From: Scenedesmus sp. ARA3
Taxonomy: Eukaryota > Chlorophyta > Chlorophyceae > Sphaeropleales > Scenedesmaceae
Length of the DNA: 64,000 bases
Assembly (NCBI GenBank): GCA_004335835.1
Contig: RWJK01001419.1
Span: 62,001-126,000 of the forward strand
Reading direction: 5' to 3'
Shown here one piece after another: positions 1-64,000 of this stretch (the stretch's first letter is position 1; each line of letters begins with the position of its first letter). The notes beneath the pieces are model-generated. The model was not told the origin of the DNA, ran no database searches, and saw nothing but the letters and a program-made list of their open reading frames with translations. The position numbers were made by a program, and so were the translations under genes.

Positions 1-2
1 AG

Positions 3-353
3 CAGGGAGCTGCAGCCGCTGCAGATGCTGCTGCTGGTGCCGCGGCAGATCAGGGGCTTGCTGGCAGTGCTGATGCTGCTGTGCTGGAAGTGCCGCCACC
101 AATGAACCTGGAGGGGGTGCCAGAGTCGGTTGCAGCCACGCTGCAGCACATTGTGACGCAGATGGACGCTCTGGTGGTGGCTGTTGGGGGCATGAACAGC
201 CGCCTGCTCACGCTGGAGGACAGGCTTGACAGGCTGGAGAGGCAGGNCCACAGGCAGGGCAGCAGCAGCAGCAGCAGTGGCAGCCGTTGGAGGCTGGCAT
301 GCAGCAGCAGCAGCAACGGCAGCAGCAGTAAGGTGGCCTCTTCATGTTTATAA
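3..353 (+). CDS. 3' end of an unknown coiled-coil protein (partial)
   Basis: The frame is open from the window edge to a TAA at 351-353, so this is the last exon, or part of it, of a gene that begins outside the window. It encodes an Ala-rich stretch, then a segment around MNLEGVPESVAATLQHIV and LLTLEDRLDRLERQ whose heptad-like leucine spacing suggests a coiled coil, then a Ser-rich tail. No catalytic motif is visible and I do not recognise the family. One base is undetermined (N at 247), directly after the coiled coil; if it hides more than one base the tail is read in the wrong frame. With one extra base there the tail becomes Gln-rich and stops at 329-331. A TGTAA at 743-747 is a plausible poly(A) signal. 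Confidence 0.6.
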   Translation, partial: QGAAAAADAAAGAAADQGLAGSADAAVLEVPPPMNLEGVPESVAATLQHIVTQMDALVVAVGGMNSRLLTLEDRLDRLERQXHRQGSSSSSSGSRWRLACSSSSNGSSSKVASSCL

Positions 354-742
354 TAGCATTGCATTGTGTTGTGGTCTGCATGGTGTGTGTGCTCCGAGAG
401 GTGCCTGAAAGCAGTATTAACACATATATATCCACTCAGTGCTGGTAGAGCCGCAGTGGCGAGATGTTGGATCATGTTGGCGCTGTGCCCTTCAAGCGGA
501 GCCGTCAGCTGGCACTGCAGCGTCAAGTTTCAAATGATGATCAGCCTATTGCACCCGGTATGCATGATGCTGATGTACGCTCATACATTGTCAGGTTCCT
601 TCTGTTTAAAAGTTAATCAAGGCATCTAGTACTCCTTACCTTTGCATCAGCCTGTTGGCATCACGCTTTATACAACCATTACATCAGCGGCTGGCGCATG
701 CTTCATGCACTGGGAATACACCCTTTACACCAGTTACTAAGC

Positions 743-747
743 TGTAA
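743..747 (+). terminator. Candidate poly(A) signal TGTAA
   Basis: TGTAA about 390 bases downstream of the stop at 353. TGTAA is the established chlorophyte poly(A) signal; use here is inferred from position. Confidence 0.5.
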
Positions 748-895
748 CCTTTTGAGCTGTTGAACACACGCTGTGCTCAGCGCAGCCAAAGCTAGGTGTA
801 GTCTCCCTGTGGCGGCCACGCTTACAATGCCATTGATCCCTTTAGTAACAAAACAATCACGAGCAACATATTGCACCTTGGCTCACAACTTGCAG

Positions 896-900
896 TTACA
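896..900 (-). terminator. Candidate poly(A) signal TGTAA for the hydrolase gene
   Basis: TTACA on +, reading TGTAA on -, about 70 bases downstream of the hydrolase stop codon. Confidence 0.55.
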
Positions 901-968
901 TCGTGCGCGCACTGTGGCACGCACCAGCCAGCAGTCTGTACAATCCCAGTAACAAACAGCGGGCGTGT

Positions 969-3293
969 TCATGGCTGGCGCCGGGAGCTGGCCATGTACT
1001 GCACTGAAAGCTGCTCAGCACCGCCACCGCTACCACCACCGCCAGTCGCTTGCCCTGGCATGGCAGCTGCCTCAGCGCCTGTGCTGCTGTCGCGTGCTGC
1101 GCGAACGCTTGCCATGGGCACCTGCTGCAGCCATGTCAGCAGCTGCTCGCTGACAGCGCTGGCCTGCGGCCCCAGCAGCATGTCGTGCGTGACGCCGTCC
1201 ATGAGCACCACATCAGCACCCCAGTACGCGCGCGCAGCAGACACCTGCGGCGGCAGCAGCAGTTGACGTGAGAGGAGTGGCAGCAGCAGCAGCAGTTGAC
1301 GTGAGATGTGTCGCGGCACACGGGCTGCGTGAGCTGCCGCGCACTTTGAAGTTGACACTGCCTAATATAGACACCTTACTGCAAAGGACACAACACCTGA
1401 TGAGCTGCATATCATGCAATCAAACTAGCATGCAGGTGCTATTGTACGGTTAGGACACAGCTGGAACAGCAGCACAGGGGGTTGGGTTGCTGACACACGA
1501 ACAGATGAGCCTACTCCGAGGCAGGCTGCCAGTCACTGACCTGGAAGGGCCGGATGATCCTGTCGGCCGCTCCTCCCAGCGCGAGCACTGGCGGCAGCTG
1601 CTGCAGTGCTGACGGCTCAGGCGCAGCTGGCTTCCAGGCACCAACCTCCTGCAAGAGCCAGGAAAGTATGCAACAGGACAAACTCAATAAGTGCCGTTGC
1701 ACACCAACATGACAAACACACTGCCACACAGCTGCTGTCACAGCGGACGTGTAGCAGCATCGTGGCACCAGGCGCAAGCAAACACAGCTGCAGCTGCGGG
1801 TGTTGCTGGCAACCGCCGCAGCAGCCATTGCACAACACTGTCTATATTTTACACGCGTGCTAAATGTTGGAGCCTGCAGGCGTACCTTCGTGACGTACGG
1901 CAGCACACTGCTGCTGCTCCTGACTGCCTCAAAGTGCTTCACTGCATCCTGCTCATCCATGCTGTCCTGCCACCAGCAGTACCTGCAGCAGCAAACAAGC
2001 ACAGACAGCAAGTAGCACACTAAGAAAGGTGACAGCTGCTGTGATAAACCTACAGCTGAAGTTCTGCGCACAGGCGAAATTAATCTATTCAGCATCAGGC
2101 AGCCACAACCACAGCAGAAGATGGCACGTCTGCTACTGCTGCAATACTGTGCTTGCTGCTGGTGCCCACCGTGCAGTGCCGATGTCGTTCAGGTGTGCGC
2201 AGCTGAACACGATGTACATCTGGTACAGGAACTCCGGCAGCCCCACATCAGCAATGAACTGCCCAAACGACATCACGGTGCCGGCACAGGCACTGGCCAG
2301 CAGCACAGCACCAGACAGGCTGGGTGCGGGCTCCGACAGATGCGGGAAGGCAGCACCACTGCTGCTGCTGCTGCTGCTGGATGTGGTGATGCTGGCGTCT
2401 GCTGCTGCACTTGATGGGAGAACGGCTTGCTGCTGCTGCTGGCGGTGCAGCTGGTGCAGATACTCCTGTACAAACATGCCGCCGAGGCTATGGCCCACCA
2501 GCACAGGAGGCGTGCTGAAGTTGCGGCTGCGGATAAAAGCTGCAATGTCTGCCACATTCAGCGCCAGAGGCACACCATGCGCAAACGGCTTGCTGCTGCT
2601 GCTGCTGGGTTGACTGGTCACGCCCTCAGCATCACCTGCAGCTGCTGCTGCCTGCTGCCGAGAGGCGCAGAGCTGGCTTGTGCCTTGCCCGCGTAAGCTG
2701 AGTGCGTATGCATCGTGGCCTGCTGCTGCTAGTGCAGGCATGAGGGAGTCCTGCCAGTACCAGGCAGCCCTAAACAAGCCATGAATCAGCACCACTGGAG
2801 GTTGCGGGCTGCTGTTGCTACTGCTGCTGGGTGGTTGTGCACGCATCTCCAGCACCTGAAAGATAGTGCCATCAGGTGAGGTCCAGGTGCTGTGCACTAC
2901 CTGGCTGCTGCTGCTGCTGCTAGCCTGGGCTGCACGTACAAGACTGCTCCTGCGGTTGCGCAGCCGGCGTTGCTGTGCCACACAGGATTTGGTTGGTGCT
3001 GGCGCAAGTGAGACAGTGCCTTTTGCTAGTCCTGTAGCTGAAGCATTCCAGCTGCTGCTGCTGGCTTGGCTGAGGGCCACACGCTGCGCGCTGAGAATGC
3101 TGCTACAGCGGCACAGATGGCCTTGGCATGCTGATACTGGCCACGAGTTGATGTTCCTCGATGTAGCCTGCAATCCAGGAGCCGCTGAGCGCTGCATGCC
3201 AACGCGTGGTGCCTGCAGGCAATGGTAGTAGAAGTGTGGAGCAGCATGTGGTGACTGCGGTGACTTATACAGCCATGCAGCAGGATGAGTCAC
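969..3293 (-). CDS. Alpha/beta hydrolase, probably plastid-targeted
   Basis: Four exons fit with consistent phase: 3293-2170, 1982-1886, 1648-1541 and 1244-969, giving about 534 residues. The catalytic triad of the alpha/beta hydrolase fold is visible: an oxyanion-side VVLIHGLF motif, the nucleophile elbow GHSLGG in exon 1, Asp in LGGAADRIIRP in exon 3, and His in GVTHDMLLGP in exon 4. The first 120 or so residues are Ser/Ala/Arg-rich with few acidic residues, which suggests a transit peptide; this is inference. Poly-Ser and poly-Gln inserts from CAG-type triplets interrupt the lid region. The family covers lipases, esterases and related enzymes, so the substrate cannot be named. The start is the first ATG of the long exon; a later in-frame Met is possible. 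Confidence 0.88.
1245..1305. repeat. Duplicated segment at a 3' splice site
   Basis: GCAGCAGCAGTTGACGTGAG occurs twice about 30 bases apart, within the last hydrolase intron and immediately before its acceptor on the - strand. Confidence 0.7.
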
Positions 3294-3913
3294 CTACATA
3301 AACAATTAAGTGCAAATATACCATTTTGATGTGCGACGGCAGCATGCAACCCTATTCTCTGAAGGCGCTAGACGGGTGTGGCTCACCAGTGCGTTCATGG
3401 CCTGTGCTGCTTCTCCTGGTACTGATTGATGTCTTAGAGTAAGAATTCAAAACGCTCACGACCGAGGTATGTACGCATCTGTACACTGACGTTATGGGGC
3501 GGGCGGAAATATCGTGTGGCACTTGTGTGGCTTACCGGTTGGTGTCGGGAACAGTGTGAGGTTTCACAGGTAGCGTCGCATGCACCCATACCACAGCGTG
3601 CTTAATCTGAGTGCCGACGACTCACGAGCAATTGAGCAAGGGGTGCACATCCGGCCAGCACACTTTCACTGTCAGTGATGCTGGTCAACTTCAGTCAACA
3701 GACACTGTCTGGCAGGGTGTCAGGTAGACACCGACCCCGCCTGCACAGCGCCTGTGACAGACAAGCCATATTGGGAAAGCAGTCTATTGTCTCCACCCTT
3801 GCACCCACTTTCGTGCAATCCATTCAGCCAGCGTCAACCAACAGATACACAATTGCAAACCTCGCATCACAATTTGTGTGTTACAAGACATCCCACTGTC
3901 CAAGGTAGCCGCA
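3294..3913. other. Intergenic: hydrolase promoter side and 3' end of the next - gene
   Basis: No gene seen. The part next to 3294 should contain the hydrolase promoter. The complement of TGTAA at 3881-3885 lies 30 bases beyond the stop of the G-patch gene. Confidence 0.5.
3881..3885 (-). terminator. Candidate poly(A) signal TGTAA for the G-patch gene
   Basis: TTACA on +, 30 bases beyond the stop codon at 3914-3916. This gives a very short 3' UTR if used. Confidence 0.45.
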
Positions 3914-4832
3914 TCACTCAGCACCAAGGCCTAACTGCCGCTCACGCCGCACTGCCTGCAGCGGCTCCGGCCTGCCCTGCCGCGCCCTGCCCAGCCCCTC
4001 ACCCTCCCGCCAGCCCCAACCAGCCAACAGCCTCGAGCCAATGCCCCGTGTATGAGCCTCAAAGCCAGCAAAGCTGCCATGCACATTGCCGACGGCTGCA
4101 TCTGCTGCTGCTGCCGCCGCAGCCTGGCCCTGGCCGTCTGCTGCTGCTGCTGCTGCCGAGCGCGACTCGCGCCGCTGGTTGCGCAGCTGCTGCTTCTTGG
4201 CCTTCTTCACTTGCTGAGCTGTCATGCCCAATGTAACGACCAGGCCAGGCGAGCCATCGTCTCCAGAGTCAGCATCATCATCGGCAGCAGCAGTCACAAC
4301 CGATATGCCCATCGGAGACATAGCTGCTGTTGCTGCTCCTATGGCAGGGCCCAAGGCTGTGTTTGGCGCTGTTAGGCGCTTCTCTAACTGCTGCTGACGC
4401 TGCTGCCGGCGCTGCTGCCGCTTCGCTGCTGCTGGGTTTGGTGCTGCCCTCAAAGCTGCAAACTTGTCCTCAAGCACCTGCAGCTGTTGACTACCCTGCC
4501 TGCTGCTGCCAGCCCCTGCTGCTGCATCCCCTGCTGCTTCTGCTCTAGCTTCTGCTGTGCTGATATCACCAGACTGCTGCTGCATACCCTCCTCCTGCTG
4601 TTGTACAAAGCCGAGGCCTGCACTAAAGCCTAGCCCAAAGTGCAAAGGTGCCCTATCGTACAAAGGAGCAGACGAACCTGCCCCTGCTGCTGCTGCTCCT
4701 GCTACTGTACAACCAGCCTCGGCAGCTGGCACTGCTGCTGCTGCTGCTGCTGGCGCTGCCTCTTGCACCAAACCCAGGCTAGCACCAGCTGTAGGCCAGC
4801 AGCGGCCCCGGTCTTCAAACCAAGCCGGCTCA

Positions 4833-4867
<35 letters not shown>

Positions 4868-5050
4868 AGACTGGCCTGAAGCTGCTGCTGCTGCTGCTGC
4901 TGGTGTCTGCTCGTCATCCAGCAGCAACGACTGCAAGAACTCACCCATCTCAGAGGCTGCTGCTGCTGCGCGTGCACTGCTGCCGGCAGCAGCATGATCA
5001 GCAGCAGCAGCTTCCGCCCGTGGCCCACTGCCTGCGCCTTCTTCTTGTGC

Positions 5051-5129
<79 letters not shown>

Positions 5130-7888
5130 GCTGCCGCTGCCGCTGCCTCCATGTCGCCGGGCCCGGCTAGTTCATCTGCTGCTGCTGCTGCCGCTGCTGC
5201 TGACGGCAAAATGGACACATGCTGCTGCACCTCATTGTTATCAGTGCGTGTGCTGCTGTGGTTGGGGTCGAGGGTGCCAGCAGACACAAAGGCCACTGGC
5301 TGCTGGAAAGCTGACTCAGCAGCCGCGGCAGCAGCAGCAGCTCCCCTGCTGCCTTGCCGCTGCGGGGTCCTGTCAACAGCAGAAGAAGTGATACGCCAGC
5401 AGCACAAGGAAGGTGAGCAATGGACACGACGGCAACTCAAGAAACCACCAGTAACGAAAGAAGCAGAGGGAATGCACAGGCTAAACACGGGCCCAAGCCC
5501 AGCTGAGCAGGCAGCACAAACAGCTAGCTTTGCAGGCCCATACCAATGACATGAGGCACATGACAGCTGTGACAGCTGCATCACCCCGTAGCGCAGTGCA
5601 GCACAACACGCGGACAGCTCGCCCGCGCATCCTCAGCCTACCTGCGCTGCCTGCTGCTGCCACCCTGCTGCCCTGCAGAACCAGCTGTTGCTGCTGCTGG
5701 CCGCTCGCCAGGCCCAGCTGCAATGGCAGCAGCGGTGATCTCCCGCGTGAGCTCAGCAGTCAACAGCACCTGCAGCTGTGCTGCTGCATCTGCTGCTGGC
5801 TTGCCTGTGTCGGGTGTAGAGGCAAGCAGCAGCGCAGTCCTGCCACTGCTGCTGCCGCCTTGCGCTGAGGCACGCACACCGTACAGTGTCGCCACGCAGC
5901 GTACGAATGCCTGGGGAACATGAGTCGTTGGGTGGGGTTGCAGCGGGCGGGCGGGTGGGAGGTCAGTGAAGCAGCGCCAGCAACAGTGTATCAGTGACAG
6001 AATCACGACAACACGCGTTGAGTAGCTCGGCATACAGGTGGATTGCCCGTCCTTCTCGCTGACGTAGCAACTAAGCTGTTTGCTGCACACCATAAACGCG
6101 CTAGTGCAATGCTTGCATGCTGTCTCTCTCGCACGTGTGCAAACAAGACACAACAAAAGCATCTCTAACTTGAAAACAGCTGCTGGTGCCGCACCACCAC
6201 CCACCTGCTTGTGCTTGCCGCAGGGAGGCAGCACCTCCATGTCGCCTCCCCCAAGCGCAAACCTCTCCACAGCCGCCAGCAGCGCCAGCGCGCCCTGCCC
6301 CTGCTGCCCGTGCCTCTCGCAGCGCTTGGCAGCAATCTTCTCCTTCCGCAGCCGCTTCTTCTCGCCTGGCAGCAGCTGACCATGCCGCGCACCTTTTGCG
6401 AGCGACTTCTGCTGCTGCCGGCACTGCTGGCGCTGCACAGCGTCGACGTCAGCCGCTGCGAGCGCAGCCGCGTACGCTGCCTTGGCAGCCGCAGCTGTCA
6501 CCTCGCATTCAAATGCAGGCGAGTCTGCAGGGAGATCTGCGGGTAGCATCCCTGCAGCGCCTGTCCTGCCGCTGCTGCTGCGAGAGGGTGCCTGCCGACC
6601 TTGCTGCTGCCGCCTGCGCCTGCTGCTGCCTGCGCCAGTGCCTGCATCCCCTGCACGTGCCTGCACAGGGAAACGCTGCTGCAATGTGAGGCTCTCCCAT
6701 ACTGCCATGGGCCTGCCCTGTGCATCTACAACCACTGCTGTAGACGCATCCAAGCTTGACAAGTCCAGCTGCTCGGGTGCGTCCTCATCGCTGCTGCTGC
6801 CACTGTCAGAGTAGTCACTACTGCTGCTGCTGCTGGCATCGCTGTCGAAGCTGTTGTTGCTGTCTCGCCGCATGTCACTGCCCAGGGCTCCTTCAAGAGC
6901 CTCATCCAGGCTCACAGCAGCAAAGCGGGCTGCAGCAGCGCCAGCAAAGCCCAGCCCAGGCCTGCTGCCCAGCTCTTCCCAGTCTTCACTGCCGCTGCTG
7001 TCCACATCAGCAGCGGCAGCATGCCTTCTGCTGCCCTGCTGAGTTGCTGCTGGCGCTGCTGCTGCTGCTGCTCCGTCTGGCTCCAAAGCCTCGCCGCTGT
7101 CATCATCATGCTGCAGCGGCATATGAGTACGTGAAGCTGATATAAGCTGGACCAACAGCAGCGCAGTGAAAGATGATCATGCTTCCTGAAGTGCGGACGA
7201 AGCTGCTGTGTGTCAGGCAAGGTTTTGCCACACATACGATGAAGGTGCTCAGCTGATGGCGTTGAAGATAGCAATAGTTGCTGCTGCTGCTGCTGCTGGC
7301 GGGCAAGCAGCTGCTGGTGATGGGCTTGCAGCCAGCCTGAAGGCTGTTCAATGGTGCCGGCGGTCCAAGGCCACCCTACCTGCTTGACATTGTCTAAGTA
7401 ATCACGCAGCTCATCGTCCAAAGAGTCTTCAGAAGCAAACAGCCGCTCTAGCTCTTCCTGTTGCAGCTGTTGAGGGTGGTTGCGCATGCCTGCAGCCCTG
7501 CTGCTGCTGACAGGTGCAGCTGCTGGCGCCCTGCTGGGCTTCCTGCCAAGATGCTCAGCAGCTCGTGATCGTGCGGGTGCACGTACTACAATACCACCGA
7601 TATGCAGGCCACCGGGCTCATCATCATCGCTGCTGCTGGCTTCCAGCTCCTGCAGAGTTCGGCAGAGGCATGTTGTCAGCATCGGAACAAGCATCCAAAG
7701 TGGTCGGTCTCGATCATGTGCTGCTCGAATACTGTGGATTTACACTCTCTCTGCTCGTGTATTGCGTTGCAGTGGTTGTTGGTGATGCTTACTTGTCGCA
7801 GGAGCACACTAGCTGCTGCCTCAACACCCACCTCAGCCAAGGAGTTCCCCTGTACGAAAGCCAACTGTTTCTGCTTCCTACGTCCCAT
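3914..7888 (-). CDS. SQS1-like R3H and G-patch domain protein
   Basis: Five exons close in phase: 7888-7793, 7649-7380, 7110-6205, 5910-5642 and 5369-3914, about 998 residues. The protein begins MGRRKQKQLAF, has acidic Ser/Asp-rich stretches, then an R3H-like segment near residues 425-470 (FVRCVATLYGVRASAQ), and ends in a clear G-patch (about 945-998) with GFEAHTRGIG, GWGWREGEGLG and LGLG. R3H followed by a C-terminal G-patch is the layout of yeast Sqs1/Pfa1 and of plant D111/G-patch proteins, which activate the DEAH helicase Prp43 in splicing and ribosome assembly; that role is inferred by family. Between the domains lie a poly-Ala run encoded by 25 uninterrupted CTG/CAG triplets and a poly-Gln run. 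The family assignment rests on domain order. Confidence 0.88.
5053..5127. repeat. (CTG)25 trinucleotide repeat inside coding sequence
   Basis: Twenty-five perfect CTG units on +, read as GCA (Ala) codons by the - strand G-patch gene. Interrupted CCG/CTG units follow, and a shorter CTG run at about 4837-4867 is read there as CAG (Gln). Confidence 0.95.
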
Positions 7889-8428
7889 GATACCAGCTTT
7901 AGATCGGACTGGTGCCACAGACCAAATATGCAAGCTGCTGCAGCTGTGGAAACGCACTGGGTGACTGATCACCCCATGAATAGCTGCGGTGACAACTTGC
8001 TGCTATAGTTCAGAGCATGCGCCAGCTAATAAGTGTGGTCTGCCATCACTAGGTGCTTGGTGCTCAGCATACAGCCTCTGAGGAGCTGACAACTGCTGAT
8101 TTTGGGTGCACCGACAAACCCTAGTGTCACACCAAGCCCAGGGTTTGATGCCACAAGTAACATGTGCCCTGGGCTGATGCCAAGGCACTTTTCTGCATCC
8201 CAGATCCTGTTCTCACGTCAGTGTCCCAATGCCTACTACATCACTGAGAGCTTGTGGCATAACATACATGCCTGCTGCGGCTCCCTGTGCTGTGCTGCAG
8301 CCAGATAGCTGTGTTGTCTCTGCAGTGCTTCAAAACCAGGCCACGCTGGACCATAAAGTACATAGATCTCCAAATTGGATCAACCACTGCTTCTGCTTTA
8401 GCTGCTGCTGCTGCTGCTGCTGGCCAGT
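7889..8428. other. Intergenic between two - strand genes
   Basis: Holds the promoter side of the G-patch gene and the 3' UTR of the small gene ending at 8429. I see no coding exon and no clear TGTAA on the - strand. Confidence 0.5.
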
Positions 8429-9115
8429 TCATTGCTGCTCCTTGGCTTTGCTGCAGCGCAGCTTGCCGCCTGCCAGCGTGTCCTGCAAGGCCCTGTCCAG
8501 GCCAGTGGGCTGCCCCGCAGTGCCAATCTTCTCGTTGGTGTAGCGGCTGACCTTGTTGGTCTTGCGCAGCGTCGCTATGGTGATGTCTGCGTCGCTGCGC
8601 AGGTAGAAGTTGCGGGCATGCACCTGCAGGCGGTGGCAGGCAACCCACATGTGTGAGCTTGCAGGAGCTCATCATGATGCTGGGTGGGTGCTGAGCAGCA
8701 ACCAAGGAGCACGACTACTCGTAGTACTCTGCAGAGCCTGCAGGTGTACGGCAACAAGCCAGTATCCTGTATTATATAGCCTGTGAGGAGGTGCGTCCAT
8801 ATCTGCACATACCTGTTCCTGCCGTATCACTGGTGTGACAATTTCGGCATGGCCACAGCTCAAGCGCAGAGGCGTGCCGGTGATAGGGTCACGCACGATG
8901 CCGTGCTGCTGGCTGTTGGCGGCTGTCAATGTGCTGCCGCTGATGGGGCTCTGTACATTCAAAAGGTCCCTCTGCAGCTCAACCTCCCCCATGGTTTTGC
9001 CATAGAAAGCGCTGCGCAAGCCGCTGGCACTGCTGCCTGCTGTCACACCCTTGAACGTGTCCGCGCCAAGCTGTAGCGTGTGCCGCAGACTGCCGGCACC
9101 TTGCTGCTGCGGCAT
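8429..9115 (-). CDS. Small unknown protein, two exons
   Basis: Two exons, 9115-8813 and 8623-8429, join in phase 0 at a GTATGT donor and a TGCAG acceptor, giving 165 residues. It starts MPQQQGAGSLRHTLQ and includes GIVRDPITGTPLRL and a basic segment NFYLRSDADITIATLRKTNK. There is no signal peptide, membrane segment or low-complexity run, which is unusual among its neighbours and suggests a compact, constrained protein. I do not recognise the family. The next gene downstream of its start, at 9661, points the other way, so the two may share a 545-bp promoter region. Confidence 0.72.
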
Positions 9116-9660
9116 TTTACTTGTGCTGCAGTTGAGAATCATTGCAACAAAGCAAGTAGTCCAAAATAAGTAATGCTTACAAGTATTAGCCCAAAAAAAG
9201 CACTGCTGAGGTGACAGGGGACCCTGGATGCAGAACTTGACCATCCAGTTACAGCTCATGTACAGCTGCAACTGCTGCTACTGTTTTTTCACGAGACAAA
9301 ACTACGCCTCTAAACGCAAAAGACAGCACAAACCTGATGCAGATAACGACCAAAGAGTGCCACCACTCCAATGCACGGGGGTCACTGCATTTTGTAGCGT
9401 GCTCTGCCTGGACCCCTTGACGAGTTGGACAATACAACGTAAGCGACTTGATTCGGTTTTCAAAACAAAAAAGGTGCTTTCTCGTCAGTAGAGAGGTGCT
9501 CTTAAACGGGCTTGAAAACTGTCAGTGTGTCATGACATCGTTATGCAGCTGAGCATTCTGACGGAGCAGCATGACCCAATTCATTGCTAGAGTTGCCTTC
9601 CCGGTTCTCTATGTTTTGGCTTTGTAGGACACTGTGCGCCGATCGCGCCAGAGTTGCTGG
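9116..9660. other. Divergent promoter region
   Basis: Lies between two start codons facing away from each other (9115 - and 9661 +). No coding exon or conserved element was identified. Confidence 0.5.
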
Positions 9661-12600
9661 ATGGGCACCGAGCATTCTGCCAGTGCTGGTCTGTCACCTT
9701 CATTAAAGCTCTCAAAGCCGTTGTCTGAGCTGACAGGTGGGCACTGCACCGTGGCTTATCGGTGGGGCTGCCCTCGGTCCGCAGAGCACCAAGCAGAGCA
9801 GTACACTTACACCACCTCCTTCCTGCCTGCCATGCAGCTGATGAGGTGCGTGCAGCAGCCTCTGCTGCCCTCAAGGCATTGCCTGCAGGCAGATCTACAG
9901 TATTCTTCGTAGAAACATCTGAAGAGTCAGGGGCTGCAGATGAAGGTGAGCATGTGGGGCCAGGGGGGCTCAGCAGCAGGCAGCAAGCGCTGCCGTCCAA
10001 CATGCATGCACCCCAGTGGCTGCTCTCTGTGTTGCTGCTTGCCCATACCCTACATGTGGTGCTGCTGTTGTTGTGCCTCAGGGCCAGATACGCCCGGCGA
10101 CAGTCCAGTCAGCAAGGCAACAGCAGCAAGCAGGCGTGACTCGCCACCACCCTCCCACACCACTGCTGCCAACCCCCTGGCTGGCCTGCTAGGAGGTTAC
10201 AGGTAAGCACGGTGGCGCTCCTGCTTCATTAAGATGGCGCTGCACTGCTACCGCCAGCTGCCTTGGCTGGTCGAGCATCCCAGATCAGCATCACATCATC
10301 AAATGTTGCAGGAGAGCATTGTATTGGTTGAAAGGGAGGAATGAGCAGATATTCCAACCGACACTCACCCGGCGAATCTGTTGCTGCATGCTTCTGCTAC
10401 ACTTCACTTTTGCCGCATGCAGCGATGATGATGCCTCAGGCGGTGGTGAGGACAGCCCGCGTGTCCGTCCCCAACAACGGGAAGAGCCAGCACAGCAGCA
10501 GGACGAGCAGCAGGACCTGCAGCAGCAGGAGCAGCAGCCGGAGCAGCAGCAGCCGCAACCAGCCAAGGGCGATCACATGGATGCAGAGGTGAGGGCAGAC
10601 ATGCTGCCAAGGGTGCTAGCAAGGTTTGGAGCATGCAAGCGTCTGCGTGCTTGCATTCAGGGTGCAGCTGTACACCCTGCAGCAGTGGCAGGCTTGTGTG
10701 CATGCTTGCTTTACACATGCCGTTGCTTGTGCGATACTTGCAGACGGTGAACTGATGCAACCAGTGCAGTCAAGCTATGCGTGCTCGGTAGCCAAGCAAA
10801 TTGTGCAGTATTTGGGCAGCCACCCTGATTGCTGCATTGTTGTGTGCTGGTACCTGCGCCTGCCTCGCTGCTGTGTATGCGCAGCTAGCCAGTTTCCTGC
10901 AAGAGCTGGAGAGCAGCGGCCTGCTGGCAGATGCTGACGCTGACATGGCAGATGCTACACAGCCAGCAGATGCAGCAGCACCCCAGCAGGACAGCATTGC
11001 TGCTGCCGGCGAGGATGCCGCCGCTGCAGGTGATGACGCAGCAGCTGTAGAGCCGGCAGAGGCCCAGGCGCAGGCAGCAGGCACAGCAGACGCGGCAGCG
11101 GCAGAGGCAGAAGCAGCAGGCGCAGCCGCAGGCCAGGCAGAGCAGCGCACTCTGGGGCAGCTTGCAGGAGCTCCAGAGTGGTGGAAGGTACTGGATACAG
11201 GCAGCGGCAAGCACTACTACTGGAACACTGACAGCAATGAGGTGCTGTGGGAGCCTCCTGCAGGCATTGATGGCGAGGAGCTGCTGCCAATGGATGCTGC
11301 TGCAGCAGATGCCGCTGCTGCCAGCACTGCTGGGGATGCTGATGCTGCTGAAGGTGACGCGGCCATTGCTGCTGAACAAGCAGCAGCAGATGATGATGAT
11401 GCGGCAGCAGAGCGTGTAGTAGCAGAGCTGGATGCAGTTGCAGATGGCATAACATTGGCTGAGGCGGCTGAAGAAGGTGAAGCACCAGCTACAGAGCAGG
11501 ATGCTGCTGCTGAGCTTGGTGAGACCCCAGCAGTGGCTGCAGCAGCAGCAGAGGCAGCAACAGAGGTTGCCGAGCAGCAAAAGCAGCAGCAACAGCCAAG
11601 TACGCCCAAGTCGGACGTGCAAGCCGTCTTCAACACACTGCTGGCTGAGCTGCAGGTGTCACCAGCCGCACAGCAGCTGCAGCAGCAGCTGCCTGAGGCA
11701 GTCAAGCTGTCGCTGCAGCTGCAGCTGCTGCAGCAGCAATGGCAAGCGTTTGTGGTGCAGCAGCAGGCAGCTGTAGATAGTGGCCTGCCTGGCTTCACTT
11801 GGGCCAGCTACGAGCAGCATGTGATGCAGCAGCTGCAGCAGGCAGCGCAGCGGCTGCAGCCAGCTGTGCTGCAGTTGAAGCAGTTAGGACAGCAGCAGTT
11901 AGGACAGCAGCCGGCAGGATTAGATACTGCTGCTGGGGGAGATAGCCTGCAGGTTGAAGGCAAGCAGCAGCAGGAAGCAGGTAGCAGTGTAGACAGGGCA
12001 GCGGCAGCTGCGGCAGGTTCTCCTGCTGCTGGTGCTGCTGCCGACAATCCCAGCAGTGCAGAGGGAGCTGCAGCAGCAGCACCCCCAGCAGCAGATGAAG
12101 AGGAAGAGGGAGAGGTGGCTGCGTCGGACGAAGGAGAAGACATGGACGTAGATGGCGCCTCCCCAGCAGCAGCTGCAGCCAAACTGCAAGCGCCCAAAGC
12201 AGCCACAACCAAGGCAGCAAAAGCAGCAGCAGCCGCAGCAGCCACGCAAAGCGAGGACTATGCTGCTGGAGCTACATATGCCAGCACAGCACACATGCCG
12301 CAGTGGGCACAGCCTAGCTACCATTATGACTTTCATGCACACCCTGGTTATGGCTATAACATGCATGCCTACCACCAGTATGCTGGTTACGATGCTGCAG
12401 CTGCAGCAGAGTACGCGCACCATTATGGCGGCTACGGAGCCCCCGGCTACGGCATGCATGCAGCTTATGATGCACATGCAGCAGGCTACAGCGCACATGC
12501 AGCAGCAGTTGAGGACGCAGCAGCAGCAGCAGCGCACTTGCCGCCGCTGCCTGCAGACGCCCCGCCACCACTGCCAGATGAGCCGCCTCCACCTGGGGAT

Positions 12601-14376
12601 GCTGAGCCGCAGCAGCAGCAGCAGCATACAGCAGCTAGCAGCAGTGCCACAGGCAGCGCAGCGGCAGTGCAGCAGAAGCGCAAGCAGGTAGTTGCTCAAG
12701 CCGCAGTGCGCTACCCTGGTGCAGCTGACATTGAGGTCCCTCCAGACTCGGCAGCCGCTGCAGAGGCATCGCCCGTAGCAGCCGGCAGTGCAGCAGCAGC
12801 GGCAGACACGCGCAAGCGGCCTCGCGACAGCAAGGCAGGCAGTGCAGCAGCAGCAGCAGCAGCAGGCGGAGGTCCTGCCAAGGCCCCCAAGGCTGGCAAG
12901 ATCCCCAAGATGTCTGCGCTGCTGAACAAGTGGGCCAATGTGCGGCAGCAGCAGGAGGAGGAAGAGGCAGAGCGGCAGCGCCGCGCTGAGGCAGCGGCAG
13001 CAGCAGCGGCAGCAGCAGCAGACCCTGAGGTGCAGGAGGCGCGCCGCCAGGCTCAACTGGAGGCATGGCGGCAGAAGCAGCTGCAGAGCGGCGCAGCAGA
13101 GGATAATGCCAACTTCACGCCTGTTGCTGGTGACTGGAGAGCACGGCTGGGGCTGGATGGTGGAGGGGCAGACGGCAGCGCAGCAGCAGCAGCAGCAGCT
13201 GGGGACGAGCCAGATGTGCAGGCTGCTACAGCAGCAGCGGCCGAAAAAGCCGCTCGGAAAGCTGCTCGCAAGGCTGCAAAAGCGGCAAAGGCAGCAGCAG
13301 CTGCTGCTGGTGCTAGTGCTCGTGAGGCCGCTGCTGCTGCTGCTGCTGCTTGGCCCACCAACTCCAAAACCAAGCCAGACCTCAAGGCGATATCTGTGGG
13401 GCTTCCAGCTGGCTGGGAGGCTATGTGGGACAAGGTGAGCTGCCACAGCTGCTGCAGCTGCTGCTGCTGCTGGCATTTACCAGCTGCTGGCAACTCACCC
13501 GGACTGCTAGTAGTGGTACGCAGCAGTACAACTCCGAAGCAATGCAGAGATGGAACGCAGAGGTCTGTGCATGCGACCATCCATTAATTGTTGATCCTGG
13601 AACCGGCGGCAAACCAGCAACAGCACAAATAGCCTGTTGGTCTCAGGTTTTATGCCTGAAGACGTCGTGCCGAGGCATGTGCCTGACTGGCTGTCCCCTG
13701 CCAACTGCTTGTGTGCAGGCAAGTGGCGACATCTACTATGGCAACCCCACAACAAAGGTGTGTCAAGTTGCCTGCCGCCATTGCTGGCCAAGCTGGTCAC
13801 TGAGGCGGAGGTGCTGGTGCTGCTGCTTCACTCTGTATTGCCAGCACACTCCTTGTGTTTGCATGCTCTGCCACAGTATGTATCTGGCCACAAGCTTCAA
13901 GCTGTGCATGATGCTGACCACCAGGCTTTTTGTGTGGGGAAAGAGCCATAGCAGAGAGGTTAGGTAGGTGCAGCTTGTGTGCCCTTGCACGCTTGTCCCG
14001 GCCCAGGCTTGCAGGAGACAGGCTGCCTGTCAGCAGTGTGCGGGTGGCACAAGCAACTGCCCGCAGCCATGGAGCTGGTGCACCAGGTAAGTATGCAGCA
14101 GGTGAGAGGTGGCCGACACTGGATGCGCTTTGTTGTGTAAGGCAAGTTCTCCACAGATGCATTGCGCAGTGAACACAGGTGCATGCCCAACTGCATGCTG
14201 CCAGCCCAGCCAACTCGTCACCCGCTACCAGGCATACTATGGCGTCAGGCTGCAACACATGTTGTCCTGTACAGCCCCCATTTCCACTATGATTGACGAT
14301 CAGTGCGTGATCTTGTGTCTTGCTTCGTCTTTCTTGCACTCTGCAGGAGGTGAGCTGGGATAGGCCAACACAATGA
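9661..14376 (+). CDS. FNBP4-like protein with two WW domains
   Basis: Seven exons close in phase: 9661-9736, 9838-9945, 10082-10202, 10423-10588, 10885-13434, 13719-13757 and 14347-14376, about 1029 residues. WW1 spans about residues 253-285 (PEWWKVLDTGSGKHYYWN, then LWEPP). WW2 is split over the last three exons (LPAGWEAMWDK, ASGDIYYGNPTTK, EVSWDRP) and ends the protein. An N-terminal NPLAGLLGGYSDDD motif, a proline run (PPPLPDEPPPPGD) and a late basic segment with NANFTPVAGDWRARLG match the formin-binding protein 4 layout seen in animals and plants, a likely spliceosome-linked WW protein. A Tyr/His/Gly-rich, prion-like stretch lies near residues 617-700, and Ala/Gln runs are frequent. Function is inferred from family only. 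Confidence 0.86.
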
Positions 14377-15361
14377 TGCTGCACTGGACACGCCTACCTG
14401 GCAAGAATTCAGGACTGGCATCACCAGCGCACCAACAGCCATGCCTTCTGGAGGGGGAGAGGCTAGACAGGTCCTGAGTGATGTGTGATTGCTGTAGCGG
14501 AGCGGATTCCTTGCGGGGATTGTCGTGGAGACAGGATGGGTGTGGGTTTTGTCAGCAGGGTTTGAGTGACGGAGAGGGAACTTGCCGAGTGACATAAGGG
14601 TCGTTTCTTGGCGCGCTGCATAATCGTGTGGTGTGCGATCTGTGGCTTCGTGCTGGAAGGGTGAATTGATTCGAAAGAAACGGGTGCACCACAACAGCAA
14701 GTCCCCACGTCTCCTGGCACCATAGTAGCGCCATTTCCACCTTACTTTACCGATCTAGTAAGTCACTGACAGCTGAAGCGCGTTCAAGGGCGAAAAGTTC
14801 AGAGCTTGGAATTTTAGTTGCAAGTTCAGGCTCTCGCGGCAAGGACTTGTGGAGCGCAACAGGTAATTAGACGATCGCATGCGCAATCCGGAATTGTTTT
14901 ACCTGGACTAGGCCATTGTCGAGCACGTGGATGGGCCCAGCATTTGCCGCTCTGAAGACACACACTTGTTCGCTGAACGCACGCCCTGTTGCATTGGTTG
15001 GCGATATAATGCTCTTTACGTGTGGGAGAGCAGTGCTGCCGATCCACAGTAAAGCAATGCGCTCACAAGCTGATAAGGACAGGCCCATGCGTCAGCGACG
15101 AAGCTTCATATGCTGCAGTCGCCCTTGTTTTCACTTCTTTTACTTGCATCGGGGTCTCATATCACAGCACGGCATGTCCACGCACCTAGGTTGGGCTTGC
15201 AGAACTGTGGGAAGTGTGAGCAAGTGCCCAGGCACGGCTTCTTACCTCCTGAGCGCCCGATCTTCTTGCAATCGAATGCAGGAGGTTTCGGCTGCAATGC
15301 AAGTTGGGTTGGCCACGTCAAGCCCTGGCACATTTCCCTGTGACAGTCTTGGTTAAGCAGA
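14377..15361. other. Intergenic: 3' UTR of the WW gene and upstream region of the next + gene
   Basis: No coding exon recognised and no clear TGTAA found on +. The last few hundred bases should carry the promoter of the gene starting at 15362. Confidence 0.45.
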
Positions 15362-18300
15362 ATGGTCATGCAGCTTGCAGTGGCAGGAGATAGTTCCTTC
15401 TGCGGCACTGGTAGCCCTGGTGACATCACCAACGCCGATTTAGGCCTGCTGTGGCCCAGCAACAGCTCAGATGATGTCATCAGGTGCGCAGGCATGCCTA
15501 GGCCCCGTCACATGTACAGTGCATGTGCCTCAGTTCGTGCCGTCCTTGCGGTGCAACACAACCACCTGTATCCTTCCTTTGCATGCGCTACATGCTGTGC
15601 CAGCAGGAAGTGCCCGCCGATATCTACCACCTCACTCCAATGCTGTCCACGTTGCTTCTTCTGAACTGTCTGCTCTTTCCTGCAGGCGACATCTCACGGC
15701 GATCCTCCTGGAGGATCCAGACCACAGGCTGCGCGTGGCACACCTCGAGCCGCTGCTGCACCTGCGTATGGCCTCGCAGCACGCATGCAGCTCAGGCAGG
15801 CTGCAGGCGCTGCTCACAGACCCCGCAACAGCACGCATCTTCCCAGTGGACTTCTCCAACACCCGCGCCAGCGACTGGCGCAGCAGGGTGGTGTACCTGG
15901 ACCTGCCGCAGCTGCTGAAAGAGGCGGCAGCACTGAAGCAGCAGCAGCTGGGCAGCGCCACAGCAGCGGCTGGAGACATGCACGGCATGTATGCGGACAG
16001 CGGCAGTGTCCTGCAAGCTGACGGCGAGGCGCAGTGCGGCCGGCTGTCCAGTGATGCTGCGGCAGCTGCCAACATGCCCAGCCCACAGCACCACCACAGC
16101 ATGCATAGCCAGGGGCAGCTTATGCTGGAATCTATCTTCGGAGCTAGTCCAGCATTGGGACGCGTCGGTGATGCTGCTGAGGCATCGCAGCGCCGCACCA
16201 GCGGCAGCATGGGAGGCACAGCAGGGGGCAGCTACGGCACAGCAGGCAGCATGTGCGGCGAGCCACGGGTGTCGCTGTTTGGCAGCTCCTTTGAAGTGCC
16301 TCACGCTGTTGCAAGCTGCTGGGCCGGCGCAGCAAGCAGCTGCGGCAGCGGCGCTGGCTCCATGCCTGGCGCGGCAGCAGCTGCTGCTGCTGCGTCAGGT
16401 GCTGGCAACAACAACATCAGCGGCAGCGGCAAGGAGCAGCTCCTGCACGGCGCTGAGGCCGGCAGCGGCGGCAGCAGCAGCGGCAGCGGCAGCAGCACGC
16501 GCAGCGTGAGTGCTGCCACGCGTGCAGCGCAGGCTGCTGCGAGCCGCCTGCGCAAGGCCAGCAGCAACACGCCAGCTGGCTTTGACTGCAGTGTGGATGG
16601 CCCTGGCGCTGACCTGGCGGTTGCAGGAAGCTCGGGAGGCCTCTCAGGCATCGATGTCTGCACGCCAAAGTCTGCTGGGGTTGGCGTGGCCAGCGGAGAC
16701 GCCTCTGCATCGCCGGTGCACAGCAGCAGCGCAGCAGAGGAGGATGTGGAGTACTCTGAAGCCCAGCTGGTGTTTGGTGTGACTGGCAGCGGCAGCGTGC
16801 CAAACGGCAATGGCGTCCCGCGCATGTCCGCTGGCGGCAGCGCAGGACCAAGCGCTGCCACTGCTGCAGCAGCAGAGGCTGCAGCTGCTGACGCGGAATA
16901 CCTGTCACAGGCTGCAGCAGCGGCAGCCGTAGCACACTCTGGTATGTCGGGCAGGGATGGCGCACCTGTGGAAGGTGTGGATTGGGCCCGCGTGGCAGCA
17001 ATGCAGCGCCAGCAGCAGCAGCAGCAGCAGGGCATGGCTCCCCAGTTTGGCCGAATGCAGCACCCGCAGCACGCATCGCTGCTGTTTGGACTCGATGACC
17101 TGTCTGAGGACTTGCCTGGCAGCAGCGCGCCAGCCGGCCTACAGGGCAGCCAGTACCTGCAGCAGCAGCAGCACGCCGCGGCGGCAGTGGCAGCAGCGCA
17201 GCAGCATGCGTACGCGTCTTCGCTGGCAGCTGCGCGGCAGATGCTGTTGGACCAAGCTGGTTATGGGGGCTTCGACCCAGCAGCGTCTGCTGCGCTGTTC
17301 AGCCCACCACAGCATAGGATCTCACTGGGATCTGCTCCAGCAGCCGGCGCCCACCACGACCTGTTCCTGCAAGCAGAGCATGCAGCCATGTTTGGCGGCG
17401 GCAACGCTGCCGCAGCAGCGGCGGCTGCAGCTGCAGCAGGCTTTGGGTGCATTGGTGCCGGCAGCACAGCAGCACAGCTTGCAGAGTCAGTGCTGCTGGA
17501 AGGTGATAATGGGCACGGCCTGGGCTCGCAGCAGTTGCAGTTTGGGCTGCACGGTGCCAGCTATGGCAGCAGCAGCGGCGGCGGCGGCGGCGGCTGCTGG
17601 CGCACCAGCCCCAGTGCTCTGGCCGGGCACTTTGGCGCACTGCAGCAGCAGCAGCAGCAGCAGATGATGCACAGGCCTTCGGATGCAGCAGTAGATGTCG
17701 GCTTCCGCAGCGATCAGGTGAAAGAGCCGGGCGCTGCTGCTGCTCGCAGCGGCAGCGCTGGCGGGGCAGCTGCTGCAGGCAAGCCGCTGAGCTTCGCTGC
17801 TGCTGCTGCTGCCGCTCCTGCTGGGTCAGATGCTGCTGCTGCTGCTGCCGAAGCAGAGAAGACAGCTTCTGGCACTCCACGCTTGACAGGCTGGGCCTCC
17901 ATTGCAGCCAAAGACCCCAAGCCACTGCCAGGCACCCCGAATTCAGCAGCAGCTGCTGCTGCTGCTGGAAGCAGTGCTGGTGGCGGGCCGGGTGGTGCAG
18001 CGGCAGCAGGCATGTGGGCACATGGCAGGCCTCAGAGCGCAGCTGGCAGCAGCGTAGCCGCCGCTGCTGCTGCTGGCAGTAAGGCAGTGGGCTGCAGCTC
18101 TGCGGCTGGTGAGGCTGGGAAGCCGCTGGGGCGGCTACCTCCTCGCGTGCGTGCAGAGGTGCAGGGCTTGGTGGGGCAGTTCAACGGTGTGCTCAAGGTG
18201 AGGCTGCAGCTGCAGATGTGTTGTGGCCTGGCTGTTGCTGCTGCATGACTGGCGTGTGTCGGCAACATGCGGATGGCTTTGTATGTTACAAGCTGGCAGG

Positions 18301-19482
18301 GCTGCTTTGTGCTCTGGAGCTGTGGTGCTGCCTAGACTGCTGCTGCAGACGGTGCATGCATTGCACTGCACATCATCCACTCAGCATCCTGTGCCCCATC
18401 ACTCTGCTTGCTGACCTGTTATTTTTTGCTTGCTGCAGCCTGAGGACTTTGATGAGGGCGTGGTGCACCAGCTGAACGCAAAGCGCAGCGAGGAAGAAGC
18501 CGTCGCTGCAGTGCGCCACATCGCGCACTACGACCTGGCAAACATCCAGCACATGGCAGCGTACCTCAACCACCTCGTGAAGCACTACAACCACGGCGCA
18601 GCAGCAGCTGCAGCAGCAGCGGCAGCAGACGGCGCAGCAGCCCTTGCAGGACATGCTGCAGCAGGATTAAACGGCGCTGTCAGGACTGGCAGTGCTGGCG
18701 GCATATCTGCTGGAGGTGGAGGCCAGCTGCAGGCTTGCAGCCTTGGCAGCACGCTCGGCAGCAGCCGCGGCGGCAGCGGCGCCGGCGGTGTGCCGGGCTC
18801 TGCTGCTGCTGCTGCGGGCGGCAACTTGGGCGCATTTGGCGGGCAGATCCGGCTGGCGAGTGTGCCTGTGAGCACCAAGAGCATGCTGCAGAAGCTGCCG
18901 CTGAAGGTGTTCAGGCAGCTGGAGGCGCTGGTGGCGAGCTGCGCGTACCTGGAGTGGCGGCACTTTGATGCTGGGGTGGTCAAGGTGGGTTGTTCTTTTT
19001 TTGTTCTGCCGAGGCTGCTGCGCTGGAGGGGACTGGTGAGCGCGCCGCATGGATCAGGAGGCAATGTGTGTTGATGCAGCAGCCCTTGATGTTTGCAGCG
19101 CCCCAACTAGGTCACTGTCTCCATGAGCAGCTGCCATGCTGCGCTGTGGTCACGCGGGCGGGCTCCTGCCTGCGACGCTCCAGCTGCGTGCTGACACCTT
19201 AGTGCTAGCTTTGGTTCCTCCGACCATGCATGCATCCTCACGTCCTGCCGCGCCTGCTGCTGCTTGCTTGCTGCTGCGCTGCGTGCCTGCTGTTGCAACT
19301 TGCGGCTGCAGGTGCTGGCGCAGCTGTCCAAGCTGTGTGAGGCTGACGTGTTTGAGGAGCTGGAGCTGCTGGCGGCGACTGACCTGAGCAATGTGGAGTA
19401 CATGCCGGCATACCTCAACAAGCGGCTGAACAACAAGCTCTGGAGCAGGCGCAAGGCTGACGGCCATGTGCCCAGCGGCTGA
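15362..19482 (+). CDS. Protein with two hnRNP Q acidic-domain-like modules
   Basis: Four exons join in phase: 15362-15483, 15686-18197, 18439-18984 and 19312-19482, about 1116 residues. Most of the protein is Ala/Ser/Gly/Gln-rich low complexity. Near the C terminus two similar modules appear. The first (about 857-932) has LPPRVRAEVQGLV, then DFDEGVV and DLANIQHMAAYLNHLVK. The second (about 1031-1112) has LPLKVFRQLEALV, then HFDAGVVK and DLSNVEYMPAYLNKRL. This pattern resembles the N-terminal acidic (NURR) domain of hnRNP Q/R, where it precedes RRMs; no RRM is visible here. An RNA-associated or adaptor role is inference. The N-terminal exon is the least certain part; an earlier start is possible. 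TGTAA lies 51 bases after the stop. Confidence 0.8.
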
Positions 19483-22400
19483 GGAGAGGCAGCTGTTTTG
19501 ACAGCCGGGCAGGCGTGAGAGAGGTGGCTGCGTGTAAGCCCCTCGCCCTATGTGTGCTGTTGGCAGGCGTAGCAGCGGCGCTGGTGATCTTCAAATCCGG
19601 GCGATGCTGATGTTGGGGCTAGGAGGACCACAGAACTGTGAGGGCTGGTGGCTTTGGCCTGCTGTGGCAGATGTAGATCACCTGCTTGAGGTGGTGATGG
19701 TGATATGTGGGCTGCTGCTGCAGCATTTGGGAGGCAAGTGTATAGCCACCTGTCCAGCTCAGCGCCAAACAGGTGGCTCCTTGTTGTGTTTTGTTGTCAC
19801 GTAATGTATGCGTGTCTGTTGTTGCCGCTGCGATGATAGGTCTGTGGTCGCATGTACGGACTGCCTTGTGTTGTGGCTGTTTGCTCACTGGCAAAGTCTA
19901 CTATGTATCAGCTATCGTTGTGTCATTTCATGTTGTGCACGTGCCGCGCTAGATGCGGTTGTACCTTACCAAGCACCTGCTGTACACTGCGTGTGTGTTG
20001 TGCACTGTCTCCTGTATGCGTGCTTCACTTGTTGTCGCTGTCTTCCCGTATTCCCTGTGCTGCGTGCTGGCGGGGTGATGTTGGCCATACCTTTCGGATG
20101 CAGCCGGGCAGCTTGCTGCTTCCGGCAGCTGCTTGTGCTGCAGCACAACACCTGCTGTGCCATTGTGCAGTGCACCACCGGCCAGCACGCAGCACGCTAG
20201 GCCTAACTGAACAAGCTTCGATGCGCCTTGCGCAACCAAAGCTGGCTAGGCCTTCCTGTACCACCGTTCACTGTTCCACAGTGCATATGCCAGCTGTTGT
20301 GTGTGTTTCGCATGCATTACATAGCACGCTTGACATGCGGTGCGGTGTGGTGTTTGGCACTTGTTGTTGCCTTGGCGGGGCTGGTGTGCTGGGAAAGGAA
20401 GGATGCTGTGTGCTCGCGCCCATGGCTGCCCTGGCTGCCACACCAGGGCACATGCTGAGCCGAGTGGTGTGTTTGTATGTCAGCGTCTGCTTGCTGTGTG
20501 GGTTGCAGCGGAAGAGGAGTCGCCGCAGACCGCCTTCCAGTGCTTGTACCAACACAATGGCGTGCCGCGGTGTGCATGTGGGGTGCGGCAAGCAGTGGCC
20601 AGGCAGCACGAGCGCCAGCGCTGCTGCTGCAACACCCCGGCTCCAGCAGTTGCTGTCGAAGCACAGCTTTGACATCAGCTGCATTGTACTGTACGACTGG
20701 GGAGAGTTGCGCGCCTGTCGCGCGCATGACGTAGAATTCTCGTGTAGCAACAACAACAGTCAGGGTGCCTGGTCGCCCGTCCTTTTGTGACTGTGGGGTG
20801 CGCATCCGGCATCTGCATCAAAGGTGCTGCATGGTGCTCCACGCCCTACTGCTGCCTGCTTGGATCCCGCCTTTCGCGCAACGGATTCATGCAGCGGCTG
20901 GCAGGCATGGTTGGGATTGACACAGTCTGGCTGTCCAGCTAGGTTAGGCAAGCATCAGCAACGCTGGCAGGTGCTGCATGTGCACCGCACACGTGGGCCT
21001 GCCTGCAACTGCTGATGTGGCTTGTGTTGGTGGGTGTGGCAGCATGCATCATGCGTCCACCAGGGTTGGCTTAGGCTTGTTAGTGCATTCGTTTCTAGAA
21101 GCTGTACGATCAGGTGTGTGCATGTGCATGCGGCGCTGTCGCTGCTGTCCTGCACAGACAGCGTGCATGCCTTCTCACAGATTAGGATGGCACGGATTTA
21201 GGATGGCGGGCGGCACAGGCATGTGCACGCTTGCCTGTATGATGATGCTGGTGTATTTTGCATGTGTGTTGGCTCCAGGCACAAGGATGTCGGTGCTGCT
21301 GCTGCGCTCGCAGCATGCCAGACTGGACTGCCTTGCAACAGAGGCATTAACAGTTACTGACTGTGTGCCAGGTGCACTTGTACCCTATGGTGTGTACTAT
21401 ACCATGCTGGGGTGACTGCTAGGGATTGTGTTTGCCAGAGTGTTGCGTAGGACTGGGTTGGGGAAGGTTGCGACGTGTGTGTAGTGTGCATTGACAGGGG
21501 GTGCTGACCATTTGGCCTGGCTGCAGGATTGTTGACAGTGTGTGTCTGAACTTCAGGTTGTGTGGGTGTATACTTATGGTAAACAGTGTGTTGTGTGTGT
21601 CCTGGGCTCTCTTGTTGGGACTCCGTCCGGCGGCGCAGCTGCTTGTGCAGTACTATCATATCGGCGTGTGTATGTCAGTCATTTTGTGCATTGCACTGCT
21701 TGGGTCACACTGTGGTTCAATGCTACAGCTGTGCGCGAGCAGATGGGTGCCTGTTTGTGGAGGATGCGCATCTGCGTGCATGAGCATGCAGCTCAAAGGG
21801 CGATGGTGCAGATCTTCTGTGCGGTGGGAAGCGCCAGCTTCAGTCTCGTCAGCGCTGGCAATGCTGGCAGCGCTAAAGCAGGGCTCACAGGGTGCGCTGT
21901 CGCCCGCTAGAGTGCCTGGTTTTTGCCTGCGGCCTTTCGGTGTCGGTGTGGGTGTGGTCCTTGGCCTTGCTGCCAAGGCGCGTGTGCGAGCAGAGCGGTT
22001 GTGCATGGGTGTTGTGTACCATCCCACTTGTGTCGGAAGCGTGCATTTTCCTTGCCGCTTCTGTTCACATGGTGTTAACAGTGAGAAACGTGGTGTGGGT
22101 GTGTGCGGCTTGTGACAGTATGACAGTAGCAGGTTGTGTTTGGGGTCCACGGCATGCATGGCACGCAATGACGGGCCACACTTGGCTGACATGCACACAG
22201 CATGCATCAATGCCGGCAAGCCCGCAAGGGCTCTGCTGCATTGAAACCATCATCAGTTTTGTCGCATTTGCCCTGTCGTCTGCAGCGCCAGATTCATGCC
22301 CTCGTGTACAACAACAACAGCTACTGACCGGGCCCAAGCAACAGAGCGCGTCATTTAACGTGTGACATCCAGCTACTTGGGGCAGCCCTGCTGCAAAGCT

Positions 22401-24792
22401 GCCGCATTCCTCATCATGTTTTGGGCGACGTTGGCGGTGCGTGTCGATCAGGCACCTTGTATACTACCTTCCACTGTGTCTGTGCTTGTTGGGTGGCCTC
22501 TGCTGCCGCTGCTGCTGGCACCAGCCTGGGGCAGAGTGCCAACGGCTGTCACACCCTCTGTGACAGCCATTTCATTCTCTCAGCAAAGCCTCACTCGAGT
22601 GGAGGCTGGGCTGCAGTCAAATAAAGGATGCTTCGGATTTTTCAGTTGTGGATGCGAAGGAGAGATGGTGTAGTTGAGCGCCCACTGGGGCAGAGGATGC
22701 AAGGGGTGGCGGCATTGCTGGTGCTGTGCGTGCACCTGGCAGGATCAGGCCTGTGCTGTGAGGCGCTGTCTTGCAGCTTTTGTCCTGCAAGGCATCGGGC
22801 AGGCCAGTCTTGTGGCAGCATGTTGCCAAGTTTTAGCAGCGCACGACCCTGCTGTGTGATTCCGGTGTTACTTTTCTTTTCACGTTTGGGGCGGTGTGCC
22901 TTCGTGTTGCCCCCCACCATGCTGCGCATCAGCTGCTTGGGTGTATCTCTTGCATGCTGCCAGCAGCTATGATGGTGGTGGTGGCATTGCACTGGTACTG
23001 CTGATGAAAGCAGCCAGTGCATAGAGTTGCACCTGGGGCAACATGGCCAGTTGCTTTTACGTATGGCTGTGCTTCTTATTATGACAGGTATCGGGTAAAG
23101 TAACAAGGCTTGCCATAGTTTTGCTGACGTGCGCTTCACATTGTGGGCATTTCCACCTCGTGGTACATCGAGTATCGTGCCAGGGCTTTATCACCTGTTG
23201 CAGTTTTGCTGCATGCCCGGGAGGCTTCAATGTGTTGCTGTGCTGGCCGGTTTGACTGCTGGCCATTTAGTTGTACTGGTTGTTCAGTATTCACAAACAG
23301 TGTTGCATCCTTACTACAATGTAACGCTTACATTGGACGTACGTCCAGAAATCAAGCCTGGATCTTGCTTCTATGGGCTGATACCCTTGTTCTCCTTTGG
23401 CGTGCACCAAGGGAAGCCTGCTCGTCAGTGTCTACGATTGGTTCTACATTGCTTGAAGGTGCGCAGCTCTGCATTTACCACGGTCCTTCAGGCTCCTGGG
23501 GCCATACACATTCGCCCTTCCTCGCATACCAGCCAGCGCAACCACGCCCACATGCATGCGCTCACGGACTCTCTGTACTGCCCATCCTCGGCATCTTCAG
23601 CTGCTTCAGGCATCAGCGCTGCTGCATGCAGGTCAGGCTGGCCGTGTGCATCTTGAAACGTTGCTGCAGCTGCCTGGGCACGCGGCGGGCCACAGACAGG
23701 AGATGGAGAGGGTGTGCACTCACCATGATGGTGGCCCATGCCATGCCAGACCCACTGCTGCAAGACTAGAGCAGGGCTGTTTCTGACTGCTGACCTATCA
23801 TTGGCTGGCTGCTGCTTGATCCCCAGCTCTAGTACATGGACGCTGCCTTTTGGACTCCGTTGCAGCTGCAGAGACAAAGCGCTGGTCTGCTACGTCAACA
23901 GCAGTATCCGGCTGCTGCAACATTACTGTATCAGGCTGCTGCAGCAGTACTAGTCACAGAATGTCCCTGACTGTTGCCAAGCCGGTCTTGACAACAATGC
24001 CAGGCTTCATGAAACGCTTCAGTCGTCATAATACTGCATTGATAGCAAGTTTCGAGCATGTCGACCTAAGGGGTCCTCCGTCGCTGTCAGCGCCGAATTT
24101 GCCGCCAATCTTTGCCGCTCAGTGGAATGTGCTCCTCTGATATTCGATGTGCATTGCTCGATGAGGCCTGGCACGCAAGTGTTGATTTCTCTTTGTAACC
24201 ACCATGCTTAACCACCATGCTTGGCTTCAGAGCGGCCTCGAACAGTACTCCTGCTGCACTCTTGGTTCTTCCCAGGCATTGCACTGGCCACTGTGTACTG
24301 CCTCAACGTTTACTTCATGGGCATCAATGTAGCAATCTTCACTCGCACAGCTCAGCACACATATGGTTTTGCTGCCACACACCATGACGTGGCGTCCACA
24401 GCAGCGTCGTAGCAACGCACAGGCCTGTTGGGGGGATGTATCATAGCATCCAGCAGCATTATGTTCAGTTGACTGTGAAACTACGTAGACAGAGCAAGAC
24501 CTAGAAGAAGCCACTACGGACATCGAGTGCCAGATGCTGGACGACACGTCGGACTACCCTTGCTTCTTGCTTTGATAATGCATGTCACTGCTGCTGTGCA
24601 GTGATGTGGTTGTGGACGCGTCTGAGCTCTGCAGCTGTAGCTGCAAGAGTCTAGTGACTTGCACTTGATTTTGTTGCTGGCCCAGCTGTTGTCAACCAGC
24701 ACAAGGCTGACTAATCTTTCTCAGTAAACAACACGTGAGTGCCTAGAGCTCCGCTCTGGTTTATAAGCAAGGCCCGAAACAGTTCGTAGCTG
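19483..24792 (+). other. 5.3-kb region without a recognisable gene, T/G-rich on +
   Basis: No ORF here gives a recognisable or compositionally normal protein. To about 23.1 kb the + strand is rich in TG-type words (TGTGTG, GTGTGC, TTGTGT), which matches the introns and 3' UTRs of + genes in this window and suggests transcription in the + direction. It may be an extended 3' tail of the gene ending at 19482 or a separate noncoding transcript. From about 23.3 to 24.7 kb composition is more even and I see nothing specific. Confidence 0.5.
19533..19537 (+). terminator. Candidate poly(A) signal TGTAA
   Basis: Lies 51 bases beyond the stop at 19482. If used, the T/G-skewed DNA downstream belongs to another transcript. 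Confidence 0.45.
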
Positions 24793-24797
24793 GTTAC
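24793..24797 (-). terminator. Candidate poly(A) signal TGTAA for L-galactose dehydrogenase
   Basis: TTACA on +, about 330 bases beyond the stop codon at 25131-25133. The interval between is A/C-rich on +, as expected for a - strand 3' UTR. Confidence 0.55.
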
Positions 24798-25130
24798 ATT
24801 GGTGTGCAACCAAGGCCAGCAATTGAGACCTTCTCCAACCCAGCTCAGCACGACAAACAGGAACGCAGGCGGGGTGACGAAACACCGTCACAAACCCCAG
24901 CCCAAGACGACTCAGCAGCAACGCAGAATGAAAACCAGCCAAACAGCTACTCGGCAAATCATGCTGCTGCTTCACACTCCGGCGCAGTCACCCAAGCTGC
25001 TGGTGACATACACCAATCCAGATGTCCGCCCACTGTGCAGCTGACATACATCTGTGGCACGTGCCTCGCTTGATCTGCAGGACATGGATGTGCAACCCAA
25101 CCAGCAGAAGCACCTCAATAAGGGTCAGCC

Positions 25131-26853
25131 TCACTTCCTGTTGCCTGTGACGCCAACAGGCCACGTCACGTTTGCCACCGGTTGCAGCACGCGCCGAATC
25201 TCGGCCAGCATTGCCACCTCCTGTGCTGACAGCCCCGCGGCAGCAGCCTTCTTTTGCATGCCAGAGCTGTCGCCATCGCCGCATTCAGCACCGGCGCTGC
25301 TGCCAGTATTGTTGCTTAGCTCCTCCTGCTGCTGCTCTTCCTGAATAGTACCTTGCTTCTCGGGTGCTTTGCCGGCGCTGCCGTGTGTGTTGTACATGTC
25401 CAGCATGACTGCCACATTGTCTGACACCTCCTCCGGCTTGGCCATGCCTGGCAAAAGCGCAGAAAGCATGCAGCAGAACGGATTTAGTGCCTGCAAAGGT
25501 GGCACACAGCGTCATGGTGCTGCACCGTACCCACAACATGCAGGCTGTTCGAGATGTTTGCACCCCTTCCCCCGCTGCCTTGCCTAACTTAAGTCTGAGA
25601 CACAACTCAAACGGATGGAGTTCACTGTAACTCTTTGCTCAATGATGCTGCCCACAACTGTAGCATACAGCATGGTGCGGTGTTTCCTCCTCAACCAAGC
25701 AGGAACAGCCAGGTTGAGCCTAAAAGCACCCTGGCAGCAATAAACCTTGTGTACCCATCTCACCCATGAGGTGCACAGCCACGCCGCTGCCTGCCTGCTG
25801 CACGGCTGCCTTCACAGCCAGCCTGGGCAGTGACACGCCGCCAGCAGCAGCCAGCTGCGCACACTGCCGTGCTGCCTCCTGCAGGGCTGGCGGGGCGGGG
25901 TGCCACGGCTCAGGGCCCTGCAGGTGCGGCGTGGCAGAGGACGCACAGCACAGCATGTAGCCATGACATGGATGTTAGGGCCTGGACAACATTTAAAAAC
26001 AAGGAGCAAGTTTGGAAGCTGTCGCAATGGGCCACCAAGTGCCTGGCGCTGGACAGGAATGAACATGCTTGCGTGTTGGTAGCAAGGAGGAGGCTGCATG
26101 CTGTCTGCTGTGGTCGTCAAGACCATGCAGGCCATCAACAAGCTGCAGCTGCAGGGCATGCCATCAGCTGCCACAGGTGCTTGCATGCAGCCCCTCATCA
26201 AGTATGCATGTTGCCACCATGGCCAGATGTCTCACCTGCGGCCGCCAGAGCCCCATGCACAGCGGTGCAGCGCTGATGACGCCAACGCCCTTGGCCTGCA
26301 GGTAGGGCAGCAGCTGCAGGGCCGGCAGGCAGGCACACGACAGTCGGATCTTGGCGTCATATATAAGCAATGAAGCGCAGCTACAAGGAGCCAACTTGCT
26401 GCAAACCTGCTGAGCCAGTTCTTTCTGCTGTTGTACAGACTCGTGAAAGTACAACTGCGCAAATGCAGGTGCATCATTGTTCGTGTTATCAGCTTGCACA
26501 CAGCTGCACCGCACATGGCTGTGCATGCTTGGCGCACATGCGCACCTCCAGCAGCGACGTGTCATGGAGGCTGTTGTGGCAGTAGGACAGCACCACATCA
26601 ACAGTGCCGGCAGGCACCCTGCAGCAGCCACCAGGCAAATTGCGGGCGCATTTGGTGCATCACTGTTGGAGTTATGTCTGTGCCGTTAGTGATTGCAAAC
26701 GGTGTTGCATGATAACCACATCAGAGCCTGCCTTATCAGGAAAGTAAGGCACCTTTGAGATGATGGGGAAGGGGCACCTGGCCCAACAGTTGAGCTGTGT
26801 TTGAGCTTACACCAAGTACGATGACATGGCTGAGTGGAACTGCAGCCGCAAAC

Positions 26854-26891
<38 letters not shown>

Positions 26892-28590
26892 GCAGCGCAC
26901 TTGTCCAGGATGTAGCTGAAGATATCCAGCGGGTAGCCAGTGATGCCAATGGCCCTGATCACGCCCTGCTGCTTCAGCTGCTGCAAGACTGGCAGCGTCT
27001 CATCCACAATCTGCAGCAGCAGCAGCAGCAGCAGGACTGCACAGGTAAGTTTGGGGTTCGGGTCCTTTCCTTGCACAATATTTGAAAAGCTGACGGCAAG
27101 CATGCTATACCAGCCGGAGGGCAGCCACTGGCCAGTACTACTAGTGCAGGCAGTAGTACTACTGGTGCAGGAGCTTTGAAGAACAGTGTTTGCAGGTGCT
27201 CTCTCCCAAGCCGCAAGGCCCTCACAGCATGTCATACACCCGATAATGTGCATTTGCTGAGAAAATACACCCGCCTCCCTCACCTGCCTCATGTCGGGGC
27301 AGAACTCTATGTCGTGGCAGTGCAGGATGTCAATGTAGCTGACACCCAGCCGCTGCATGCTGGCGCTGATGCTGGCACGCACACGGTCAGCGCTGTAGTC
27401 AGGTGCCTCATCTGCACACACCAGCAGCATGTAGGCAGCAGCCACAGGTCGTAGGTGCAGTGCAGGTGCTAGTGCTTCAAGCTTCAAGCTTCCCATATTG
27501 ATGTTAGATGCGGTAATATCCCCACCCCTGCAAGACTCGATGTGTACTGCATCTACAAGGGACCATCAAGCAGCTGCAGGTAAAGCTGTAAGGAGCAGCA
27601 TCTTCACAGGAACCGCCAGCAAATAAACCAGAGAAAGCTGTGCTTGTCATGAGGTTTGCAAGGCGCCAGCAGCTGATGTACATTCACTTTGAGGGCCTCA
27701 CCAGGCGAGTACTTGCCAATCTTGGTGCACACAATGATGTCTTCGCGTGGCAGTGACTTGATGGCGGCTCCCAGCAGCTGCAGCGACAGACAGGTCGTCG
27801 ATAGCTTGCATGCATGCATGATGTGTGCAGCAGGTGTGGCATCGCCGGTGGCTGACATAGCGTGTCAGCTGATGCTGCCTGGCGAGGCGAGGTGTTTTGT
27901 TTTGTTTTTAGCTTGCAGCGCGGCCCCTGTGCATACTTGATGCGGGCAAAGAACGTGTCCCACAATGTCACTAAGATGCCGTGATGTTGTGTATGCATTT
28001 ACTGTAAAATGCGACATGACAGGCTCCCTGGCACAAGACAGCTGCACTGCCCTTGCTGCCGAGCAAGCCTAGTCTGTTTTGCGTTGCTGTGCATTGTGCA
28101 ATGGCCGCGCACCTGCTCTGCCCTGCCAGAGCCGTAGTATGGGCTGACATCAAACAGGTTGATGCCTGCTGCATATGCTGCATGCACAGTCTTGATGGCT
28201 GTCTCTTCATCTGCCACCTGCATGCAGGTGCGGTACACAAAACATTGGCAGCTCAGCACGGTGCGCACACCCACGTGGGTGCACCCCATTGGCACACATG
28301 CTGCAGCTGCACAGCTGCAAGAGAGATGTGGTGGTTTAGAACTTGTAGTTTACCTAAAATGCTCAAGATAAAGTGGGAAAATTAATTGTTAAAGTAACAC
28401 AGCAGGGCTTTTGGCCACACAACTTTACAGTGCATTGTGTCTCCCACTGGCTGCTGCCGCTGTGTGCAGATGCAGCTGCTGTGGCACTCACACCATAAGA
28501 GTGGCCTATCGGGGAGCAGCCCATCCCCAGGACTGACACCTGCATCCCAGTGTGTCCAAGAGCTACACGGGGCACGCGTTTGTCCGACAT
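25131..28590 (-). CDS. L-galactose dehydrogenase
   Basis: Oxidises L-galactose to L-galactono-1,4-lactone with NAD in the Smirnoff-Wheeler ascorbate pathway. Nine exons close in phase: 28590-28492, 28217-28113, 27777-27702, 27411-27284, 27010-26901, 26618-26546, 26313-26236, 25917-25764 and 25447-25131, giving about 379 residues against about 320 in plants. It follows the plant enzyme throughout: VALGHTGMQVSVLGMGCSPIG, NLFDVSPYYG, IIVCTKIGKY, DYSADRVRASI, YIDILHCHDIEF, GTVDVVLSYCH and GVGVISAAPL. The aldo-keto reductase tetrad is present: Asp56, Tyr61, Lys87 and His126. The extra length is mainly a Gln/Glu/Ser/Gly insert before the C-terminal helix. It is head-to-head with an SDR gene 387 bp away. 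The equivalent plant gene is GalDH. Confidence 0.96.
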
Positions 28591-28977
28591 GACTTGGGCA
28601 CACGTGGAACAGTCGTACTGCTGTTGAGAAGGACCGCCCTGACAGACACAGCTGTTTGTCAAAGAGGGACTGGTAAAGTCCGTTACAATGATGGTATGCA
28701 CTTAAGTCAACGGGAGTCTGCAGATGATGCCGTCGAACAGATACTGCGGATCGGCCTGGGATTAACCCAGGCCACACGCACCGCGATGACCTCAATCAAC
28801 AGACACTGTGCAGCAGCGAGTGGCTGTCAGATCATCATCAAATGTCACTATCGTAATACTAGGATGCCGCTCGCTCGCTAAACTACACATCAGGTTAATC
28901 TGGAAGCCAGCTGTACTGCTGCTACGTGGTTACCTTGGTCAATCCTCTGTGCTGCACAGGCACGCTGTAGCAGCAAG
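28591..28977. other. Shared 387-bp divergent promoter region
   Basis: Separates the start codons of L-galactose dehydrogenase (-) and the SDR gene (+). No known motif was assigned. Confidence 0.6.
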
Positions 28978-30839
28978 ATGGGCAGCTTGGGCAGCAGCAA
29001 TAAGGGCCTGGCAGTGGTGGTTGGTGCAAACAAGGGCATTGGATTAGGAGTGAGTCTCCGGCCAGGCACAGCATGCTCACCAATAACAGTACTGTGTACA
29101 ACTGCCTCTTACTGTATCCACGAGAACCTATGATGGATCCTGTGACAAGGACACTGCAAAGCCAGCACTGCAGGAATGCATGTGCATGTGCTTGCCTTGT
29201 CTGTGAAGCCGCAATGCTCACAGCATGTCGAGCAGCATCATGATGCATTACCAACAGCAACCGGTCACCTTGATTGGCACCCTGAAACTGTGTCATGTGG
29301 TGTCTTCACTGCAGCTGTGTCAAGTGCTGCTGGCAGAGGGCTATGATGTGTTGGCCACATGCCGCAGCACCTCACCAGAGCTCGATGCAACGTCAGCCAA
29401 AGTTGTGCAAGGTGAGGCAGACAGCAGCCGGGGCATACAGCTGACAGCACACAGCTGGGCAGCAGGCACACAAAAAACGTCACAGGGCTGCAATATGTCA
29501 ATGATTGCAAGTGTTTTCTTGCCCTTTTAATGGGCTGTGTACAGCTCAGCAACAATTTGTGGTCGGCCAATAATGGTTAGGGTATTTGGCTGCAATTGGA
29601 GTCAGACAGCCATGCAGGTCAATGTGCGCTGACTGGGTCATCCCCTGCTGCATGACTGGCTGCCGCAGGTGTTGATGTGACATCAGCAGCAGGGCTGGAG
29701 CCGCTGCTCGCAGCACTGCAATCACGAAGCAAGGTGCGTAATCATTGTACAAGGCACGCTCTGCTTCATAAGCAGCGGCTGCATTGAGGTTATTGTGAAC
29801 ATTGGTTGCTGCTGGCTGTTTAGTGCGTGGACCGAGGCAACTACTGCAGGCTGTGCAAGCTGCCGTGCATACAGCCGTGTTTGTGATCACATGTTATCGT
29901 GGTGGCAGGCGCTAGCAGGCGCGGCAGGTGTGACAGCATTGACCTCAGGCAGAGTTGAAGGTTCTGTCTGCACCTGTGTATTGCAGGTGCAGCTGCTGGT
30001 GGTGTGTGCCGGCTACCAGAAACTGGACAGCCTGGCAAGTGTTGACACTGATGACCTGGACAAGCACTGGCAGGTACGCTGCAGCAGGCAACCTGTTCAC
30101 AAAAGGGAGCACGCTGCACTGCTGTTGGCAGTATGGCAGACATGATGTCAGCTGCTAGCCAGCCGTCTGCTGCTGGGTTGCTGCCTAGCTACTTGCACAG
30201 TTGGCAGCCATCACAGCATGTGTCACGCCGTATTGGTCTGACTTGCAAGTTGGTAGCCTGTGCGCCTTGCCGACAGCAACCAACCGCATGTACACCGGTC
30301 ATTAACAGATGGACTGCTGCTTTGCCACTGCGGCGGCCTTGCCCGCAGATCAATGCAGTCGGCCCCGTGCGGGTGGTCCAGACGTTGCTGCCCCTGCTGG
30401 AAGACGGCAAGTCAAAGGTGGGAGCGGCATCTTGCTCGTTAATCAAACGGCGGCTGCACATTGCATCACTGCTTGTGCATGCTTGCGCGCAGCACACAGA
30501 AACTGAATGGTTGGCAGCCTCTGAGTAAAAGTTGCGCCTTACGCAGGTGGTCATCCTGAGCAGCAAGATGGGGTCACAAGGCGCGCAAGACATTCCTGCG
30601 GGAGGTGGACTGGTGAGTGAAGCAGCACATTCATGCCAACCTAGGCAAGGTGCATCTACACACATGCAGGAACTTCCTGCCCTTGAAGGGCTTCGTTGCA
30701 GCACCAGACACAGCGTTTCTTGCTGGCCATTGCACAACCATCACACGGCAGTGTTACTGCTGGCGACTGATCCGTCACGGGATGGATGGCATGGATGGAC
30801 TTGAAGTCCAGGCAGTACATGCGTCCGAATCCCCACTTG

Positions 30840-30873
<34 letters not shown>

Positions 30874-31654
30874 AGTATGGCTACCGCATGAGCAAGACAG
30901 CTCTCAACATGGCTGGCAAGCTGCTGGCAGAAGACCTGGCAGGGCGGGGCATCCCTGTTGGCATCGTGCACCCTGGGCCGGTGAGACAGCAGTACATGTG
31001 TTGCACGTTCGGCTGCTGATTGTCCTGTGACAGGCTCGTTGTCCTGTTGAGTACGCATTGTGCTGGCGTTGTGTGTGTTGCTTTCGTGCATGCAGGTTCT
31101 GAACGGGTGGGTTGCAGTGGGGGTGACCAGGCACCTCAATGCGCTCAAGTTACTGTGAAGCTGCATGTGTCCAATGCAGACACTTTGCTTCAAGTGCCGA
31201 GTTGACAGTTGCTGCGCTTTTGTACAGTGTATGCTGCTGGTGCTTGTCTGGCTGCTAGCCATGCACCGAACACTGCAGCAGGAACTAGGTGTGGTGGCAG
31301 AGGCATGCCCAAACTGGACGGCTGTGGTGCTCTGCGACTTCCAATTGGCGGTTCAACACAGCAGTGAAGCACAGTTGCTAGCTAACACCAGCCTTTGACC
31401 AGTAACTGGACACTTTGTCTTTGCATTCTGCCTTGCTTCCCTGTTTCTGCCATGCGTGTGTGCAGGTGCACACAGATATGCTGAGGTCTCTACGCATCTC
31501 AAGGGGAGTGACAGACGAGTCCAAGCTGGCAGCTGGCACCATCAGTGTGGAGCAGTCATCGGCTAGCATCTGCAGCTACATTGCTACCAAGCTAGACATG
31601 AACACCTCAGGGCAGTTCTGGGCAGCAGACACAGACAAAGTCTTGCCATGGTAA
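28978..31654 (+). CDS. Short-chain dehydrogenase/reductase, C-factor-like
   Basis: Eight exons close in phase: 28978-29049, 29315-29411, 29669-29733, 29987-30073, 30349-30417, 30547-30612, 30876-30980 and 31466-31654, about 249 residues, a normal classical SDR length. The Rossmann signature VVGANKGIGLG lies near residues 14-24. A CAG motif follows strand 4 (LLVVCAGYQ). The active site includes Ser in LSSKMGS and Tyr155-x3-Lys159 in YGYRMSKTALN, followed by HPGPV. The MGS...GG-YGYRMSK arrangement resembles the CsgA/C-factor and carbonyl-reductase-like SDR group. An NAD(P)-dependent oxidoreductase is secure; the substrate is not known. No transit peptide is seen, so it is probably cytosolic. 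It converges with the LRR gene at its 3' end. Confidence 0.93.
30843..30872. repeat. (CTG)10 repeat directly before a splice acceptor
   Basis: Ten CTG units followed by CAG form the end of the sixth SDR intron; exon 7 begins at 30876. Confidence 0.9.
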
Positions 31655-31807
31655 TGCGAGCTGCAGCTGCAGGATAATGCTGTTGTGGCTTGCTGGGTCG
31701 TTTAATTCACCAGAGGAACATATGCTTATGATTGGTTTTGTGCCGCAGCCGATCTGCTGGTTCAATGCAGTTGTCTTGCAAGTGCAAATAAGTCATGCGC
31801 AGTGCTA

Positions 31808-31812
31808 TGTAA
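31808..31812 (+). terminator. Candidate poly(A) signal TGTAA for the SDR gene
   Basis: Lies about 155 bases after the stop at 31654. Confidence 0.6.
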
Positions 31813-31858
31813 CCCTACTCCTGGCCCTGGCAGCAGGCTAACCTTAAGTTCTGCAGCG

Positions 31859-31863
31859 TTACA
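31859..31863 (-). terminator. Candidate poly(A) signal TGTAA for the LRR gene
   Basis: TTACA on +, about 90 bases beyond the LRR stop codon at 31955-31957. Confidence 0.6.
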
Positions 31864-31954
31864 ACTCCACCTGCAACTGGGTTGACTGATTGACTTGTGC
31901 CACCAACAGCACGTAATCCACTCCACCACTTCAGCATCCAACCAAGCCCACAGG

Positions 31955-34900
31955 TCAATCTTCTGCACATCCTGTTTGTGCCATGTCCGTTGTTGGCTGG
32001 TCTGCATGCGCAACGCTGTCTTCGCCACACTCAGCTGCATTATGGCTCATGGCCTGCGCAACAGCTGACAGCTTGTCTGACTGGGCCTGCAGCTGCTGCA
32101 GCAGCGTGCCTTCCAGCACCTGTATGCAGCAAAGATTGGCAGCCAGCAGCAGGAAGCAACAGCAGGCCTGTGGTTAGATCCTGTTTACGGTACTTGGCTT
32201 TTGCAGCTCGCCTGCTGCATAAATGCCAAACTTGGCATGCATGTCTGACAAAGTAGCTGTAACACAAACTAAGCAAAGCCGAGCGGCTGAAGCAGCCATG
32301 CATCAATTACAAGCAGGCTCCAACACTGGAGAAGTTGTGGGCTGTTGCAAAGCTCTACAGTGGCTTTGTCCGACTGTAGCTTTGACACTACACCAGCAGC
32401 TTGCAGGCTTTGACAGCAGCAGGAGCACTGGGCTGCATGATGCGCATCAGCACTACACCGTCCACGCACCTGCAGCCGCCCCCTCATGCTCGTCAGCACA
32501 GCCTCAATGCCCTGCACAGCCTTCACCCGCGTGTCCAGCGCAGCAGGGATGGGCTGCGGCAGCGGCGGCAGCTGCCTGGGGCGCTGCTTGGCCAATGCCG
32601 CTGCTGTCATGCCCGTGTGGTGCTGCGGCGGCTGCATGCCCGCATCAGCATCCACCAGAGGGTGCGCCAGTGCGTGCCTGCGGATGCAACAGGGTACATG
32701 TGTGGAAGGTGCTGTGCTGCCAGCAGCCGACCAGCTGTGGCATGTCTGCCAGAAGCGGATGCAAATGACAATGCAGAAAGGGCATTAAACATTTAACTGG
32801 CAACATTGCATGCATCGAACTCCAGAGTCAGCCAAGCACCAAGCAGCTGCAGCGGCAGACTCGCCTCTCTGCTGCAGGCAGCAATCAACTGCTTCAACCC
32901 CTACCTGAGCCTGTGAATCGCTGCGAGCGGATTGCCTGGCTGCCTGTGTGTGTAGTGTGCCAGCTGACAGACCTGCAGCCCCAAGGCAATTGCCAGCCGC
33001 TCTGTAGGGTCCTGGAAGCTGTCATCTGCTGCCTGATGACCAGCATCTGCTGCTTCCTCATCATCGCCAGGCAGCTCGTCAGTGATGCCAACACCTGCAA
33101 GCAGCGAGTTGGTACACAGGATGGAATACAAGTAATGCATGGTTTGTAATGACCTCAGAGCGTGAAGCAGCAGCCGCAACATTGATGCACTGCCACAAAC
33201 AGGCCAGCGAAGCCCCCTGCCAATGCCTTGCCCTTGCTCACCTGTAAGGAAGGTCTGGTCAACAACCGGCTCCCCTGCTTCGGCAATGCCAGCAGCTGCA
33301 CCTGTCTGCTGCCCCTGCCCATGCTGCTGCCCCTGCTGCTGCTGCTGCTGCTCTTCCTCGTCCCCATCATCATCCCATGCCTCGCTGCCCTCTTCTGCAA
33401 CAGGAGCCAGCTGCCAGCTGCCGATGCCTTGCTCCACCCGCTCAAAAGCAGCCACCAGCTGCTGGTGCTGCAGCCCCATGATGGCATTCCTGCCAGCAGC
33501 AGCAAGCACATGCCCAGGCTCAGCAGCAGCATCCACAGTCACCGGCAGCAGGCGCCGCGGGCTGCTGCTGCTTGTTGATTGACTCGTGCTGCTGCTGCTG
33601 CTGCCTGAGGCTGTGAGCTGCTGCCTGCGTTTCGCCTTGTGGGGTGGCTGTGCCTTGCTGGTGTGCTGCCAAAGAGCTTGCGGCTCGTTCATTTGTGTGA
33701 TGATGCACAGCCCGGGCTTCTGCAGGTCCTGCAGTGCAGCAGCAGCGGCAGCAGCACCAGGAATGTTGCAGGGAGCACAGCAGCACTTGCGGAGTGGCAG
33801 CAGCACTTCCAGGTGCCTAGGCCTTCTCAACAACAACAAGGTCAACAACATGTAGCAAGGCAGGGCACGCCTGGCACTGCACGCAGCGTTGGCAGGCAGT
33901 CCAGCAACTGAGCCCCTCATCCTGACCTTGATCGGCTCGCTGCCAGACCAGCAGTGCGCAGCCAGTGGTGTACCAACCAGCTGCAGCTCAGCCAGCCGCG
34001 GCAGCAGCAGCAGCGGCAGCAGCTGCGAAGCCTGCGACACCTTGGTGTGACTCAGGTTCAGCTGCACCAGCTGCTGGAAGCCTGTTGTTCCAGCACCAGC
34101 ACCAGCAGCACTGCCCTTACTGCCAAAGATGTGATCGGCTGCAAGCTGGCAGTCCTGCTGCTGCTGCTGCTGCTTGTCGCTTGCAGGCACTTGCCGTATA
34201 GGGTTGTGGCCGAGCAGCAGCTGCTGCAAGGCTGGCAGCTGCCCCAGTGGCATCAGCGCTGCTCCGCCGAGTCTGTTGTGTGACAGGTCCAGGCATGAGA
34301 GGCAGGTGAAGGGGCCCAGCTGCTGCGGGAGCTCCCTGAGGCTGCTGCCAGCAGCGTAGAGTGCGGCCAGCCTGCAAGAAACAAGACAATTACAATATCA
34401 GCAAAACCAAAAAAAGCATGTCAAGTGGTGATCAGCAATCAGAACAGCATCCCGTAAGCTGTCATGCTGATAAGTTAGATGCTGTGACAGCTGGCCTGCA
34501 GCTCAATGGATGGCTCACCTGGGCAGCCGTGCCAGTGGCGAAGTCACACCCAGCAGCTGCTCTGCAGGGATCAAGTTGAAGCTGACATCCAGCAGCCGCA
34601 AGCAGCTGAGGCCGCTGGGGCAGCACAGCTGCCTCCCCAACGCGTTGCACTGAGGCACAGCTGCAGTTGCTGCTGCTTCATGTCCCTGCCTTTCTGCTCC
34701 TTGCTCCTCTGCTGTCTGCTCCCGCTGCTCATCTGCCACAGGTGGACCCTGAGCTGTAGTGCTGCATGCGGCAGTAGCGGTGGTGCGCAGCACCTGTGCT
34801 AAGCCCTGCAGGTCCCGCAACCTGTTTGCTGACAGGATCAACTGCTGCAGTGCCGGCAGCCATGCAAGGCCTGCAATGCAGCTGAGCCTGTTGTCGCTGA

Positions 34901-37013
34901 GGTCTAGCGTGCACAGCTGGGTGAAGTCCTGCAGCCCTGGGCCATGACATGCCTGTTGCTCTGCTGTCATCATGTCAGCATTCACAGCTGCTGGCAGCGC
35001 CGCTGCTCCTTCGCTGCTTTCAGGTTGCACAGGTGGTATGCCCTCTGCCTCTGCTGTTGCTGATGGTTGTTCAACGTCAGCTGCTGCCGTCTCCTCCTCT
35101 GCTGCTGCCGTCGAAGCAGCATCACCAGCTGCTGCATCTCCCACTTCTGCTGCTGCTTGTGCTGTCTCTGCCGCTGCCTCTGCTGTTGCTGCTGGAGTTG
35201 ACACAGCTGTTTTGTCCGCTGCTGTCAGCCGAGTGGATGGCATGCCACCAGGCAATGCCACACTGCTCACTCCAACGGAGTTCAGGTCGACAAACAGCAC
35301 ATCCGCAGGCTGCTCAGCCCCTGGGCAGCTAGCCAGCAACAGCGCACCTGCAACACATACAAAAATAGCAGAATGCATCGAGCAGCTGTGCAGAATGCAA
35401 CAGATGCACAGCATGTAGGGATCCTGCAGCATGCAATCAGCTCAGAGCTGCATAGGTTGCTGCTCTGGCGTACCTGCCTCAGCGAATGCTGCCATACGCA
35501 CAGTGCTCTGTGCAAGTTGGCTCGCCTTGGCTTGCTAGTGTTGCGGAAGCAAACATATGCGCCAAAATACTCACCATCCAGCAGTATGGGTGGTGGGGAA
35601 GCAGACCTAGGCTGCACTGTGCCCCTGGCAAAGGCTGCTGGCCCCAACAAGTTGCGCTGCTGAATCCTCATCCTTCGGCTCTTGGCACGGGCAGCGAGAA
35701 TCTCTGCAGCAGTCTGTGGGGCGCTGTTTGGACACAGCATGAGCTGCTGGTAATGCAGCTGTTCGAGTGTGGCATGCTGCGCTTGCAGAGCTGTGCCATT
35801 GCCTGAAACACTCTGCCTTGTAGCTGATGGCAGCCAGCTGCTTGCTGCATCGCCGCAGCAGGATGCTGCAGCTCGCGGACTGGCTGCGCTGCAGCCGTCA
35901 GCTGCATATGTTGAGGATTGGCGTGCAGCAGAATGTGGCACCCCATGCACGCTGAGTGGCTCCAGCAGCATGTACTGCGACAAGCCGCTGCTGGTGCTTG
36001 CAGCGCAGGGCTGTGGGCTGCCGCTGCTGGTGCAATCCTTTGTTGAGCCTTTGACAGGGCTTTTCCTGCTGCGCAGCTGCTGCTGCTGTCGGCCCTGCAC
36101 GGACAACGCCTTCTTCTGCTGCTGCTGCTGTAGATGATGTGCCTGTGTGCCAACCTTGATGACAGCTGCGGCGGCGGAAACAGCCGCCTCTGCAGCCGCA
36201 ACATTGACTGCAGCCTGCTGGGATGCAGGCCGCGTGCTGCTTGCGCTGCTGCGCCGACGGCTGCTTGCTGCAGCTGCTGCAGCTGCCTGCTCTTGCTGCT
36301 GCATGCTGCCAGGGTTGTGTGCGGGGGCGTTGCCGGCCGCAGTGCTGCTGCTGGTGACTGTGCTGCTTGCCAGCATGCCTGGCATCCTTCTTGGTGGTGC
36401 AGCTGGCCTTGTAGTGCCAGCTGCGCCATGTGACATGCGCGGCTGCAGGACCTTCTTTGCTGGGCTGCCGGTGCCGCTGCTGCTGCCTGCAACCTCCGCA
36501 TGCGCTGATGAGGTCCTGAAGCAGCAACAATACAGGCGGCAGAACTGGTGAACTCACAGAAGGAACTACACTGCAGGTAGATGCTTGCTAGCCTGATCCA
36601 ATGTCAGGAGGCAGCCTGGCAGCTTGCAGGAAGGCAGCTGCAAGCTGACGTTGTATGCCGACAATCAGGCTGGGCTGTGTAGCTGCTGTCACCCACCTCT
36701 CCCTGAAGGGTGCAATCAGATTTCCTTTGCTGCTTCCAGCACTGGCCGAGCCCCTGGCAGGCCGTTCTACTGCAGGACCTGCGCAGCAGCACACGTGCAT
36801 GTGACCAAATTGCAATCGGATGCACGACAACGTTGCCGTTGGTGCCAGCTTAAACTTACCTGTGGCAGCACTCGGCTTCTTTGGCGCTGTCTTTGCAGCA
36901 GGTCTGGGAGCTCCCAGCAGTGCGACCAAGCCCTCAGGTGAAGGAGCATCAGGAGCAGGTGTCCAGCCAGCTACTGGCGACAATGGGCTGAACACATCTT
37001 GGTGTTGCTCCAT
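31955..37013 (-). CDS. Large leucine-rich-repeat protein with C-terminal coiled coil
   Basis: Nine exons fit: 37013-36860, 36778-36697, 36515-35575, 35347-34519, 34371-33927, 33728-33242, 33094-32973, 32745-32470 and 32119-31955, about 1166 residues. It starts MEQHQDVFSPLSPVAGW and has a long Ala/Ser-rich N-terminal half. LRRs follow at about residues 530-800 (TLDLSDNRLSCIAGL, LILSANRLRDLQGL, CLDLSHNRLGG, QLNLSHTKVSQ), spaced like SDS22/LRRC types. A Gln/Glu-rich linker and a likely coiled coil (VLEGTLLQQLQAQSDKLSAV) end it. LRR proteins of this kind are scaffolds, some of them ciliary; no specific orthologue is claimed. The acceptor of exon 8 is the weakest junction: the better-looking site at 32680-32690 breaks phase, so 32745 was chosen. 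The start codon is the first in-frame ATG. Confidence 0.78.
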
Positions 37014-37588
37014 TTCAAGCCGAGGCACAAAGAGTATATGGTTTCACTTGCTGTACTCAGCAGCGCTGGCTCTGAGAGGTGTGTGACCATGCATCCTGGA
37101 GTACTGCTGCACCAGCAATACACTTGGCCAAAGCATGCAGGTCGTCGTACGCTTAAACATGGATTATAAAGATATAATACGTGTAGTTGTAACCGATGTG
37201 TTCAGCGTGGGTCCCACTAAACGCGTAGGCAACTTTCAAAACCCTCGTTGCAAAGCAGCAACATGACAGTGTCAACTCAGCATCCGCGCGCGCTGCAAGC
37301 CCACAAACTCCGCTAAACATGCAGCAGCAGAGCATCGATCTATCAAGGCCATTTTTAGATACGAAGAGCCGCGCCTTTGCTGCTTGAAGTGCTCAACAGC
37401 ACGGTTGAACTGCTAAACAGAACACCTGTACAGCTAGGAGCTCAGCTCACACTGTTGCGCTATCATATTTGTTGCAAGCTCAACATCACGAGCCAAACTG
37501 CATGCATGCATAGGTCAGCAGAACCTGTTAAGGTCCACCACTGAACAGCAGTACAGTACTGTTTGGGCTGCAGCAGCACGGAGAGGCC
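37014..37588. other. Divergent promoter region between the LRR and ubiquitin ligase genes
   Basis: 575 bp between opposing start codons, with an AT-rich patch (TATAAAGATATAATA) near 37165. No coding exon seen. Confidence 0.5.
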
Positions 37589-40500
37589 ATGGAGCACTTC
37601 TGCTGTGACTGCTGCAATGACATGCGCCCGCTGGATGCCTTGCTGGACCTGGACTGCCACTGCTGCATCTGCACTAATTGCTGCGATGAGCGGCTGCGCC
37701 CATGCATGAAGCCAGTGCAGCCAGCACCAAGCACAGCAGCTGCTGAGTATGCAGTGGGCGACGCTGTAAGGTACGCGCCACATTCCCTTCAGGAAGATCT
37801 GCTCCCTCTCCTGCAAAAATGCGAGCCAGTGACTATGTGTACAGCACGCATGCACACCTTGTGCTGCAGGCAACCTCCTGGCAACTGCCCTGGTTTCCTG
37901 CTCTGCCTTGCAGGTACAGGCAGCGGGACGGCAAGCTGTGCTTGGCTAAGGTGGTGCAAGTTGACAGGTCCATCCAGCCGTGGGGCTACGGCATTGAGCT
38001 GCAAGGCAACCCAGACATTCGCTTCACTGAGGGCAACCGCCTGCTGCCGCAGCAGTTGAACAGCGAGTGCCTGCAGGAAGGTACGTGCAAAGCACAGTGC
38101 TGGTTACTCCTGGACATACTTTACATGCGCCTGTAGCAGCAGCTGCCATGCACGGCAGTCCATTGGTCAGGATTTCCCTCGCCTCCTCATTCATGCAGCA
38201 TTTCTGTCTCGTGCTTGCAGGATTCCCTGTGGTGCGCTGCCCCAAGTGCAGCAGGCAGCTGGACAGGCAGCAGCTGGCGCGCATCCTGCCTGATGCCCTG
38301 CAGCAGCTGGATGAAGCTCTCACTAATGCCTGGCTAGATGCAAAGCGCATCATCCGCTGCCCAACACCAGGCTGCGAAGCGCTTATTGAGAAGGTGCCAG
38401 CAGCAGCAAGCAGCAGCAGCAGCAGCCGGTGCACATGCAGCAGCAGCAACGGACCTAACAGCAGCGGTGGCACCACCTGCAGCAGCTGCCAAGCGCAGCA
38501 CAAAGCAGCCAACCGCTACCGCTGCAGCGCGTGCAGCAACAGCTTCTGCTCAGGCTGCAGGACAGTGCCGTACCATGAAGGTCTCAGCTGTAGAGAAGCC
38601 GCCGCGCCCTGCTGCCCCTTCTGCGATGTGCGAGTGCCGGATGCAGCAGTTGTCATCACTGGGGACATGAGTGTGCGGCAGCTGAGGGATGCAGCCAGCA
38701 GCTTAGGTGCGGACTGCAGCTGGTGCCTGGAGCGAGGGGAGCTGGTGTCTGTGTACAAGCGTGCAGCGCAGGTGTGCAGCCGCAGCCGGGTGGTGACAGC
38801 AACCACCAGGCATGGCTGGGAGTGGCACTCGGGCAAATACACTTGCGTGCATGATGGCAGTAGCAGTAGAGCTTGCTGGGCTGCTTGCGTGTGCGGCAGG
38901 CTGCGTGGAGGGCTGACAGCTTAGTTGAGGGCGTTGGCTTGCAGCAGGAACGTGAGCAGTTGCTGCGAACAGCTGTGCAATATCAGACGCCAGCTGACAC
39001 TGCTGTTATTCACATATGTTGCTGCTGCTTTTGTTCAACAGGTGTGCAGCAGTGGCAGCTGCAGGTCGCGGCTATCAGAGCTGTGCACACGGCAATTGCC
39101 CTGCGGACACTTCTGCTGCGGCGTGCGGGGCACCAGCCCATGCCTGCCCTGCCTAGTGGAAGGCTGCAGCAGCCAGGTAATGCTTGCACAGGATTGCTGG
39201 CGCCTGCAACGCTGCGACAACAGCAAACAGGGCATTGTTGCAAATTACCATGGTGTTTACTTGACGCTGCTGTAAAAAACTCATTCGCCCGGCATTTGGG
39301 CAGCTGTGTTTTACCTGGCACCATTTGCGCAGCAAGCTTACCCCTTCCTGCTGCTTCTGCTTTGCTGTGGTGTTCTACTGCAGGCCAGCCTGGCAGGTGA
39401 TGGCAACTGCTGCTTCTGCTTTGAGCCGCTGCCCTCTGCTGCGGTCATCGCCTTGCAGTGCCAGGCTGGGCACTTTGTGCACCTCTCCTGCGCCCGCAAA
39501 CGTCTGCAGGTGCGCTGATTTGCGCAGGGCGCACTGCTCGTAGCTCATAGCAGGTGCATGAGTGCAGAAGCAGTGTGCTGTACATGCCTGTTACCATGCC
39601 CTGCCCTGGGCTGGTGCTGTCAGACTACGACAGGGGGCATTGCCCACATATGTAGCTCACATACATAGCTGCTGCTTAAACTTACTGTTGCTGCTGCAGG
39701 TTGGCTGCCCTGGGCCTGCCCTCACGTTTGACTTCCTGTTCTGCCCCATGTGTGGCTCTGGCAAGGAGGGGCGCTGCGGCAACATCCAGGTGGGCCGCTA
39801 GGGGCAGGCAGCCAGGGCATGGTTGCTGGTGTCTCGCGTGCCTGGCCGCTGCCATGCAGGATGAGCCAGTCATCCTGCTGTTGCGCTGTGCATGCTGGCA
39901 ACAGGCGTTGGTTGCCTCAGGCGCTTGCGCTCATTGGGTCTCCTTGTGCAATTGCTGCGCTCAACATGCGTGCACTGCCTGTGCGTGCAGGTGATGACTG
40001 CGCAGCCCCACCTGCAGCATAGCCAGCTGCAGGCAGCGCTGGACAAGCCGCTGCGTATCAGGTGAGCCGAATCTCGCAGTTGAAGCAGACGAACCATGTG
40101 ACACTGCTGGTGGCTTTCAAGGCAGCCCTTACCTTGGCAGGGGGGTGCAGCTGTCAGTAAGTCTTCAACGTTCCCGTACGTGTACTGCATGTGTGTCGTG
40201 CAAGCTTCTGTTCTGATGTGACTGGCCCGGCTGCTGACGCGGCTTGTGGTCCTTACACTGCCCTGCACCCCGCACCAGGCAGCACGTCGTGCAGCTGGCC
40301 AAGCAGCGGCTGAAGCTTGAAGGCGCTACAAAGCGCGACAGGGAGCTGCAGCCTGGTGGCAAGTTTGACGGCAGGCCTGTTGACTGGGCGCTGTCTAAGT
40401 ATGTGTTCTTTGAGTGCAGCAAGTGCCACCTGCCGTACTTTGGAGGTGCACGGGAGTGCGGCGCTGCTGGGGATGCACCAGGTGGGGGACAGGCACTTGC

Positions 40501-41228
40501 TTGGCTGTGTATTGCTGCAGATACGGATGCTTGCTGTGCCTGCCTGCCAGGTCTATTGTGCACCCAGAGCTGTTTGATGCGCTGGAAGGGAGCTGCGCCC
40601 TAGCCTTGCACTATTTTGTGCACCACTAGCACTACATAAGGCTGTTATGGGGCTGTTCTGGTGGCAGAAGCAGCAACGGATTGATGACGCAGCCTGCTAA
40701 TTGCGTGTCCTGTTGTGATCCATGCAGCGGCGTATGATGCCCAGGAGCTGGTGTGTGGCAGCTGCTCTGCACACGCAGCAGGCAACAACTGCCCTTCACA
40801 CGGCACAGAGTTTGTCGCCTGGAAGTGCAAGTAAGTGTCCCTGCAGCCACCCTGCAATTACAGGAGCTCAAATTGATCAGTAGTGCAGCGCAGCTGCAGC
40901 TTGCATGTGTTGCCGGCCGACTTTGCTTGCACTTTTGCTGTAAGCTGTCGCTGTCTTGTACATGCGTGCTGTTACATGCAACCCTGCTACCGACGTTTGC
41001 GGCATGTGTGTCCTGTTGCTGCCGTGACCTGGCAGGTACTGCTGCAGCGTGGCCAGCTGGTTCTGCTGGGGCAGCACACACATGTGCAGCCGCTGCCACG
41101 ACTACCCGAGCCAGCGGCATGGCAACCGCTGCCCAGGCATGGGCCGCTGCGAGCTGACTGTGCCGCACCCTCCCCCGGGTGAAAGTGCATGCCTGGGTTG
41201 CGAGGCGTGCAGGCACAAGGACGGGTGA
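37589..41228 (+). CDS. E3 ubiquitin ligase: RING/IBR modules joined to a MYCBP2-type RING-Cys-relay module
   Basis: Ten exons close in phase: 37589-37770, 37914-38080, 38221-38771, 39042-39176, 39384-39509, 39700-39789, 39991-40061, 40279-40481, 40728-40830 and 41036-41228, about 606 residues. Residues 5-39 plus RCPKC (about 122) look like a split RING. An IBR-like zinc region follows (IIRCPTPGCEALIEK, then YRCSACSNSFCSGC). Residues 301-345 hold another Cys-rich unit (LPCGHFCCGVRG, CLPCLVEGC). Residues 354-405 are a RING, then a helical linker, then a tandem-cysteine domain (about 482-606) matching human MYCBP2. Aligned with published MYCBP2 residues, Cys501, Glu515, Cys553 and His564 correspond to C4520, E4534, C4572 and H4583; F4573 is Trp554. 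The RCR class relays ubiquitin between two cysteines and esterifies Thr/Ser. Activity here is inferred. Confidence 0.9.
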
Positions 41229-42103
41229 CCGCTGGGATTGGAAAATGAGATGGCTTGTGTGGCACAGGACATGTTCTGCCACTGGTGTTGCCATCTGCGA
41301 CACTGCGTCTGGCCAACCCAACCATTGCTGCTCCTGCTCGCTGTTCAGGGTGGAGGGCACTTGCTGAGATCATCACTTGCAGCCTGGCACATTCTTTGTG
41401 GTATAGCCAATATGCACGCTATTCATTTGTGATGCGCATTTGGTCAAATCCCTGATGAGACTTGAGGCTATTGCATCATGGCCACTGCAGACCGCCAGCT
41501 GGCGGCCAGTGTGCAGGAATAAGCCGCTGCAGCTTGCATGTTGCATGCATATGGAAGCCTGTGGGAGTGCTCTTGTTGCACTCACAGCAGCTGTTTTCTT
41601 CTGTGTCATCTGGAGTGTTGTCTCAGCAACCGACCATTGTGCAGGGGTGCATGATGCAGCATGCAGATGTTAGCTTGTCAACATTGCCAGAGGAATGTGG
41701 CTGACATCCCTTGCATTTGGTTCCCCGTTGTGGTGCGGGGCTCTTTTTTCTGTTTGGTGCTGTTGCATGGGCAGTGCCTGCTGATCATCACGAAGTTCAC
41801 CTTGGGCCCACTTTGAATGGACGATGGCACGGTAAGCGCGATCAACGAAACGTGGTTGTTGGAAGTAGTATGCTGTGTAACAGCTTGGTTGCTGGATCGT
41901 GGCCAGTCCGCTGCTGTAGGCGGTTTGCCATTCGAAGCCGAGTGACTAGGTCTTTACTGCAGCCTGACAGTGCTTGTGGGTTTGAAGAATCGTTGGATTG
42001 GGGTCTTCTGAGTATGCGTTGCCACCCTGTAGAGCACAAGCAAGCGCCATCCTCTCTTGGCAAACAGCACAAACTGATAAGCACTAGATCCCTCACCTGG
42101 ACG
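41229..42103 (+). other. 3' UTR of the ligase gene and upstream region of the F-box gene
   Basis: T/G-rich on + and without a gene. TGTAA at 41876-41880 would give a 3' UTR of about 650 bases. The remaining 220 bases lead to the F-box start; the frame is open upstream of 42104, so an earlier start cannot be fully excluded. Confidence 0.55.
41876..41880 (+). terminator. Candidate poly(A) signal TGTAA for the ligase gene
   Basis: First clear TGTAA downstream of the stop at 41228. Confidence 0.5.
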
Positions 42104-45100
42104 ATGAATGCGCTCGAAGACACGAATGGAGAGGACGTGTGTGTGTTCCTCACACTTGACGATGCCTGCCTGGCAGCAATATTAGGCAACCTGAGCGCAC
42201 AGCAGCTGAGAGCAGCTGCTGCTGTGTGCAAGAGGCTACTGGCCATCAGCTCAGCGGACTCTCTGTGGATCAAGCACATCAGGGACACCTTTGGCCTCTG
42301 CATTTCAACTGTGAAGGGCGCGCAGCGCGTGCCAGGTGCAGCTCTACAGCTGTACAACAGGTGCGCTGCTGCAGCAGCAGCTGCCTGTGGCCCGGGCAGC
42401 ACAGGTGCAGACAGCAACCGCGTATATGTACAGCAACTCACGATGCACTGCAAAAAAACTAACTTCTAGTCAATGTGGTACAGCATACACACAGCTCCCT
42501 GTATCGCTACTGGTTTTCAACTACACAAACCCCAACTTGTCCTGCCACTTGAACAGGTTGCAGAAGGCCAAGCAGCTGCCACATGCACTGCCAGCACAGG
42601 CGCTGTGCACAGATGGCGGCTGCGACGAGCCATTCGATGCTTACTGGGTGAGCTCTGCACAGCAGCAGGCCAGCCAGGAGCACAGCAACAACCCCAGCAG
42701 CAATGGGCAGCTGTCTTCCTTACCAGTGCATGCATATTCCAGGATTACTCAATGCAATTTCTGCACAACATGGCCAACACAATGAGCAGCATTCACGCTT
42801 GGCTAAGAGCTAAGCTGCACCAGAACTTGCTTCATGCGTTTCGCATGTGGTTCTTTGCAATGCAGGCGGGCAACATGTTCAGCAGCAAGCGCGCCGCGCT
42901 GTACTGCAGCGAGGCCAACACCCGCAACATCCACGTCTTCGCTCGGCTGTGCCCTCCTGGAGACAGCACCGCAAGTCCAGAGGAGCAGCAGCAGCAGCCA
43001 GCAGAGGAGCGCAGGCAGTTCTTGCTAGGCCGCTGTGCTCAAGCTGCGCGGCATCTCATCAGTCAGCGCGTGGTAGACGCACACGAGCAGCTACGGCAGA
43101 CTGAAAGCATGCAGCAGCAGCAGAGCGCGGCTGGGCGCTGGAGGTCTCTCACCCGGCTGGTGTGGGAGCGTGTGCGGCCAGCTGACAAGCTGCGGGCTGC
43201 GACTGCAGCGCTGCAGAGCTGCAGCACAGAAGGTGTGCGGAGCAAGCCAGTAGCCGCAGTGCAGGGTGAAGTTAAGGCAGCATGATTAAGCGCATGCTTT
43301 CTTACTTGTCGTGTCTTTGTACAGCGCTGAGTACGCCCGTTCTGCGTGTCCTGTGAAAAGGTTTGCAGATGCATGTCCTGTTTGCTGCCCGCTTCATGCG
43401 CAAGCACCACTGCTGCACAACTCAAAGCACACATACACAGCAGGTGTCGTCATGCAGTGGTGCAACATTGCATCCTGATGCAAAGTTTTGTAGTCACAAC
43501 ACATCTGCAGCACGTGATCGCGCCCTTGCTGTTGTCCTTCTGCCTGCAGGCCTTGCAGATTTCATGGTTGCTGCCTACATGGGCCAGCAGCAGTACGCAA
43601 GCTGGGCACGCTCCCTGTTCAGCGGCCTGAATGATGAACAGATAGCGCATGTAGGTTATTCTGAAGATGCAAACATGCCTTTTTATGCATCCTTGAGACA
43701 CAGGCAATATGCTGTGCCGGAGAGTTGCTTGTGTACACATGGCTTTAGGCGACGGTGCTGCCTGCATCACAGCAGCGCAAGCATATATGCGTCTCACTCT
43801 TGTTGGCTGTGCAGATGGATGGAACTTGCTTGCGTGCGCGGACAGCAGGCACCGCAGCCAGTGTTGCCCTGACTCCGTGTCTGTACTGAACACTGCTGCT
43901 GCTGCTGTTGCTGCTGCTGCAACAAATCAAACTTGCCGGCAGGTGCACGAGGTTGCCTTTCAGATGTGGAGTGAGATGATGGAGCCCCCGGCCCGCCACA
44001 GCTTCCTGATGCTGCCCGCACCACCACAGCCAGCGCTGCTGCCAAACGCCCCAGCACCAGCTGCAGCAGCAGCTGCTGCAGCCCCAGGCCCCAGCAGCAC
44101 TGCTCCTGGCGCAGCTGCTACTGCTGCACATGGAGCCGCACAGCAGCAGCAGCAGCAGCAGCGGCGCCTGCTGTGTGCTAAGTACCAGCTGGAAGCAATC
44201 TGCGGAAATGCCTCATCGGCTGAAGGCACATGTGAGCAGCCTGGGGGCGCCGGCAGCAGTCCTGCAGTGCTGTGCATGCATGCATGGCAGTGTCTGTACA
44301 CTCCTCCTTGCGCAATGCATTCAGTGTACTGGGGCCTGCTGGTCGTAGGCCGCGGCATACTCTCTGTCTTGCGTCAAACAGGCTCACCTGGTGCGAGCAA
44401 ATGTCACAACATGCCCTGCTTGCATTTAGTCAGCATCCAAGCAAGCAACTTACAGCCGATGCTCCTCGTGCTGCTGCTGCTGCTGCTGCCGCCTGCTGGT
44501 ACAGACATTGTGCAGGAATGCATCCTCGCGAGAGATGGCATGAGCGGCAGCACCTGCCCCGTCCGCAGCGGCTTTGTCTTCCTGGGTCACTATGCAGGCG
44601 CCACATCTGCAGACCACAGCACTAGCCTGCTGCAAGCAGGCAGCAGCAGCAGTGGTGGTGGTGGCGGTGATTTGCTGCTGCACCGCCCAGCAGCAGGGGA
44701 GGATGCGGTACGTGCAGCAGCAGCAGGCGAGCAAGCTGACGCTGCTGTCAAGGTGCTGGCAGCAGACCTAGGTGGCATGGTGCACCAGCCGTGGGTTGCT
44801 GCTGCGGCTGACCTGACTAGTGCGGCTGCAGTGCACACAGCAAGCCGCGCAGGCCTGCTGCCGCCTATTATCGACTATGTTTCGTTTGGGGGAGGCGATG
44901 GTGCAGAGTACATAGAGTTTACAGCACCCAGCTCGGAGCAGGTGAGGCAGCAGCAGCAGGAGTGGGTGGCGCTGTGTGGCGGCAGCAGCAGCAGCAGCAG
45001 GGGCAGTGCAGGCGGTGATGGATCGTGGCCGGCACGTGGCTTGCTGGCGCCTGTGCTGTGGTTTAGGTGAGCCTTTGGTTGCTGTGACTGCAGTGCAGTG

Positions 45101-46106
45101 TTTCGGTTGCCAGGACTCAATAGTGTTTGCTGTGCCGAAGCAGCGCGAGCACCTGCTGCCGGGTAGATGCCTGCTTTGCATGGACGGCATGAGTAACTGT
45201 GCTTCAGCTACTTGCATGGTACCAAATACGTCGCTTGGTATCAGCTGAAATCCTGTATGTGCTTGGCATGGAATCTGACGCTGCAACTTTTGATGGTCAG
45301 TGCAGTGGGTGGCTGTGGCACACAGACATGCTGGCGTCACCTGTTTGCTGTGTGCTTGCTGTGTGTTGTGCTGCTGCAGGTTTCATGACGCTGCTGGCAG
45401 CCGCGGTGATGACGAACTTCTTGAAGATGATGAGGACGAAGATGAGCTGGACACAGATGAGCTGGAAGATCAAATTGAACAAGAGATACAAGCGGCTGCA
45501 GCTTTTGGGGCAGCTATGTTCATCCAGGAAGCAGAGCAGCATGTCGAGCCAGGGCCGGGCAGCAGCAGCAGCATGAGCGCCGAGACACAGGATGCAGGGA
45601 GCAGCATGTCAGCAAGTGACAGCAACTATAGCGCTGGCCAGCCACAGCAGCCGCTGCGGCAGCCGCAGCAGCCGCAGGAGGAGGCAGCCAGAGCCATGGG
45701 GGAGGGTCAGCCCGGCGTGCTGCAAGCAGCAGCAGCAGCAGCAGCTGCACAGCAAGCAGTGGCGAGCGACGCTGTTGATATTGAGGCACCTACTCCACGT
45801 GTTGTCACGCCCAGCGCTAGCATGGTGTGCACTGCAGCACCCAATCTCCCAGTTGTCGCAACAGAGGTGTCTGCTGCACTTGGGTGGCAGCCTGCTGCTG
45901 GACATGCTGGCATGCTGGCTGTGCAGCTGCTGCAGCCTCGCAGCGCCAACCTGGTCTGTGCGCTGCTGCTTGACTGTGAGGATGCGAAGCCAGCGTTCAA
46001 TAGGAGCAGGGGTGGCTGCAACATAGACATGCAGCTGCTGATGCTGCGAGGACATGCAGTGGGGCAGCTGCCTGTGGGATTGCAGATGGCTGCACCAGGG
46101 CAGTAG
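42104..46106 (+). CDS. F-box protein with acidic C-terminal region
   Basis: Seven exons close in phase: 42104-42360, 42557-42647, 42866-43232, 43550-43650, 43943-44231, 44505-45066 and 45380-46106, about 797 residues. An F-box lies at about residues 14-55 (LTLDDACLAAILGNLSAQQL, then AVCKRLLAISSADSLWIKHI), the part that would bind SKP1 in an SCF ubiquitin ligase. The rest has no WD40, Kelch or LRR pattern. It contains conserved-looking blocks (RAALYCSEANTRNIHVFARL, SWARSLFSGLNDEQIAH, GFVFLGHYAGAT, LLPPIIDYVSFGGGD), Ala/Gln/Ser runs and a strongly acidic patch (DDELLEDDEDEDELDTDELE). The target-recognition domain is therefore unknown. The start was chosen at the ATG closest to the F-box. It lies directly downstream of the ligase gene, but nothing shows the two are linked. 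Confidence 0.85.
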
Positions 46107-46672
46107 TGATGATGCTGAAGCGGATGATGTGAACGTGAAGCCTTCGTTGCTTTTTTTTGCAGTTAGATGAGTGCGGAGGGGGCGATGCTTGTGAGTGCGG
46201 GTCGTCACCCGGGAGGTGAATCACGGCAGCAATGACGCAGGCCTCATCCCTGCAGCTGTTGGCGTTGCCACAGCTGTTCAGCCCTGGAATTGTGGCAAAC
46301 TACATATCAGCAGCATTTCTAGCCAAAAGCGGCTGCGTGTGCTGCAGTTTGCCTTGATAGTACTCATTATGCTGCATTATACTTGACATGATTGACCTGC
46401 TTGCACGTTGTACCAATTTTATACTTGATACACGGATGGTCGGAGCTGCGGTTCGTACGGACCTGAGAACGACGGTGTCATTTTCGGAGGGGCGTTCACC
46501 AGGCAACCTTTTGGCAAGACGGCCTACTTATTCCAATGCAGCAGCGTTTGAACCAAACTAGTTTGTGAGTCCTTTTACGGTGCAGCCGCAGCATTTACTA
46601 TTGATCTGTAGACGCTGTGCTGCGTGTAGGACCGCAAACTAGCACACTACGCACCCGTCATACAGTGCCAGG
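46107..46672. other. Intergenic between the F-box and metalloprotease genes
   Basis: Contains the F-box 3' UTR (no clear TGTAA) and the upstream region of the protease gene, with a 12-bp perfect palindrome CAAACTAGTTTG at 46554-46565. Confidence 0.5.
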
Positions 46673-49600
46673 ATGAGGCGATCAACCATGAAAGCGATGC
46701 TAGCCTCTTGTGTGCTGCTTATGCTGGCGTCATCAGCATGTGCAAGGTGCCTGCACGGTGCCGGTGGCAGGCCTGCTGGTCAGGACAAGGGTGCTGGCAA
46801 CGACGGCAGGGAGTTCCTAGGCAAAGGCAACGGCGTAGTAAACAAGCCAGAGACACCAGAGACACCAGAAGAACCCAACAGCGATGAGAAAACCAACAGC
46901 GGACGTCATGTTGGGCACAAATTCAAGTTCGACAAGGAGCCTCGCGGTGCTGCTGGCTTCCTGGACGACATGGATGCTCAGTCCCCTGGCAAACTGCAGC
47001 GTATCATCGCGAAGTCAAAGTGGCAGGGGGGCAAGGATGAGCTCGCCAAGGAGCTTGAGCACGATACTGACCTGGTGAGCAGTGCTGGCCAAGCAGTAGG
47101 ATCCCAGGCAGTAACCATCACCGGCCACTTGCTGGCACAAAGCAGCTGCTGCAATGTGTGCATCACTTGGCCTGCAGCAAGTCTCATCAAGCGCTGCCAA
47201 TCCCTTATGTCCAATGCGGTATCCTTGTATACGCTGCGTATAGAGTCTGCGCATGCCCGGCAGAGTCTGTTCAGCAACCAACCATTCTGTTGTAACCCCC
47301 TTGCAGGGCATTGACCTCGACAACGAGGCTCTGCTGTACCAGTGCGAGTCCCTAGCATCAGCTGCGCCCACCACTGCTGAGGCAGCAGGCCTGGAGATCT
47401 TGTCTGGTGTGCTGCCAGGCGACATCGACCCTGCATCAGTGCAGGCATTCGCCCTCAGCTCGAGGCCATCTGCCACACGCAAGGTGTACCTGGACTTCAT
47501 TGGCGGCTCTGTGACCAACACTGCATGGAATGTGAAGTATCCCAACATCAACATCCCAGCTTTCTCCGTGGACGGCGACCTCAGCACGTTCTCAACTGTT
47601 GACAATGGGGCCATTTATGCCATCTGGAGGGCAGTCAGCGAGTGAGTGACTCCAGCACGGTGTGCTGCTGTGCTGCAAGCCTGGCTGCTGCTGCAGTGGT
47701 AGTAGAAGCTACAAGTGTATTGTGTGCTGCACGCAGCTGCTCCTGCGGCATTGCAAGCAGCTGCTGCTCTAATGTACAGACGCACAGCAGCTGCAGCAGT
47801 ACACGCGCATATCTGTCCTGCGACTACCATCTCAGCAGCAATCCCTGCCCCTCTATCTCGGTCGCTCAATCACTCACCTGCAGTTGCCACTCAACTTCCT
47901 GCTTCCTTTTCTCAGGGACTACGCTGCCTTTGATGTGGATATCACCACCATCAGGCCAGCAAGCTTTGAGGGTGTGCACCGCATCATGATCGGAGGTGCA
48001 GGCGAGTGGTACAGCGCCAACCCTGTGGGCGGAGTGAGTTACACCGGAGGTTTTGGAAACAGCTACTACAACCCTGGCTTCGTCTTTGCAGTGAACCTCG
48101 GCCGCAAGTGAGTAGAACCAAGGATTGCAAGCATAGACTGGCAGTACAGTGCATGCTGATGCTACTGTAAACCATGCTCGCGCCGCGGCGTGCAACCGGC
48201 CAGCATCTGCTGCAGTGTTCATTGCCTGTCTTCACAGAAAGCTCAGCACTATGTTCCAAACGTTTGGCATTCGATCCTGACCTGTTCCCCTGCACTGATG
48301 TCTGGCTGCAGTTACCCCAAGTACGTCTGGGAGGCGGTGTCTCATGAGCTGGGCCATGGATTAGGCCTGGCCCATGATACCACCAATGCAGGCGCATACT
48401 TTGAGGGCCAGGGCGACTGGGCTCCTGTGAGTGTGTGCTGCTGTGGCGTGCTGCGTGCTGCATCAGGGCTGTGAAGTGTGGCTTGCTGCAGAATGCACTG
48501 CACATCATCTTGACATGCAGCCAGCTGCGAGAGTTTGCGCGTGCTGCACACGCTGTTGCCGCATGTTTGAGTGCTGAGAGCAGCAGCATGCATGCCTCGC
48601 CATGCCCGCGGTACTTCCATGTGCATGACAGCAGGTGTTCTGACTGTTCCGTCCTGCCTGCTGCTGCTGCTGCTGCCCTGCCACACAGATCATGGGTTAC
48701 TCCTACTTGAAGGCCGTGACCACCTTCGACAAGGGAGAGTACACAGGGGCCTCAAACATGCAGGATGACTTTGCAGTCATCAGCAACACCCTGCCACTGC
48801 TGCCCCAGGACAACAACAACATGGCCGCCGCCACACCCCTGACAGTTGCTGCCGCAACCGTGCCCGGCAGCGTCACTGGCGCCGCGTATGGCATCATCTC
48901 CCAGCCTGATGTTCCAGAGTTCTTCTCATTCACAGCCACTGCAGCCGGCCCTGCCACTTTCTCTGTGGCAGTTGTGTCGCCATACGGCGGCTTCGCACGC
49001 AGCAACCTGGACGTGCAGCTTGCTGTGTTTGATGCGACAGGCGCAAGCCTGGGAGCCCTGAACCCTGCCGGCGTGGATGCAATCGACGGCCTGGGCATTG
49101 CCAATGCAAGACTCACCCTGCCAGCTGCAGGCACATACTACGTGGCGCTCACTGGTGCCGGTGCCGGGGATGTCAAGGCAACTGGCTACAGCAGCTATGG
49201 CAGCCGTGGCCAGTTTGGCCTCACTGTGACCATCCCGACACCAATGCCCAGCCCCAGCCCAAGCCCATCACCCAGCCCCGCCCCTGCCGCCCTGCCGCTG
49301 GCTAGGGCCAGCATTGCAATGAGCAAGTCCTGCAAGTCAGGGCAGTGCACATGCTCAGCCACTGTCACTGTCACAGCCTCAAGGGTGAGTGCGCTTGTTG
49401 CTGCTGCTGCTGGGTGCTGCGTGCTAGCCTCTGTTCAGCGCTGAGGCAGCTCTGCCATGCCTGTAAGGACAGCACGTGTCAGCATTTTGCCGTGCATTGT
49501 GCATTTGATGTGTATGGCCAATCCGCTAGTCAGGGCGCCTAGCTGCACCAGACGTGACGGCGCATCTGTTCATCTGCATGCAAACGCGGCACATGCAGCA

Positions 49601-49927
49601 CAGCCTGAAGCTGCACAGACATGAAACAAACACGCCTGTATTTTGTTTTCAACAGTGGCTGACGATCGCTGACCTGCTCTGTGTCTGCCACACCGCTGTT
49701 TGTGCCTGCATCTGTAGAGCGTGAGCAACTTGGCTATCGGAGGCAGCTGGACGACGCCGAGCGGCACACAAATACAAACAGCCACCATCTCAAGCAGGGG
49801 TCAGGCTCTGTTCACTGCCAGCCGCCAGAGTACAAGGACCAGCTGCACATTCACGCTGACAACACCCCCAGCTGGCTATGCTTGGGACCCTGCCAGCATG
49901 ATGACAGGCACCCTGACCAACCTGTAA
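46673..49927 (+). CDS. Secreted zinc metalloprotease (metzincin) with a PPC-like domain
   Basis: Six exons close in phase: 46673-47074, 47307-47641, 47916-48107, 48312-48426, 48689-49384 and 49718-49927, about 649 residues. The N terminus is a signal peptide (MKAMLASCVLLMLASSACA). A propeptide-like region precedes the catalytic domain (VYLDFIGG, DYAAFDVDITTIRP). The zinc site is complete: His321-Glu322-x2-His325-x2-Gly328-x2-His331-Asp, with a Met-turn at Met350 in IMGYSY. Residues of about 395-520 (PEFFSFTATA, NLDVQLAVFDATG, GTYYVALTG) resemble a bacterial-type pre-peptidase C-terminal domain, followed by a Pro-Ser repeat linker and a small C-terminal domain. It should act in the cell wall or medium. 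It is not the gametolysin (M11) type I would expect in volvocine algae. TGTAA overlaps the stop codon; another lies at 51025. Confidence 0.9.
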
Positions 49928-51410
49928 AAGTGCCGCCAGAGCACAACATTCAAATGGTTGCTTGAGCAATGTATTGCTGAGTGCGGCACACTCGTACAGA
50001 GCAATTAGATCTCCCGGATGTGATTGTATGTGCAGCTGCAGCGATGTGTTGTTGCAGTTGTTAGCTGAGCTGGCTGCGCACTACCTGCCAGTGCAGCGCA
50101 CTGCGCAACGAAGGCAGTTGTTTTACGTGAGAATTGGAACATAAATCGCAGCGCGGCGCGGCGCTTCGAATGCCAATCAGACGCACCTGGCTGCACAAGC
50201 CTTGTGTAGTACATGCAGTGCAAATAACACTTGGAAGCTCCCTTGGTGGCATTACTATGTGTGCCTTTTAGGATCCATGTCCATTTCGCTTTTTTGGATG
50301 CTTAGGCTCTGTTCATTGTGAGCTCAGCCGATGTGCTGTGCACAGCAGTTTGAGGCAGTTTGCAGCACTGGGCAGGCATGCCAAGACAACAAGAGACGCA
50401 GGGACTACACCTGTGGGCCACAGCTGGCTGTATAACGTGGTGCATAAACCATTCAGCGCTCATCTACGGGATGACAACTGGGTGTTGGCAATGCTTTCTA
50501 AGGCTGCCAGCCCAGCAATTTGAGTTTTCAGAGTGCAGTCAGCAGTCGTTACATATCTTCTTCTTCTTTTTTGGACCCTCTGCATGCGACCGGTGGTGTA
50601 GCACTTGGTTAGCGCCAAAAATACAGTACAAACAGGAATGTGTTTCGATTTGCAGGGTGCACTTGCACGTCTGCATGTAGCGCGCGTGCTGTTGATTTGT
50701 GGAGTTTGCCTTGTGCCTTGGCAGCTCTGTGAATCTTTGAATGCTGCTCAGCACCACTTGACTCGTGGTCTACTGTGCACAGTTGCTTCGAGTACAACAT
50801 TGTGTGGCTCGTTGTGTCCGCTGTGCTGGAACTTCCAGTATTGAACACAGTGGCTGCAGCAGCCAGCCTAGTACGCTGTACTTGCATGCAGCATGCCGCC
50901 TGTAGGGGAGGTTGGTTGTGCATTATGTATCGTGCTAGCACAGGGTGGAGTTGTCTGTTGGAAAGTTTGAGCAGGCCGCCTGTGCAAGCACAGCCCCTTG
51001 CTGGTAATCCAACATGTTATAACTTGTAACAGACGCCAGCAGGCCCCTGCTCATCGACACTGCTGTTGAAGCTGTGGTACATTTGGACATTGCAGCTGCA
51101 ACGAGCATGTGTTAGTGGATGTGCAAGCGCAACAATCATAAGCAGGGCAAAGGCAGTTGTTCAGCATGTCCAGGCTTGCTGTTTCTCACAAACCAAGGCC
51201 CTTGGTTGGTCCCCAGGATGTCACATCTTAGTAAGAGATCTGGTACTCTAGAGGGTGGTGGTCTTATGCGGCCGGAAGCTTGGTCCACAACTGGGTCGCT
51301 CGGTCATCTTTCTTAGAGTAGAAGCACGAAATCCGCGCCACGTGTAGCCTACACCTGAGGTCCTACCACCAGCCGCTAAGCAGGTGAAGCAAAGCACTAA
51401 GGCAAGATGC
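49928..51410 (+). other. T/G-rich region downstream of the protease, probable long 3' UTR
   Basis: No gene seen. The + strand is T/G-rich to about 51030, where TGTAA at 51025-51029 could end a 1.1-kb 3' UTR. Confidence 0.5.
51025..51029 (+). terminator. Candidate distal poly(A) signal TGTAA
   Basis: In CTTGTAACAG, about 1.1 kb after the protease stop, at the end of the T/G-rich stretch. Confidence 0.4.
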
Positions 51411-51609
51411 ATATGTGTTTGTGATAATAATAATAGTCTTCTTGTAAGCCATACCTTGTCATCGGCATCGGCAACCGCGCCCCGTACGGAGCGGAAACTA
51501 CGACTATTATTGCCTCTCTATTGGTGAGGGGTACCACCCAGACCCCCTCACCGCCTTCACCAGGCAGCAGGTGGGGGTTACCCGTACGGTTGTGATATGT
51601 GTTTGTGAT
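51411..51609. mobile_element. SINE/MITE-like insertion with a perfect 15-bp target-site duplication
   Basis: The 15-mer ATATGTGTTTGTGAT occurs exactly at 51411-51425 and 51595-51609, flanking 169 bp of different character. The insert has a 10-bp inverted repeat (AATAATAGTC at 51429-51438, GACTATTATT at 51502-51511), a 9-bp hairpin stem (51523-51531 with 51544-51552) and two copies of CCCGTACGG exactly 100 bp apart (51481, 51581). On the - strand it ends in an (ATT)n-like tail next to the duplication, as many short retroposons do. A 15-bp duplication favours LINE-type retroposition over most DNA transposons. It has no coding capacity and no clear tRNA-type A/B boxes, so the class is uncertain. 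Confidence 0.7.
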
Positions 51610-54567
51610 GAACAGTTACAGTCAGCGCAATGGCTTCATATGCCAGATGGTGACTGCTAACAGAGACAAGTCACCAAATAGCCTGTCCAAACAACACGAC
51701 AATATAAGTCACAAGTAGATACATCAGCAACATAACGAGGACGACCAATGGCAAGGCAAGCAGATGCATCAAGCAACTACATGGTACAACACCGCAAAAC
51801 AGGCTGCATCGGCAGTAACACTGCCAGCTCACCGCCGCTGCCAGCACAAGTGCATCTACGTCAGCCAACAGACCCCAAAACAGCACACGGGCTGGCAACC
51901 CTTCCTCCTCCTGCCACCGACAGCAGTGACTTTGAGCAGGCCCATCGTCTGCCAGATTGAAAGTACAGTGCGGCCCACTGAAATCCTTGAACGTGAAGAC
52001 TCTCTGCAAGCAGCCGTCAGAGCACTTGTACCATTGAGCTAGCAGCACGCACAGCATGTGATAGATGCCCCTGAGCCTGCAGCTGCCTGCACGGCTGCTG
52101 TTGTGTTTGGGAAGCCAGAGTCCCACGGGCAGCACTCGCAGTACACACTGTACGTTGCATCATCAACGTGCGTGCATTGTGTCAGGCGACGCACCGCTCA
52201 CTCCGTCGTGTTCAGTGCAGTGCAGCAACATCCAACCCGCCTCACGTGGGGCAGCCATTGCGGGAGCCTGGTCAAACCAGGCTCCTGAGTACGGCCGCAG
52301 ACTTAATCTTGCACAAGCTGCATGGGGTGCACGGGCTGCGTCGCTCACAGCCCGTCGCACATCCACAGGCCAGCAAAGCGTGCGAAGTCAATGCAAATTT
52401 GATCTGAGCTTGGATCAAGCGGCCGGTCAGAGCAAACTGCCGCGCCGCTGCGCCACCACACCCTGTGCACAGCTCCAACCACACTTGCGCGACACAACAC
52501 CCTGCTCCTTCATCACCATGGGTCCTCATAACAACACGCGTCAACACAACAGCTGCTCAACCATGCTGCGAGTGCCGCACACTCACAAGCATGCAGCAGA
52601 CAAACCCTGATTCAACGCACCAGGCAGTCAAGAGCACAGATACCTGCCACTGATACCTGAGCCAACAGCCTGCTTGCACTAAACGCCCATGACAAAAGGA
52701 ATGGGGCGGCACCTCACTCGAAGAGAGATCCCATATCTGCCCAAGCCACACAGCTCCGTGCTGCGGCTGCAATCGCTGTTGCATCTAATGGTTAGAAGTG
52801 CTGTTGCGTAACATGCATGCAACAAGTGCTGTTGCGTAGCATGCATACAACAAAGCTCAAGCTCACGCACAAGTCGGTACTAAGGCTGCGCCTGCCACGG
52901 CTGCAAGGCAGATGCAGACATGCCGCAGTCCATCAACGTAACCTCATGCTACTACACCCCGTGCACATGCAGAGATGGCTCAGCAAGCAACACAGTACAT
53001 ACACGCAGGCGAGGCGTCAGCATACATATCTACAAGAACCGCCTGGAGGTACCGGCTACTGCTGGCCAGTGCACGGCCGCACGCGGCTGCCGCCACCATC
53101 ACAAAGGCATCATGGAAAGCACACGCAAGGAGGCAGGGTTGAGTTGCGCACAAAAGCTGGAAGCACCAAAAAACAGACACCAGCAGCCGAGTTGAGTTTG
53201 AACGACGAGCGCCCGCTATGGGCTAAACAGCCAGACGACGCTGCAGGCAGCCATGTAAAGAAGACACATGCTGCCAAGCACGCCAGTGCACGCAATTCTT
53301 GCCCCCGAAACAGGCAAGCAGGGAGTCAGCAGCCTGCTGCTGTCCACCTACTGCCCCAAACCTAGCACTGATGGGCACGCCACTGCTGCTCAATCAGCAA
53401 GAGCAGCTGCCAGGGTGTGCTGCTTGGCACACTTGCCGCGGCAAAATGCCCTGCGGTGCGGCCGCCCACACTGCCTTTACAAGCACTGCACAAACCACAG
53501 TGGAGACACAAGCCTGGCCTGTCAGCGCTCATTCACTGACACTGTATGCCGGCCGGTGCCACTGCACATGCAAGAGCTGCTCGGCGCGTCACCTGGCAAG
53601 CATCATGGCTGATGCTTGCCTGCAACGCAGCCAGCAGCACCTTTATGTCACCATCAGGCCCTACGCAGCCACGGAAACCTGAAGAGGAGCCAGCTGTGCA
53701 CGCAGCTGAGTGAATTACGCACACGGAATATGGCAGCTGAGAACGGCTGCCAAGAACCCGTGTGGCCGCTGCACCTGCTGCTAAGAGTGATTTCATTGTC
53801 GATATGCTCGGCTGCAGGCATCAATGACATAGCCTGCAGCCTCCTGGTACAAACACACGCACACGCCCAGCCCACTTGCAAAGCAAAACGCCGTGCCGGC
53901 GCACCCACTGCAGATACAAAGCGTACTGCAGCACATGCACCACGCACTTATGCATATGTTGCCCTGCTTGCCACCACTCCTTAAGTATTTCGCCCAAAGA
54001 TACCAAGCACGTGCAAACCCCGCCATCCTGTCCCCCGGACACCCCCAAACACCCTTGAGTACCGCAGCAAACACACCGGGCCTTCGTCATGCTAGTTTTG
54101 TACACAAAAGGGTGTGCATTACGCCTGCGGCCGCAGCCCATGCATGCCGTCTTGGACCTGCCAGGGAGAAGGGCCGCAGACCCCAGTATCAAACAACCGT
54201 GCGGAATGTTCTTGATACACTGCCAGCCTGCAGCTCCCACACAACCAGACGCACACCTGCCGCGCTGTACCCCCTTTAAAGAGAAGATGGGCAGCAGGCC
54301 CAGGTGCAGCAGGATCACAACACACACTGCTGTGAAGCACACACATGCTGCCCACCACCAGCACTGCAAGCCAAGCTGCTGCGTCCAGCCAGCAGCGCAG
54401 AACACCAGCAAAACCGGTACAGCGCTGGACTTGTTCCAGAGACAGCAGCAGCCAGGCAGGCGGCAGCAATCAGCGGGCAAGCACATGTTGACCTGCCGCT
54501 GCTGCACACACCAAAGCAGCCAGCCAGCTGGCAACCTTCCACCAGCTCAGCTGACAACTGCAGCTGC
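51610..54567 (-). other. 3-kb region without a gene, A/C-rich on +
   Basis: The + strand is rich in CA-type words (ACACGCAC, CAACAC), the mirror of the T/G bias downstream of + genes. It lies directly beyond the stop of the - strand GTPase gene, so an extended 3' UTR or a downstream - strand noncoding transcript is likely. Candidate TGTAA signals on - are at 53477-53481 and 51616-51620. No coding exon was recognised on either strand. Confidence 0.5.
52797..52852. repeat. Two tandem 28-bp units containing ATGCAT
   Basis: Units at 52797-52824 and 52825-52852 differ at two positions. Confidence 0.85.
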
Positions 54568-57500
54568 CTAGGCTGCTGCATTAGCGGCAGCAGCAGCAAT
54601 AGCAGGCTGCTGCGGCTGCTGCTGGTCGCCGGCCACGCCACCAATCGCCCCACCAGCTGCCGCAGCCACTGCCGACAGCGTGCTGCTGCTGCTGTTGGCC
54701 TGCTGCTGCGCGGCGTTGTTGTTGCCGCCGTGCGAGTGGTGCCCGCTGCCGGTCGCGCTGGTGTTGCGGCGCTTGCTGCCGGGCAGGCAGTCACGCGGCT
54801 GCTCCATACTCATGAGGCGCGTGGCTGTGACTGTGTTGGCAGTGGCATTGGGCTCCACTGGCCGCGCCCAAGTCTTCTCCTTGGTGTTGGGGTTGTAGTA
54901 GTAAGGCTGCAGCGTGAGCGGGTCCTGGAACTCCTGCCAGCCCTCCGGCAGCTTCGTCCACACACACGTCCTGCAGGGGCAGCAGCAGCAGCAGCGCCAG
55001 ACAGCAGCAGCAGAAGGTACAGGCAGGTGTCAGCAAGCAGCTAGCTCAGCGCCGGCAACAGCAGCCAGCTGCGCGGCACACGGCAAGCTCTAAGCACGAT
55101 ACATCAACGTCCCTGCCACCGCATGCACTGCGCTGCTCAAAAGGCACTGCTGCTGCAGGGCTGCATCACACCAAAAGGCACTGCACTGCAACACCGCAGG
55201 CAGCGCACTACCAACATCCACATAGAACACTCGCTGGTCAAAAGCAATGCTATAAGGCTGCACGCACACCAAGGGGCACTGCACCGCGTCCGCACCTGAA
55301 GCCCTCCATGAGCGCCTTGCGGTCCAGCTTGCGCCCGATGAACACGATCTGGTTGATGCGCGTCTCGTTCTCGCCCCACGGCTTGTCGCTGGGCCCGTAG
55401 CAGATGGTCTCGTGCACGCCCTGGAACACAAAGCGCTGGTTGCCGTAGCCCTGCAGATGAAACACACAGCAGCAGGCGCAGCAAGGTTCATCAGCATCTG
55501 CCACAGAGCATCAGCCGCAGATCTATGCAATAGCTGCAGCACTGCATGCAACCATACTACTCACACAGCTGGCTAGGAAAATGCTCCTGCTGACTTCAAC
55601 CCTGCATGCTTCCTGCATGCTTCAAAGATACACCAGGCTTCAAACCAGCTGGCAGGCCACGAACACTTTGCACCAGCAGCACCCTGACCACCAGCCGCCA
55701 GCCACGCAGCGGACTACTCACGTGCACCGCCAGCACGCCCTTGCAGCGGAAGATGTCCTTGGCCTTCTCAGCCAGCAGGTCGCGCATGAACATGTTGAAG
55801 CGGTACTCGTCCAGCGGGCCCCGAGCCACAATGCCTACGCTGCCCACACCGCTCAGGTCGTGCAGCTGCTTCCTGCGGCGCTTGGGGCGCCGGTCACCCT
55901 GCGGAGGCAGGCAGCAGATGTAGGGCAGTGTGGTGAGGAAGGAGGTGGGTAATGATGGGTGGAGTGCTGGCGGTCAGGAACGCACAGCAGGCACAATGTA
56001 CAGGCAGCTGGCTGCATGGCAGATACAGCCGTGCAGGTGCTGCTGCATGAAGCGCCTGGGTGGTATACTGCAGGCAATGCACGCAACTGGTCATACACCT
56101 GGCCGATATGTGTGCAGCTGCTGGCAGTTGAGAAGGGGTTTGCAGCTGCAGCGCACTGCTCACCTTTGTGTGACACTGCTCTGTGCTCTCGCCGTCTGCC
56201 ATGCCGCACGCCTGCCGCTTGGCACCAACGCTGCACGGCTCGGCAGCTGTCTGGCTGGTCACTTGCGAGGACTCCGCCTGCTGCTGCTGCTGCCCCTCCA
56301 TGCGCTGCTTCTTATGCTGGTGGTGCGCGCAGCACGTGGCTGTGCTGGTCTCCGCTGCTGCATTGCCGGCAGCAGCGTTGCCACCAGCTGTGTCGGCGGT
56401 TGCGCCGCCGCCCTCTGCACCACCCTCCTCACTGCCGTCCTCGCTGTCACTGCCGGACTCTGTATCACTGATCTCCAGGTCAGAGCCTGAGTCGCTCTGC
56501 AGGAAGTCAGGGTCCACCTGCAGGGCTTTGTTCACACTGAAGCTGTTGTTCTCCAGCAGCAACGACAGCGGCGGCTGCCCGCCCTCGCTGTTGAGCCTGC
56601 ACTCCAGCAGCTGCGCGGACTGGTTGATGCGGCGCACTGCTGCGTGCACTGTCGCCAGCTGCTCCTTGCCCACGAGGTCTGTTTTGTTCAGCAGGATGAG
56701 GTCGCTGAAGGCAAGTTGCTGCGCAATCTCGTTGATGCCGCCAGACGCCTCCTCATCCAGATGCTGGGTTTGCAGGAAAGAAAATTGCAGTGATGGCAGC
56801 AGCAGGCATGTCAGGCAAGTTTGCTGCCAGCATCAAGCAGCAGGTGGCTAGTGTAAAAGCAGGATAATGTACGCAAGCCAGCTGCTGCAGGCTGCTGATG
56901 GTGCACGATGCTGATGGACGCTACTGCTGCGAGAACCAGCGCACGCTACATGAAGCGAAAGTGGGTGCGCCCTCCAGCTGCTGCTGCTACTGCTGCCGTG
57001 CTCCGCTGCTGCTGCTGGCACTCGCTTCCACTGCACTGCAGCCAATCCCCACATGCGCAAACACACACCTGCATCACATAGCGGGTGTCCACCACGCACC
57101 TGCGCAAGCAGCAGCAGAAGTTGGGTGTCAGTTGCCAGCAAGCACTGTGCAGGCTAGCAGCAAAGATAAGAGAGCAACTGCAGCTAAGCACTACTACAAC
57201 TATAGAGATGCTGTTTGATGCTATCCCAGCAGAGAGCACTCACACTATGCTGTCCAGCCTGTAGCGAGACACAATCCAGGGGTTGGCAAAGAAAGTGAAG
57301 GCCACAGGAGCTGGGTCTGCTAGACCCGTTGTCTCGAGGATGACTTGGTCGACCCGCTTGTTGCGATGCCTCGACCTGCGCTCAATCTCCGCCAGGGCCT
57401 TGACAATGTCCTTGCGAAGCGAGCAGCAGACGCAGCCATTGTCCAGAGACACCAGGTCTTCCTTCTCGATGAGATTGTCCGCGACTGCAAACGCAACGAA

Positions 57501-57805
57501 CCACCCGTTGGTGTATGGGCCTTGGGCCAGAGCATACTATCGCCCACCCCGTTTGCGGCCCGCCAACCTCGCACGCCGTTTCTGTCTGCAAGAATAAACT
57601 TACCTAGCTCATTATCGATGTTGACCTCGCCAAACTCGTTTTCGATGACACTGATGTGGCGCTCTGCCCTGGCTTTGAGGATGTAGTTCAGCAGAGTCGT
57701 CTTGCCAGCACCTAGGAAGCCCGTAATGATAGTTACAGGTATCTTGTTGCTCTGCTGGGCATTTGGGCCCGCAGGGCCCGCACTGAGGGGAGCTCTTGCA
57801 GCCAT
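54568..57805 (-). CDS. COG0523 (CobW/ZNG1-like) metallochaperone GTPase with C-terminal WW domain
   Basis: Seven exons close in phase: 57805-57604, 57484-57244, 57099-57069, 56763-56164, 55898-55722, 55450-55296 and 54970-54568, about 602 residues. The G1 loop is GFLGAGKTT (29-37), the metal motif is Cys85-Val-Cys87-Cys88 and the guanine-specificity motif is NKTD (184-187). A long insert carries an acidic run and a CCAHHQH cluster typical of the His-rich loop in this family. The CobW C-terminal domain follows ([16 protein letters not shown], then [14 protein letters not shown]). The last exon adds a WW domain at about 476-506 (Trp480, Tyr492-494, Trp503, Pro506) and an Ala/Gln/Ser tail. Family members move zinc or other metals into client proteins at the cost of GTP. 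The WW is joined in frame by a normal phase-2 intron. Confidence 0.93.
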
Positions 57806-58833
57806 TGCCTTCAGCTGCTGCGGTGTGCCTAGCTCATCAGAGAGACAATAATGGTTCTATTACGCCGAATAGCATTACACGCACGTAGCTCAGGCCTCTG
57901 GCTCGTCGGGAGACTCCTGTGGCAAGGTAGTAGGTAGTACAGGCAAGGCGCAAATGCCTCACCTCAGCCTAGTCAGATCTGTGGGAGAGTCTGGAGCCTG
58001 GCGCAGATTGTATTTTATCGGTCACGACAAACATATAGATGCCCTCCTTGCGCGGCTCTGTGGCAGCTGCTCCAAAAGGCCAGCACCTACCTACTCTCGC
58101 ACGTGCCCGATGGGAGCTGGTGCGTGCTCTGGCTGCGCTAACCTCTGTCTCCTTAACTTGCATGCATGCGAGGCAGTGCTTTCTGCATGCCGCAAACTGT
58201 GCCTGCGCAGTTTGACCGTTTTGACTGCCTGCTAGCAGGATTACCAACTCCAACCGTTGATCAGAGCATGCTCACCGGCAGCACAATCGGCCTACGCCTT
58301 TAGTTGTTGTGTCGTTAAAACAATGCGACCATCCGGCTTGCCCAGCAGCGTGAGGAAACTGTGCACACCTGCCATCATCCCTGCAGGGCGCACTGTCATC
58401 ACACATCATTACTAGCACTGTAGAGACACCACGCACCCACCTCCTGCATCTGCTTCCCCTGCCTTTTGCTATTTGCCCAGTTTTGAGTGTTTTCTATCGA
58501 AATCACAACAAGCACACGCAAAGCCGCACAGGCCCTGAGGGTTACAAATTGGGCTAGCCGAATGCTGAAGCGCAGCTCAACCGTTCAACGGTCAGTGACC
58601 GCACAGTGAAGTGGTTATGGCGATCCACTGGATCAGCATACATGCATGCCTTGGGCTTTCTGCACACATTGACACATCACTGCAGTCAAGCACTCGCTTG
58701 CTGTTGCCGTAGTGTCAATTCCTGCTCCCAGACCAGCCCGTCGGGCCGCGTGTTGACAGTGTCAGCAGTACAGCAGCAATGTCAGCAGTGTAGATATTCC
58801 AGCTTGCCACAACAGCCTTGGCGGTTTCTGCGC

Positions 58834-59087
58834 TCACAGCAGCTCAGCTTACCCTCAACTTTCACTCACTAACCTCACTGATGCTGAGCACTGAGCTTAG
58901 CGGAAGTGGTGATGCTTTCTCTGCTACTCTCTTAACATGTGTTCTTCTTATAGTCTGCACTCACAGCAGCTCAGCTTACCCTCAGCTTTTGCTCACTAAC
59001 CCCACTGATGCTGAGCACTGAGCTTGGCGGAAGTGGTGATGCTTTCTCTGCTACTCACTTAACATGTGTTCTTGTTATAGTCTGCAC
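58834..59087. repeat. Two tandem copies of a 127-bp unit
   Basis: Copies at 58834-58960 and 58961-59087 both run from TCACAGCAGCTCAGCTTACC to TATAGTCTGCAC with a few substitutions. Confidence 0.9.
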
Positions 59088-59861
59088 ACCTACATGAGGA
59101 ACTGCATACAGCCCGTGTTCTGACACCATGTCAACACCTGTGTTTTATCTTGCAATCTATATTGATTGAATGCGCTTCTCCACACTTTTCAGACACTCTC
59201 TTACCAATCTCGCGAGTTACTCACTTGATCCGCAAGAGTCTTTACCAGGACTTGCAGAGTCGGACCGGGGCAGGGGTACTAGCCGGACAGTGTTACACAT
59301 GTTCTGCTGTTCAGAGCACGTCCGACAAGGCTTGCTCTGTCATCGTACTACACCCTGCCCCAAACCCTTCGTAGCTGACGTCCCACAGACAACATGAATT
59401 CTTCGCCAGGCGCCCCACAACGTCACAGCAAGCCACTTAGGGGGAGGGAACAGCAACCTACTGCACAAGATGTCTAGCAACGGCCCTTACTGACAACCGT
59501 GCTGATCCCTAGGCAACTTCTTGGTGCTTGCAGGTAATTACTCGGGGGAGGGAGACGGACTGGGGCCTAAAGCAGCCTTGCATGTACTAGGGAGGGAAGT
59601 GGCACCTCCGTAGTTCTGTCTCGACAGTTACTGCGACATCCTGCACAGTGCACGCTCAACATTGGCAGCTGCTGCTACGTCTGGAGTGATGATCGCCTGT
59701 ACATTCTACCGCTGGTGCCCCGACATCATTCAGGTGAAAATTATGCATTATACCTAACTATTCTCGGCGCATGAACGCGGGGTACTTCACCCAAGCGTGT
59801 CGTAAATGTTTGATCCGAGTAGGATACAGACTTTCGGCGCCAGAGCCAGTTTCAGCCCTGC

Positions 59862-59866
59862 TTACA
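59862..59866 (-). terminator. Candidate poly(A) signal TGTAA for the DUF2470 gene
   Basis: TTACA on +, about 155 bases beyond the stop codon at 60021-60023. Confidence 0.55.
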
Positions 59867-60020
59867 TGTTGTAAAATGAAAACTCACCCTTTACATCAGC
59901 AGACTTATGGCTACACCAGCCAAAGCTGTGCAAAGCAGCGTCTTAATGCCGCAACAACCAGTGGCCAGTTGTGCATGCCTCAGCCACCCAGCCAAGCCAC
60001 CCAGGGCCCGGCCAAGCTGC

Positions 60021-62391
60021 TTACTGAGCTGGTGTGTCGCCTGCCACAGCTGCCCTGGCCGTCTTGGTCATCTCCACAAGCACCTCCTTGACAGCCCCTC
60101 GGTTCTCAGCAGGCCTGCAGTGACGGCAGCAGCAGCAGCAGCAGCACCATGTAAGTAAAATCCTTGTTAACATGCTGTGCAAATTTTCGTCCATTAATAC
60201 ATGCATTGCCGGCCTTCCCCCTGCAAAGAAGACCGTCGACAAGCCAGGCTCGCATTTTCATGACCAACTTTTGAATGTACTGTACAATGTTAAACGTGGT
60301 GTACATCCACAAAATGCTGAGCCTGAGCCCATGAAAAGCGCCCCAAACCTCACGCCAAACCTCAAGCAAAATAGGAAGTAAACCAGCAGAATGACATCTA
60401 ACACACACCAAACTCAACCCACCTGATGAACGGCAGCCGCAGCTTGAAGCTCTGCTCGTTGCGGCTGACCTGCATGTCGATGCCCAGCCGGTCCATGCCC
60501 AGCATGCTTGCGCCAGACACATTCATGCCGACATAATGCGCCACCATGTCAGTCATGTCCTTGATGTGGCTGGCCTCCCCGTTCATGTGGCCGGCAACAT
60601 GCGGCGCAAAGGAGGCCACTGGGTCTGGCTTGGCTGCGATGTAGTCCTCGGCAGTGACCTGCGGGGTGACATGGTTCCAGCAGGAAGGGAGTGACGCACG
60701 GGCGTGAGAAGTAGAGGGAAGAGCAGCATCATGTCAATGTGCATTTGCTGCTTGAGTGCTGATCTACAGCATGCTTGCACAGTGCACAATGAGGGCTGGT
60801 GTCGTTTACAACAGCATGCAGTGCTCCTGCAGACGTGATCGTTGAGCATACATGATCGATCACTCCGCGACACAACTGTTGCTAGTCTGCAGTTCGTCAT
60901 TTTACAACTGTTGCTAGTCTGCAATAACTTACACACCTGTTTTCATGCTGTGTCAGCTGCATAACCAAAGCATGCAACATGTGCCAGTTGCACCAATAGC
61001 AACAGCAAACAAACCAACTGCCACTACCAGCAACTCACCGACGCGACGCGCCCGAAGCCTCCCACAAACCTGCCGCCCTTCAGCTCCTCAACCCTGAACC
61101 ACCGGAAGTCCCCAAAGTCTACATAGAAGGCATTAGGGTACTTGGCCAGGAACGTCTCACGCACCGCTGCTGTCTCCGCCTCCGGCAGCGGCTTGGCTGT
61201 GCCTGTGAGCGTGAAGCGGGCGTCCTGCAGGCTCTGTTGCAGCCGGGGAATTGGCAGTGTAGAAAGGAGCAGATAGGTCACAGGCGTGGCAGTGGCAGGG
61301 GATGCAGGGCAGCAGTAGCTGCTGCTGCTGCGTTGGAATGGCATTCAAAATTTCAAGGCACACTCAACCATGAAAGATTCCTCCATTGCTGTCGCACCGC
61401 ACCTTGAAGCCTGGCGCCATGACGGTGATGCTGCAGCGGCCATCCGCCTGCAGGTCTGCCGTGTGTGGTGACAGTGTGCTTGTGGCCAGCAGCGGCCTGC
61501 CCTGGCCATCCACTGCAAAGTCTACCACGCTGCCAAAGGGGAAGCCTGCACTGGATGCGTGGCTGGACACAGTGCTGAGCACGGCGTTGCTGCAGCGCCG
61601 GGGAAAGGGATTTTAGCAGGGATTGCACAAAGGGATTGCCTGGTGGTGAGTTTGTGATGCTGAATGATGGCGGATGGGTGGTAACAGCGTGATGCTGCTT
61701 TGAAACTGCAGTAACATAAGCTGGTGCTGTGTGCGTAGCACCCTCACGTAATGAGGTAACAGATGAGAGCAGGACTGCGCTGAGCCGATGGCAAGCGCTT
61801 TGAGCAACACGTCGCTTGAAATGCAGGTGACGTCTGTGCAATTGCTGCACCGTTGATGAGTGTTACAAACTGCCTGCGGTGCGTTCAAGTGTCGGCTGAC
61901 TCACGTTGCTAGAGCCATCAGCGTGCGTGCATCCTCTGCTGCTGTGGGGCGTGCTGCTGTCTTCTGGTGCTGCTGGAATGCTGCAATCTCTGGATCCTGG
62001 CCCTCCTTGTACACCTCAGGCACTGCTGCTGCAGCTGTAGCGACTGCTGAACGGCGGTGTAAATATAGTGTGGTTGCATCACACATACAACAAGGGGAGG
62101 CAGAGGATAGTTGGTAGCAAGTATTGGGTGGCAAGTTTAAAGAGTCTACCTCGTTTGCTACCTTTGCAGACTGCACAGCAGACTGTGTGGCCTAGATGGA
62201 CAGTGCCTGCTTGCTTGCAGCTGCTGCCTCACTTTCTCATCACTGAGCACAGCAATGATGGCATGATGGGTGCTTTGGCGCAGATGCTGCACGTGTGCTG
62301 GGGTGGACACGCGCTTGTGCAAAGGCAGGCATAACAGAAACCAGCAGCGCACCTGCCCTGCTACTGCGCCAGGCGGGTGCTGCTGCACGCA

Positions 62392-62427
<36 letters not shown>

Positions 62428-62695
62428 TCTGCACTGCAGCGCTGCTGCAAACCCTCAAGCTTGGGCCTGCAGCACATGATCAGCAGGCAGTATGCTTGCA
62501 TGCCCTCAGGCTGTTGTGCTCCCACACCTGTCATTTGTAAAAACCACGTCTGTACAACATCCTCAAGCAGCTGTTAGCGACAGCAGAACGATAGCACATT
62601 GTGTCATGCATGTGGTTGCTGCTGGTGGGATGCCGCTTACTTGTGGAAACAAACTGCCTGAGCGCCCCAGCACCCTGCGCCAGCAGAAGCATCAT
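60021..62695 (-). CDS. FMN-binding split-barrel plus DUF2470 protein, probably plastid
   Basis: Seven exons close in phase: 62695-62641, 62433-62353, 62046-61905, 61589-61403, 61233-61039, 60658-60423 and 60114-60021, about 329 residues. The PPOX-type split barrel is visible (LSTVSSHASSAGFPFGSVVD, RPLLATSTLSPHT, SITVMAPGF, ARFTLTGTAKPL, YVDFGDFRWFRVEEL). A DUF2470 region follows (HVAGHMNGEASHIKDMTDMV, then MLGMDRLGIDMQV). This two-part layout is shared by HugZ-like haem proteins and the plant chloroplast glutamyl-tRNA reductase-binding protein and its relatives; a link to tetrapyrrole metabolism is inferred. The N terminus is basic and Ala-rich with a poly-Gln run, consistent with a transit peptide. 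The two smallest N-terminal exons are the least certain. Confidence 0.88.
60872..60923. repeat. Direct repeat of a 20-mer within an intron
   Basis: ACAACTGTTGCTAGTCTGCA occurs at 60872-60891 and again at 60904-60923. Confidence 0.9.
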
Positions 62696-63169
62696 GATCA
62701 GCAGCGTTGGAGAGGTTAGCCGTCCAGTCAGACATCCAGGCAGACTGATCCCATGATGCACTGCGGCTTGCCAAAACACATGTGTTGCTAAACTGCATGG
62801 AGCACCTGCCTTGGTGCTGCTGCACTTCTGGGCCAGGTGCATCCTCATGTGCATGAGTGAGTGGTGAGTGAGCAACTGCACGAGTATGGAGCAGCGTGTC
62901 AGGCGCGTGTAAAGCGTGTGCATACAGAAGCATTCACGGTGCCACAGGTAAGGACTTTCAATGGATATATGCTCACGTGCTTGCTGCAGGGCTGCGAGGT
63001 GACTAACGCCAGACCCTAATGACGCTTTGCAAGACTTGCAAGCGCTTCGCTATGAGTCCTGCTGTGTGGCAAGCGCACTTCTTCTGCGAACCTGATCTTT
63101 CTGTTTGTGACAAAAACGACGAGACAGCAGCAACTCAGGTCTTGAGCAGCAGTACTGTTGGGGCTTGTG
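62696..63169. other. Divergent promoter region
   Basis: 474 bp between opposing start codons at 62695 (-) and 63170 (+). No gene seen. Confidence 0.5.
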
Positions 63170-63807
63170 ATGCCATTCTTCCGGTCGGACTCCAAGAAAG
63201 CGCCCAGCGAACCCCACACAACCAGCAGCAGCTTCTATCCAAATGTAGAGCCTCTGCAGGACTCGGCACTCGGCCCTGGCAGCAGTGCACATGCTGGATG
63301 GGGCCACACAGCAAGTCATGCTGACACCGCAGCAGCGTACCCGCACGTGCCCAACTTAGCAGAGCCGTCTGCTCCGCCTCTGCCCAACTCGGAATTCGAG
63401 CAGTATGGCATTATCAACGAACGGCATCTGTACCCCAAAGCTCACCAGCAGCAGCCTGCAGCAGGCAACGGCAGGCCAGCGCAGGTGCTAGTTGCAACAC
63501 CCAAGATAGAGGCGCAGCCGTGGGTGAGTCGCGGCGTGTTGGCTCACGTTGGCCTGGGTTGAAGAAGATCGATGCCGCTCCTGTACGCAGCAATGTACAG
63601 GCTGCTCAAGCTAGCCAGCACAAAACAGTGCATACATGCATGCATGGATATGCAGTGCACACCACTTGTGTACATGCATGCATGCATGTGTGCATTCATG
63701 CTTTGTGTGTTTCGCTGCTTTTGCTTCCGCAGGTCAAGGATCTATGGAAACACCTAGCTGCCAAGACTGTTGGTGTTGCACGCGTGGACTTGCGGCGACC
63801 GACGTGA
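63170..63807 (+). CDS. Unknown protein, 3' end uncertain
   Basis: Exon 1 (63170-63523, 118 codons) begins MPFFRSDSKKAPSEPHT and is rich in Pro, Ala, His and Gln, with motifs PSAPPLPNSEFEQYGI and VLVATPKIEAQPW. A GTGAGT donor and a CGCAG acceptor join it in phase 0 to 63733, which reads VKDLWKHLAAKTVGVARVD. The frame stops at 63805-63807, but GTGAGC overlaps that stop and would make a normal donor, so the gene may run past the window end. No domain is recognised. The hydrophilic, proline-rich start followed by an amphipathic block could be the cytosolic tail of a membrane protein; that is a guess. Confidence 0.55.
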
Positions 63808-64000
63808 GCAGCTGGCAGGGGCCGGTGCATGCTGATGCAGATGCACATGTTCAAGCACACCACACTTCCGTGTGGTGGCTGACAGGGCAGCTATGAAGCA
63901 GATGGATCTGCAGCAATACCGATTGAGGGCATACTTTGCAGCTCTGTTGGTAATGCACACACATGGCAACAGGCTGCAGCTGGTTCAAACGGCAAGCAGC
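63808..64000 (+). other. Window end: intron or 3' UTR of the last gene
   Basis: No further exon could be fixed before the window ends. Confidence 0.4.

What the first reader, a model, noticed from the sequence alone, without database searches (positions are those of the whole stretch)
37589..41228. Compact ubiquitin ligase combining RING/IBR modules with a MYCBP2-type RING-Cys-relay module
One ten-exon gene with continuous phase encodes RING-like, IBR-like, Cys-rich, RING and tandem-cysteine domains in about 606 residues. RCR activity is best known from the giant animal protein MYCBP2/PAM. An IBR module placed in front of an RCR module would join two cysteine-relay E3 architectures in one small algal enzyme. 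I do not know of a described protein with this layout, though I cannot search.
Basis: partly seen in the sequence, partly recalled or inferred. Interest (0 to 1): 0.9.

Follow-up and report, generated by a model that had tools for sequence, protein, structure and literature searches.

The report
Small algal hybrid ubiquitin-relay ligase
A small green-alga gene encodes a predicted ubiquitin-attaching enzyme that carries the two-cysteine relay known from the giant nerve-cell protein MYCBP2 behind a front half that resembles the parkin family, and relatives with the same layout turn up in other single-celled eukaryotes.

Summary
Ten GT-AG exons (37589-41228) join into a 606-residue protein. Residues 350-603 match the MYCBP2 RING-Cys-relay (RCR) structures (E about 1e-43); both relay cysteines (C501, C553) and the His and Glu of the active site (H564, E515) are kept. 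Upstream lie a split RING1 with a Tudor-like insert and an IBR whose eight zinc ligands are invariant in this protein and five relatives. Profile and fold comparisons tie the family's RING1-IBR to RBR ligases. The RBR catalytic RING2 was not found; a cysteine-rich domain shared with MYCBP2-type proteins stands there. So this is an RCR enzyme with an RBR-type front, not two working catalytic systems. Nor is it special to this alga: of 72 proteins with a complete RCR segment, 42 extend 150 or more residues upstream; 31 match the IBR profile (one only its first half), and the 11 that do not all lie in one MYCBP2-type clade (ultrafast bootstrap 99). Nothing I saw in ten paper searches describes the layout. 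Best reading: a compact RCR ligase with RING1-IBR as a regulatory front; activity is inferred, not shown. New variant of a known kind.

The parts
37589..41228 (+). Whole gene, ten exons: 37589-37770, 37914-38080, 38221-38771, 39042-39176, 39384-39509, 39700-39789, 39991-40061, 40279-40481, 40728-40830, 41036-41228
   Evidence: 1821 nt, 606 aa, all introns GT-AG; homologues
37601..37684 (+). RING1, first half (residues 5-32)
   Evidence: alignment with relatives; fold of relative P0006; no Pfam hit in the window protein
37748..38049 (+). Tudor-like (SH3-like barrel) insert within RING1, residues 54-106, spans intron 1
38232..38249 (+). RING1, last zinc pair (residues 121-126, CPKC)
38358..38591 (+). 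IBR, residues 163-240, eight zinc ligands, with a Ser-rich linker inside
   Evidence: Pfam PF01485 below cut-off; invariant ligands; own profile E 6e-39, but the window protein was in its training set
38613..39167 (+). Cysteine-rich domain (residues 248-342), shared with MYCBP2-type proteins, interrupted by the SAP-like insert and by intron 3
38667..38765 (+). SAP-like helical insert, residues 266-298 (name inferred from the sequence pattern; no Pfam hit)
   Evidence: (helices in relative P0006)
39408..39753 (+). RCR RING, residues 354-405 (exons 5-6)
   Evidence: each RING ligand kept in 69-72 of 72
40036..40324 (+). Helical linker between RING and tandem-cysteine domain, residues 433-456
   Evidence: helix in relative P0006
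40406..41225 (+). Tandem-cysteine (TC) domain, residues 484-606
   Evidence: relatives
40457..40459 (+). C501 = upstream relay cysteine (MYCBP2 C4520)
   Evidence: alignment; C in 72 of 72
40745..40747 (+). E515 = MYCBP2 E4534 position (triad Glu; number recalled)
   Evidence: alignment; E in 44 of 72, D in 18
41064..41066 (+). C553 = downstream relay cysteine (MYCBP2 C4572; number recalled)
   Evidence: alignment; C in 72 of 72
41067..41069 (+). W554 at the MYCBP2 F4573 position, next to the second relay cysteine
   Evidence: F in 27 of 27 MYCBP2-clade proteins, W in 35 of 45 others
41097..41099 (+). H564 = MYCBP2 H4583 (triad His; number recalled)
   Evidence: alignment; H in 72 of 72

Best explanation
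The gene encodes a compact RING-Cys-relay ubiquitin ligase. Most likely an E2~ubiquitin docks on the second RING (residues 354-405), ubiquitin passes to C501 and then to C553, and C553 with H564 and E515 transfers it to a hydroxyl group (Thr, Ser or a non-protein hydroxyl) of a substrate. RING1-IBR, with its Tudor-like insert, most likely is a regulatory or targeting front that binds ubiquitin or a partner and switches the relay, as ubiquitin binding is thought to do in some RBR ligases. Shown here: the domains, the conserved catalytic residues, the wide distribution. Inferred: activity, hydroxyl preference, the role of RING1-IBR.
Against: No biochemical or expression data for this gene. The triad Glu is not strict in the family (E 44, D 18, other 10 of 72). 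Two pocket residues differ from MYCBP2 (W554 and M559 for Phe), so the hydroxyl preference may differ. RING1 and IBR are weak in the window protein itself: IBR under the Pfam cut-off, no RING named, no RBR chain by phmmer; the green model P0006 gives RBR matches only at Foldseek E 0.03 and worse. One green relative (P0005) keeps the E2-contact hydrophobic in RING1.
Confidence: 0.68

Rival explanations
1. RING1-IBR is a second working E2~ubiquitin dock. It holds E2~ubiquitin open, as in RBR ligases, and feeds the TC relay in place of the missing RING2, so that the enzyme has two entry points.
For: Outside the MYCBP2-type clade the IBR profile matches 31 of 31 proteins that extend 150 or more residues upstream (one, P0001, only over its first half). 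RING1-IBR of P0053 resembles RBR modules solved with E2-ubiquitin (8eaz, 8eb0, 5edv). I, L or V stands at the E2-contact place of RING1 in 12 of 25, one of them green (P0005).
Against: In the window protein and three of four green relatives aligned that residue is replaced, and RING1 is split by an insert.
Confidence: 0.17
2. Gene-model problem: two genes, or the main transcript skips the IBR, so that the real product is an RCR ligase without a full IBR.
For: The T. obliquus model omits residues 175-300 in frame; the Scenedesmus model lacks RING1 and the IBR.
Against: P0003, P0004, P0005, P0006 and P0007 carry the skipped part (second half of the IBR 19/33, 17/33, 21/33, 16/33 identical in P0003, P0004, P0005, P0006). 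Non-algal relatives carry it too, four with Trinity transcript names (P0020, P0035, P0051, P0061).
Confidence: 0.08
3. A degenerate RBR ligase: the cysteine-rich domain is a worn RING2 and the TC domain is mainly structural.
For: The cysteine-rich domain opens C-x2-C ... C-x4-C, reminiscent of the first zinc site of RING2 (recalled pattern).
Against: Its profile finds nothing in PDB at E up to 10; it is present in MYCBP2-clade proteins too; both TC catalytic cysteines are invariant (72 of 72).
Confidence: 0.05

Closest known systems
RCR E3 ligase module of MYCBP2/PAM/Highwire (PDB 5o6c, 6t7f)
   Same: Cysteine-rich domain, RING, helical linker and TC domain in the same order; both relay cysteines, His and Glu at matching places
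   Different: 606 residues, against the giant MYCBP2 (size recalled); RING1-IBR in place of the MYCBP2-clade upstream parts; W and M where MYCBP2 has Phe
RBR E3 ligases (HOIL-1, ARIH2, HOIP, RNF216, parkin)
   Same: RING1 followed by IBR, by profile and fold in the family
   Different: No RING2 found; instead a cysteine-rich domain and the RCR module. The IBR has five residues before its His (PYH in 25 of 25 aligned) where the usual spacing is four (recalled)
CUL9, cullin fused to RBR
   Same: Another single chain that joins two E3 architectures (PMC13061254, passages)
   Different: Cullin plus complete RBR, not RCR

Membership tests
RCR E3 ligase | RING followed by a TC domain | tested here: met
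   window protein by sequence; relatives by fold
RCR E3 ligase | Two relay cysteines (C4520, C4572) | tested here: met
   C501 and C553; 72 of 72 in the collected set
RCR E3 ligase | Cys-His-Glu esterification site | tested here: met
   C553, H564, E515 in the window protein; Glu in only 44 of 72 of the set
RCR E3 ligase | Thioester relay and hydroxyl-directed transfer | not testable with these tools
   needs purified enzyme
MYCBP2/PHR protein | Giant protein with RCC1, PHR and B-box-like parts upstream of RCR (recalled) | tested here: not met
   606 aa, Pfam names only IBR at E up to 1; outside the 27-member MYCBP2-type clade, ultrafast bootstrap 99
RBR E3 ligase | RING1 | tested here: met
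   met for the family by profile and fold; in the window protein RING1 is split and not named by Pfam
RBR E3 ligase | IBR | tested here: met
   under the Pfam cut-off in the window protein itself
RBR E3 ligase | RING2 with catalytic cysteine after IBR | tested here: not met
   No Pfam match; the segment is the cysteine-rich domain shared with MYCBP2-type proteins, whose profile matches no PDB chain at E up to 10. A very worn RING2 cannot be excluded.

The most novel reading that the evidence does not exclude
RING1-IBR-RCR is an unrecognised, eukaryote-wide class of ubiquitin ligase and the older form of RCR enzymes: an RBR-type front loads or gates a two-cysteine relay that esterifies hydroxyls, and the giant MYCBP2 is a later derivative that lost the RBR front.
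Probability: 0.35. Interest if true: 0.85.

Novelty: new variant of a known kind. Interest (0 to 1): 0.7.

Why it matters
In the papers I saw, RCR chemistry is described from MYCBP2 and its animal orthologues. A compact family with the same catalytic residues in algae and protists would make relay ubiquitination, and perhaps ubiquitin esters, an old eukaryotic trait, and would offer a small (about 500-600 residue) enzyme for structure and mechanism work where MYCBP2 is unwieldy. It also links the RBR and RCR families in one chain, which makes their relation testable.

Tried and rejected
Two genes: judged unlikely on continuous relatives. Viral relatives: one scan of viral contigs with A2 matched 600 stretches by pattern, none confirmed. 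NCBIfam, a library for bacteria and archaea: 0 hits for the five proteins tried. Cysteine-rich domain as a known fold: 0 PDB matches by profile; it was never folded alone, so its fold is untested. My first IBR pattern found no IBR in any of 80 proteins (its only two hits lay in the TC domain), because this family has one more residue before the His; the counts used come from a profile, and 20 of its 42 hits were training sequences. The alignment search returned only 7 proteins and lost P0004, P0006, P0007 and P0009, I think through the candidate limit; one search was run from P0009 instead, and its length window (0.55-1.75 times 503 aa) shuts out full-length MYCBP2. Eight of 80 proteins (79 hits plus the window protein) failed my pattern for a complete RCR segment and were left out. 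The MYCBP2-type clade was read off the tree itself; 7 of its 27 members match my B-box-like pattern, many of the rest are too short to tell. The tree was not rooted by an outgroup. Absence from land plants was not tested. Pao 2018 and Mabbitt 2020 are not held; MYCBP2 residue numbers other than C4520, and the roles of the pocket Phe, are recalled. Paper searches; I saw the listings, which were cut (29 of 31; 15 of 23; 15 of 2,664; 25 of 43). Passages read: PMC9527308, PMC13061254, PMC13008643, PMC11668491, PMC12664034, PMC11354881, PMC6118397, PMC9853177.

Full report
What is there. Ten exons with GT-AG introns between 37589 and 41228 join into a 606-residue protein with 66 cysteines. The nearest database protein is from Tetradesmus obliquus (98% identical where aligned), so the window probably comes from that species or a close relative; the held genome is 87 Mb. 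In it I found no second full copy, only a fragment covering residues 39-105 with its intron on another contig (the search works exon by exon and its counts are lower bounds).

RCR half. Residues 350-603 align with the MYCBP2 RCR structures at E about 1e-43. Counting along that alignment (chain residue i = 4377+i, recalled construct bounds; the chain numbers, 4381-4638, are consistent), C4520 maps to C501, C4572 to C553, E4534 to E515 and H4583 to H564. A review whose passages I read gives the Cys-His-Glu site and the Thr preference (PMC9527308); another paper uses C4520S as the inactive mutant (PMC12664034, passages). Among 72 proteins with a complete RCR segment both cysteines and the His are invariant; the Glu is E in 44, D in 18, other in 10.

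Between the halves. After the IBR comes C-R-F/Y-C in most relatives (C-P-F-C here), then a conserved cysteine-rich domain ending in CLPCL or close to it; the same stretch stands before the RING in insect MYCBP2-type proteins. So the shared core is cysteine-rich domain, RING and TC; what differs is the front. In green forms two inserts break this plan: the Tudor-like one inside RING1 and a SAP-like one inside the cysteine-rich domain. By eye the latter is also in P0032, whose identifier suggests Mesostigma (inference).

Distribution. Searches gave 79 proteins. My IBR profile matches 42 of 80 (window protein included) at E below 1e-4, 20 of them its training sequences; 38 of the 42 have a complete RCR segment, 37 of these matching over the second half of the IBR. 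Of the 72, 42 have at least 150 residues before the cysteine-rich domain: 31 match the profile (P0001 only over its first half), 11 do not, and all 11 lie in a 27-member MYCBP2-type clade with ultrafast bootstrap 99; 0 of those 27 match. Seven proteins outside the clade have no match; they have 8-139 residues upstream. Some may simply be cut, but P0074 starts with Met, so a short form without IBR is not excluded. Named IBR carriers: Tetradesmus (partial model), Apatococcus, Tetrahymena, Pseudocohnilembus; by identifier prefix Cyanophora and Mesostigma (recalled). Thecamonas falls in the MYCBP2-type clade. That spread suggests great age, but the tree has no outgroup and most taxa are unnamed.

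A correlated residue. Next to the second relay cysteine the MYCBP2-type clade has Phe in 27 of 27; the others have Trp in 35 of 45, Phe in 9, Leu in 1; the window protein has Trp. This may change which hydroxyl is accepted.

Mechanism. The RCR RING keeps a hydrophobic E2-contact residue in 68 of 72, and RING1 has I, L or V there in 12 of 25: replaced in the window protein and in green P0004, P0006 and P0007, kept in green P0005. I therefore place the E2 on the RCR RING and read RING1-IBR as a front that gates or targets. A second E2 dock remains possible, mainly in non-green forms.

Known or new. RCR and RBR are both described. Their union in one compact protein appeared in no listing or passage that I saw in ten searches of the paper library (call numbers in Tried and rejected), which lacks the two founding RCR papers. 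Where IBR carriers bear a descriptive name, it was 'hypothetical protein' or 'RING-type domain-containing'; two members of the MYCBP2-type clade (P0024, P0042) are already called 'RCR-type'.

Noticed in passing
42170-42274, + strand: The next reading frame downstream encodes an F-box-like domain (PF12937, 25.7 bits, cut-off 24.3); its gene was not modelled. In another alga, model P0008 runs from this ligase into a stretch that by eye resembles window 42470-43285, so the pairing may be conserved. MYCBP2 itself works with an F-box protein, FBXO45.
   Followed up: partly
L014:1291-1638: Fragment of exon 1, intron 1 and exon 2 of this gene, close to identical over the Tudor-like insert, on another contig (C1189); looks like a partial duplication.
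   Followed up: partly
38394-39041: Alternative in-frame intron implied by the T. obliquus gene model; it would remove 126 codons with the second half of the IBR and the SAP-like insert.
   Followed up: partly
protein P0059: A protein with an HSP70 domain (PF00012) in front of an RCR segment; could be a real fusion or a chimeric model.
   Followed up: no
alignment A7, including P0014, P0017 and P0042: The cysteine-rich domain before the RING has 14 invariant columns among 11 sequences from both groups, seems to lie outside the solved MYCBP2 construct, and has no PDB relative by profile.
   Followed up: partly
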